Virus record (IMG/VR): IMGVR_UViG_3300032770_000053
Span: 1-39,396 of that record
DNA length: 39,396 nucleotides
From: a virus
Reading direction: 5' to 3' (one strand)
Positions within the stretch are counted from its first letter, which is position 1. Each line of letters starts with the position of its first letter. This document shows positions 1 to 39,396 of this stretch, piece by piece. The translations under genes and the position numbers were made by a program. The notes beneath the pieces were generated by a model. The model did not search any database and was not told where the DNA came from. It saw only the letters and a program-made list of their open reading frames with translations.

Positions 1-2
1 TC

Positions 3-743
3 GACGAGGAAGGATCTGTTCCGGCTTGGTTCGAGGAAGATAAGCAACTTTGGCATGACCGTTGTTGTGAAGTCATTGCGAAGAAAGTTCTTCCACTAAT
101 CGCCAAGGGAACTTTCCCCGGAGATTTAGTAGTGGGTGAAAACCTTAAAGCCAAGCATCTAAAAAAGGTTTTAGGCTCCCTGTCCGTGAGTGCCGACTTC
201 GAGGCCCCGGTGCTTGCGACTGTGGGCGGCTACCTGTACGTGTGGGCCGACTTCAAGGCCCCGGTGCTTGCGACTGTGGGCGGCTACCTGGACGTGAGTG
301 CCGACTTCAAGGCCCCGGTGCTTGCGACTGTGGGCGGCTACCTGGACGTGAGTGCCGACTTCGAGGCCCCGGTGCTTGCGACTGTGGGCGGCTCCCTGTA
401 CGTGTGGTCCGACTTCAAGGCCCCGGTGCTTGCGACTGTGGGCGGCTCCCTGTACGTGTGGGCCGACTTCGAGGCCCCGGTGCTTGCGACTGTGGGCGGC
501 TCCCTGGACGTGAGGACCGACTTCGAGGCCCCGGTGCTTGCGACTGTGGGCGGCTACCTGTACGTGAGTGCCGACTTCGAGGCCCCGGTGCTTGCGACTG
601 TGGGCGGCTCCCTGGACGTGAGGACCGACTTCGAGGCCCCGGTGCTTGCGACTGTGGGCGGCTACCTGGACGTGAGTGCCGACAAAACTTTTAAGTGCCC
701 GGAGCTTAAGAAAGTCAATGGAATGGCTTACAAGGCGTCATGA
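3..743 (+). CDS. Solenoid repeat protein, 3' part of a gene that continues off the left edge
   Basis: The frame is open from base 3, so the GTG at 132 is internal rather than the start. The first ~45 residues (WFEEDKQLW, then AKKVLPLIAKG) form a helical stretch leading into nine near-identical 18-residue units of the type ADFEAPVLATVGGYLYV, then a degenerate cap ending KVNGMAYKAS. The spaced L/V/G pattern (VGG-x-L-x-V) resembles leucine-rich or receptor-L-domain-like beta-solenoids; this is inference. The 5' half is probably the truncated gene at 39242-39396 if the molecule is circular. The stop overlaps the next ATG (ATGA). It lies in the early operon. Function unknown; a binding or decoy scaffold is possible. 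Confidence 0.8.
   Translation, partial: DEEGSVPAWFEEDKQLWHDRCCEVIAKKVLPLIAKGTFPGDLVVGENLKAKHLKKVLGSLSVSADFEAPVLATVGGYLYVWADFKAPVLATVGGYLDVSADFKAPVLATVGGYLDVSADFEAPVLATVGGSLYVWSDFKAPVLATVGGSLYVWADFEAPVLATVGGSLDVRTDFEAPVLATVGGYLYVSADFEAPVLATVGGSLDVRTDFEAPVLATVGGYLDVSADKTFKCPELKKVNGMAYKAS
192..677 (+). repeat. Nine tandem 54-bp units within the solenoid gene
   Basis: Units start at 192, 246, 300, 354, 408, 462, 516, 570 and 624. A tenth, truncated and diverged, begins at 678. Each has the core gccccggtgcttgcgactgt unchanged. Differences fall at a few codons: GAG/AAG (E/K), TAC/TCC (Y/S), TAC/GAC (Y/D) and the junction codons encoding WA, SA, WS or RT. Synonymous sites are otherwise identical, which points to recent amplification or gene conversion. 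Confidence 0.95.
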
Positions 744-907
744 GGCCCCAGGACATGACGTTCGCGGAGTGGAAGCGCCGGGAGCGCGAGTACATCCTGC
801 GCAAGGAACAAGAGCGGATTGAGCGAGAGACCAAATCGCATTTTTCTTTTTGGCTCCTGGTGCTGGCCGCGATGGTGGCAGGGGTTTTGGTGTGGGTCAT
901 CCACTGA
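740..907 (+). CDS. Small C-terminally anchored membrane protein
   Basis: This 55-residue ORF starts at an ATG overlapping the previous stop (ATGA). Residues 9-34 are highly charged (WKRREREYILRKEQERIERE) and likely helical. Residues 37-54 (SFWLLVLAAMVAGVLVWV) form one hydrophobic segment with two residues following. The topology would put the charged helix in the cytoplasm with a C-terminal tail anchor. No family recognised. The tight coupling and clean amphipathic/hydrophobic layout support it being real. Confidence 0.6.
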   Translation: MRPQDMTFAEWKRREREYILRKEQERIERETKSHFSFWLLVLAAMVAGVLVWVIH

Positions 908-1017
908 ACCCCCAGCATTGCCATGGGGTGCGATGCGACTGCGGGGAGTGGTTTGAGTGCAAAGGGTGCGCGGGGTATGGGAGTTGGGGGTTGTGCCCCC
1001 GTTGCAAACAGAAATGA
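892..1017 (+). CDS. Zinc-ribbon mini-protein
   Basis: This frame, from a GTG inside the end of the membrane-protein gene, gives 41 residues with cysteines in pairs: HCHGVRCDCGEW, then CKGC and CPRC before a lysine-rich end. Paired CxC/CxxC motifs are typical of small zinc ribbons. The start is uncertain: GTG 892 or GTG 928. The stop TGA overlaps the next ATG at 1014. DNA or RNA binding or a protein-interaction role is possible but not shown. Confidence 0.45.
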   Translation: MGHPLNPQHCHGVRCDCGEWFECKGCAGYGSWGLCPRCKQK

Positions 1018-1139
1018 TTTTCCGCTCTTTTAACTTGAAGCTTGAGCCGATGGCGCGATGGTTCCCCGCGCTTGATAAGGCCCAACGCTACCGTCTTGCA
1101 AGCGGCAAAATAGGAAACCAAAAAAGAGCGCGCTTTTAA
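1014..1139 (+). CDS. Small basic protein, unknown
   Basis: This 41-residue ORF begins MIFRSFNLKLEPMARWFPAL and ends GKIGNQKRARF, rich in Arg and Lys. Its ATG overlaps the stop of the preceding zinc-ribbon frame (ATGA), the usual junction in this genome. It ends 44 bases before the Sak4-like gene. No family recognised; support comes from the coupled start and composition only. Confidence 0.4.
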   Translation: MIFRSFNLKLEPMARWFPALDKAQRYRLASGKIGNQKRARF

Positions 1140-1183
1140 TTTAAGTTCGGGCGCGAACTAAATCACGCAAGGAGGAAGCACCC

Positions 1184-2086
1184 ATGGCCCTCAAAGCCAA
1201 GAAGCCGGAAGTAAAAGAGAAGCGGTTAAAGCTGTTCCTGTTCGGACCTCCGGGCTCCCGCAAGACCACATCGGCCTTGCAGTTCCCGAAGAGCGTTCTA
1301 ATCGACATGGAGCGCGGATCGGAGCAGTACACCAAGACCATCAACAAGGCCGGATCGGTTGTCCTTGAGACAAACAACCCGGACGAAGTGATGGCCGAAG
1401 TCAAAACGCTCCTGACCGAAAAGCATGAGTACCGGACGTTGATCATCGATCCTGTGACGATCTTCTACCAAGCGTTGCAGGACAAATGGTCGCGCATCTT
1501 CGAGCATCATGCCAAGACGGATAAAGAGAAAGAGCTTCAAGACTTCGGTATGCGCTACTGGGGGCGCGTCAAATCGGAGTACAAGTCCTTCCTGCGGATG
1601 CTCTTGCAGTTGGATATGAACCTGATCGTGACGAGCCATCAGAAAGACATCTACGGCCCGAATATGCAGAAGGTCGGTATCGGGCCGGACTCCATGAAGG
1701 GCGATAACTACGTCTTTGACTATGTTTTCCGTTTGAACGTGGTCGGGGATAAGGCGATTGCCATCACGGAGAAACAGCGATCCGAGCCGCTAGAGCCTCA
1801 GAAGTTTCCCCCCGAGTTCGAATGGTCCTACGACAACTTCCGCAAGTTCTATGGATCAGAGATCATCGAGCGGGAAGCGGTCGCGGTCCCGCTGGCGACA
1901 GCCGCCCAGGTAGCCGAGATTACGGCGCTTTTAGAGGTCGTGAAGGTCAACGAAGAGGACGTTACCAAGCTCTTTACCAAGCATGACGTGGATGATTGGT
2001 CGGAGCTTACGGCAGAGGCCATCCAGAAGTACATAGACACGCTCAAGAAAAAGATTGCGCCGGTCGGCGCTGGAAAGGCGGCGTAA
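1184..2086 (+). CDS. Sak4-like RecA-fold ATPase (AAA_24 type), single-strand annealing/recombination
   Basis: A 300-residue protein with Walker A GPPGSRKTT at residues 21-29, Walker B TLIIDP at 85-90 and a sensor-like LIVTSHQ at 147-153. This layout matches the phage AAA_24/Sak4 group, RecA-related ATPases thought to promote single-strand annealing or strand exchange during phage recombination and replication. A ~60-residue C-terminal tail after residue 235 ends in a lysine-rich helix. Start ATG 1184 follows a strong SD (AAGGAGG, 1169-1175). It precedes a DUF669-like gene, a common Sak4 partner, with only a two-base gap. Confidence 0.85.
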   Translation: MALKAKKPEVKEKRLKLFLFGPPGSRKTTSALQFPKSVLIDMERGSEQYTKTINKAGSVVLETNNPDEVMAEVKTLLTEKHEYRTLIIDPVTIFYQALQDKWSRIFEHHAKTDKEKELQDFGMRYWGRVKSEYKSFLRMLLQLDMNLIVTSHQKDIYGPNMQKVGIGPDSMKGDNYVFDYVFRLNVVGDKAIAITEKQRSEPLEPQKFPPEFEWSYDNFRKFYGSEIIEREAVAVPLATAAQVAEITALLEVVKVNEEDVTKLFTKHDVDDWSELTAEAIQKYIDTLKKKIAPVGAGKAA

Positions 2087-2088
2087 TC

Positions 2089-2529
2089 ATGAAATACGAC
2101 GGAAGAGGCGTGGATGCTTCGGGCAGTTTCCCCATCATCGATAAGCCGGGATGGTATCCGTTCCGGATCATCGTGGCGACTCCGGGGGAATCCAAGAACG
2201 GGAATTACCAGGTGACGGTTGACGCCGCTTGCCTTGATCCCAAGTTCAAGGATTACACGGTCCGCCATTGGGTTACGTTTTTGCCCAAGGATCAAAAGGG
2301 TGCGGGCATGGCGCTTCACTTCCTCAAGTGCATCGGGGAGCCTTATGAAGACATCATTGATGTCGAGCCTATGAACTGGGAGCGTAAGACGTTTATGGGT
2401 AAGGTCGAAATCTCGGAGTACCAGGGAAAGAGGAACAACAAGTTCTCTGAGATTTCCCCCATCAAGGACGACGACGCGGGGCCGTTTCCGCCCGATCCTA
2501 ACGAAGGCAAGACGGCGTTCGAGGAATAG
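2089..2529 (+). CDS. DUF669-like protein, probable ssDNA-binding partner of the Sak4-like ATPase
   Basis: 146 residues. The motifs GWYPFRIIVATPGESKNG, WVTFLPK and MGKVEISEYQGKRNNKF match the pattern of phage DUF669-type proteins (extended beta strands ending with a Y-x-G-K-x-N stretch). Such proteins usually accompany Sak4 or other annealing systems and are thought to act as SSB-like factors. The tail is acidic and proline-rich (DDDAGPFPPDPNE), as in many SSBs. The ATG at 2089 was chosen because upstream in-frame residues are antisense-like and it sits two bases after the ATPase stop. Confidence 0.7.
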   Translation: MKYDGRGVDASGSFPIIDKPGWYPFRIIVATPGESKNGNYQVTVDAACLDPKFKDYTVRHWVTFLPKDQKGAGMALHFLKCIGEPYEDIIDVEPMNWERKTFMGKVEISEYQGKRNNKFSEISPIKDDDAGPFPPDPNEGKTAFEE

Positions 2530-2531
2530 GC

Positions 2532-2711
2532 GTGAAACTCCAAGGCTCGATAACGCAGTTGAAGTCTCGGGTCAATGCCTCCGGGGAGACCGTGCAAACG
2601 GTTTCCCTGGAGATGTTTGGGGATTTTTCTTCTCTTCATGGACTTATGAAAAAGCCTTTGATCATTGAGCTTGTCGAGGATGATAAGGGGCTTGGAGCGT
2701 TTGAATCATGA
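2532..2711 (+). CDS. Small conserved-looking protein of the recombination cluster
   Basis: 59 residues from a GTG two bases after the DUF669-like stop. The sequence starts MKLQGSITQLKSRVNASGET and reads as a beta-rich fold ending in an acidic patch (ELVEDDKG). Its position suggests a role with recombination or replication. No family recognised. The stop overlaps the next ATG (ATGA). Confidence 0.55.
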   Translation: MKLQGSITQLKSRVNASGETVQTVSLEMFGDFSSLHGLMKKPLIIELVEDDKGLGAFES

Positions 2712-2854
2712 CCGCCCCCGACCTCCTCCTAGCCTGTTGCGAAGAGATCAGAGAGGAAGCGGAGCGGTATCCGGCGTGGGAAGTTGCTTTGATGCGGGAT
2801 TGTATGGCGGCGAGTATTTGGATGGGAGTTGGGGAGTTACCGACGAGAAATTGA
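2708..2854 (+). CDS. Small helical protein, unknown
   Basis: 48 residues, starting MTAPDLLLACCEEIREEAER, coupled by ATGA to the upstream gene. It is predicted mostly helical with acidic and hydrophobic alternation. No family recognised. It ends 13 bases before the Acb2/Tad1-like gene, whose SD (AAAGGAG) starts within its stop. Confidence 0.5.
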   Translation: MTAPDLLLACCEEIREEAERYPAWEVALMRDCMAASIWMGVGELPTRN

Positions 2855-2867
2855 AAGGAGAAATGAA

Positions 2868-3128
2868 ATGCCAGAGAGCGAAATGAAAAACGAGTCGATC
2901 AGGTTCAGTTATGTCCGATACGACTCAGTATCGACAGAAAAGCAGGAGGCCTTTAAAGCAGAGTTTCAGAAATTAGAGAGCATGGCTTATGAGAAGTTGC
3001 CTGATGGCCGAGCGCGTTCATTATTTTTGACTGCTCTGGAAGAGGCCTATATGTGGACAGGTAAAGCGATTCGTGATGAGCAAATCGCCAGAGAAACGCC
3101 AGTTGGACACGTTCCGGAGCGCGGCTAA
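2868..3128 (+). CDS. Acb2/Tad1-like hairpin protein: candidate cyclic-nucleotide sponge (anti-CBASS/anti-Thoeris)
   Basis: 86 residues. The C-terminal half carries the signature of the Acb2/Tad1 hairpin family: LPDGRARSLFLTALEEA (44-60) followed by YMWTGKAIRDEQIA. An N-terminal helix (TEKQEAFKAEFQKLESMAYE, 23-42) precedes it. Known members form helical multimers that bind cyclic di- or trinucleotides (Acb2) or cyclic ADP-ribose derivatives (Tad1) and so block CBASS or Thoeris signalling. The start ATG 2868 is preceded by AAAGGAG at good spacing. An early-operon position suits an anti-defence role. Ligand and activity are inferred; some family members may have other roles. Confidence 0.75.
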   Translation: MPESEMKNESIRFSYVRYDSVSTEKQEAFKAEFQKLESMAYEKLPDGRARSLFLTALEEAYMWTGKAIRDEQIARETPVGHVPERG

Positions 3129-3243
3129 ACGGTTCGGGGGTCAACCTAAACCCCCAAGATTTTATTAATGGCGAGGAAGGCTCGGAAGGCTCCACTTTAT
3201 TAGACAAACCAACCGGGGGGTTGGGTTACAAGAGGGAGGGTCG
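3129..3243 (+). other. Non-coding gap with two short hairpins
   Basis: Stem 1 pairs GGGGGT (3136-3141) with ACCCCC (3150-3155) and is followed by a loose T-rich stretch, so it could be a weak terminator. Stem 2 pairs AACCAACC (3207-3214) with 3219-3227 just ahead of the SD (GAGGGAGGG) of the next gene. A possible 30-residue ORF at 3076-3168 (MSKSPEKRQLDTFRSAAKRF) overlaps the Acb2-like tail but is poorly supported. Confidence 0.45.
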
Positions 3244-4176
3244 GTGCGGGCGAGAAGTTTAAAGCCGGGGTTTTTCAAGAACGAAAAATTGGCCGCATTG
3301 CCGTTCGAAGCAAGGCTTCTTTTTATTGGCCTCTGGTGCCTCGCGGATCGCGAAGGAAGGCTTGAAGATAGGCCAAAGAGGATTAGCGCAGAGGTTTTTC
3401 CGTATGAGCGCGTAAATGTGGATAAATTGCTCGATGTAATTACATGTCATGGCTTTACATTACGTTATGAGGTTGATGGCAATCGTTATATCCAGATTGT
3501 CAATTTTTCAAAACACCAGTTCCCGCATCCGCACGAAGCCAAGTCAATAATCCCGCCATGTAATTACATTCCATGTAATGTCCATCTGAATCCCTCTTCT
3601 CTGAATCCCTCTTCTCTGAATCCTGGTAAGGCGGCTGCGCCGCTTGAGTACCCGATGCCGGACCCAAAGGCGAACCCAAAGGCCTGCTTAGTTCTGTCGT
3701 TTAAGACCCGCAAGGGGGTTCCGTTTGATGATCGGGCATGGGATCGGTTGAACTTTGCTCGCTGCATGGTAGCGGCCGGAACCCTTCTCGGACTCTGCAA
3801 AGACCTTCAATCCGCCGAAAGCTGCCTTAACGACATGAGCGCCGACTATGACGCTAAAGGCTTGTCGTGGACGTTGGAAACCGTGGCCCGCAACGCGCCG
3901 GAATGGCTGAAAAAGAATGGGAGGATCGATGCTAACTCAAGTCGTGCTGGCCTTCGCTTGGCGATCGCTCAACGAAAAGCAAAAGGCGGAAGTGGAAATG
4001 GTCTGGAGAAAATATCCGCGCGGGAGGTACTTAATCCCATACGAGTGGGCGCGAATCCTGCGAACGGAAATTCCCCTCAAGATCAGCGAGCCGGAGGAAC
4101 GGGAGATGCTATTCACCTGGAACGACCATTGCAAGAAAACGAACATGGATCAAATGTCGATACCGTTCGATCATGA
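3244..4176 (+). CDS. DnaD-like replication initiator with N-terminal winged helix
   Basis: Starts at GTG 3244 behind SD GAGGGAGGG. The N-terminus (FFKNEKLAALPFEARLLFIG, then LADREGRLEDRPKRI) is the typical winged-helix start of phage replication initiator/DnaD-like proteins. A middle linker carries a duplicated LNPSS, and a helical domain with FDDRAWDRLNFARC follows. These proteins bind the phage origin and help load the host helicase. After about residue 228 the frame runs 248 bases into the next gene; those ~80 residues are low-complexity and look like an out-of-frame extension rather than a domain. Confidence 0.7.
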   Translation: MRARSLKPGFFKNEKLAALPFEARLLFIGLWCLADREGRLEDRPKRISAEVFPYERVNVDKLLDVITCHGFTLRYEVDGNRYIQIVNFSKHQFPHPHEAKSIIPPCNYIPCNVHLNPSSLNPSSLNPGKAAAPLEYPMPDPKANPKACLVLSFKTRKGVPFDDRAWDRLNFARCMVAAGTLLGLCKDLQSAESCLNDMSADYDAKGLSWTLETVARNAPEWLKKNGRIDANSSRAGLRLAIAQRKAKGGSGNGLEKISAREVLNPIRVGANPANGNSPQDQRAGGTGDAIHLERPLQENEHGSNVDTVRS

Positions 4177-4267
4177 CGAGTGGTTTACTTGGCTGGCCTA
4201 TGCCGAGAAGCATTATTCCAAACCGCTTCCGATCGCTTCGCCATCGTCGGGAGATTGGGCCGCTTAA
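3929..4267 (+). CDS. Unknown protein overlapping the initiator gene
   Basis: 112 residues from ATG 3929 with SD GGGAGG just upstream. The sequence has strong protein character: MLTQVVLAFAWRSLNEKQKA, WRKYPRGRYLIPYEWARIL and DEWFTWLAYAEKHYSK. It is rich in Trp and Tyr with helical spacing. In the overlap this frame looks more protein-like than the upstream gene's frame. Possibly a replication accessory factor judging by position; no family recognised. Confidence 0.65.
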   Translation: MLTQVVLAFAWRSLNEKQKAEVEMVWRKYPRGRYLIPYEWARILRTEIPLKISEPEEREMLFTWNDHCKKTNMDQMSIPFDHDEWFTWLAYAEKHYSKPLPIASPSSGDWAA

Positions 4268-4507
4268 ATGAGATCGCAAACCGATCAAATGCTTTTTTGG
4301 TTTCGCATGAAGCGGCGAGCGACCTTAGCGGATATTTTACGAAGCGGCGAACGGTGGGTTTGGGAATTTAGAGCTAGAAAGTCGGAACTCAACGCGGCCG
4401 GTGGCCCGCAAATCGTCCTCGTCGAAGAACATCCGAAGAACGCGAACATGAATGTTTACGAAGTTCGGGAACCGTCCCGAGATGGGCAGTTCGAGATGGT
4501 CCTATGA
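4268..4507 (+). CDS. Small winged-helix/HTH protein
   Basis: 79 residues, starting immediately after the previous stop (TAAATG). Residues 16-45 (RRATLADILRSGERWVWEFRARKSELNAAG) fit the helix-turn-helix of small phage winged-helix proteins, and NMNVYEV is a typical closing beta strand. These are DNA-binding proteins of mostly unknown targets. It ends with an ATGA overlap. Confidence 0.6.
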   Translation: MRSQTDQMLFWFRMKRRATLADILRSGERWVWEFRARKSELNAAGGPQIVLVEEHPKNANMNVYEVREPSRDGQFEMVL

Positions 4508-4674
4508 CCGCCCTAGAAAAATCCTGGCTAAAAGAAAAGCGCGAGGAGCTAGAGCGTTGTTACGAAGTCTACGGCCCCGATGTTGCGTGTTGGGACATCG
4601 TCGGCTTTCTGAACATCATCGACCGACAGGCCCGCGAGATTCGACGGCTGAAAACGGAGGTGGCGGCGAAGTGA
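4504..4674 (+). CDS. Small charged helical protein
   Basis: 56 residues (MTALEKSWLKEKREELERCY, then DIVGFLNIIDRQAREIRRLK), dominated by charged amphipathic helix and likely coiled coil. It is coupled by ATGA upstream and GTGA downstream, so it is translated between the winged-helix gene and the RusA gene. No family recognised. Confidence 0.6.
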   Translation: MTALEKSWLKEKREELERCYEVYGPDVACWDIVGFLNIIDRQAREIRRLKTEVAAK

Positions 4675-5042
4675 TATTCACCATATTCACCATCGAAGGC
4701 CGTTTACCAGGAATGAACGATTTCATTGGAGCGATGAACGCGAACCGATGGAAAGGCGCTGAGTTGAAACGCAAAGAGACAAAGCGATGCGCGATGGCCG
4801 TGAAGGGTTTAACCCCCATTCGCAAGCCGGTGATGCTTTCAATTGCATGGTTTGAGCCGAACGCGCGGCGTGACATAGACAATGTGGCGGCCGGGGGAAC
4901 CAAGGTCTTGCTGGATGGCCTTGTAATGGCCGGAATCCTGCCTTCCGATGGCCGAAAGTGGGTCAGGGGCATATCGCATCAGTTCCCAGAGATTTGCCCT
5001 TCAAATCCAAGGGTTGAAGTCACTATTCAGGAGATCGCATGA
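4671..5042 (+). CDS. rusA: RusA-family Holliday junction resolvase
   Basis: 123 residues from a GTG overlapping the previous stop (GTGA). The RusA core is visible: FTIEGRLPGMN at the start, RRDIDN (67-71) with paired acidic residues D68 and D70, K78, LLDGL with D82, and PSDGRKWV (91-98) in place of the usual DD motif. RusA dimers cut four-way junctions formed during replication and recombination. Here it fits with the Sak4-like system. The single Asp in the second motif is a mild departure from the common form. Confidence 0.85.
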   Translation: MIFTIFTIEGRLPGMNDFIGAMNANRWKGAELKRKETKRCAMAVKGLTPIRKPVMLSIAWFEPNARRDIDNVAAGGTKVLLDGLVMAGILPSDGRKWVRGISHQFPEICPSNPRVEVTIQEIA

Positions 5043-5224
5043 AAACGCTGATTCTAGTCACCGTATTGTTATCGCTCTCATCTTGCTGTTACTCCCCCTA
5101 CCGCCCCGGCTGTTCCCTCACCGACTCCCAGCGCATGAGCGAGCATATGCGGAGCCCCCTAGCCGGTAGGGTCGAGGCGCGGTGCGATGAACGGTTATCA
5201 AACTGCGGGAAGCGGCCCGGATGA
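5039..5224 (+). CDS. Putative small lipoprotein
   Basis: 61 residues. The N-terminus has a positive charge, a hydrophobic stretch (LILVTVLLSL) and a lipobox-like LSSC with C16 as possible lipidated cysteine. The remainder is polar with three more cysteines. Starts at ATGA overlap with the resolvase. Phage lipoproteins include Rz1 spanins and superinfection-exclusion factors; with an early-operon position the latter is more likely than lysis. Function is not shown. Confidence 0.5.
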   Translation: MKTLILVTVLLSLSSCCYSPYRPGCSLTDSQRMSEHMRSPLAGRVEARCDERLSNCGKRPG

Positions 5225-5357
5225 TCCCCGCCGCGTTCCTCTGCGCCGCCATGTCGCTGCCTTTGACGAGCTTTTTCCCATCGTCGAAGATGGGAGCGGT
5301 GCATTTGGAGAAGATGATTTCAATGGCGGACCACTACGGACGAACGAGGCCGTATGA
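5187..5357 (+). CDS. Small acidic protein
   Basis: 56 residues from ATG 5187 (MNGYQTAGSG, then AAFDELFPIVEDGSGAFGED). This frame has more protein-like composition than the overlapping longer frame that begins at ATG 5221. Its stop lies one base before ATG 5359, so it probably couples translation to the methyltransferase-like gene. No family recognised. Confidence 0.45.
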   Translation: MNGYQTAGSGPDDPRRVPLRRHVAAFDELFPIVEDGSGAFGEDDFNGGPLRTNEAV

Positions 5358-5358
5358 C

Positions 5359-5919
5359 ATGACCATTCTTAGGTTCTTACTGCGCTTCGGGGGGGCGAAT
5401 GAAATCCCTACGGAGCAGCGGCAGCGGGTATTGATATTCGGCGGGGATGGCGACATAGTCAAGAGCTTCCGCCAGTTGGCGTTCCTGGCGTTCCGGGCCG
5501 CATTGGTTCCGGAGACTCCCTGGGATGTCATCGCGGCGGCGAATAGCGTCCCGTTTGCGCGGGAGAGCGCCGGGACGGTCATGTGCCTCTTGGAAATCAC
5601 ATCCGAGCCCTGGGAGGCAATGCGCTACTTCGCAGAGCTGGCGCGACCCTTGGCGACGCACGGCTATTTCATCTTTTATCCCGCGTTCGCCAGGCGTTTC
5701 CCTGGGTTCCTGGAGCGCGCGGGATTCTTTCGGTTGCCGATCAAATGGTACGGGGCGGAGGTTTGGCAGAAACAAGGGACTAGGAGGAACCATGAGCGAT
5801 TTAAGAAAGTTCGTGAGTTTCCACTGGGAATTTTACAACCCGGCGGACGAAGCGCAAGTGCGAATCCTGCATTTCATCAAGCAAGAGATTACAAAAGAGT
5901 TGTGGGCTCGGCAGCTTAA
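5359..5919 (+). CDS. Degenerate SAM-methyltransferase-like protein
   Basis: Class I methyltransferase features can be seen: RVLIFGGDGDI as an unusual motif I, an acidic/Pro turn (VPETPWDVIAA), SAGTVMCLLEIT at the motif IV position, and a long helix then GYFIFYP. The classical GxGxG is replaced by GGDGD and the fold is short, so substrate and activity are unknown. The frame also stays open upstream to ATG 5221, but that part overlaps a more convincing small gene, so I chose ATG 5359. The last ~43 residues overlap the next gene and look non-native. Confidence 0.5.
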   Translation: MTILRFLLRFGGANEIPTEQRQRVLIFGGDGDIVKSFRQLAFLAFRAALVPETPWDVIAAANSVPFARESAGTVMCLLEITSEPWEAMRYFAELARPLATHGYFIFYPAFARRFPGFLERAGFFRLPIKWYGAEVWQKQGTRRNHERFKKVREFPLGILQPGGRSASANPAFHQARDYKRVVGSAA

Positions 5920-5941
5920 GCAGATGAAGGGGGCGGCATGA
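5792..5941 (+). CDS. Small helical protein, unknown
   Basis: 49 residues from ATG 5792, with a textbook SD (AGGAGG, 5783-5788). Sequence: MSDLRKFVSFHWEFYNPADE, then helical ILHFIKQEITKELWARQLKQ. It overlaps the 3' end of the methyltransferase-like frame by 128 bases and the next start by ATGA. No family recognised. Confidence 0.65.
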   Translation: MSDLRKFVSFHWEFYNPADEAQVRILHFIKQEITKELWARQLKQMKGAA

Positions 5942-6255
5942 CTAGCGACGAGAAGGTGCGTGAGGTCGCATTAAGCATCATGGGAATTGTGCGCAATCCC
6001 GATACAATCAATAAGTTCCAGGTCCAAATAGCAGTCGAGAGATTAAATGTTGCCCTCTCCGAAGCCCGCGAGGATGGATTTCAAGAGGGGATTAGAACGG
6101 AAAGGGCATCTAATTCGGGTGTTACTAAGTATCTGTTGGGGAAAATCGAAGGCAGGAAGGCGGGCCTGGAAGAAGCAAAAACCATCGTGGAGGTGAACAA
6201 GCGTGATTGGGGAAAAACCGTCAATAAACTCACTGCAAAAACACGAGCATTGTAA
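5938..6255 (+). CDS. Helical/coiled-coil protein, unknown
   Basis: 105 residues starting at an ATGA overlap. Mostly charged helix (VQIAVERLNVALSEARED and KIEGRKAGLEEAKTIVEV). No family recognised. A strong internal SD (GGAGGTGA) in its 3' end serves the next, overlapping gene. Confidence 0.65.
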   Translation: MTSDEKVREVALSIMGIVRNPDTINKFQVQIAVERLNVALSEAREDGFQEGIRTERASNSGVTKYLLGKIEGRKAGLEEAKTIVEVNKRDWGKTVNKLTAKTRAL

Positions 6256-6346
6256 ATGCTGCATCCGGGCAGGATACGAAATGTGTTGCATATGCGGACA
6301 CCCTATCCGCGCCCTCGCTGCCCAGCCGGGGAAAGAGGAATTATGA
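6203..6346 (+). CDS. Zinc-binding mini-protein
   Basis: 47 residues from GTG 6203, overlapping the upstream gene by 53 bases but preceded by a strong SD (GGAGGTGA, 6189-6196). Metal-ligand candidates cluster as HEHCKCC then MCCICGHP, a compact zinc-ribbon arrangement. The stop overlaps ATG 6343 (ATGA). The good SD plus Cys clustering make it credible. Role unknown. Confidence 0.6.
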   Translation: MIGEKPSINSLQKHEHCKCCIRAGYEMCCICGHPIRALAAQPGKEEL

Positions 6347-6516
6347 TTTTCCGAATTGAGGATCTTTTAAAAATGGCGAATGAAGTATCAGTGATCGTCG
6401 ATGGGAAATATGCCCCGGCTAGGCCCCTCGCGGGGGGCTTCGACCGTCGCTTAAGGGCCGCGTGGTTAGCTCTTACAGGCAAAGCGGATGCGGTAATCTG
6501 GCCTGGCGGACAATAA
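6343..6516 (+). CDS. Small conserved phage protein
   Basis: 57 residues (MIFRIEDLLKMANEVSVIVD, YAPARPL, then RLRAAWLALTGKADAVIWPG). The layout APARP...W..xTGKADAxxWPGGQ recurs in many small phage proteins of unknown function, a family impression from memory and unchecked. SD AGAGGA is present and the start is ATGA-coupled. Confidence 0.65.
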   Translation: MIFRIEDLLKMANEVSVIVDGKYAPARPLAGGFDRRLRAAWLALTGKADAVIWPGGQ

Positions 6517-6537
6517 GAGGCCGGAAAAAGGAAAATT

Positions 6538-7083
6538 ATGAAAATCACAAAAGAATGGTTGAAAGAGCAGATAGCTTGTGAAGACGGTACGCGCTGGTTT
6601 CTGAATCAAAGCGCGTCTAGGTTGGACACTGTCGTAATGAAGCTCACCAAAGAAAATCATTACGATTGGGCGAATTGGGTTCTTATGCGCTCCATGACGT
6701 ACGCCCAACGGGTGCGGTATGCGATCTTCGCGGCTGAACAGGTCTTAGCCATATTTGAAAAGGCATACCCGAACGATAAGCGCCCGCGTGAAGCGATTGA
6801 AGCGGCTCGGCGTTTTGTGGACCAAACAACGGAGGAGAATAGAGACGCCGCCTACGAGGCCGCCTACGCCGCCTCCAACGCCGCCTCCAACGCCGCCGCC
6901 AGCGCCGCCGCCTGCGCCGCTGCCTGCGCCGCCGCCTACGCCGCCTACGCCGCCGCCTCCGCCACCTGCGCCGCCGCCAGCGCCGCCGCCAACGCCGCCT
7001 GCGAGGCCGCCTACGCCGCCATGAAACGAAAGATTGTTGTTTATGGGCTTAAACTCGTGGCCGGGGAAAGGGGAATAGCGTGA
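6538..7083 (+). CDS. Alanine-rich helical protein (immunity-protein-like)
   Basis: 181 residues, SD AAAGGA ahead of ATG 6538. The N-terminal ~100 residues (MKITKEWLKEQIACEDGTRW, then NWVLMRSMTYAQRVRYAIFA) resemble phage proteins often labelled putative immunity protein; that label has little experimental support. Residues 103-160 are almost pure Ala with regularly spaced Tyr, Ser, Asn and Cys (AAYEAAYAASNAASNAAA), followed by a basic end. The repeat is encoded by GCC-rich DNA prone to slippage. Role unknown. Confidence 0.7.
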   Translation: MKITKEWLKEQIACEDGTRWFLNQSASRLDTVVMKLTKENHYDWANWVLMRSMTYAQRVRYAIFAAEQVLAIFEKAYPNDKRPREAIEAARRFVDQTTEENRDAAYEAAYAASNAASNAAASAAACAAACAAAYAAYAAASATCAAASAAANAACEAAYAAMKRKIVVYGLKLVAGERGIA

Positions 7084-7190
7084 GCCACCCAGCGCAAAAT
7101 TGGCGCTGCAAATGCGGGAGAGGTCCTAGCTTAGAGCATGGCTGCATTTGTAATCATGGTAGGGCTCTAGCACAAGGAGGAAACCTGTGA
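7080..7190 (+). CDS. Zinc-binding mini-protein
   Basis: 36 residues from GTG 7080 (GTGA overlap both at its start and at its stop with GTG 7187). Ligand pattern RCKCGRG then HGCICNHG gives four Cys plus His, adequate for one zinc site. Part of a series of mini zinc proteins in this genome. Role unknown. Confidence 0.5.
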   Translation: MSHPAQNWRCKCGRGPSLEHGCICNHGRALAQGGNL

Positions 7191-7621
7191 GCTATCGAGA
7201 CCCATCATCCGAAGACTTGAAGCGCCCGGAGTTTGAGGCCGTGTGGCAAGCCATAAAGCGTTGGGACATAAATGTTCCCGATCAGTATCAGGGCTATTGT
7301 GGGGCAACCGGGAATCACGTGATGGCTATTCTGGACGCCTTACAGCCCGAGCGCGACAGCCTGAAAGCCGAAGTTGCTGAATTGACTAGAAAGGGTCAAC
7401 TCCTTTGCTGCCAGAACGGGAATATTCTTATGGAGAATCACGAATTGCGGCGGCACGCGGAGGCGATGGCGGATGGCTTAGAGAGCGAGCATCGCCGATA
7501 CATCGGGATTGCTTACAAAGATCCAAAAACGCATGTGAAAAAACATTGTCGGTATTGCACCGGGTTGGATGCCTTCCGCCAATCCTTCCCATCGGTCGGC
7601 GCAGAGCAAGAGGGTAAGTAG
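7187..7621 (+). CDS. Phage protein with coiled coil and CxxC
   Basis: 144 residues from GTG 7187, SD AAGGAGG upstream. The N-terminus (FEAVWQAIKRWDINVPDQYQ, GYCGATGNHV) recurs in accessory proteins of many phages. A coiled coil covers residues 55-100, and HCRYCTGLDAF near the end may bind metal. Function unknown. Confidence 0.7.
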   Translation: MSYRDPSSEDLKRPEFEAVWQAIKRWDINVPDQYQGYCGATGNHVMAILDALQPERDSLKAEVAELTRKGQLLCCQNGNILMENHELRRHAEAMADGLESEHRRYIGIAYKDPKTHVKKHCRYCTGLDAFRQSFPSVGAEQEGK

Positions 7622-7840
7622 ATGGCTTTTACAGAAGACGACCTAAAAAGCCTTAAAGGAACCTACGATGGGTGCAGTTCCGACAATATGTTTCACTGCA
7701 CATGGGGATACGTGCGCGATATTCTGGCCCGTCTGGAGGCTGCGGAAGCCTTTATTAATACTTGGACTGGTGATAACTGCTGGGATGACCCCGAGCTTGA
7801 AATTAAATATCAGGCTTGGCTCAAGTCGAAAGGCGAATAG
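7622..7840 (+). CDS. Small acidic protein, unknown
   Basis: 72 residues starting directly after the upstream stop. Contains FTEDDLKSLKGTYDG, a helix (VRDILARLEAAEAFINTW) and a closing YQAWLKSKGE. It is acidic and probably helical. It is the last clear gene before a structured untranslated stretch. Confidence 0.65.
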   Translation: MAFTEDDLKSLKGTYDGCSSDNMFHCTWGYVRDILARLEAAEAFINTWTGDNCWDDPELEIKYQAWLKSKGE

Positions 7841-7863
7841 ATGTTAGTTGCACTCACAGATTT

Positions 7864-8030
7864 CCGGCGCAAGCCGGGGCGGGGATCGGTGTTACGGTGA
7901 GGCGGCGGCAGACATGCGTGTAGCGTAGCTGCATGGTCCCGATCTGCCATCGATACTGGGATAAGAGCCGAGATCACAGTATCCCCGCAAAATTTGGCCG
8001 GGGTTAGGCAATGAGGAGTGATGAATCCTC
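7864..8030 (+). ncRNA. Candidate structured RNA: five consecutive hairpins
   Basis: Stems seen by eye: CCGGC/GCCGG closing a GCAA tetraloop (7864-7877); GGCAGA (7907-7912) with TCTGCC (7943-7948), enclosing CATGC (7913-7917) with GCATG (7931-7935); GATACTG (7952-7958) with CAGTATC (7977-7983); CCCCG/CGGGG (7983-8003); GAGGA (8013-8017) with TCCTC (8026-8030). No convincing ORF covers it. It sits in the 3' part of the early operon, upstream of a small HTH gene. It could be a leader, a processed RNA or a binding site. Pairings were not energy-tested. Confidence 0.4.
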
Positions 8031-8163
8031 TTGGCGTGTTTCATCAGCACGTTCATGCGGCCCCTGGAAGGTGTGGCAGATGCGCTCACCCCGGCCATTA
8101 AATATATCGGGCAAGAGTTTCCCCCTGCCGTCCTTGAGCGGCGGGGGTGATTTGGGAGGGAAA

Positions 8164-8349
8164 GTGGAACGAACACACAACCTAAACCGCAACAAACAGA
8201 TCGTGATGCTGGTCATCACCGGCAAACGCACTAGGAAGCAGATCGCCTACCGCCTTGGCGTGAGCTATGACTGCGTGCGCCAGATCGTTCACCGATGGAG
8301 GAAGGCGCATTTGTCACAAGATTTAAGTGGACAGGAAAGATGCGCCTAG
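8164..8349 (+). CDS. Small helix-turn-helix DNA-binding protein
   Basis: 61 residues from GTG 8164, SD GGGAGGG. Residues 10-46 (NKQIVMLVITGKRTRKQIAY, then RLGVSYDCVRQIVHRWRK) form a clear helix-turn-helix of the kind in LuxR/GerE-like or sigma-region-4-like domains. As the last gene before the early terminator and the terminase operon, it is a good candidate for the early-to-late switch or for origin/packaging-site binding; this is inference. A CCCCC-T-GCCG/CGGCGGGGG stem lies just upstream. Confidence 0.65.
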   Translation: MERTHNLNRNKQIVMLVITGKRTRKQIAYRLGVSYDCVRQIVHRWRKAHLSQDLSGQERCA

Positions 8350-8389
8350 GTTAATGTAGAAGCATGCGCTACGCTCATCAACCCGATTT

Positions 8390-8437
8390 GCCGCTCCCGG
8401 CGTCGCGCATGACGATTTATAGGGGGCGGCATTTTTT
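8390..8437 (+). terminator. Rho-independent terminator ending the early operon
   Basis: GCCGCTCCC (8390-8398) pairs with GGGGGCGGC (8422-8430), nine pairs including one G-T, followed by A then six T (8432-8437). It lies after the HTH gene and before the terminase operon, where an early/late boundary is expected. Confidence 0.75.
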
Positions 8438-8730
8438 ATCCGCGCATAGCGGCGCGGAGCGAAACCGGAGCTGAGGGCCAAGGAGCGGAGCAATACCGCA
8501 AGAGCGCCTCAGCATCACAACGGATAGGCCCTTAACACGGCATCCGGCAAGGCCAGCGCAACCATCGAGTTAAGCGCAACCGCTACCATCGAGCCAAATT
8601 CCGCACGTTTCCCCTTATACGCGCGCGGCTCTGCCTTTTACCTTGCGAGCGCCTCATCCGCTCGCGCCCTTGACTCTCTGTCACAACATTCCCGTTGCAC
8701 ATCAACCAGCACTCGCCTTAAAATATTACC
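8438..8730 (+). other. Gene-free stretch upstream of the terminase genes; possible packaging site
   Basis: No convincing ORF. Hairpins: CCGCGC/GCGCGG (8440-8457), GCTGAGG/CCTCAGC (8470-8513), GCGAGCG/CGCTCGC (8645-8665). Direct repeats: AGCGCAACC at 8555 and 8573, ACCATCGAG at 8561 and 8585. Packaging (pac or cos) sites commonly lie beside the small terminase gene, and repeats next to a terS-like gene fit that, but nothing here proves it. Confidence 0.4.
8695..8724 (+). promoter_or_regulatory. Candidate promoter of the late operon
   Basis: TTGCAC (8695-8700), an 18-base spacer, then TAAAAT (8719-8724, five of six matches to TATAAT). The -35 match is weak. The expected start of transcription falls on the GTG at 8731, and no SD is visible, so the first message may be leaderless. 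Confidence 0.4.
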
Positions 8731-8874
8731 GTGACTAAAGCCGAATACGATAGCCTCTCGCCAGATAACAAAGTCATCAGCATCCTCCTCGCCGAAATCT
8801 TAAGAGAACTCAAGGAGCTTAATCGAAGTATTGTTCAAGAGGTTGACGAGTCTAACGTCAAGTTGGTCCATTGA
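8731..8874 (+). CDS. Small protein preceding the small terminase
   Basis: 47 residues (MTKAEYDSLSPDNKVISILL, then AEILRELKELNRSIVQEVDE), an amphipathic helical protein. Starts at GTG 8731 without an SD. Its TGA overlaps the TTG start of the next gene (TTGA), so it probably drives translation of the small terminase. Confidence 0.55.
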   Translation: MTKAEYDSLSPDNKVISILLAEILRELKELNRSIVQEVDESNVKLVH

Positions 8875-9335
8875 ACGCGCTTACGGTTGATCCAAAGACA
8901 GGGTTTCTCCAGTCCTCCGATAGCTTCTGGTCCGCTTTCTCTGCTGAAAAGAAAATTACGTTCATTGAACGTGTTAATCAGATCCAGAAAGAGACAGGGA
9001 AATGGCCGAACTTCGCCGCTCTTTGCGATGAGATCGGGATCAATCCTAGAACACTGGAACGGCACTTAAAGATCGACGAAGTTTTTGCCGGAGCTTTCAA
9101 GGATGCGCTGCTTAAGGCGAAGTGGAAGATGGAATCCGGCATCTACGATTTATCCGGCAAAAACGCAATGTATGCGTTAATTTGGCTCAGAAAATGGTTT
9201 CCATCCGAATATAACCCGGAATATAAGGGGAATATCACCGTCGACGTTAACGTGATCGGGGCGTTAACTGACAGAGCAAAGGCGCTGGACGCGGAGATAA
9301 TTAGCAGTCCGGAGGGTATTGATAAATCAATATGA
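8871..9335 (+). CDS. Probable small terminase subunit
   Basis: 154 residues from TTG 8871, coupled to the upstream stop. Residues 44-70 (KWPNFAALCDEIGINPRTLE, RHLKIDE) are a helix-turn-helix, followed by the helix FAGAFKDALLKAKWKMESGI and the segment NAMYALIWLRKWFPSEYNPE. HTH plus long helices followed by a W-x-x-P-x-x-Y-N-P end is the standard small-terminase layout; this subunit recognises the packaging site. Position about 1.2 kb upstream of the large subunit supports it. Confidence 0.75.
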   Translation: MNALTVDPKTGFLQSSDSFWSAFSAEKKITFIERVNQIQKETGKWPNFAALCDEIGINPRTLERHLKIDEVFAGAFKDALLKAKWKMESGIYDLSGKNAMYALIWLRKWFPSEYNPEYKGNITVDVNVIGALTDRAKALDAEIISSPEGIDKSI

Positions 9336-9452
9336 ATCGTGTGTCGATTTTTCTGAGTGCAATATAATCTCGATTGAGATGCAGAGATCGACGGTGAGTG
9401 TATGCAAGGTAATGGTTGTTATCAGAAGTATGGATTTGAAAGTTAGCAATCG
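9336..9452 (+). other. Short non-coding gap with a perfect -10 element
   Basis: TATAAT lies at 9363-9368 without a good -35. ATCTC-GATT-GAGAT forms a small hairpin just after it, and GTCGAT/ATCGAC flank the whole. This may be an internal promoter for the zinc-protein cluster. Confidence 0.3.
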
Positions 9453-9665
9453 ATGAGAGGGCAATCGGAAAGTTCCAGGGCCAGAAGAAAAGCCCAACCC
9501 CCCCTCCACTGTCATGATCAAGTAGTCTCCCCATCCGCGCAAAACAAAAAGGGGTTCCAGTTTCACCGATGGGTGAGCAGTTATCCTCCGGTCAGCGTAT
9601 GTTTGAAGTGTGGAGCGACGGCCTATTCTCCATTGGTATATGGTCCATGGAGATGTGATGGATAA
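9453..9665 (+). CDS. Zinc-ribbon protein
   Basis: 70 residues; the start (ATG 9453) is uncertain as no SD is obvious. The C-terminal half has FQFHRWVSSYPPVSVCLKCG then WRCDG, with ligands HRW, CxxC and a final Cys. This matches a frequent phage zinc-finger layout (H-x-W ... C-x-x-C-G-A). It overlaps the next gene by eight bases. Confidence 0.5.
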   Translation: MRGQSESSRARRKAQPPLHCHDQVVSPSAQNKKGFQFHRWVSSYPPVSVCLKCGATAYSPLVYGPWRCDG

Positions 9666-9840
9666 GCCAAACAAAAAGGGCTCCAATCCCAGTCTTGTTT
9701 TAATTACTCGTCAGGTTTACCATGCGGGGATTCTCGACAAGTCGCGAATCTGTGGTTGTGGGGAATTAGCCTACGAACACACGGTAGGCTACTGTGAAGC
9801 CTATAGGTCCGGCACGGTAGATGAGTTAAGCGGAGGTTAA
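9658..9840 (+). CDS. Zinc-binding small protein
   Basis: 60 residues from ATG 9658, overlapping the previous stop. Contains ICGCGELAYEHTVGYCEAY, a C-x-C...H...C cluster likely to bind zinc. The N-terminus is basic (MDKPNKKGSNPS). No family recognised. Confidence 0.55.
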   Translation: MDKPNKKGSNPSLVLITRQVYHAGILDKSRICGCGELAYEHTVGYCEAYRSGTVDELSGG

Positions 9841-9841
9841 G

Positions 9842-9982
9842 ATGCCCTTGAAAAGCGGCAAGAGCAAAGCAACGATCAGCGCGAACATCCGGGAGCTTAC
9901 GCACCATGGGACGAGGAAGCGGAGTCACAAGCAGATTGTGGCGATAGCCCTAGCGAAGGCCAGGGAGCGCGGCTACAAGTGA
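9842..9982 (+). CDS. Small basic DUF6496-like phage protein
   Basis: 46 residues with SD GGAGGTTAAG. The sequence MPLKSGKSKATISANIRELT, then HKQIVAIALAKARERG closely follows the pattern of the short DUF6496-type phage proteins (KSKATIS-x-NIxEL...KQAVAIALxKA). These are common and lack a firmly established role. Confidence 0.75.
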   Translation: MPLKSGKSKATISANIRELTHHGTRKRSHKQIVAIALAKARERGYK

Positions 9983-9988
9983 TCTGTC

Positions 9989-10138
9989 GTGGGCAAGCCT
10001 AAGTACCATGTCTGCAAGATCTGCGGCGAGTTCATCGAGTGCGACGAGGCGTATTGCCAGGTGCCGCCGGATTCATGCGGGCGAGATCATCGAGAGGCTG
10101 TGCGAGATCGAGTGGGAGATCAAGGCGCTAAGGACTGA
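9989..10138 (+). CDS. Zinc-ribbon protein, probably frameshifted
   Basis: 49 residues from GTG 9989. The N-terminus (KYHVCKICGEFIECDEAYCQ) is a zinc ribbon with CxxCG, later C residues and PPDSC. After GGG at 10079-10081 the frame turns into Arg/Asp-rich junk (GRDHREAVRDRVGD). One frame over, the same DNA encodes a clean charged helix. One G fewer, or a ribosomal +1 shift, would join them into a zinc-ribbon plus helix protein. Confidence 0.55.
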   Translation: MGKPKYHVCKICGEFIECDEAYCQVPPDSCGRDHREAVRDRVGDQGAKD

Positions 10139-10187
10139 CGTGATGATTTTGAAGAAGTGGTTGAGGGGGCGTTATTCTCGACATTGA
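10079..10187 (+). other. Out-of-frame helical tail of the zinc-ribbon gene
   Basis: In the +1 frame this stretch reads GEIIERLCEIEWEIKALRTD then VMILKKWLRGRYSRH and stops at TGA 10185-10187. Its amphipathic, Ile/Leu/Lys pattern is protein-like, while the in-frame reading is not. No plausible start lies in this frame near the ribbon boundary. Confidence 0.45.
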
Positions 10188-10530
10188 AATCAAGACAATC
10201 CCGCACAAAGAACAGCGCTACGACACTGCCGGGGATTGGTACGAGAAGAACGGGAAGACGGTGTTTCGTATAAGCGATTGCCGCAACCGAAGGTTTGAAT
10301 GGTTGCTGGCAATTCACGAGTTGGTGGAGCGGGCCCTGTGTGATGACAAGGGGATCACCGCGAAGGATGTGGACGACTTTGATTTTAAGTTTAAGGGCGA
10401 CGATCCCGGAGATGCGCCGCGCTCCCCCTACCGCGATCAGCATTGTTTTGCGACGGCCGTAGAGAGGATGTTGTGCGCTGCCATGGGTATCAGTTGGAAG
10501 GAGTACGATGATTTTGTGATGAAGCTATGA
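10174..10530 (+). CDS. Conserved-looking phage protein with a non-standard start
   Basis: The protein reads IEIKTIPHKEQRYDTAGDWY, then FEWLLAIHELVERALCDDKG and YRDQHCFATAVERM. The HELVE helix and the N-terminal 'IKTIPHxEQRY' recur in phage proteins of unknown role. No ATG, GTG or TTG precedes this conserved part: a TGA lies at 10162-10164 in frame, and the first standard start, GTG 10261, would lose ~29 native residues. ATT 10174 (after GAGGGGG) or ATT 10183 are candidates. The annotated start is a guess. Ends with an ATGA overlap to the large terminase. Confidence 0.6.
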   Translation: MLDIEIKTIPHKEQRYDTAGDWYEKNGKTVFRISDCRNRRFEWLLAIHELVERALCDDKGITAKDVDDFDFKFKGDDPGDAPRSPYRDQHCFATAVERMLCAAMGISWKEYDDFVMKL

Positions 10531-12023
10531 CGCAGGCCGATCAACGGGCGAATCTAGAGTATCTTCAGGCCAAATGCAGGGAGCGCCTGAAATTTTTATG
10601 CCGTGACGTTCTGGGGTTCAAGGATTGGAGCAAGAACCCGAATCTGCATGACAGGATCGAGCGGTTCATGGACAAACCGGCCAAGTTCAAGCTGGTCCTG
10701 ATACCCCGCGATCACTTAAAGTCAACGATCATCACGAAGGGATGGAGCATCCAGCAGATGCTGAGGAATCCGGACATCCGGATTTTGCTGGCCAACAACA
10801 CATGGGACAACGCGAGGAATTTCTTGCAGAGCATAGAGGGCTATCTTGGGCCCGGGAGTGTCCTGGCTCAGATTTTCGGGCCTTTCGTGAGTTCCAGATG
10901 GAACAAAGACGACTGCGTGATCCGGCAGAGGAAGACGATTTCGGATGCTCCGACGATAGCGACGACGGGTCTGGAGAAGGAGCAGACTAGCCAGCACTAC
11001 GATTTGATTGTCGCAGACGACCTGGTGGCGCGCGAGAACGTGAAGACCAAGGAGCAGAGGGAGAAGGTCAAGGACTATATCGCCTCGCTCTACGCGCTTC
11101 TGGAGCCGCAAGGCATGATGGTGGTGGTCGGAACCCGGTGGTCGAAGGACGACGCCTACGAAGATTTGATCAATGACGGGACCTGGGACAAGCTGATCAT
11201 GGACGCGCATGACGGCGATCCCTTGAAGCAGAAGGTTCTGTTTCCGGAGAAGTTCAGCCTGGAGAAGCTACAGGATTTGCGGAAGAAGCTGCGGGCCTCG
11301 CTTTATTCGTGTTGGTACATGAACGACCCGATATCGCCGGAGGCCTCGGACTTCTCTGAGGATTGGATCAGGTACTATGACCCTACGACGAAGAATCCGA
11401 TGGCCCTTTATCTATGCGTTGATCCTGCTTCCAGCCTGGGCAAAGATGCTGACTTTTCTGCCGGGACGGTGAGCGGGAAGCTGCCGGACGGGACGATCCG
11501 GGTCGTGGACTATTTCCGGAGAAGGGTGGTGCCGAGTGAGTTGGTCGACCAGATCTTTGATACGGTCCGAAAATGGAAGATGGCTGGACACTATGTCCGA
11601 GTGGGAGTGGAGGCGTTTACTCTTAAGACTCTCAAGACGGACATTCAGAATAAGCAGCGCGCCGAAAAATTTTACTTCCAGGTTGACGAAATTAAAAAAA
11701 TGCGCGGACCTAATGGCGAGCGATCCGAAGTTAAGCAAGCTCGAATACGAAGTTTGCAGCCGCTTTTTGAGCAGGGCTTGATCGAGATCCGGTCCGACAT
11801 GAGCGATTTTGTAGACGAGCTATTGACGTTCCCGAGGGGGAAGCATGACGATCTTATTGATTCACTCAGCCTTGCTCTGGACCATCTTCTACAGACCTCC
11901 GATATAACGCCGGTGAAGGAGATTCAGCCCGGGACGATGGGCGAGCTGATGAAGCGAATCGAGAACCGGCTGCATGGCGCGGAGTACGAGGAGTTCATGA
12001 AAGACCTTCGGATCGTGGCGTGA
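10527..12023 (+). CDS. terL: Large terminase subunit
   Basis: 498 residues. ATPase half: Walker A LIPRDHLKST (58-67), Walker B YDLIVADDL (158-166), coupling motif VVVGTRWS (199-206). Nuclease half (RNase H fold): CVDPASS with D299, GVEAF with E362, and HDDLIDSLSLAL with D441/D442/D445. It packages DNA into the prohead at the portal and cuts it. The length is typical. ATGA coupling to the upstream gene and GTGA to the downstream gene. Confidence 0.95.
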   Translation: MTQADQRANLEYLQAKCRERLKFLCRDVLGFKDWSKNPNLHDRIERFMDKPAKFKLVLIPRDHLKSTIITKGWSIQQMLRNPDIRILLANNTWDNARNFLQSIEGYLGPGSVLAQIFGPFVSSRWNKDDCVIRQRKTISDAPTIATTGLEKEQTSQHYDLIVADDLVARENVKTKEQREKVKDYIASLYALLEPQGMMVVVGTRWSKDDAYEDLINDGTWDKLIMDAHDGDPLKQKVLFPEKFSLEKLQDLRKKLRASLYSCWYMNDPISPEASDFSEDWIRYYDPTTKNPMALYLCVDPASSLGKDADFSAGTVSGKLPDGTIRVVDYFRRRVVPSELVDQIFDTVRKWKMAGHYVRVGVEAFTLKTLKTDIQNKQRAEKFYFQVDEIKKMRGPNGERSEVKQARIRSLQPLFEQGLIEIRSDMSDFVDELLTFPRGKHDDLIDSLSLALDHLLQTSDITPVKEIQPGTMGELMKRIENRLHGAEYEEFMKDLRIVA

Positions 12024-12229
12024 GTGTCCACGAATCGCTAAAGATGCACCGGCACGAGGGGCGCGGGGTTTCGTGGGAAAAGCTCGGCGATTCCGAGGAT
12101 GGAACGACGTTTGATTTGCGATGCAGTTATTGCGGAGATATTTGGCGAGAGCCTATCACGAAAGAAATTAGGGAACTTCGGTCGATGCTTGTGGGGCGGG
12201 TGTCACAATTTATTTTTGACAATTTATAG
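12020..12229 (+). CDS. Small protein with CxxC motif
   Basis: 69 residues from GTG 12020 overlapping the terL stop. Contains TTFDLRCSYCGDIWREPITK, a CxxCG zinc-ribbon half, and an amphipathic C-terminal helix (ELRSMLVGRVSQFIFDNL). One CxxC alone suggests a dimer-shared site or a remnant. No family recognised. Confidence 0.6.
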   Translation: MSVHESLKMHRHEGRGVSWEKLGDSEDGTTFDLRCSYCGDIWREPITKEIRELRSMLVGRVSQFIFDNL

Positions 12230-12244
12230 CATTCGGCGCATACT
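12216..12244 (+). promoter_or_regulatory. Candidate promoter just ahead of a terminator
   Basis: A perfect TTGACA (12216-12221), 17 bases, then CATACT (12239-12244, four of six). A start near 12251 would put the whole transcript inside the hairpin-terminator that follows. Confidence 0.4.
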
Positions 12245-12251
12245 ATAGACG

Positions 12252-12301
12252 AAATTCCGGCCTCGTGGGGCCACGAACCCAGCGAAGCCGGAATTTTTTT
12301 T
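12252..12301 (+). terminator. Rho-independent terminator, with an internal second hairpin
   Basis: AAATTCCGGC (12252-12261) pairs perfectly with GCCGGAATTT (12287-12296); the T-run continues to 12301 (eight T). A second stem, TCGTGG/CCACGA, lies inside. The strength and position, between terL and the HNH gene, are unusual in a late operon that must read on to the portal gene. Confidence 0.85.
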
Positions 12302-12352
12302 ATATCGAGCCGTAGACGAAGAGAAGCCTGTACGGAGGCCGAAGGAGGCCAT

Positions 12353-12607
12353 GTGCAGGACAGATACACAAGAATAAAAAAGCAGGTCTTTGATTATTAC
12401 GGCAGAGAATGCAAGTGTTGCGGAGAGAGAGAACAAAAATTCTTAACCTTGGATCATCTCACACCGGAAGTTCCGTATGGAAAGGGAGGGATGGCATTCT
12501 ACACCCGAGTGAAGAATTTTGGTTTTCCAAATACGATTCAAGTTCTTTGTTTTAACTGTAATTGTGGAAGATCAGTAAACGGCGGCGTTTGTCCGCATAA
12601 ACAGTAA
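12353..12607 (+). CDS. HNH endonuclease
   Basis: 84 residues from GTG 12353 with SD GAAGGAGG. Zinc ligands CKCCGE (20-25) and CFNCNCG (66-72); the HNH core is LDHLTP (33-38, D34/H35) with LCFNCN (65-70, N68), ending VCPHK. This layout is common among small phage HNH nucleases found beside terminases, where some are required for packaging (HK97 gp74 is the known case), while others are homing enzymes. Flanked by a terminator on each side, so it looks like a separate cassette. Confidence 0.85.
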   Translation: MQDRYTRIKKQVFDYYGRECKCCGEREQKFLTLDHLTPEVPYGKGGMAFYTRVKNFGFPNTIQVLCFNCNCGRSVNGGVCPHKQ

Positions 12608-12616
12608 TTAGTTCGT

Positions 12617-12669
12617 AAAAAAAGAGGGCAATTCAGGTGCCTGAATCATCTGAATGGCCCTCTTTTTTT
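12617..12669 (+). terminator. Terminator-like hairpin containing the portal GTG start
   Basis: Perfect 13-base arms: AAAAAAAGAGGGC (12617-12629) and GCCCTCTTTTTTT (12657-12669). The loop holds a second stem ATTCAG-GTGC-CTGAAT (12631-12646). The A- and T-runs make it terminator-like in both directions. The GTG at 12637 sits in the inner loop and its likely SD (GAGGG) lies in the 5' arm. Confidence 0.85.
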
Positions 12670-14712
12670 ATGGAAAAATCCAAACCTTCTGAGACTGGCG
12701 GCACGGACAACGTCACCGGCGACAACCGCAAGGTTGGTGCAGCCGAGAGCCCGGACGCGGATTCCTCCGAAAAACAGGAAGTCACTCACTGGCTGGCCGC
12801 GATCAAAAAAACCGAGGACTGGCGCAACCGCACCGATGCTTTTGCCAACGCGAAGCGCTATGTCGATGAGTACAAGGGCAAATGGGACTGGCTGGCGCAG
12901 TCGATTTCAATCCCCCTTGTCCCCCTTAATCTTGTCTTCGCCTATGTCAAGACCGAGATGGCCCGCCTCTACTTTCACAACCCCTGGATCACCGTTTCCC
13001 CCCGAAGGACCGAAGATGTTTCCCCCGCCAAGATAGCCGAAGTCGTCATCAATAACATCTGGAAGCAGCTAAAGCTTAAGGTTCAGGGAAAACTTGCGTT
13101 GCGAGATGCCTTGCTTGTCGGCCATGGCTGGATCAAGGTCGGTTACACGATGGAGGAAGGCACGGTTGAGAGCCGCCCCGAGAAGCGCGGGCGCGGACGG
13201 CCCCGCAAGGAAGAGCCCGTCGTGGACGCCGACCGGAAGATTAAGTCGGAGTCCGCTTTCGCCTACCACGTTCCCTATCGCCATGTTGTCTTTGACCCTT
13301 CCGCCGTATGGCCCGCCATGGAGACGGCGCGGTGGTGCGCCGTGAAATGGGAGAAGCCGCTTAGGGCCGTCAAGGAATCCGGCATTTATGACCATGCCGA
13401 CGATTTGAAGCCGGACGGCGGGGATTCCGATAAGGAGCCGATGAAGGACCAGACCAATGTCACGAAGGTGACGGGCTGGGAAATCTACGACCTGGACCAT
13501 ATGAAGGTCATTACCGTGTCGCCGGGATGCGCCCACAAACTGCGCGAGATCGATTACCCGGATTACCTGAACGGCGAGCTTCCGCTTGTCGAGTTCTCAT
13601 TCAACCCCGTGCCGGATGAGCCCTATGCGATGAGCGACATCGCGGCGCACGAACCCCAGATCATCGAGCTGTCGAAAATGATGTGCATCATGATCAGCCA
13701 CCTGAAACGGTGGAGCCGGCAGATCTTCATGAAGCCGGGGCTCATGACGGACGAGAACAAGACCAATTTCAAGAACGCGGCCGACGGCGCGATTATCGAG
13801 ATCCAGGGCGATCCGCAAAAAGATTTCTTTATCCCCCCCTACGCGCCGGTCCAGCAGGACATTTACGGCGTCTGGAACCTCTGCATGGACATGTGGAAAA
13901 ACATCTGCGGCCAGAGCGGCATGGACCGCGGCGCGGAAGGCAAGGCGGCGACCCGGACGCTTGGTGAGTTAAGGGCGCAGCTCGAAGGCGGCCGGACCCG
14001 GGCGGACGAAAAGCTTGACGTTCTGGAAGATTCGCTTGAGGAAGTGGCCCGCAAGCTTCTATTCATCGTGCAGAAGAAATACGACCTTCCCAAGATTGCC
14101 CGTGTCGTCGGGAACAAAAACATTATGGACGCTTTGAAGTCCCGCCCTACGGCCCAGCCGGACCACGCATTGGCCCCGATGGCGGTCACCGGCGAACAGG
14201 GTTTCACTTGGAACAAGGACGACATCCAGGGCGAGATGGATGTGGACGTTCTGGCCGGATCGACGGCCCCTCTCGACAAGGAATCGCAGATCGAGCAGAT
14301 GGAGAAGTTGACGCCGATGCTCCCGGCCCTGGGCGTCGGGCCAGGGAGTCCTCCCGCAAAAGCGTGGGGCCGTGAGTTCTTCCGCATGATCGGAATTCCG
14401 TCGCTCGAGATGATCATGGACCTGATCGACCAGATGCCTCCTCAGCCGCCGCCCAAGATGATGGAAATTCAGGCCAAGATCAAACAGAAGCAAGCGGAAG
14501 GCCAAGCGAAGATTCAGGCCAAGCAGGCTGAACTCCAGATGAAGGGCCAGGAGCATCAGTTGAAGCTTCAGGGCATGGCGGCCAAGACGCAGGCGGACGT
14601 GATCAAGGCGAAGGTGGATGTGCAGAAAGCCCAGCAGTCCATGCAGATGGACGTTTTGAAGCAGTTGCTGGGGTCCGTGAGGCAACCGACTAACGGGACG
14701 CAGGGATCCTGA
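12637..14712 (+). CDS. Portal protein
   Basis: Up to 691 residues (GTG 12637); ATG 12670, just past the hairpin, would give 680 and a more normal N-terminus (MEKSKPSETGG). Podovirus-type portal: KRYVDEYKGKWDWLAQSISI, VKTEMARLYFHNPWITVSPR, PYRHVVFDPSA and the RTLGELRAQLEGG helix near the tunnel. The C-terminal ~85 residues are a Gln/Lys/Ala coiled coil (IKQKQAEGQAKIQAKQAELQ), as in P22-like portal barrels. A dodecameric ring at the capsid vertex is the known family role. Codon usage here avoids A/T wobble more than in the upstream genes. Confidence 0.85.
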   Translation: MPESSEWPSFFMEKSKPSETGGTDNVTGDNRKVGAAESPDADSSEKQEVTHWLAAIKKTEDWRNRTDAFANAKRYVDEYKGKWDWLAQSISIPLVPLNLVFAYVKTEMARLYFHNPWITVSPRRTEDVSPAKIAEVVINNIWKQLKLKVQGKLALRDALLVGHGWIKVGYTMEEGTVESRPEKRGRGRPRKEEPVVDADRKIKSESAFAYHVPYRHVVFDPSAVWPAMETARWCAVKWEKPLRAVKESGIYDHADDLKPDGGDSDKEPMKDQTNVTKVTGWEIYDLDHMKVITVSPGCAHKLREIDYPDYLNGELPLVEFSFNPVPDEPYAMSDIAAHEPQIIELSKMMCIMISHLKRWSRQIFMKPGLMTDENKTNFKNAADGAIIEIQGDPQKDFFIPPYAPVQQDIYGVWNLCMDMWKNICGQSGMDRGAEGKAATRTLGELRAQLEGGRTRADEKLDVLEDSLEEVARKLLFIVQKKYDLPKIARVVGNKNIMDALKSRPTAQPDHALAPMAVTGEQGFTWNKDDIQGEMDVDVLAGSTAPLDKESQIEQMEKLTPMLPALGVGPGSPPAKAWGREFFRMIGIPSLEMIMDLIDQMPPQPPPKMMEIQAKIKQKQAEGQAKIQAKQAELQMKGQEHQLKLQGMAAKTQADVIKAKVDVQKAQQSMQMDVLKQLLGSVRQPTNGTQGS

Positions 14713-15056
14713 TGTTTTGTCGAGGCTGTAAAAATGAGAACGCCGCAAGAGTCAGCACCCATTTCTCGACGAATTTGGAGCCACAGGACTCCTGTGATCG
14801 ATGCTCCGATAGAGCCGCCTTCCCGATTTATGACTGCTACGTCCCGCCCGGCGGGATGCACTTTGAGGGATTGTCTCATCCCGACTTCCCGGAATCCTAC
14901 GGCGGCCACTTCTGCGCGAGCAAGGGCGAGAAGGCGTACTACTTGAAAAAGTACGGATTGCAGGAATCGGGGGATCGCCGAGGTGGAACGACCAATTTTG
15001 ATCCAACCGCGGCGCGCCATGCCCGCGAATCATTAACCAGGAGGCCACAACGATGA
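14712..15056 (+). CDS. Zinc-binding protein downstream of portal
   Basis: 114 residues; its ATG shares a base with the portal stop (TGATG). CRGC (3-6) and CDRC (28-31) form a zinc-ribbon pair. A later motif HFCASKGEKAYYLKKYGLQE, then SGDRRGGT resembles the 'K..YL...GL.E.GD' end of small proteins that follow portal genes in other podoviruses. Role unknown; possibly head assembly. Confidence 0.7.
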   Translation: MFCRGCKNENAARVSTHFSTNLEPQDSCDRCSDRAAFPIYDCYVPPGGMHFEGLSHPDFPESYGGHFCASKGEKAYYLKKYGLQESGDRRGGTTNFDPTAARHARESLTRRPQR

Positions 15057-15154
15057 AGAACAGCACCAGCCCAGCGCCCAAAGATGGACCCTTGTCCAGC
15101 TCGCTCAAAGGCCAAGACACCATCGAGCCCAAGACCCACGGCGGAAAGAAGTGA
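15053..15154 (+). CDS. Very short polar protein
   Basis: 33 residues (MKNSTSPAPKDGPLSSSLKG, then QDTIEPKTHGGKK), coupled by ATGA at its start and GTGA at its end. SD GGAGG lies just upstream of the ATG. Low complexity; likely a disordered peptide. Position between portal and scaffold suggests a structural or assembly accessory. Confidence 0.5.
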   Translation: MKNSTSPAPKDGPLSSSLKGQDTIEPKTHGGKK

Positions 15155-15402
15155 ATCCGTCCGATCTTCTTCGCCAAGCCCGCTCCTCCGGGTATGGCTC
15201 GAAGGGAGAATCCGGCGGGGAAGGCTCCCGAAGTTTCCCTTTGCTCCCGGAGGAGAACATCCCCGACGGCCCTTGTTGCGTGAAGGCTTACGGAACGGCT
15301 CAGGGCGGGAAATTTGTCATTGACCGCATTGAGCCCGAACAGATGCAGAAAGATGACCGGGAAATCACGGTAAAGACTCCGACCCAGGTGAGTCCGAGTT
15401 AA
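15151..15402 (+). CDS. Small structural-region protein, unknown
   Basis: 83 residues from GTG 15151 (GTGA overlap). Ser/Gly-rich N-terminal half, then beta-like CCVKAYGTAQGGKFVIDRIE and a polar tail. No family recognised. It ends nine bases before the scaffold gene. Confidence 0.6.
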   Translation: MNPSDLLRQARSSGYGSKGESGGEGSRSFPLLPEENIPDGPCCVKAYGTAQGGKFVIDRIEPEQMQKDDREITVKTPTQVSPS

Positions 15403-15411
15403 GGAGAAAAA

Positions 15412-16290
15412 ATGATTGACGCTACGGTAGCACAGCCGGACACGACGGCCCCTACAGAACCTATTGCTGAGACGACCGACACAACGGCCCAAACGACTAC
15501 GGATAACGACCCGTTTGCTGTCGATGAATCTCAGTTCGTCTCTCTGACTCCGGAGCAGAGAGCCGCTTTAGATCCGGTTCTTTCCAAGTGGAAGGAATCG
15601 GCCAAGTCCTACGCGCAGAAAGAGCGCGAAGCGGAAAGCAAAAAGTACACCGACCACATCAAGAAGGCTCAGGCGCTTGAAAACCTGGTTAAAGATCCTC
15701 AGTTCGTGGAATGGTACCAGAAACGGAACAGTCCCCAGAACGGAGCGCAGGCGGCCCCCAAGAGCGTAGCTTCCGCCGAGGAGTGGGCGCAAGCCTATCA
15801 GGAATTATCGGCGGGGAATCCCCTCCCACTGGAGCAGCTCCAGGCCAAGCTTGTCATGTCGGTCGGCGGTCCTCAGCTCCAGGCCCAGCGCCAACAGCTC
15901 CAGGCCCTTCAATCCGAAAACGAGATGAATCGCTTGTGGGTTCTTCATCCGGACGCCAAGGATCTGGACCAAATTGGCCGCGAAGAAAATCCGGAAGCGC
16001 CCAGCCTCTTGCAGTTGGCGGCGAACGCTTCCGTCGACAACCAGACGGGCCGGATCGATTGGGAGAAAGCCTACGCGATGGCCCGCCAGGTGGCCCTGGC
16101 TATGGAGAACAAGGGAAAGAGGGCGGCCATGGGCCTAGTCAATGAGAAAAAAGGATCTGTGACGGAGAAGCCTTCGACGAATACGCGAGACGAGGGTGTG
16201 CAGTACGTCGACACGATGGAAGAAGCAATGTCGAGGAATATTGAAGCGCAGATGGACGGCCGGAAGGTCGTCTACAGAGTAAAAAAATAG
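15412..16290 (+). CDS. Probable scaffolding protein
   Basis: 292 residues with SD AAGGAG. Long Thr/Asp-rich disordered N-terminus (TTAPTEPIAETTDTTAQTTT), central charged helices (KWKESAKSYAQKEREAESKK; QLQAQRQQLQALQSENEMNR) and a basic C-terminus (DGRKVVYRVKK). A helical, acidic-to-basic protein between portal and capsid with a basic end is the usual layout for a scaffold that contacts the coat protein during prohead assembly. Confidence 0.75.
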   Translation: MIDATVAQPDTTAPTEPIAETTDTTAQTTTDNDPFAVDESQFVSLTPEQRAALDPVLSKWKESAKSYAQKEREAESKKYTDHIKKAQALENLVKDPQFVEWYQKRNSPQNGAQAAPKSVASAEEWAQAYQELSAGNPLPLEQLQAKLVMSVGGPQLQAQRQQLQALQSENEMNRLWVLHPDAKDLDQIGREENPEAPSLLQLAANASVDNQTGRIDWEKAYAMARQVALAMENKGKRAAMGLVNEKKGSVTEKPSTNTRDEGVQYVDTMEEAMSRNIEAQMDGRKVVYRVKK

Positions 16291-16310
16291 AGGCTACGGC
16301 CTTAAACACT

Positions 16311-16326
16311 TGAGGCGTTAGCCTCA
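16311..16326 (+). promoter_or_regulatory. Hairpin ahead of the capsid gene
   Basis: TGAGGC-GTTA-GCCTCA is a perfect six-pair stem. There is no T-run, so it is unlikely to terminate; it may stabilise or mark processing of the capsid message. The capsid SD (AAAGGAG) follows at 16329. Confidence 0.5.
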
Positions 16327-16342
16327 GAAAAGGAGCACGATC

Positions 16343-17320
16343 ATGGCGGTAAACGACACACTGTTTACTTACGGTACCGGGAACGTCACATCGCTGTTGG
16401 CGACCACGTTTTCGAACATGTCCCCCGATCTGGCGGACAACATCTACAAAGCGATTCCGGCGTTAGCCTGGCTCGCCATGAAGAAGAGGGTTACGGCAGA
16501 CGGAGGGGCATCGATTCTCAGGAGTGTTATCTACGCGAAAAACTCGACGTTCTCGTTCTATGCGTCGGATGACGTGATCGATACGACGATCCAGGACGAA
16601 CTCACCACGGCTCAGTGGCAATGGAAACAGGCCGCGACGTCGGTGTCCGTTACTGGCCGCATCGAGATGCAGAACATGGGCAAGTCTCAGGTTATTGACG
16701 TTGTCAAAGCCAAGACTCAGTCCGCGTTGCTGTCTCTCAAAGACGGCATCAACAAGGGCCTTTGGGCGTCGGGTCTCACGAACCAGACCCAGGTGGGCAC
16801 GGCGGTTACTCCGCTGGCGACCATCGTTAACAACACCGGCACCGTTGGCGACATCAATGGCGCGACCTCGACCTGGTGGCAGTCGGTTGTCCAGGCTTCC
16901 GGGAGTTTTGCGGCTCGCGGCCTGTCCGATATGCGCTCGGTCTGGAACCAGATCAACGTCAATAACCCGCAAGGGCCCGCTGACTTGGTCCTGTCGGATC
17001 GCCCCTCCTACGAGGCTTACGAGTCCGTGCTTGTTCCGGCGGTTCGTATCTCCGATACGAAGATGGGCGACTTAGGATTCTCTAACCTGAAGTACAAGGA
17101 AGCGACCTGGACGTTCGATTCAAACGCGATCTCCGGGGACATCTTCCTTCTGAACAGCGGGTCATTGGAATTAGTGCAGCACAAGAACAGGCTGTTCTCG
17201 ATCTCTGAATTCGGGAAACCGACCAATCAGGACTTGAGAGTGGCGCAGGTGTTCTGGGCTGGAGAACTGACCACGAATAATCGTCGAAAGCACGGGCTCC
17301 TGACCGGAGTTACGGCCTAA
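16343..17320 (+). CDS. Major capsid protein
   Basis: 325 residues, strong SD. The sequence fits phage coat proteins of the HK97-fold type: N-terminal NMSPDLADNIYKAIPALAWL, long beta-rich region with FSFYASDDVIDTTIQDELTT and WKQAATSVSVTGRIEMQNMG, helix AKTQSALLSLKDGINKGLWA, and C-terminal LELVQHKNRLFSISEFGKPT then QVFWAGELTTNNRRKHGLL. Position after the scaffold and the length agree. It forms the icosahedral shell. Confidence 0.85.
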   Translation: MAVNDTLFTYGTGNVTSLLATTFSNMSPDLADNIYKAIPALAWLAMKKRVTADGGASILRSVIYAKNSTFSFYASDDVIDTTIQDELTTAQWQWKQAATSVSVTGRIEMQNMGKSQVIDVVKAKTQSALLSLKDGINKGLWASGLTNQTQVGTAVTPLATIVNNTGTVGDINGATSTWWQSVVQASGSFAARGLSDMRSVWNQINVNNPQGPADLVLSDRPSYEAYESVLVPAVRISDTKMGDLGFSNLKYKEATWTFDSNAISGDIFLLNSGSLELVQHKNRLFSISEFGKPTNQDLRVAQVFWAGELTTNNRRKHGLLTGVTA

Positions 17321-17331
17321 AGGGGGATTCT

Positions 17332-17616
17332 ATGGCGATGACATTAACGCCGAGGAACAAGGCTCCTTTAGCGGGCGGCTTAGTCCTGTTTTACTTCGAC
17401 TATACCGCTTCGGGATCTGGCGACACGGCGACAGTTGCAGTCTCGGGACCAGCTCCAATCGCGTCCATCTTTACAAATGCCGGGAATCAAGTGATTACCA
17501 ACCTCCCGACTTTTGGCTCTTGGACGACGACGGGTGACGTTTCAAGCGCAACTCTGACCGCCAATTCGGGGGGTGCCTTTACAGGTCAAATGATTTTGAT
17601 CTGCCTGGGCTCTTAA
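17332..17616 (+). CDS. Small beta-rich head protein (decoration candidate)
   Basis: 94 residues, SD-like GGGGG upstream. Gly/Thr/Ser-rich beta sequence (GSGDTATVAVSGPAPIASIF, SWTTTGDVSSATLTANSGG). Located right after the capsid gene, where decoration or head-fibre proteins are usual. No specific family recognised. Confidence 0.6.
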   Translation: MAMTLTPRNKAPLAGGLVLFYFDYTASGSGDTATVAVSGPAPIASIFTNAGNQVITNLPTFGSWTTTGDVSSATLTANSGGAFTGQMILICLGS

Positions 17617-17638
17617 AACTAATTCAAGGAGAATTCGA

Positions 17639-18091
17639 ATGCTAATCAAAGAAGCGGCATTAGGGGATGAGAGGCTCTATCTCACCTACAAAAATGTTGA
17701 GGTAAGTTCCATCACGACCGGGTACGCGGCGGCCGTCGCGCTCGGTTCGTCCGGGGCTTCCTTCGACGGGACTCAGTGCGTGCTAGCTAATAGCGCGGAT
17801 GCGACCCGCAAAACCATGTGGATCGGCATCGCGGCGAAGGACATTGCTCCGAACGCTTACGGGATCATTCAGGTCTATGGCCCCGTCAACTCGGTGTTTG
17901 TGTCCAATGTCGGCACCAGCATCACGATCAACGCTGGGGATGCGTGCGTTCCGGGAGCTTTGGCCGGAGGCGTTTTCAGCGCCGTTCCGACCTGGCTCAA
18001 CTCGGGGTTCGCGTGCCTTATCGCCTCGAATACGCTTCCGACGGTTTCAGCGACCGGCTGGATGAGCGGATTCATGAAGCATGGGCTCTAA
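17639..18091 (+). CDS. Capsid decoration or head-surface protein candidate
   Basis: 150 residues, SD CAAGGAG. Beta-rich, with LYLTYKNVEVSSITTGYAAA, a nucleotide-independent hydrophobic core (VYGPVNSVFVSNVGTSITIN) and GDACVPGALAGGV. This style resembles phage proteins that coat or trimerise on capsids. The C-terminus overlaps the start of the next zinc-protein gene. Confidence 0.6.
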   Translation: MLIKEAALGDERLYLTYKNVEVSSITTGYAAAVALGSSGASFDGTQCVLANSADATRKTMWIGIAAKDIAPNAYGIIQVYGPVNSVFVSNVGTSITINAGDACVPGALAGGVFSAVPTWLNSGFACLIASNTLPTVSATGWMSGFMKHGL

Positions 18092-18281
18092 ACTAGACGG
18101 ATTCCTGGATCGGCATTTTGGGACCAAAAGTCCCAACTTGCCGACCAGGGTCCTCTGGTGTTGTAGGTGCGGAAAGCCTCGATCCATGAGGCAGATAGAG
18201 ACGGGCATGTGTTGCGGGCATCAACTGCGACCCGAGCGAGAAACTAAGTGGACATTACTCCGAACACTGATCCGAATGTAA
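18081..18281 (+). CDS. Zinc-ribbon protein
   Basis: 66 residues. CCRCGKPRSM and, ~18 residues later, MCCGHQLRPE give two Cys clusters (CxCCRC-type and CCGH). The N-terminus (LDGFLDRHFGTKSP) is amphipathic. The stop lies inside the glycosyltransferase gene that follows (34-base overlap). Role unknown. Confidence 0.6.
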   Translation: MGSKLDGFLDRHFGTKSPNLPTRVLWCCRCGKPRSMRQIETGMCCGHQLRPERETKWTLLRTLIRM

Positions 18282-19012
18282 AGCGCGTCTGCGTGGGAAT
18301 TCCCCTCAAGGGCCACACGCCGCCCGAGTCGTATCACGACCGGATGATGATGGCGTATTACATGGGCGGCAAAGAGATCGAGCAGAAGACGTACAAAGAT
18401 TCCCCCCGCTATGAATTCCTATGGCTTTCAGCCGGGGAAATCTTTGTGCCCTATGCTCGGGAAATGCTGGCCGGGAAGGCCCTGGATTGGGGCGCGGATT
18501 ATTTGTTCATGGTGGACGACGACATGATGGCCCCGGCGGATTTGTTCTATCGCCTCGTCAAGCATGACGTCGACATTGTGGCGGCGCTGGCCTTCACGCG
18601 GAATCCACCGCACAGGCCGGTTATTTTCTCGACGGTCGAAGGATTCGACGAAGTGACGCGCCGGAATTACTACATCAACAACCAGGTCAAGAACTACCCG
18701 CGCAACAAGCTGGTGGAATGTGACGCGGTTGGATTCGGCGCGGTCCTGATCAAGACGGAAGTCTTCAAAAAGATTCAAAGGCCGTGGTTTTTCGGTATGC
18801 CTCAGACCGGCGAGGACGTGACGCTCTGCGTTAAGGCAAAAAAGGAAGGCTTCCGGGTCTTCATGGACACGGCAACCAAGCTCGGGCACCTTTCGCACCC
18901 GGTCGTAGTGGATGAAGCCTACTCGGACAGCTTCAACAAAATGACCCAGGAAGAAAAGGACAAGTTCTACGGATTCTACACGAAGTACGAGAACGGGAAG
19001 GTAACGGCATGA
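18248..19012 (+). CDS. GT-A fold glycosyltransferase-like protein
   Basis: 254 residues from GTG 18248. Contains the DxD-type metal/sugar-nucleotide site MVDDDMM (88-94), preceded by a helix (REMLAGKALDWGADYLF) as in family-2 glycosyltransferases. GFGAVLIKTEVFKKI and PQTGEDVTLCVKAKKEGF correspond to the acceptor loop and the E/D-x-x catalytic region. Sugar donor and acceptor unknown. It starts a block of three glycosyltransferases placed between capsid and connector genes. Confidence 0.75.
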   Translation: MDITPNTDPNVKRVCVGIPLKGHTPPESYHDRMMMAYYMGGKEIEQKTYKDSPRYEFLWLSAGEIFVPYAREMLAGKALDWGADYLFMVDDDMMAPADLFYRLVKHDVDIVAALAFTRNPPHRPVIFSTVEGFDEVTRRNYYINNQVKNYPRNKLVECDAVGFGAVLIKTEVFKKIQRPWFFGMPQTGEDVTLCVKAKKEGFRVFMDTATKLGHLSHPVVVDEAYSDSFNKMTQEEKDKFYGFYTKYENGKVTA

Positions 19013-20319
19013 GCGCCGCTCTCGTCTCGATCATCATCGTTACATACAACAACCCGGAATATCTGATTCCGTGCGTTAACTCGATTTTGCTTCACCAGTC
19101 AACGCCTGGCCTTTACAAGATCATCATCGTCAACAACGGCGATAAGGGATCGATTCCCCCTCTAGAGAATCCTCTTGTCCAGCTTATTGAGCCCGGAAAA
19201 AATCTTGGGTGGGAAGGCGGCCTTAAAAAGGGTCTGGAGGTTTGCGACACGCCTTTTGTGGTGTTTATGAACGACGACACCTACATTCCTTATTCAAGCG
19301 CGGGATGGCTATTGCAACTTCTCCAGCCCTTCGCCAACCCGTCCATAGGCGCGGTGGGTCCATCGTCCAACTGCGTCATGGGGCCCCAAAATGCCTTTGT
19401 GCCGTCCATCGATCTGTACCGATTCGAGGTCAAATTCCTGATCGGTTTCTGCATGATGCTTCGCCGTGAAGCGCTGGAGAAGGCGGGCGGTGTAGACGAT
19501 ACGCTTCCGTACCATGGCGACGACCTGGACCTGTCGATCCGACTGCGCCAAGCCGGGTACAGGCTTATCTGCGATAAAAGCGTCTTTGTGTACCACCACG
19601 GATTTAAGACCGGGGGGCGTGAATTCGGCTCCGCGTGGAATTCGGTTGAGATGACCGAGAAGACCAACACTTACCTGATTAAAAAGCACGGCCTCAAAGT
19701 GTTCTGGGACACGATGAGTTCCCCGATTATTCCTCCCAAGCCTCGCCATGAGAATGTCGGTGCCGATTCGGAGGGAGAGACGGTACGAAAGTTCGTCAAA
19801 GGGGCGGTCCTAGAGCTTGGTTGCGGCCCACAGAAGACGGTTCCGGAGGCTATCGGCGTGGACATCATTCCCAAGGGCCAAGAGATTCCCGGCCTTATCA
19901 AATCCTTTTCGATAGCGGACATTGTGGCCGACGTTTCGAAGCCTCTCCCGATTGAACCGGAGTCCTATGACACGGTAATAGCTCGGCACATTCTGGAACA
20001 CATTATTTCTACTCGTCAGACAATTTCGCAGTGGGCAAAGCCTTTGAAGGTTGGGGGCCGGATGATTATTGCCGTCCCTAATGAGGAATTACGCAATTCT
20101 ATTCCATTAAATTTCCAGCATGTGAGGGCATTTACTCCGTCGGTATTAAAAGAGGAAATGGAGTCGATGGGATTTAAGACGATTGACTTGCTTGATCCGA
20201 AGAATGATGTTTCTTTTGTTGGAGTTTTCGAGAAGCTCCCATTTTTTCGGGGGCATGATGGCGCACATGTTCAGCCTGTGTTAGAACAACCAAATTCTCT
20301 GGGCGATTGTCATGCTTAA
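19009..20319 (+). CDS. Fusion: family-2 glycosyltransferase plus SAM methyltransferase
   Basis: 436 residues, ATGA start. N-terminal GT-A domain: SIIIVTYNNPEYLIPCVNSI (7-26), DxD site MNDDT (87-91) and the GDDLDLSIRLRQAGY catalytic segment (170-184). The C-terminal methyltransferase has LELGCGPQ (268-275), GVDIIP as the acidic motif II, and IARHILEHI (324-332). Such fusions decorate sugars with methyl groups. The last ~25 residues (RGHDGAHVQPVLEQPNSLGD) are the complement of the antisense HNH gene, so the native C-terminus has probably been replaced. Confidence 0.8.
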   Translation: MSAALVSIIIVTYNNPEYLIPCVNSILLHQSTPGLYKIIIVNNGDKGSIPPLENPLVQLIEPGKNLGWEGGLKKGLEVCDTPFVVFMNDDTYIPYSSAGWLLQLLQPFANPSIGAVGPSSNCVMGPQNAFVPSIDLYRFEVKFLIGFCMMLRREALEKAGGVDDTLPYHGDDLDLSIRLRQAGYRLICDKSVFVYHHGFKTGGREFGSAWNSVEMTEKTNTYLIKKHGLKVFWDTMSSPIIPPKPRHENVGADSEGETVRKFVKGAVLELGCGPQKTVPEAIGVDIIPKGQEIPGLIKSFSIADIVADVSKPLPIEPESYDTVIARHILEHIISTRQTISQWAKPLKVGGRMIIAVPNEELRNSIPLNFQHVRAFTPSVLKEEMESMGFKTIDLLDPKNDVSFVGVFEKLPFFRGHDGAHVQPVLEQPNSLGDCHA

Positions 20320-20722
20320 TGCCATTTATATGGTGAACGACTTCAGTTTTTCTAAGGTATCTTCCAAGTTTTTTTTCCATTACAAGGCGATGCTCAAGCA
20401 TGTAGTAGTTTGGTTTTACAGCATGTGGGTGGTTCCTACTAAGAATGTAAACATACCCTCTCATGGTTTTAGATCGCCCACCTTTCCAAAAATGGGATTT
20501 TTCTCCGATAAATCGTTTCTTTGCCGCGCATTTATAAGAGCAAAATCTCATTCTTTTATGAAAAGCGATAAATTCATTTTTACATTCTTCGCATTTAAAA
20601 GAATGGAATTTTTGCCACCAAGAATGGAATTTATCCCCCTTATATTTTTGCGAAACAAGTTTTCGCCAAGTTCCATCGGGGAATTTTTTGAAGCCTTTTT
20701 GAATCGCTTTCTCAATTGTCAT
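20174..20722 (-). CDS. HNH homing-type endonuclease, antisense
   Basis: 182 residues, the only - strand gene. N-terminal zinc knuckle: CEEC (44-47) and CSYKC (61-65). Then KSHFWKGGRS and RGYVYILSRNHPH lead into the HNH_3-type core EHRLVMEKKLGRYLRKTEVV, HHING (130-134), NRPENLVVLT and EHVRHH. The 3' end lies inside the upstream fusion gene; the body occupies an otherwise empty, visibly AT-rich stretch. Free-standing homing enzymes of this type move by copying themselves into cut sites. No intron core was identified. Confidence 0.85.
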   Translation of the reverse strand: MTIEKAIQKGFKKFPDGTWRKLVSQKYKGDKFHSWWQKFHSFKCEECKNEFIAFHKRMRFCSYKCAAKKRFIGEKSHFWKGGRSKTMRGYVYILSRNHPHAVKPNYYMLEHRLVMEKKLGRYLRKTEVVHHINGIKHDNRPENLVVLTQAEHVRHHAPEKMGASRKLQQKKHHSSDQASQSS

Positions 20723-20756
20723 GCTATTAACTTACAACATATACGGAGTGCTGTAA

Positions 20757-21728
20757 ATGAATTTTAGTAAGCCGCGCGTTGCCATTTACTATTACGTCCT
20801 TCCATCAACTGGCATGAGGAACGATGGCCCCCCTCTTTTTCTCCAGGGTTCTTTTCGTCGCCTTCTAAACGGAAAGCTGGATTTCGGAGACGATTCCGGG
20901 AATGTCGTCCACCTCTGGCCGCGACCGACCTCCAAGGATTTCGGACAGTTTGACCTCCATGTTTTCGTCGATCACGGCGAGGATGCTTTAAACGTTCCAA
21001 CCCCTTTGGATGAAAACGGATGGATGCCTCCTTCCCCCAATGCCTATTGGGTATCCGACGCGCACCTAGGCTACGACTACCGTCTCAAGATGGCGAAGAA
21101 ATTCGACTACGTTTTTTGCTGCCAACGTAAGGCCATGGCCGATTTTGAGCGGGACGGGGTTCCCAAGGAAAAGTTGTTTTTCCTCCCCCATGCCGTAGAG
21201 CCTACCGCCTACTGGCCCATGGACATTATCGAGAAATGGGATTGGGCGTTTGTGGGGCACTTAAACTGTTCGGAGCGAATCGACCTTTTGGACCGCTTCT
21301 GTAAGGAATTCCCAAACTTTTATCTGGGATGGAGAAATCCCCAGGCCCCAGGATACAACGTCCTGGAGGACGCGGCCCGCAAGTTATGCCAAGCCAAGAT
21401 CATCCCCAACCATACCGTCAAAGATGACGCGCCGACCATGCGCTTTTTTGAGGCCATGGCTTGCAAGCGCCTTTTTCTGACGAACGAACTACCAACGATT
21501 TCCGAATTGTTCAAAAGCGGAAAGCATCTCTGGACGTACCGGAGCATTGATGAGGCCGTTTCTATCGCCAAGGCCTTGATTGTCGATGACGGACTACGCC
21601 AGGAGATCGCGCAGGCCGGATACGACGAAGTGATGGCTAAACATACCTATGACCATCGGGCGCTTGAGATTCTCAAACAAACCATAAACTACACACCCGC
21701 TCTTAAGGAGGGTCTAGTTCCATGCTGA
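20757..21728 (+). CDS. GT-B fold glycosyltransferase (CgeB-like)
   Basis: 323 residues. N-terminal half carries FDLHVFVDHGEDA, WVSDAHLGYDYRLKMAKKFD; the C-terminal half carries IIPNHTVKDDAPTMRFFEAM then ACKRLFLTNELPT, the donor-binding signature of the CgeB/Glyco_trans_1 type, and a closing AGYDEVMAKHTYDHRALEIL helix. It transfers a sugar from a nucleotide donor to an unknown acceptor. It follows the HNH insertion, so it was probably once adjacent to the fusion gene. Confidence 0.75.
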   Translation: MNFSKPRVAIYYYVLPSTGMRNDGPPLFLQGSFRRLLNGKLDFGDDSGNVVHLWPRPTSKDFGQFDLHVFVDHGEDALNVPTPLDENGWMPPSPNAYWVSDAHLGYDYRLKMAKKFDYVFCCQRKAMADFERDGVPKEKLFFLPHAVEPTAYWPMDIIEKWDWAFVGHLNCSERIDLLDRFCKEFPNFYLGWRNPQAPGYNVLEDAARKLCQAKIIPNHTVKDDAPTMRFFEAMACKRLFLTNELPTISELFKSGKHLWTYRSIDEAVSIAKALIVDDGLRQEIAQAGYDEVMAKHTYDHRALEILKQTINYTPALKEGLVPC

Positions 21729-22378
21729 TTCGCATTTGCTCCCATTTCCACAAGCAGAACACCCACGGAATAGACGAATTGATCCGCATCGAAGGTCTGC
21801 CGGAAGACTTCATTTTCCGTCGGAGCGGAAACAAACTGTTTCTCAAGGCCCCATGGGAGCGCGATATTGACGCCAATATCCCGAAGGAGATCCGGGAGCA
21901 TTGCACGCCGGTCGACATCACCGAAAACCTTCCCCGAGAGAAAAACGAAGCGACCGGAGAATGGCAGGAGCCATCGGACACGATCCGTATCCTGGGCGTA
22001 AAGCTCAATCTGGACTCGACCCCGGGAATGGAGACCTGGAAACAGCTCCAGCGGATTTTGGACCGCGACACGCCCAGGGATCAGAAGGTTCCGGTTCCCG
22101 CCGTCGTGGCCCCCAACATGACCGATCCTTTCTATCTGGAAGCCAAGGACATCCCGGTTGTCATCTTGCGCCAGGAAGTCCGGGCCCCCGTGATCATCAC
22201 AGAGACGACCGTTACCTCTGCGGTTCCCGTCCCGGAGATGACTATCGAAGTGGCCTCGGAACCCAAGCCCGACAAATTTGAATGCGGAGTCTGCCACAAG
22301 AAGTTTGATGCGCAGCGCGGCCTATGGATGCACGAACGAAAGACGCGGCATAAGGTGAAGGAGCCTGTTGTCGCCTAG
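21722..22378 (+). CDS. Protein with C-terminal C2H2 zinc finger
   Basis: 218 residues; the start overlaps the upstream stop. The N-terminal two thirds contain Pro-rich beta sequence (FIFRRSGNKLFLKAPWERDI, DTIRILGVKLNLDSTPGMET) with no recognised family. Residues 186-210 (KFECGVCHKKFDAQRGLWMH, then ERKTRH) make a classical C2H2 finger, with C188, C191, H204 and H210. Such fingers are rare in phages. Possibly a virion or DNA-interacting factor. Confidence 0.65.
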   Translation: MLIRICSHFHKQNTHGIDELIRIEGLPEDFIFRRSGNKLFLKAPWERDIDANIPKEIREHCTPVDITENLPREKNEATGEWQEPSDTIRILGVKLNLDSTPGMETWKQLQRILDRDTPRDQKVPVPAVVAPNMTDPFYLEAKDIPVVILRQEVRAPVIITETTVTSAVPVPEMTIEVASEPKPDKFECGVCHKKFDAQRGLWMHERKTRHKVKEPVVA

Positions 22379-22386
22379 GAGGTTTT

Positions 22387-22704
22387 ATGTCTGGATTCGG
22401 AACGGCTGATACTTTTGCTTGTACTCCCCTCTCGTCCTCCGGGGTTGTAGGGGATTCGGGGAAGCCGGTCGATGTCGTCGGCTATGTGATTAAAAGCGGC
22501 GCGACGGCGGCGGCCCCTTATTTCATCAACGGGACAGCGGCATCAGCCGGGAACACGCTCTATTTCCAGGACCAGGCGAGGGCGACAAGCGCCTCTCAAT
22601 CCATTGCCCTAGCGCAACGTGTCCGATTCCCGAACGGATGTTACGTCTCCTTCGATGCAAATACGACGGCTGTCAGCGTTTTCTATCAGCAAGTTTTGAC
22701 GTGA
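22387..22704 (+). CDS. Small virion protein candidate
   Basis: 105 residues with SD TAGGAGG. Ala/Ser/Thr-rich beta sequence (GKPVDVVGYVIKSGATAAAP, FPNGCYVSFDANTTAVSVFY). The composition resembles the small head proteins at 17332 and 17639 and probably belongs to the virion. No family recognised. Confidence 0.6.
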   Translation: MSGFGTADTFACTPLSSSGVVGDSGKPVDVVGYVIKSGATAAAPYFINGTAASAGNTLYFQDQARATSASQSIALAQRVRFPNGCYVSFDANTTAVSVFYQQVLT

Positions 22705-22713
22705 GGATGAGCC

Positions 22714-23640
22714 ATGTCAGCGCTTACCTTTGCCGACCTTCAAAACGAGGTTTACGACCAAACAGGTCTAGATTCGTCGGACTCCAATAACGTAACCCGA
22801 GTTTCCAGATGGCTTAATTTAGTACAAAACGACATTTGCGCGAGATGGCCTTGGAACTTCCTCCGGTCCCGTGAAACGGTTGTCACGGTTCCCGACTACA
22901 CCACTGGAACCGTCAGTGTCAGCTCCGGAGGGACTACCGTTACAGGGAGCGGTACAACTTTTACTTCTACCCACGGCGGCGGTCAATACTACATCCAGTT
23001 TTCGACCGCCAATGACTGGTATCTAGTCAGCGCCTACAATTCATCCACTTCCCTAACGATTACCCCCGCGTATGTTCCATCCACAAACGCGACGAACGTT
23101 ACCTACACGCTTAGAAAGTTTTTCTACAGCCTGTCGTCGGCTTGCGACCGGATCTGCGACGTTAAGAACTGGAACACGCCGCTAAAGCTGGACGAACTTT
23201 TCCCCCGGGACGTGGATTTCGTCCAGCCAAATCCTCAATCCTCCAACACGTCCTATGGATTCATTCCTTACGGCTACGATTCGAGCGGGAATGTACAGAT
23301 CATCCCCTATCCGTTTCCATCGGATGCCCGTCTGTTTGAGATCAAGACCTTTAAGCGGCCTACCGATATGACGGGAACGGCTCTCCCGACGCTTCCGAAC
23401 AAGTGGTCCCACATTATCGCGTTTGGGGCCAACGCGTTGGCCTATATGTACCTCCGGAAGCCGGACATGGCCGTCCTTTGGGAAAAGACGTTCGAAGCAA
23501 AGATCGTTGACATGATGAGCCAGGAACGGACCTCTGAGGATAGTTCGCCAATCCTTCAATCGATTGATTCTGGCATGGGGTCGTCGGAAAACTGGCTCCA
23601 GATGCCAGACAACTATCCGCCTGTGCAGGGACGGCCCTAG
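22714..23640 (+). CDS. Head-tail adaptor protein (gp4/tail-tube-A type candidate)
   Basis: 308 residues. N-terminal helix bundle (LTFADLQNEVYDQTGLDSSD, NLVQNDICARWPWNFL) is typical of adaptor rings below podovirus portals. A middle beta insertion (VSVSSGGTTVTGSGTTFTST) is followed by EIKTFKRPTDMTGTALPTLP and a C-terminal helix (LAYMYLRKPDMAVLWEKTFE). The role in connecting portal to tail is inferred from layout and position. Confidence 0.7.
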   Translation: MSALTFADLQNEVYDQTGLDSSDSNNVTRVSRWLNLVQNDICARWPWNFLRSRETVVTVPDYTTGTVSVSSGGTTVTGSGTTFTSTHGGGQYYIQFSTANDWYLVSAYNSSTSLTITPAYVPSTNATNVTYTLRKFFYSLSSACDRICDVKNWNTPLKLDELFPRDVDFVQPNPQSSNTSYGFIPYGYDSSGNVQIIPYPFPSDARLFEIKTFKRPTDMTGTALPTLPNKWSHIIAFGANALAYMYLRKPDMAVLWEKTFEAKIVDMMSQERTSEDSSPILQSIDSGMGSSENWLQMPDNYPPVQGRP

Positions 23641-25194
23641 GTGCCTGATTCTAAGATCATCGGGCCTTACGGATACTCCGGCGGCCTCAATACCGATGCT
23701 TCCTTATTAACGCTTCCAAAGGGACAATTATCGACTCTTCAAAATATGATTGTTGAACAAGGGCAATTGAAGCCAGTCCCCGGATATAGCACGGCTTCCA
23801 TTACGCAACCGCCGGTTGTAACGAATCAGTTTTATATGACGTTATTAGCCGCCAATTTGACTGTTTCAAGTGAATACGCAGGTTATTTATTTCTTCCTTG
23901 GAGAAACGATGTTGCAATGACTGGGGGTTGTCTTTACTGCAAAAATTTTACTGGATCATGGACGAGCATGGGCAATGGTCCTTATGCGGCGTATGGTTAT
24001 GTTTATTCGGCCGATGTATTGAATAACGTTGTTACATTTGTTGCGTTTTCTGGGATGTTGGGAGCATCGGCCGCTTCAGGAATAGGAATATGGCAGTGGG
24101 ATGGAACGGGGGATACTACTCAGCCTACCGTTAATCCAACGAATGCACCTATAGCTTTTAAAGTCGTAAACAATTTTGCATTTGTTGTGGATTGCAAGGG
24201 CATTGTGGCGTGGTCTTCTGTTGGAGATCCTACTACGTGGCCTGCAAATAACTCTTTGACTTTTCGCTATGGCGATGGCGATATGTGTGTCGCTTTAGGA
24301 AGAATAGGAAATACGTTGTATATTTTCAAATTACATTCTATCGGGGCTCTTCAAACTAATACCGTTATTATCAGCGGCTCAGTTGCTCTGGGACCTCTTT
24401 ATACCATTTACGACAAGATAGGGACTTTCAGCATGAATTCGGTAGACAATCTTCCTACCGGAGAACTTGTTTTTTGGGGATCGGATTACAACATCTACAA
24501 ATTTGATGGGTCTAATCTTACAAATCTTTCTAAACGTTCTTATCCCCAATCCAGCATACAAGAAAACATCAATTCATTTATTTCAAGCAATTCTGGGATT
24601 GGTCCAAATTATTTATCTCTTAAGGTTGTTCCAATTTTCAATTCGATTATCTTAAACATTGGAGGTCAAACAAGTGGAGGTGTATTAACCGCAACAAAAT
24701 CATGGGCCTACAATTATGTAAGTGATTATTGGTATATGCCAACGCCAACATTTTCGAGTTTATGTTGTTTGGAGGCATTTGGCTCTGCGAGTACGTGGAA
24801 TCCAACATCAGTAACGGAAGTGTGCGTTGGCATGAATATGCTATCGACTTCTATTTATAACGTTTCGAATAATTATTTGTCATTTAATGGCACCGCTATT
24901 TCAGGCCAAGCCGTTGTTTCTATTCCCTATACGTTCGAATCCCGCGACACGATTCCGCGAAGCGTCATTATCCCTTTTACCATTAACGCTTCCGATTCGA
25001 TCACGATCACGCCGGGAGATGACGGGACGTATAGATCGGGAACGAGTCCGACACCGACGGGAAATTTACAGCGTGTTATTATCCCTCTCAATTTCAGCGA
25101 TTCGACGATGTCAAAGCAGATTAAGATCACGACATCCAGTTCAAACGATTTCTCAATCAATCCAGTTGTCTTGGACACGGAGATAGGCCATTGA
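23641..25194 (+). CDS. Tail hub / DNA-stabilisation protein (P22 gp10-like candidate)
   Basis: 517 residues, GTG start directly after the upstream stop. The N-terminus GPYGYSGGLNTDASLLTLPK, then QLSTLQNMIVEQGQLKPVPG is characteristic of podovirus tail-hub proteins (the residues 'GGLNTD...L.NM....G...PGY'). The rest is repetitive beta sequence consistent with a propeller. The codons from about 23680 to 24900 are visibly richer in A/T than neighbours. Packs under the adaptor. Confidence 0.7.
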   Translation: MPDSKIIGPYGYSGGLNTDASLLTLPKGQLSTLQNMIVEQGQLKPVPGYSTASITQPPVVTNQFYMTLLAANLTVSSEYAGYLFLPWRNDVAMTGGCLYCKNFTGSWTSMGNGPYAAYGYVYSADVLNNVVTFVAFSGMLGASAASGIGIWQWDGTGDTTQPTVNPTNAPIAFKVVNNFAFVVDCKGIVAWSSVGDPTTWPANNSLTFRYGDGDMCVALGRIGNTLYIFKLHSIGALQTNTVIISGSVALGPLYTIYDKIGTFSMNSVDNLPTGELVFWGSDYNIYKFDGSNLTNLSKRSYPQSSIQENINSFISSNSGIGPNYLSLKVVPIFNSIILNIGGQTSGGVLTATKSWAYNYVSDYWYMPTPTFSSLCCLEAFGSASTWNPTSVTEVCVGMNMLSTSIYNVSNNYLSFNGTAISGQAVVSIPYTFESRDTIPRSVIIPFTINASDSITITPGDDGTYRSGTSPTPTGNLQRVIIPLNFSDSTMSKQIKITTSSSNDFSINPVVLDTEIGH

Positions 25195-26006
25195 GTCAGG
25201 TTCCTTTAATCCCCACCATTAACGCCATTAAAGATGAGAATGTGAAATACGCATTGAAAATAATCATTGATTATTTAAACAACAATGACGCGGGCATCAA
25301 TAAACAAAAGGCTCTTTCCATGATTGGGAATATCGACATGGGAGGACAAGAAATAACAAATCTTGGAGATGGGACGGCATCAACTCCTGCTGTCTCGGCA
25401 CAATCAACGACGAATACGGGGCTCGTGTTTAATATCGCTCCGACCTCATTATCGATGGTAGTTAATGGGGTTGAGAATCTGAGGGCCAATACGACCCCTC
25501 AAATTTTCTCTCATCAAGGATCGGAAGCTAACCCCGGATGGTCGTCTTTAATCGATGGCGGGACTGGGTGGGACTGTCTCACTGTTGATCATTTCAATAT
25601 CATGGCGGGAGCCAGTAAGGTCGTTGATTGCTTTAAGATCTCCAAATTAGATGGCCACAATGAGGGGCCTTTTACGATTTTTGGCGGCGCTGGCAGCGTG
25701 GCGGTACACAATCAGATCTATACGAAAACGGGGGTCAATAATGTCGCCTCGCAGATTGCTGAGATTGATCAAGATGGCTGCTTGATGATCGTGACGGGTC
25801 ATGATGTCGGATCCTCCAATGGCTTCGAGGATTTGCTTTTAACGAACTACACAAGTCCAACTCCGACTGTAATTGCTTCTCGATCTATGTATGGAAGTCC
25901 CGGAACAAGAACATACGGAAATGGTGGGGCTGGGATATTGACTCTTTCTTTGGCTTCTGGATCATGGTCTACAGTTGCCTATTCAATCCAGATCTCGCCG
26001 CGATGA
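25191..26006 (+). CDS. Tail-associated protein, possibly needle or tail accessory
   Basis: 271 residues from TTG 25191 (TTGA overlap). An N-terminal helix (DENVKYALKIIIDYLNNNDA) is followed by NIDMGGQEITNLGDGTASTP, the 'MGGxxItNLxDGT' motif common at the start of tail fibre and tail spike regions. The C-terminal half is Gly/Ser/Thr-rich beta. Position after the hub fits a tail-tip or fibre-attachment protein. Confidence 0.65.
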   Translation: MSQVPLIPTINAIKDENVKYALKIIIDYLNNNDAGINKQKALSMIGNIDMGGQEITNLGDGTASTPAVSAQSTTNTGLVFNIAPTSLSMVVNGVENLRANTTPQIFSHQGSEANPGWSSLIDGGTGWDCLTVDHFNIMAGASKVVDCFKISKLDGHNEGPFTIFGGAGSVAVHNQIYTKTGVNNVASQIAEIDQDGCLMIVTGHDVGSSNGFEDLLLTNYTSPTPTVIASRSMYGSPGTRTYGNGGAGILTLSLASGSWSTVAYSIQISPR

Positions 26007-26133
26007 TTATAAATTCATCAAAGGATAGAAAATTTGTGGAGCGGGTAAGTGAATCGCATCTCTGCCCGGAGGCCCAGGTAATGAATTCTAACGGAGTAAA
26101 AATCTTCGCAATGCGGGTATTTTAGGAGGCTTT

Positions 26134-27273
26134 ATGGCAGACCCATGGAGTGATAGTCAGTACGGCGGATCATCCGCCTACGATAACATCTTCGGACAAA
26201 TTCAGGCGGTCAACCAGCCGAGTAACCCATATTGGACCAATCAGCGAACGCAGACAACGCTTGACCAGTACGGAACGGATTTCGCCCAACAATTTCAAAA
26301 CGCCGTTGGACGTGCGCCTACGGCGGATGAGATAAATCAATTCTATCAACAGGCCGTCATGCCGATTATAAACACGCAGTCTGGATTCGGTGGGACCGAC
26401 CCGAACGCCGTTGTCCAGCAGTACGTTCCCCAGGCCTTCCAATCCCAGATCCAGCAGAACCAACAGAACCAGATGCAAAACCTGGGAACGCAAATTGGAG
26501 ACCTTTCAAGCCAGGTGGGAGCGGAAACAGCCAAACAGTTGGCCGACCCAAATAGTTCAGCCTATCAAGCGTTTTCGGGCGCGATGAATAACCTCGGGAT
26601 CACTCCTTCCAGCGGGGCTTTCCAGGCCGGAGAAGGCGCGGCGGTCGGAAATGCGGCGTCTAACACCATGCAGCAGCTTTTGTCCAGCTTGGGAGGCGGG
26701 GCCATTGCCGGGAATCAGTCGCCAACCTTCCAGAGCCTTTACACCACCGGACAGAACGCGGGGCAGGGGATCGCTGGGTATAACCAAAGCTTGAATAATT
26801 TTGATCTTCAATCGCAATTAGCTGAAAAGTTGGCCAATGAAGGACAGACCTCTGGGATACAAAATTTGCTTGGTATGGCTTCAGGGTCTGCGACTGGCGC
26901 TGGGAATCTTTTGGCTGGAGGAGCGCAGGCGTACAAAGCGACTCCTTGGATTTGCACCGCTATGAAAAATGCTCATGCGGTAAGTCTTGTTGAAGTAAAG
27001 AAATTGCACGGGCATTTGTTCCCGGCATTTTGGAAACGGCCTTTTAAGTTCATTGGGTATGTCGCCATTGGAAAATTTGTTACGTGGGCGGCAGATTATG
27101 TCGATATCAACTGGATGGATTGGAGACCAATGTTTTTTGACCGCGTCATATTGGAGCCCGACTGCGTAAAAGCGGTAGACCTGTACGCGGCGGCGTTTTG
27201 GTCGCTGGTTCAAGAGATCTGCGCCCGCCTGAGAATAAAGACTTTGATTCTTTACCATGCAGGGAAATTTTAA
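26134..27273 (+). CDS. Probable DNA-ejection/internal protein with C-terminal CTAM domain
   Basis: 379 residues with SD TAGGAGG. Gln/Asn/Ala-rich N-terminal two thirds (SQIQQNQQNQMQNLGTQIGD; AGEGAAVGNAASNTMQQLLS) matches podovirus ejection proteins. From ~residue 267, a distinct module (ATPWICTAMKNAHAVSLVEV, KFIGYVAIGKFVTW) resembles the C-terminal domain often attached to tail/ejection proteins. Likely injected with DNA or inside the capsid. Confidence 0.6.
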   Translation: MADPWSDSQYGGSSAYDNIFGQIQAVNQPSNPYWTNQRTQTTLDQYGTDFAQQFQNAVGRAPTADEINQFYQQAVMPIINTQSGFGGTDPNAVVQQYVPQAFQSQIQQNQQNQMQNLGTQIGDLSSQVGAETAKQLADPNSSAYQAFSGAMNNLGITPSSGAFQAGEGAAVGNAASNTMQQLLSSLGGGAIAGNQSPTFQSLYTTGQNAGQGIAGYNQSLNNFDLQSQLAEKLANEGQTSGIQNLLGMASGSATGAGNLLAGGAQAYKATPWICTAMKNAHAVSLVEVKKLHGHLFPAFWKRPFKFIGYVAIGKFVTWAADYVDINWMDWRPMFFDRVILEPDCVKAVDLYAAAFWSLVQEICARLRIKTLILYHAGKF

Positions 27274-28004
27274 TGAGTATTTGGTCGGATTTTGACCCAA
27301 CGGGAAATAATTTTCTTGGATTGGGGCCAAAGAGAGGACGAATCCTGGTGGGGATTCTTTCGTCCGGGGGTTCTGAGTTTTCAAGAACAGATCCCTTGGC
27401 GACAACTCCCGGAACCACTCTAAACAAAATTGGTCGAGGAGTTGGCGGGGTCGGTCCCGGGGCGGTCGGAGGATTTGTGACCGGCGGCATCCCCGGAGCC
27501 ATTGCCGGAGGCGTCGGGGGAGGCGTTGCGGGCGGAACAGGATTGACGAATTCAACGAAATTGAGCGGCATTGGTGAGGACATGGGGATAGGAGCCGGGA
27601 TGGGAGGCTTGGCCGGATATGCCGCAGGATCGGGATTGTTTGCTGGCGGCGGGGCTTCTGCTGGAGGATCTGCAATGACTCCCTACATGCCGACTTCCAC
27701 CCCGGTAATGTCTCAGATGGGCTCCACGCTTGGTCCCGGGATGGGATCTCCTTTAAATCTTGGTCCTGCTTCCGGCAGCGCTCAAGGCGCGGCGGCTGGA
27801 TCACCCGTAGCCTCGTCGACCCCCTCGTCAGTAGATGCGGCATTTCGGTGGATTCGAGGCATGAGCCCATCTGGAAGCCAGCAACAGCCCCCCGCGCAAC
27901 AGAGCCGGGACGTTCTGGCGACTCTTTATCAAATGTTTCCTGGTTTAAGGCCCGGGGCCCAGATGGGGCAGGGAATAAATATAGGAGGTGGATTCGGTGG
28001 CTGA
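27273..28004 (+). CDS. Glycine-rich ejection-type protein
   Basis: 243 residues, from ATG 27273. Contains a long Gly/Ala/Val run (VGGVGPGAVGGFVTGGIPGA, IAGGVGGGVAGGTG) with glycine-zipper periodicity, suggesting membrane insertion or pore formation. Flanks are Pro/Ser/Gln-rich and disordered. The GG-rich pattern is typical of phage internal-core proteins that cross the membrane on ejection. The next gene begins within its last eight bases. Confidence 0.55.
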   Translation: MSIWSDFDPTGNNFLGLGPKRGRILVGILSSGGSEFSRTDPLATTPGTTLNKIGRGVGGVGPGAVGGFVTGGIPGAIAGGVGGGVAGGTGLTNSTKLSGIGEDMGIGAGMGGLAGYAAGSGLFAGGGASAGGSAMTPYMPTSTPVMSQMGSTLGPGMGSPLNLGPASGSAQGAAAGSPVASSTPSSVDAAFRWIRGMSPSGSQQQPPAQQSRDVLATLYQMFPGLRPGAQMGQGINIGGGFGG

Positions 28005-29148
28005 TTCAATTTCGTTCCCATGGGAAATGTTCATGCAGGCCCAGCAACAAAAAAATTTAAACCGCCAACAAATGAACCAAGATATCGCAGGAATGGGCCA
28101 AGGCTTCGGCCAAGGGCTTTCCAGCATCGGCGAGATGATCGGAGAGCAGAAGAAGAAGCATATTTTGGCGCAATTGGTCCAGGCGATGCAGGCTCAGGGG
28201 AAGCCTATCCAGGGGCCCGCCGGATACGTCCCTCCTGGCGCTGGCGGAAATGCTGTCCCGGCTGGACAGGTTCCAGACATGTCGGGGAAGATCCAATCCC
28301 TCATGATGCAGTATGATCCCCAGAATGCTATCAGGCAGATGCCTACGCCTCTCCAGCAATCCGAAATTGCTAGGAATAATGCTCAGGCGAAGCGGTATGA
28401 GCAGATGGGCAGTGGTTCGGGGGGTCCAGGAGGGAAAACTACTGTCTATGAAAATCCTGATGGATCACTTTCATTGACTCCAACGCCCGATGGCATTCCT
28501 CTTCAAGTGAATCCACAGACTGCGGTTCAATACACTGGTATTCCTAAATCAAAAACTGTCCCGGCAACAAGCCCGATTGCAGGTGTTCGTCGGAATCAGT
28601 TCTTAATGTCGGACCTTCCATCCCGGAGTAGCCCAAGCACGGCTGCTGGAGCGGCCTACCAGGTCAAGGTGGCCGCACGCCAGGGCAAGGCCATCATTGC
28701 GAAGCCAGGATCTCCCCAGCAGATCGCACTGGCCGCCTCAGACCTTGCGCGAGCCGTCCAGCGCAGCGCGCCTCAGCTTGAGACGCTTCAAGGAGCCAGT
28801 TTTTCCAACAACATTGTGACAAAGGTCAATCAATTAACTCAGAGAATTACCGCCGATCCGTCGGGGAAGGACGTTCCAAAGATTCGGAAACAGATTTATG
28901 ACCTTCTCGACGACTTAGACAAGACGGCTCAGCCGTGGGTGGAAAATCAGGTCAAGAACGTAGAGGACATTTGGGGCGATAGCCTCCCTAAGAATTGGTC
29001 CGCCATCCGAAGCCGGGAATTAGGCGAAAACATTCCTAACGTTCCGTTTCAGGAGAGCTTGGACCTGGGACCGGCGAGTCCTGGGTCAGCGCCGAAGATT
29101 GGCGGTCAACTTAATGGTCGAAAAATTGTCAACGTGCAACCACTCTAA
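27997..29148 (+). CDS. Ejection/internal virion protein, Gln-rich
   Basis: 383 residues. GTG 27997 is preferred over GTG 27988 because the SD AGGAGG (27982-27987) overlaps the latter and sits at good spacing for the former. Gln/Met-rich helices (MQAQQQKNLNRQQMNQDIAG, HILAQLVQAMQAQG) precede a Pro/Gly linker and a long helical C-terminal half (AARQGKAIIAKPGSPQQIAL; KIRKQIYDLLDDLDKTAQPW). Like its neighbours it is likely packaged inside the head. Confidence 0.6.
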   Translation: MADSISFPWEMFMQAQQQKNLNRQQMNQDIAGMGQGFGQGLSSIGEMIGEQKKKHILAQLVQAMQAQGKPIQGPAGYVPPGAGGNAVPAGQVPDMSGKIQSLMMQYDPQNAIRQMPTPLQQSEIARNNAQAKRYEQMGSGSGGPGGKTTVYENPDGSLSLTPTPDGIPLQVNPQTAVQYTGIPKSKTVPATSPIAGVRRNQFLMSDLPSRSSPSTAAGAAYQVKVAARQGKAIIAKPGSPQQIALAASDLARAVQRSAPQLETLQGASFSNNIVTKVNQLTQRITADPSGKDVPKIRKQIYDLLDDLDKTAQPWVENQVKNVEDIWGDSLPKNWSAIRSRELGENIPNVPFQESLDLGPASPGSAPKIGGQLNGRKIVNVQPL

Positions 29149-29969
29149 TGGCTAAATACAAAGTCACTACCGACGACGGGAAATCCTACCTAGTAACAAC
29201 CGAAGACGGTCAGGACCAATCAGGATTTGGTCAAACGGTAAAAAATTCCGTCATCGACATGTTCAAAAAACCTGCCATGGTCGCGAAGGATGTAGGAACA
29301 AACCCGCAGACCATGGCAAACCTCATGCCATCACTTCTAGGGACGGCGGGCGGCGTGTCTCCGGTTCCCGGGGGCGCAACGCTTGGGACGGCGGCGGGCC
29401 AGGGGATTAGGGATTTGGCGTTGAAGGGGCTCGGCAAACCAGCTCCGGGAATGATGCAGCACGGCCTTGAGCTTGGGGGAGCGGCGGCCGGTGATGTCAT
29501 GGCGATTCCCTATATGAAGGGAAAGGTTTATGGAGGACAGATTGGCAATGCTGAAAAGGCGGCTGGTGTCATTACGAGAGCCCCCACAAAGGCGGTCACT
29601 CCGGGAAGCGTCGGAGAAACACTAAATAATTTGGAAGCTCAGTTGGATGCGGGAACTATAAAGACTGCCCAGGAGGCGAAGGACGCAAAAGCAGTCATCA
29701 ATCAGATTTATAAAAACCCAAGGATCTACGAGCAGACGAGCGATATTAAAGTTCAGGCGGCAAGAGTCGCTAAGAAAACACAAGATCTTTTGAATAAATC
29801 CATACCGGGAAGGTTGGACCCTTCGCAAGCTTTAGCGAAGTCCCAAGTTATCCCTAATCTGATCAAGAAAAACTATATGGCGATGCCGTGGGCTGTGCGC
29901 CATGGCGCAGAAGGGGCCGCGAGCGCTGGCCTAGTTTGGGAAGTTATCAAAAAAATCTTAGGGCAATGA
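29148..29969 (+). CDS. Internal virion protein with Gly/Ala-rich centre
   Basis: 273 residues, TAATG overlap. Begins MAKYKVTTDDGKSYLVTTED, a beta start common in phage ejection/tail proteins. A central region with AGGVSPVPGGATLGTAAGQG is followed by helical segments and a C-terminal amphipathic helix (AASAGLVWEVIKKILGQ). Contributes to the same module as its neighbours. Confidence 0.6.
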   Translation: MAKYKVTTDDGKSYLVTTEDGQDQSGFGQTVKNSVIDMFKKPAMVAKDVGTNPQTMANLMPSLLGTAGGVSPVPGGATLGTAAGQGIRDLALKGLGKPAPGMMQHGLELGGAAAGDVMAIPYMKGKVYGGQIGNAEKAAGVITRAPTKAVTPGSVGETLNNLEAQLDAGTIKTAQEAKDAKAVINQIYKNPRIYEQTSDIKVQAARVAKKTQDLLNKSIPGRLDPSQALAKSQVIPNLIKKNYMAMPWAVRHGAEGAASAGLVWEVIKKILGQ

Positions 29970-30106
29970 TGAAGCCAACGGCGACGCAAACTACTACCCA
30001 TAAAACTTTTCTGATGACAATGTCTTCGTATGGCTCGAAGTGTGGCTCTTCGTCGATCACGCCCCACTCTACATCTGGTTTTCCCGGGGATCAAGGCCCA
30101 AAATGA
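29966..30106 (+). CDS. Short Thr/Ser-rich ORF, uncertain
   Basis: 46 residues (MMKPTATQTTTHKTFLMTMS, SITPHSTSGFPGDQGPK). Composition is not very protein-like, but both its start and its stop are ATGA-coupled to neighbours, as for many real genes here. The same DNA in another frame reads VFVWLEVWLFVDHAPLYIWF, which is more protein-like but lacks a good start. Treat as tentative. Confidence 0.35.
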   Translation: MMKPTATQTTTHKTFLMTMSSYGSKCGSSSITPHSTSGFPGDQGPK

Positions 30107-31458
30107 GATTCCTTATCCATGATGCGTCGGCGGACTTCGCCGGTATCGCCTACCAGATGCAAAAAGAAGGCGCAAAAATAGACCTTTTTATCAAAGACAA
30201 GTTCTATCGGAGCGCCATGGAAGGCCTTGTAAATAAAGTGGACTCCATGGAGGAAGGCCTACGCCACAGCCCGGATCTGGTGATTTTCTCGCTTAACGGC
30301 GACGGCGACTTGGCCGACTCTATCCGCAAAAAAGGCTTTAAGGTCATGGGCTCCTCCGTCTTTGCCGACAAGCTGGAGATGGACCGTGCCTACGGCGTCA
30401 AAGTGGCCCAGCAATTCGGGATTAAGGTTCCCAAGACCACGGAATTTTCGTCCGTTGAGGAAGCCATCGCGCACGTCAAAAAAGTAAACAAGCCGATGGC
30501 AATAAAGATCGACGGAAACTTGTCGGAAGCGTCCTCCTATGTGGCCAAAGACGCCGAGGACATGACTGACTATCTGAATTATTCCAAAGAGCAGGGCACG
30601 ATTCCCCCGAACGCTACATTCATCCTACAGGAGAAAGTAAATGGTGCAGAGATCAGCACGGAACTTTGGTTTGTGGATGGGACTCCTATATGGCCTGCCA
30701 ACTCAACTCTTGAAGTCAAAAAGTTTCTCGCCGGGGAACTCGGTCAGCGAACAGGATGTGAAACAAGCCTTGTATTCCACTATGAAGGCAATGGAAGCAA
30801 AATCGTTGATCGAACAATACGACGCATACTACCGCTCTTAAAACACCAGCGTTACACAGGTGGGATTGACGTGAACTGCATCGTCTCGGAGGTTGACCAT
30901 GAACCCTATTTTTTGGAATGGACTCCGCGCTTGGGATACTCCGCCATCTACGCCTATACGGCAATGCTCGGGATGCCCATTTCTGAGTATTTCTACCGAC
31001 TATCACGAGGACCCTTTACGATTCCGTTCAAGTCGCTATGGGGTTCGGCGCTCAAGTTCTCGATTCCCCCCTACCCGTGCGACATCGAGGATAAAAAGTG
31101 CGCCCAGGAAGTCTACGGCAAAACGAAGGGCGTCCGGATCAACGGGAAGTACGGGAAAGACTTCTGGCCGATAGACGCGATGAAGCCCAAGAGTGGCAAA
31201 TCGACCGATATTGTGGCCGCCGGGACCTCCTGCATCCTTGGCGAGTGCATCGGGCGCGGAAATTCGATGCTGGAAGCCTGGAGAGCGTCGCAGAAGGTCT
31301 TTAAGAGCGTCGAGGCTCCCAACCAGCAGGGACGCTACACGGACGGCGCAAATGATGCCTGGGAGCGATGCCTAAAACTACGGAAATTCGGGTACACGGA
31401 CATTCCGATGCCCTCCGGATCACAGCAGAAAGAGGTCCCAAATGCCCAACGAATTTGA
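30103..31458 (+). CDS. ATP-grasp enzyme resembling PurD (phosphoribosylamine-glycine ligase)
   Basis: 451 residues from ATG 30103 (ATGA overlap, AAGG upstream). Pre-ATP-grasp domain: MRFLIHDASADFAGIAYQMQ; then GSSVFADKLEMDRAYGVKVA (83-102) and PMAIKIDGNLSEASSYVAKD (131-150), the signature layout of GARS-type ATP-grasp proteins. C-terminal residues lack obvious Gly-rich purine-binding completeness, so substrate is open. Ligates a carboxylate to an amine in the family. A phage copy embedded among virion genes suggests modification of a virion, DNA or sugar component rather than purine synthesis. Confidence 0.7.
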   Translation: MRFLIHDASADFAGIAYQMQKEGAKIDLFIKDKFYRSAMEGLVNKVDSMEEGLRHSPDLVIFSLNGDGDLADSIRKKGFKVMGSSVFADKLEMDRAYGVKVAQQFGIKVPKTTEFSSVEEAIAHVKKVNKPMAIKIDGNLSEASSYVAKDAEDMTDYLNYSKEQGTIPPNATFILQEKVNGAEISTELWFVDGTPIWPANSTLEVKKFLAGELGQRTGCETSLVFHYEGNGSKIVDRTIRRILPLLKHQRYTGGIDVNCIVSEVDHEPYFLEWTPRLGYSAIYAYTAMLGMPISEYFYRLSRGPFTIPFKSLWGSALKFSIPPYPCDIEDKKCAQEVYGKTKGVRINGKYGKDFWPIDAMKPKSGKSTDIVAAGTSCILGECIGRGNSMLEAWRASQKVFKSVEAPNQQGRYTDGANDAWERCLKLRKFGYTDIPMPSGSQQKEVPNAQRI

Positions 31459-31567
31459 AACCTACGGAATGACGAAAAAGGAAAAGCTGATTTACGACCT
31501 TTTGGCTGAAAAACTGGACCGCATCATTGACCTTCTAGAACGCCAGGGAAGCGTGAGGCCGGGATAA
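31442..31567 (+). CDS. Small helical protein
   Basis: 41 residues (MPNEFETYGMTKKEKLIYDL, LAEKLDRIIDLLERQG), an amphipathic helix. It overlaps the enzyme gene by 17 bases and the next ATG by one base (TAATG). SD AGAGG present. Likely an accessory of the downstream small tail protein. Confidence 0.6.
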   Translation: MPNEFETYGMTKKEKLIYDLLAEKLDRIIDLLERQGSVRPG

Positions 31568-31815
31568 TGGCGAACGATACTTGGCCGTTCATTTCGGGGG
31601 CGACGAACTGCACCATGAAGTTCGATTACGACGGGAGTGGGAATCAGGTATACGTCGGATGGGCTCAGGTGGGCTCGGCATCTTCTGACCCCGCGTGGCG
31701 CATCATGCAACAGACTTTTAACGGCTCGAATCAGTTGACCGACGTTAAGTGGGCCAACGGATCAACGGGATTCGGGCTAGTTTGGGACAATCGCGCCGGG
31801 TATTCCTATTCATGA
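31567..31815 (+). CDS. Small beta-rich tail-region protein
   Basis: 82 residues. Layout CTMKFDYDGSGNQVYVGWAQ, DPAWRIMQQTFN, VKWANGSTGFGLVWDNR matches a recurring small phage protein: a beta unit with 'YdgsGN...yVG', 'DPaWrI' and 'WANGs...iWDnR'. Often near tail fibre genes. Role unknown. Confidence 0.7.
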   Translation: MANDTWPFISGATNCTMKFDYDGSGNQVYVGWAQVGSASSDPAWRIMQQTFNGSNQLTDVKWANGSTGFGLVWDNRAGYSYS

Positions 31816-34800
31816 ATAAGACAACCGCTCTTTCCTGCGCTTTTTTTTTAACCGTTTGCTTCACCTACGCATCCGCCGAGCCAACAAAAACAGTTTTTAA
31901 CCCTTTTACCGGAAAGCAAGACTACATTACTCGTATTGACTCCAATACGATCCTGCCCGGCTCTGGAGTCACGGTGACGAGCAATTCCGGTGGCACTGTC
32001 ACGGTCAATGCTATTGGCGGAAGTGGAGGAGCCTCCTCCCTCGAAACCATGGTCAATGGTGTAAGAGTTTCCAGCCCTACCGCCTCCATAAACCTCGTCG
32101 CCGGGACCAACGTAACCCTAAGCGGATCATTGACGGGCGGAGGGACGGCGCAAGTTACGATCAATGCCAGCGGATCGGGCGGCTCCATGACCCCCGGCGC
32201 GTCCTACTACGCCCAGGTCAATCCTGCCAGTCAGCAATCGGGCGGGATCAATCTGGCGACGGGGACATTCTCGGGGGTGACGGCTTCGACCGTTACGGCT
32301 TCCAGCGCAACGTTTACGAGCGCCAACGTGACGGGGACGAATTACGTCGGGAGACTCGCCACGAATGGGTCGTCGATCCCGGTAGACCTTGGGACCAATA
32401 CCGGAGCCTTCACGTTCCAAACGATAGGGGCGGGATTCGACGCCTACAACCAACTCCAGTCCGTTAACACGATGCAGCTTAGGGCTTCGTCGTCGTTTCC
32501 ATATAGCATAAGATTTGGTTCCAACGGAAGTTTTCAAGGGGCTGGTGCGTCAGGGTGGACCATCGAAGATTATTCCGACAGCGGGGCCGCCGTAGGGCTT
32601 TCAATAAAAAACGACAACGGGAATACGCAATATAGGTATTTAAATTTCGAGAGTTCAAGCGGTTCCGACGCTGATGGCGGGAATATCTTTTATAAGCCAA
32701 ATAACCACTATTTCGAGACAGACCGCCCGTGGATTTTTGAATCTCCTGTCAATTCCACATTCACCTACGGGGTCTATGCCGGGAGCGTAACGACTCCCTT
32801 AGTGGTGGCTTCCACCATCACGGCGATTTCCAGCATGACCGTCACCAACATAACGATCAATGGAACCTGTACCGGGAGCGGGTGCAGTTCCGGCAGCGGC
32901 GGAGCCTCGACGCTTGGGATGGGCTTGGGAACCGCCTCGGGCCTGACCGTCCTGACTTCCAGCCCGACGGCGCTATTCATCGGGAACAATTCCCAATTCA
33001 CTGCGACCCAGCTTGGCGCAGCGACATACTATTTCGCGCTGAACCCTTCCAGCGTGACGCTCTACGGACCGAACATTCCTGCTTCTTCTATTTCCGCCGG
33101 ATCGCTGGGAGCTTCGGTCATCGCTTCTTCACTGACGACTTCCGGAGTCACGGCGGGAAGCTATACCAACGCGAATATCACGGTGACGGCGCAGGGGATC
33201 GTTACGGCTGCCAGCAATGGATCCGGGGGAGGCGGAGGTTCCCCGGCTCTTGAGGTCATGGCTAATGGCGTGCGTGTCACAAGCCCGACGGCGACGATCA
33301 GCATGTATGGCCCCTGGTTCACTGGATTGGCCGTTGGTTCTACGGCTCAAGTCGGCATTGACACGACGACCGCCAATGGCCTCTTGAGCATATCGTCTGC
33401 GACGCTCACCTATCTCCAGGCTTCGAGCGCCGCGGCGACCTATCAGCAGAAAGGGAGTTATCTAACCGCCGTAACCGCCGATTCTCCCTTGTCGGGCTCT
33501 GGGACCGCCGGATCGCACTTGATCTTCACGAACCCCGGATATATCACCGGTAACCAGTCGATCACCTGGACCGGATCGGGCGACGTGACCGGGACTGCTT
33601 CTGGCGCTACTTCGATCAGCCCTACGCTTACGGCGGCGGCCAAGCAAAGCAATATAAAGACGCTGGCGGCCTCCAGCACGACCATCACGGGCAACCTGGA
33701 AGTCGATGGATGGACGGTTGACAATGGCAGCGTTTCCGTCTCTGCGGCTGGAGGCCTGGGCGTGACCTATGGTGTCAGTGTCGGGAGCATGACGGGGGCG
33801 GGTCTGAGCAGTTGCAGTGGCGCATCGAATGCCGTGACCTGGAACTCCTCAACGAACCTCTTTGGTTGCAACACGATTACCGGAGGCGGGGGCGGCGGAG
33901 CCTCTTCCTTGGCGGTGACGACCGGAAGCGTTTCAGGGTTCGCCAGCATCGCCTCTTCCCCCACGTCCATTGTTGTCTTTGATTCCTCCTCTTTCAATGT
34001 CAGTTTGCAGGGAGGGTCTACCGCCTTCGTTTCCTTGAATACGAGCCCGCAACTCTGGACATCCGCAGGAACGGGAGCCCAGGAGTGGGACAAGCCCGCG
34101 GGCGCGAGGTTGGTGGAAGTCTTGATCTGCGGAGGCGGCGGGGCCGGGGGCGGCGGATCGCAGGCCGCGGCGGGAGCAGCGCGCACCGGCGGAGGCGGCG
34201 GAGGAGGTGGATTCTGCGCCCATACGACCTTCTTGGCCTCCGTTCTTGGGTCTAGCGCGACGGTTACCATAGGGGCGGGCGCAACCGGGGCGTCGGGCGG
34301 ATCTAGCGGAGCCGGAAGTGACGGCGGAGCCGGTGGAACGTCCACATTTGACGTATTCATCTCGGCTTTTGGCGGTGGTGGCGGAGCCGGGAATGCGGCG
34401 GGAGCCGGAGGCGGCGGTGGGGGCGGAGGAACGGCGGCGGGCAATGGGGCTACCACCACGACCGGCGGAACGGGCGGTCCCTGCTTTGTCGCGGCGACGG
34501 CGGCCAACACCGCTTCGGCGACCTGTGCGGGAGCCGGGGGAGGCACGGCGGCCACGGGCGGCGCGGTCGGACCTTCGTCCTATTTCTCCGGGGCAGGCGG
34601 CGGAGCCAGCACGACAGCAGGGGGCAACTCGACCGTAGCCTATGGGGGCGGCTCCTGGTTCTCGGCGGCCGGAGGAGGAGCGGGAGGCGGCGTCAATGCG
34701 GCATCTCCTGGCACGGCCCGAAGCGGCCTTGCGGGAGGGTCGACGGGTCCGACTTCGACCTCCTCGGGCGGCGGAGGTGCGGGCGGAAACTCGGCGAATG

Positions 34801-35024
34801 CCTGCGGATCGGGCGGAGAAGGACAAGTCGGGCCCGATGGAAATTCGGCCATGGCCGGAACGGGTGGAGGCGGCGGCTCTTCGAACAACTCCGGTGCGGC
34901 TTGCAATGGCGGCAATGGCGGCAATCCGGGCGGTGGCGGTGGAGGCGGAGGCGGAGGAACGACCTCGGGCGGTAACGGGGGTAATGGAGGCGACGGCAAG
35001 GCCTGGATATGGACTTACTTCTGA
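31812..35024 (+). CDS. Tail fibre/adhesin with Sec signal peptide and glycine-rich C-terminus
   Basis: 1070 residues from ATG 31812 (ATGA overlap; in-frame upstream codons are shadow). N-terminus MNKTTALSCAFFLTVCFTYA then SAEP is a textbook Sec signal peptide. Then FNPFTGKQDYIT and repeated beta motifs (GSGVTVTSNSGGTVTVNAIG; EVMANGVRVTSPTA). Residues ~752-1070 are a very Gly-rich domain beginning WDKPAGARLVEVLICGGGG, the type used as adhesion tips in phage fibres. The two parts suggest a fibre that could also be exported by the host. A phage structural protein with a signal peptide is unusual. Confidence 0.75.
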   Translation: MNKTTALSCAFFLTVCFTYASAEPTKTVFNPFTGKQDYITRIDSNTILPGSGVTVTSNSGGTVTVNAIGGSGGASSLETMVNGVRVSSPTASINLVAGTNVTLSGSLTGGGTAQVTINASGSGGSMTPGASYYAQVNPASQQSGGINLATGTFSGVTASTVTASSATFTSANVTGTNYVGRLATNGSSIPVDLGTNTGAFTFQTIGAGFDAYNQLQSVNTMQLRASSSFPYSIRFGSNGSFQGAGASGWTIEDYSDSGAAVGLSIKNDNGNTQYRYLNFESSSGSDADGGNIFYKPNNHYFETDRPWIFESPVNSTFTYGVYAGSVTTPLVVASTITAISSMTVTNITINGTCTGSGCSSGSGGASTLGMGLGTASGLTVLTSSPTALFIGNNSQFTATQLGAATYYFALNPSSVTLYGPNIPASSISAGSLGASVIASSLTTSGVTAGSYTNANITVTAQGIVTAASNGSGGGGGSPALEVMANGVRVTSPTATISMYGPWFTGLAVGSTAQVGIDTTTANGLLSISSATLTYLQASSAAATYQQKGSYLTAVTADSPLSGSGTAGSHLIFTNPGYITGNQSITWTGSGDVTGTASGATSISPTLTAAAKQSNIKTLAASSTTITGNLEVDGWTVDNGSVSVSAAGGLGVTYGVSVGSMTGAGLSSCSGASNAVTWNSSTNLFGCNTITGGGGGGASSLAVTTGSVSGFASIASSPTSIVVFDSSSFNVSLQGGSTAFVSLNTSPQLWTSAGTGAQEWDKPAGARLVEVLICGGGGAGGGGSQAAAGAARTGGGGGGGGFCAHTTFLASVLGSSATVTIGAGATGASGGSSGAGSDGGAGGTSTFDVFISAFGGGGGAGNAAGAGGGGGGGGTAAGNGATTTTGGTGGPCFVAATAANTASATCAGAGGGTAATGGAVGPSSYFSGAGGGASTTAGGNSTVAYGGGSWFSAAGGGAGGGVNAASPGTARSGLAGGSTGPTSTSSGGGGAGGNSANACGSGGEGQVGPDGNSAMAGTGGGGGSSNNSGAACNGGNGGNPGGGGGGGGGGTTSGGNGGNGGDGKAWIWTYF

Positions 35025-36064
35025 GGCGCGTCCTATTCACCGCCATCCTCTGCCTGATCCCCTCTTTAGGTCTCGCCATCACGCCGACCGTCGTTCAGTA
35101 TTCCTCCGGGACGGCAAATACAGGCAGCACGGTCTCGGCCTCTTTCGGCGGCAACGTGACAGCGGGGAACTGGGTCTATGCTTGCATCAGCGTGAACAGC
35201 GGCGGCACGATTGTGGCCCCCACTATGACCGGAGAATCGTTCTCAGGAACCCCGGTTTTTAGCTACAGCGCGGGGAACCCCCATCTGGCCTGCTACGAGA
35301 TCGCCAGCGCTGCGGGCGGCAATTCAACCATCACCGAAACGGCGGCCACTTGCAGCGGATGCGGCTGGAACATGACGATCGTCGAAGTCAACTGCGTCGG
35401 GGCTTGCGTCGATCAGACCACCGGGACCAATAACGCGACTTGCACAGGCGGATGTTCGGTCTCCAGTTCCGGGTCCGGCTCAAGCGGGAACCTGAATCTG
35501 GCCTGGTTTGCCGACGATTCCGCGCAATCGACCTATACGGCGGGCGCGGGATACACGATCCTGAATAACGCGCTTAACACGGACGGAAACTCACAGGGCG
35601 ACGAATACGGAACGGCGGGATCGGGAGGCATCCAGAACGCGACCGCGACGAGCAGCAACGCCGGAGACACACAGACCATGGGCATCGACTCCATTGCCTC
35701 CATGTCGGGGCCGCCGACTGTCACAACGAACGCTCCCTTTATCAACAGCTTTACCGCCATCACGGGATCAGGAACCATCGCCAACAGCGGCGGGTACACG
35801 GTCACGGGATCAAGCATTTGCTGGGGAACGATGGCTTCACCTTGCCAGAACGGGGGCACCTTCATCGATACCGGGGGAACCTCCGGAGCTTTCACGGCCT
35901 CGATCACCGGGCTCGCCTCCGGCGTTCTCTATCATGTGCAGGGGCAGGCGGTTAATTCGGCCGGAACAGGGTATGGGTCGGACGTTCCTTTCTATACCCT
36001 CCAGAACGCTCGCGGCCTGGGATATCCCGGCGCGAAGGCCGGGACCGCAAGATGGGCCAATTGA
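35009..36064 (+). CDS. Exported Ser/Thr/Gly-rich protein with Fn3-like end
   Basis: 351 residues, overlapping the fibre gene by 16 bases. N-terminus MDLLLRRVLFTAILCLIPSL then GLA is a signal peptide. Cys-rich centre (CVGACVDQTTGTNNATCTGG), then a fibronectin-III-like closing segment (GTSGAFTASITGLASGVLYH, VQGQAVNSAGTGYGSDVPFY). Such domains are common in phage surface proteins. Whether it is virion-bound or secreted is open. Confidence 0.7.
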   Translation: MDLLLRRVLFTAILCLIPSLGLAITPTVVQYSSGTANTGSTVSASFGGNVTAGNWVYACISVNSGGTIVAPTMTGESFSGTPVFSYSAGNPHLACYEIASAAGGNSTITETAATCSGCGWNMTIVEVNCVGACVDQTTGTNNATCTGGCSVSSSGSGSSGNLNLAWFADDSAQSTYTAGAGYTILNNALNTDGNSQGDEYGTAGSGGIQNATATSSNAGDTQTMGIDSIASMSGPPTVTTNAPFINSFTAITGSGTIANSGGYTVTGSSICWGTMASPCQNGGTFIDTGGTSGAFTASITGLASGVLYHVQGQAVNSAGTGYGSDVPFYTLQNARGLGYPGAKAGTARWAN

Positions 36065-36333
36065 GCGACCGGACGCATTGGTTCCGAAAGGCCGACATGA
36101 CCTATCTGATCGTCGTCATGACGCTCTGCGGGGCGGTCTGGGCCGTCATCAAAGAGCCGATGAAATGGGATCAGACCACGATGGATGTGGAAGCCATGAA
36201 ACCAAGATTGGATAGGGTCGAGCAGCACGTGACCGAGATTGACGCCCGGAATCAGGCGCAGATGACGCTCATCATTCGGGAGCTGGACGGGATTCATAAA
36301 GAGATCAGGCGACAGAATAGGGGCGACGATTAG
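36052..36333 (+). CDS. Membrane protein with C-terminal coiled coil (spanin-like candidate)
   Basis: 93 residues. One transmembrane segment (MTYLIVVMTLCGAVWAVI, ~16-33) then a charged coiled coil (MKPRLDRVEQHVTEIDARNQ). This topology fits i-spanin or other lysis-accessory proteins, and it sits just before the endolysin. Family not certain. Confidence 0.6.
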   Translation: MGQLSDRTHWFRKADMTYLIVVMTLCGAVWAVIKEPMKWDQTTMDVEAMKPRLDRVEQHVTEIDARNQAQMTLIIRELDGIHKEIRRQNRGDD

Positions 36334-36343
36334 GGGAGGCTAT

Positions 36344-36517
36344 ACGGCGGACAAGTGGTGGGGTCGTTTTTTATGTCCAGTCTGCCAAGCAGTGTGTACC
36401 GTACAAAGATGGACGCAAGGATTTTTTAGGGTAACGTGCGAAAAATGCGGTTTCTCGACGTCTTCAATTACGCCCGATGGTATGGATGGAGCTGGTACGG
36501 ATGGCTCGGACCGCTAG
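36344..36517 (+). CDS. Zinc-ribbon protein with probable ACG start
   Basis: 57 residues, ADKWWGRFLCPVCQAVCTVQ then VTCEKCGFSTSSITPDG; two CxxC pairs form a zinc ribbon. No ATG, GTG or TTG precedes the native-looking MADKWW-type start; the codon there is ACG at 36344, four bases after the SD GGGGAGG. Its stop overlaps the endolysin SD. An ATG-to-ACG change or a true ACG start would explain it. Confidence 0.5.
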   Translation, partial: TADKWWGRFLCPVCQAVCTVQRWTQGFFRVTCEKCGFSTSSITPDGMDGAGTDGSDR

Positions 36518-36525
36518 GAGGCAAG

Positions 36526-37011
36526 GTGAGTAAAAATTTGATTGGCCTTATGGATGCCTGTTGCGATGCGGTCGAAAATCCTTCCTTCCAGCCGAAACCG
36601 GACGGGACGACCTACTGCAATATGGCTCTTTCGGCTATCGCCATAAAAGCTTTTGGCAATCATGATTTCGACGGAAAGACGGCGGACGAAATCGCTGGAT
36701 TTGTAGCGGCCAGCGATCAGTATACGTTGATTCCTATGGAGCAAGCGCAGGAACTAGCGAATCAGGGGAGCCTCGTTTTTGCCATTGCTTCTTCCCAGGA
36801 TCTTAAGCAAAGCCACGGCCATGTTTGCATCGTGAGGCCTGGGATTGAGAAGGACAGCGGGAAGTGGGGCCCATGCCCGTCCGTTGTCAACATAGGGGCG
36901 GAGGTATTCATTGCAAGGGCAAAGCGCGGGCCGCTCCAGGGGTTGCCAGCCGGGGTTAATGAAGCGTTTCAGCCAAAACCAGACTTCTATGTATGGAGGG
37001 GATCAATATGA
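36526..37011 (+). CDS. Probable endolysin (Cys/His/Asn hydrolase)
   Basis: 161 residues. GTG 36526 chosen because GGAGG (36516-36520) lies just upstream; GTG 36436 would add a zinc-gene shadow. Likely catalytic Cys31 in GTTYCNMALS, His97/99 in SHGHVCIVRPG, Asn122 in VVNIG, a CHAP/NlpC-like triad. AQELANQGSLVFA is the usual central strand. No signal peptide, so export would depend on the holin. Position between a spanin-like protein and holin candidates supports a lysis role. Confidence 0.7.
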   Translation: MSKNLIGLMDACCDAVENPSFQPKPDGTTYCNMALSAIAIKAFGNHDFDGKTADEIAGFVAASDQYTLIPMEQAQELANQGSLVFAIASSQDLKQSHGHVCIVRPGIEKDSGKWGPCPSVVNIGAEVFIARAKRGPLQGLPAGVNEAFQPKPDFYVWRGSI

Positions 37012-37352
37012 TCGAGAAAGCCTTTGACGTTATGCCCGATTGGATGAAGGGAAAGCTCGTTATCCGTATGACCTACACGGCGGCATCGTTTATCACGGCG
37101 CGGGTGATTTCGTTCCTGACCGGCGACTACCTGAACCATGCGCTCGCCGTCGCCGTCGCGGACCTGGGCAAGGTCGGTATCCATGTCGTGATCCAGATTC
37201 AGTCGGTAGACAAGCAGACGTTGGAAGCCTTCGTGACCGGCCTTTTGATGATCGCCGGGGAGTGGTTCATCCAGCACTTCCACTCGAAGGTGGTTTTGCC
37301 CAACGTGGCCCCCAAGCCGGAACCGGCCGCGCCCCCGGCAGGGATGGTCTAA
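37008..37352 (+). CDS. Holin candidate
   Basis: 114 residues from ATG 37008 (ATGA overlap; SD GGAGGGG). Hydrophobic stretches at ~21-39 (MTYTAASFITARVISFLTG), 44-64 (HALAVAVADLGKVGIHVVIQ) and 72-89 (LEAFVTGLLMIAGEWFI), followed by a Pro/Ala-rich tail. Two or three helices plus a small size fit a holin next to the endolysin. The alternative upstream ATG 36993 lacks the SD. Confidence 0.55.
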   Translation: MIEKAFDVMPDWMKGKLVIRMTYTAASFITARVISFLTGDYLNHALAVAVADLGKVGIHVVIQIQSVDKQTLEAFVTGLLMIAGEWFIQHFHSKVVLPNVAPKPEPAAPPAGMV

Positions 37353-37447
37353 TGCTCAACTGGATCACGGACAAAATCATTGTTGTCGCAATGCTCGCCT
37401 TTCTGGCGATAGATAAACTAATCGAAAAATTCGGAAAAGGAGACTAA
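37352..37447 (+). CDS. Small single-pass membrane protein
   Basis: 31 residues (MLNWITDKIIVVAMLAFLAI, DKLIEKFGKGD), one transmembrane helix with a positive C-terminus. TAATG overlap with the holin candidate. Could be an antiholin or a second holin; only layout supports this. Confidence 0.5.
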   Translation: MLNWITDKIIVVAMLAFLAIDKLIEKFGKGD

Positions 37448-37449
37448 GA

Positions 37450-37896
37450 ATGAAGAAAATCCCGGCATTTTTAGCGTTGTTTTTGATAGCTTCTCCTCTC
37501 ATGGCGGCCAATCTCGAATGGGATCTAGGCTCGGTCGGATCGGTTCAGCTTCCTTGGCAAGCAACGGAAGTCTTTTACGGGGCCGTGCGCCCGATCAACG
37601 CCCTAAAGAGCGGCCTGACCCAGCAGATCGCGGGCGCGAGCCTCCCGGTCCTGACCCTGGGCAAACTCGCCAGCGGCTACCGGATTTTGGACGGCCAGCT
37701 TGGGGCCTCGGCCACCTGGCCCGTTCAATCCTCGCCGGTTAATGCCTATTGCGCCATCGGGCATGACGTGGTTCAGGATATTCCCGGCCTGCCTCCGGCG
37801 CTCCATAGCGCTCATGTGAACGGGGCCGTCACCTACATGCCTGCCCTGGGCGGGTGGTTCGCGGGCGGCACGGTAAGCTACGCCTTCGGCGGCTAA
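37450..37896 (+). CDS. Exported protein of unknown function
   Basis: 148 residues. N-terminus MKKIPAFLALFLIASPLMAA is a Sec signal peptide. The mature part has beta-like alternation (WDLGSVGSVQLPWQATEVFY; GYRILDGQLGASATW; GGWFAGGTVSYAFGG) suggestive of a small periplasmic or outer-membrane protein. Third exported protein of this genome; a superinfection-exclusion or lysis role is possible. Confidence 0.65.
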   Translation: MKKIPAFLALFLIASPLMAANLEWDLGSVGSVQLPWQATEVFYGAVRPINALKSGLTQQIAGASLPVLTLGKLASGYRILDGQLGASATWPVQSSPVNAYCAIGHDVVQDIPGLPPALHSAHVNGAVTYMPALGGWFAGGTVSYAFGG

Positions 37897-37897
37897 A

Positions 37898-38110
37898 GTG
37901 TTTGAGCGATTCGGTCTGGAGTGGGGGTGGCAAGGGCCGCCTCCACACGATAAGCCCGACCCATCCCGGCGCAACGCCTACGCTCTTCCCCATGGCCGCA
38001 AACCTACCAAAGATACCCGCCGAAACCACCGTCAATTCAAATCGATCAGACCCGCTTATATCATCCGGTTCGCTTATTGGTCGGCGGTGACGGCGATTAG
38101 GGGCGGATAA
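37898..38110 (+). CDS. Small basic protein, unknown
   Basis: 70 residues from GTG 37898, right after the exported-protein stop. Arg/Lys/His-rich (PDPSRRNAYALPHGRKPTKD; NHRQFKSIRPAYIIRFAYWS). Could bind nucleic acid. No family recognised. Last gene before the early promoter. Confidence 0.45.
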   Translation: MFERFGLEWGWQGPPPHDKPDPSRRNAYALPHGRKPTKDTRRNHRQFKSIRPAYIIRFAYWSAVTAIRGG

Positions 38111-38142
38111 ATTATTTTATCGACGGTAAATAAATTTTTCTC

Positions 38143-38172
38143 TTGACAAGAATATAGCCTTGGGGATATATT
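38143..38172 (+). promoter_or_regulatory. Strong sigma70-type early promoter with an operator-like dyad
   Basis: TTGACA (38143-38148, perfect), 18 bases, TATATT (38167-38172, five of six). GGGGA (38162-38166) and TCCCC (38172-38176) flank the -10 as a 15-base dyad, a likely binding site for a repressor. The region before it is A/T-rich (UP-like). The predicted start is near 38179, ahead of the long hairpin RNA. Confidence 0.75.
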
Positions 38173-38193
38173 CCCCCCGTGACTCTAGCTAAT

Positions 38194-38289
38194 ACCGATC
38201 AAATTGAAAGACGCGCAAAGCCCGAGGTCCTGCCTTTACTGGCTAGGGTCACAACCTCGGCCCCTGGCGCGTCTTTCCGCTTGATCGGT
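38194..38289 (+). ncRNA. Long hairpin RNA just downstream of the early promoter
   Basis: Arms ACCGATCAA (38194-38202)/TTGATCGGT (38281-38289); GAAAGACGCGC (38206-38216)/GCGCGTCTTTC (38267-38277); CCGAGGT (38222-38228)/ACCTCGG (38254-38260); apical CCT/AGG and GCC/GGC. Internal loops of 3x3 and about 5x6 bases separate the stems. No T-run follows, so it is not a terminator. It is a 96-base rod, close to the start of the early transcript. Roles such as antitermination (put-like), RNase III target or a polymerase-binding RNA are all possible. Confidence 0.65.
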
Positions 38290-38491
38290 CCTGCCAAATC
38301 CGCGAATCTTTACAAAACTTCCCCCAGGATGCGGGGTAATATAGGTTATCAGCAGCTGCAAGCCCGCCAGAAATACCCGCCAAACGTTCCAGGATTTGAT
38401 TCTAGGCCCCTATTCCACTTTATCCACACTCACACACCTTTCTTTTTCTTTGCCGGGGTCCGTCATGGACGTAACTTAGGAGCTAATCAAC
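38290..38491 (+). other. Untranslated leader of the first early gene; origin candidate
   Basis: No supported ORF. It holds a perfect DnaA-box consensus, TTATCCACA at 38420-38428, next to a C/T-rich run (CACACACCTTTCTTTTTC), a duplicated CCCGCCA near 38368, and a small CCCC/GGGG dyad near 38325. A replication origin would fit the host-dependent replication implied by the gene set, but this is inference. Confidence 0.4.
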
Positions 38492-38746
38492 GTGAAAACC
38501 CGACGCGAAATGAAAGTCGGGAGGGATGCCATACGCCAGGAATGGAAGCTCGCGGGACGAATAAGCGTGCTTTCCCAGGACATTCGTTACGCCAACAAGC
38601 CGTCAGATCTTCAATACCCGATCCACGAATTGATTCAAATAACGCGCCGTTTGCAGGTCTTTCGAGAGCAATGGCTGGGAAAATGGCTCGATTGCCGGGG
38701 CGAACGGTTGAAAGGTTGGCCTAGGTTATGGGAACGCTACTTGTAG
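38492..38746 (+). CDS. First early gene: helical protein, unknown
   Basis: 84 residues from GTG 38492 with SD TAGGAGC. Starts MKTRREMKVGRDAIRQEWKL, then helices DIRYANKPSDLQYPIHELIQ and WLGKWLDCRGERLKGW. Basic and probably helical, possibly nucleic-acid binding. Position at the head of the early transcript suggests a host-takeover role. Confidence 0.65.
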   Translation: MKTRREMKVGRDAIRQEWKLAGRISVLSQDIRYANKPSDLQYPIHELIQITRRLQVFREQWLGKWLDCRGERLKGWPRLWERYL

Positions 38747-38814
38747 GGCTCGCGCTGGTATTGGGCGGCATGTCGCTATTTGCTCTGTATGCCTATCTCA
38801 GGTTCGCGCGATGA
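38728..38814 (+). CDS. Very small membrane protein
   Basis: 28 residues (MGTLLVGLALVLGGMSLFAL, YAYLRFAR): one transmembrane helix with a basic end. It overlaps both neighbours (19 bases upstream, ATGA downstream). Size and topology recall small phage membrane peptides of unknown role. Confidence 0.5.
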   Translation: MGTLLVGLALVLGGMSLFALYAYLRFAR

Positions 38815-38984
38815 ACGCGCAAGCAAACCTGAACATGTCGCTTCACTGGTTCAACGCTTGGCGCTCAGACATTGCCAGGGCGAAGTCCTTGCCGGAGCTG
38901 GCCTTCTACTACGGACGCGCCGCGGCGGTGGCGCAAGCTAACCATCTTATGTATCAAGCGCTTTATTGGGGGGATCATGCCTAA
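38811..38984 (+). CDS. Small helical protein
   Basis: 57 residues, ATGA start. MNAQANLNMSLHWFNAWRSD, then RAKSLPELAFYYGRAAAVAQ and HLMYQALYWGDHA; Ala/Tyr-rich helices. No family recognised. Confidence 0.55.
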   Translation: MNAQANLNMSLHWFNAWRSDIARAKSLPELAFYYGRAAAVAQANHLMYQALYWGDHA

Positions 38985-39045
38985 CCAAGTCGCCGTCACC
39001 CTCTGCTTGTACGGAATCTTGTATTGCCTTTGGAGGTCACGATGA
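38977..39045 (+). CDS. Very small membrane peptide
   Basis: 22 residues (MPNQVAVTLCLYGILYCLWR, SR), mostly hydrophobic with a basic end. It overlaps the previous gene by eight bases and the next by ATGA, so translation is likely coupled. Low confidence because of size. Confidence 0.35.
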   Translation: MPNQVAVTLCLYGILYCLWRSR

Positions 39046-39242
39046 GAAAACGCAACATCTCAATCGTCTGCCCGATCTGTGGCATGGAGGACGGCCCCGC
39101 CCACGGCGACCCGTGCCAGATCGTTACCCAGGTCTGCGAGGAGTGCCGGGAAGCCTCCGCCGATTATGTCCGGTCGGAGGAGTCGAGGCAGGAGATACAG
39201 AAACAACGCCATCTAGACCTTTTCAAGGGAGGGGCCGCGTAA
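39042..39242 (+). CDS. Zinc-ribbon protein
   Basis: 66 residues from ATG 39042 with SD GGAGGT. IVCPICGMEDGPAHGDPCQI then CEECREASADY: CxxC and CxxC pairs form a zinc ribbon, followed by a charged helix (SRQEIQKQRHLDLF). ATGA start and TAATG end. Role unknown. Confidence 0.65.
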   Translation: MRKRNISIVCPICGMEDGPAHGDPCQIVTQVCEECREASADYVRSEESRQEIQKQRHLDLFKGGAA

Positions 39243-39396
39243 TGTGCAAGATGAAAAGCTTTCTATGCATTCGGGGCGAGACGGAACCAAGGTGGTCAGA
39301 CAAGCACGATTCCCATAGCACATTGATTCAGGAATTAGGTATCGAGGACAAAGACCATCTTAAGCGCGATTTCGTCAAGATCGAGTTTTCGCCCGT
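39242..39396 (+). CDS. 5' part of a gene running off the right edge
   Basis: 51 complete codons: MCKMKSFLCIRGETEPRWSD, then KHDSHSTLIQELGIEDKDHL and FVKIEFSP. This looks like the N-terminal unit of phage proteins with a 'W.dk.dSHs.iI..lgi.D....FVkiEfsP' start whose later part contains 'D.eGsvP.WF'. The latter is what the left edge of the window encodes, so this is probably the same gene. Joining the ends directly leaves the two frames one base out of register, so one base is duplicated or a short piece is missing. Confidence 0.7.
   Translation, partial: MCKMKSFLCIRGETEPRWSDKHDSHSTLIQELGIEDKDHLKRDFVKIEFSP

Follow-up and report, generated by a model that had tools for sequence, protein, structure and literature searches.

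What is the function of a long rod-like RNA that lies directly behind the strongest promoter of an uncultured phage? The structured leader with which a phage early transcript opens decides how the host polymerase and the RNases treat the first viral message, and few such early leaders are known outside the model phages. The rod considered here belongs to a phage lineage that is almost without relatives in public collections. The sequence analysed, referred to as the window, is the whole of IMG/VR virus record IMGVR_UViG_3300032770_000053 (positions 1–39,396; 39,396 bases). An earlier note, written from the letters of this DNA, had drawn attention to the rod and offered a put-like antiterminator, a 6S-like decoy or an RNase III switch as its possible identity. 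The explanation favoured here, with a rough probability of 0.45, is that the rod is a cis-acting structured 5′ leader of the main early mRNA, which refolds in a set order during transcription and protects the 5′ end or guides RNase III-type processing.

Genome organization

All recognisable genes of the phage are on the + strand (Table 1). The proteins scanned included none recognised as an integrase, an RNA polymerase or an N/Q-like protein. End repeats of the 39,396-base record were looked for and none were found. The last ORF exits the right end and the first ORF comes in from the left end; read jointly, the two seem to lack only roughly 20 codons. The ends of the record are therefore probably nearly adjacent in the real genome, which would place the rod between the late genes, ending at 37896, and the early genes continuing at position 1. 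The first ORF contains a 54-bp tandem repeat (174–683, 9.4 copies) that is in frame and encodes an 18-aa repeat. A GC-rich 12/24-bp tandem repeat of the CGCCGCC type (6845–7020) lies within ORF 6538–7083, which has an Imm5-like Pfam match.

Table 1. Features of the rod locus and recognisable genes of the window
Feature	Position	Strand	Basis or remark
30-bp imperfect direct repeat, copy 1	37995–38024	+	23/30 identical
Sigma-70-like promoter, TTGACA-18-TATATT	38143–38172	+	11/12 matches
Palindrome GGGGA-N5-TCCCC around the -10 box, perhaps an operator	38162–38176	.	function presumed only
Initial 13 bases of the predicted transcript, GTGACTCTAGCTA, forming the 5′ side of the alternative helix	38179–38191	+	
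Apical rod segment TGGCTAGGGTCAC, forming the 3′ side of the alternative helix	38240–38252	+	
Rod-like RNA hairpin, 9 + 11 + 7 pairs plus apical stem	38194–38289	+	folding, genome scan
Remaining untranslated leader up to the first ORF with a Shine-Dalgarno-like sequence	38290–38491	+	
30-bp imperfect direct repeat, copy 2	38355–38384	+	23/30 identical
DnaA-box consensus, TTATCCACA	38420–38428	+	one of two in the record; may be chance
First candidate early ORF, 84 aa	38492–38746	+	AGGAG upstream; weak codon support
Sak4-like gene	1184–2086	+	
Replication initiation-like gene	3244–4176	+	
RusA-like gene	4452–5042	+	
Terminase large subunit gene	10527–12023	+	
Portal gene	about 12670–14712	+	
Major head protein gene	16343–17320	+	

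A rod-like RNA behind the strongest promoter

The promoter in front of the rod is the top-scoring one in the whole 39-kb record. Its predicted transcription start is 38179, so the rod begins at +15. A transcript is expected from this position and, judging from gene order, it would be an early one. The 96-nt rod has a folding energy of -51.9 kcal/mol (z -7.6), a value reached by 0/200 dinucleotide shuffles. It is built from helix 1 (38194–38202/38281–38289, 9 pairs), helix 2 (38206–38216/38267–38277, 11 pairs) and helix 3 (38222–38228/38254–38260, 7 pairs), with an apical stem beyond the third. Pair probabilities in the three helices are 0.72–1.0 and the internal loops are all small (3x3 and about 5x6). 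A coarse scan of 1034 sampled 110-nt windows across the record places the rod first among + strand folds (z -8.6), followed by folds at 12582 and 18092. This rank, at a position 15 nt behind the best promoter, argues for a leader. The opposite strand is slightly more stable (-59.2 kcal/mol) owing to a gain of three G-U pairs, so the acting strand is set by the promoter and not by the fold.

The T-run that marks an intrinsic terminator is missing behind 38289, and the + strand has nothing resembling a terminator before 38764. An ORF of 181 codons (GTG 38179 to 38724) spans the rod, its GTG falling exactly on the predicted +1. The codon score of its first 104 codons (-0.054) is under that of 97.5% of this phage's true gene frames. 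With no terminator and no codon-supported ORF inside it, the rod reads as a leader; because the candidate ORF at 38492 also scores poorly, the untranslated leader could exceed 313 nt. The description in the earlier note holds up at this level: the coordinates and the anatomy of three arms with small internal loops are correct, the rod directly follows the strongest promoter, it has no terminator T-run, and the ORF crossing it has poor codon use. Fold and promoter position also support the wider idea that the strongest transcript opens with a structured RNA. The rod is a real, strong and probably functional leader RNA of no described family.

A predicted alternative 5′ helix and probable ordered refolding

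A second fold, absent from the earlier note, involves the very 5′ end of the predicted transcript. The sequence GUGACUCUAGCUA (38179–38191) pairs without gaps with UGGCUAGGGUCAC (38240–38252) through 11 Watson-Crick and 2 G-U pairs, and this complementary stretch has its first base precisely at the predicted +1. The resulting duplex has an energy of -22.6 kcal/mol. None of 2000 shuffled tails and none of 2000 shuffled rods did as well, and 76 of 20,000 genomic 15-mers outside the locus (0.4%) matched it; since the complementarity was spotted post hoc, these probabilities are a guide and not a test. The 13-base element has no other occurrence in the record.

Folding of successive prefixes from 38179 gives a clear order. 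The 5′ helix is favoured when the transcript is about 70–92 nt long and is 5–12 kcal/mol ahead at 74–90 nt, the two folds are about equal in energy at 94 nt, and from 96 nt onwards the rod is 5–21 kcal/mol ahead, the full 21 kcal/mol being reached at 111 nt. The direct path from the 5′ helix to the rod has a barrier of about 19–21 kcal/mol, which is an upper bound as the path excludes strand displacement via pseudoknotted intermediates. By our own estimate the 5′ helix and the full rod are mutually exclusive by geometry; a pseudoknot containing both was ruled out, with a 2-nt linker set against a distance of about 100 angstrom. The final fold leaves a 15-nt unpaired 5′ tail.

These folds suggest the following course of events. 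Host RNA polymerase would start at about 38179, and while the transcript grows from 74 to about 92 nt its first 13 nt would pair with 38240–38252 and close a 5′ hairpin. As the 3′ arm (38254–38289) emerges, the far more stable rod would displace this hairpin and release the 15-nt 5′ tail, provided that refolding in vivo follows the order of the calculated energies. The rod would then most likely shield the long polycistronic early mRNA from 5′-end-dependent decay, or serve as an RNase III-type processing site that sets the mature 5′ end of this mRNA, or both. Translation would start about 200 nt downstream, after the rod step. Hairpins at the 5′ end stabilise mRNAs by impeding 5′-end conversion, and RppH-type enzymes favour unpaired 5′ ends (PMC3997798). 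The free 15-nt tail of the final fold weakens the case for simple 5′-end protection and fits processing better, or else a part played by the 5′ helix itself in early elongation. With respect to processing, helices 1 and 2 (9 + 11 pairs around the 3x3 loop) supply the long, nearly continuous helix of ~20 pairs expected of an RNase III site in mRNA. The RNase III switch of the earlier note is thus compatible with the locus, and a putative RNase III-type or refolding leader is the preferred class.

Related genomes and comparable rods

No homologous locus of the rod was found in the viral contig, phage and plasmid collections searched. Near and distant DNA searches with the locus gave no real match in phages and plasmids, and searches of viral contigs with the neighbouring proteins (37450–37896, 36436–37011 and 3–743) gave none. 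TerL and MCP searches returned only L003/L010, a 14-kb contig that ends short of the rod region; this sole close relative has a terminase 84% and a head protein 96% identical to those of the window. A search for the MCP in 396 genomes of one phylum found none.

The relative does share a second rod, located at 18092–18160 in the window (-44 kcal/mol, z -7.4) and at 9462–9530 in L003 (-38.9 kcal/mol, z -7.0). It overlaps codons 4–27 of a conserved zinc-ribbon-like ORF of 66 aa that follows the head genes. Between the two sequences, the only ones available for this comparison, 98% of the pairs are kept, the core is identical and three two-sided compensatory changes are present, with none in slid controls. 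Because this second rod is kept by compensatory change, long mRNA rods seem to be preserved in the lineage; the element is possibly a late-mRNA processing or regulatory site. In the terminase-portal gap of both genomes (window 12216–12671, L003 3894–3991) a strong hairpin also comes immediately after a TTGACA promoter. In the window this gap holds an inserted HNH-like ORF (about 12350–12607, read from translation) flanked by strong terminators at 12297 and 12665, and the portal start comes directly after the T-run of the second, with no clear Shine-Dalgarno sequence.

A further comparison is offered by the 80+ contigs that share the Sak4-like gene. Their early regions are not homologous to that of the window and no alignment of the rod is possible. 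All promoters with 11 or 12 of 12 matches in the 5.5 kb upstream of Sak4 were surveyed in these contigs and the window for a significant fold within 120 nt behind the promoter. Among the 48 promoters (the window's and 47 from the contigs) that of the window ranks first (z -6.3) and that of L011, the nearest covered relative (65%), ranks second (z -4.8). The rod of L011 is about 110 nt long (about 5228–5340) and lies right behind a strong promoter, which is internal to its early gene run; it has no sequence similarity to the window rod. It is the only comparable rod among the 47 promoters, and most relatives have none. The two rods point towards a common design rather than towards homology. The L011 parallel, the second rod at 18092–18160 and the hairpin behind the terminase-portal promoter speak for the leader explanation. 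It is held back by several points: no homologous locus that could show paired changes turned up in the collections searched, the second example sits behind an internal promoter and shares no sequence, the strong promoters of most relatives lack a rod, the opposite strand folds slightly better, and the 5′ complementarity came to notice only in hindsight.

Other candidates were set aside as counterparts. The one match to the arm pattern was in L004, where an integrase-like gene ends, and was judged to be chance. Many strong hairpins in Sak4-sharing contigs come from repeat arrays or are gene-proximal, and those of L015 and L016 precede a gene resembling a cell-wall hydrolase (read from translation). 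In L011 (5405–5498), L015 (6129–6226) and L016 (7145–7210) a strong hairpin is found at or just before a short membrane-anchored cell-wall hydrolase-like ORF, possibly for translational control of lysis. A strong hairpin immediately upstream is frequent among the Sak4-like genes of uncultured phages; in L049, L061, L066, L072, L098 and L108 it lies about 130–160 nt before Sak4. The early regions of L091, L092, L084, L100, L048 and L082 contain very stable hairpins of short repeated words 2.5–4.9 kb upstream of Sak4, which are perhaps operator or iteron arrays.

Alternative explanations

The intergenic region could act at the DNA level, as a control or replication region. The palindrome, the GGGGA/TCCCC arms, the repeats and the DnaA box would then serve as origin sites or bind proteins, and the RNA fold would be a by-product. 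The two copies of the 30-bp repeat bracket the promoter and the rod (0/300 shuffles matched), a DnaA-box consensus follows, a replication initiation-like protein is encoded in the early region, and the rod region also folds well as a DNA strand (z -7.0). However, the rod starts just past the predicted transcription start, and the helix between its apex and the initial bases of the transcript includes two G-U pairs, which are gained by RNA only. The protein binding that this reading calls for is hypothetical and the repeat units have no further copies in the record, leaving this explanation unlikely but deserving of some weight.

Antitermination was examined with a put covariance model, for which the putL and putR sites annotated in O276 and HK75 were aligned. 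(An HK022-pattern match at L113:6295 was rejected as a source of put sequence, its strand being opposite to putL, and the annotated sites were used instead.) The model recovers both put sites of HK022, O276 and HK75 (79–90 bits, E 1e-24 to 1e-27) but has no match at the rod locus, and its only match in the window scores 8.1 bits at 16811 (E 5.8). The put RNA comprises two stem-loops within about 70 nt (PMC9378689), whereas the locus has one 96-nt rod, placed at +15 downstream of a presumably early promoter as put would be. The put-like antiterminator suggested in the earlier note is therefore not upheld as far as put membership goes; the failed tests lower the probability that the rod is put, not that it could work like put.

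An antiterminator of unrelated fold would stay on RNA polymerase, either as the nascent rod or as the short-lived 5′ helix, and suppress downstream pausing and termination, which put does by way of the beta′ zinc-binding domain. It would suit the position right behind the early promoter, as for putL, and the proteins scanned, among which no N or Q homologue was recognised. Three strong + strand terminators lie downstream, at about 8433, 12297 and 12665, and put acts over at least 10 kb (PMC9378689), the 8433 site being 9.5 kb from the rod. The need for such a device is small, however. Because strong terminators start at 8433, the early genes to 8.4 kb would need no antiterminator against strong intrinsic sites; ahead of 8433 there is only a modest hairpin with a T-run (2604–2625), and promoter-like sites follow the 8433 terminator at 8696 and 12216. 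The proposal in the earlier note that the rod helps the early operon through its terminators accordingly loses much of its motive as far as intrinsic terminators are concerned. Given also the single rod and the silent covariance model, put-like action is distinctly unlikely. It is quite improbable, too, that the rod is a protein-independent RNA, architecturally unlike put, by which the host RNA polymerase is modified in cis. In that case the transient 5′ helix, closed by the very first transcript bases, would give way to the rod during promoter escape, and either the helix or the rod would remain with the enzyme through the long one-strand genome.

The two exclusive folds, with their ordered take-over, could instead form a translational or attenuation switch of the kind seen in the leaders of hok, aapA3 and MS2. 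Such a device would set the timing of the first early ORF, or else of a leaderless one from GTG 38179. Functional metastable structures have precedents (PMC6733600) and a GTG does stand at the predicted +1, but neither fold holds a ribosome-binding site, the first Shine-Dalgarno-like site is about 190 nt downstream, the ORF at 38179 has poor codon use and there is no terminator to attenuate. Such a switch is very doubtful.

An Rfam search of 37800–39000 at E up to 5 gave no match at the locus, 6S included (two chance snoRNA matches lay elsewhere), and the 6S models at gathering score found none in the whole window. The rod has only small internal loops where 6S RNA has a large central bubble between two closing helices, and no terminator would release a discrete small RNA; on these points the 6S-like decoy raised in the earlier note finds no support as a member of the 6S family. 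A trans-acting RNA released from the early transcript, whether a 6S-like decoy, an antisense regulator or a sponge for a host factor, would profit from the strong promoter, the very stable RNA and a free 15-nt 5′ tail able to pair with targets, but the same missing terminator, Rfam match and central bubble make it a poor prospect.

Comparison with known systems

The preferred reading, a refolding or processed early leader, makes the rod ordinary in kind: it is a structured phage leader with a testable switch, its two exclusive folds being open to simple mutants. HK022 putL and putR are likewise structured RNAs right behind an early phage promoter with no dedicated phage protein known, but put is about 70 nt long with two stem-loops and a conserved sequence, in contrast to a single rod of 96 nt that the put model does not match. 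The 6S RNA is similarly a rod-like RNA from a strong promoter, and differs in its Rfam match, large central bubble and defined 3′ end.

Closer parallels exist among RNA leaders. RNase III sites occur in early phage leaders, as in the T7 early region and the lambda N leader, and there too a long imperfect hairpin lies between the early promoter and the first gene; a corresponding cleavage of the present rod is putative. With the 5′ stem-loops of papA and engineered bla (PMC3997798) the rod shares a stable hairpin close to the beginning of an mRNA that is presumably abundant, whereas the hairpin here starts at +15 and leaves the 5′ end free in the final fold. Although the rod leader has neither a toxin ORF nor a Shine-Dalgarno sequence in its switching part, it resembles the metastable leaders of hok, aapA3 and MS2 (PMC6733600) in that a 5′ segment is predicted to pair early and to be displaced later by a stabler fold.
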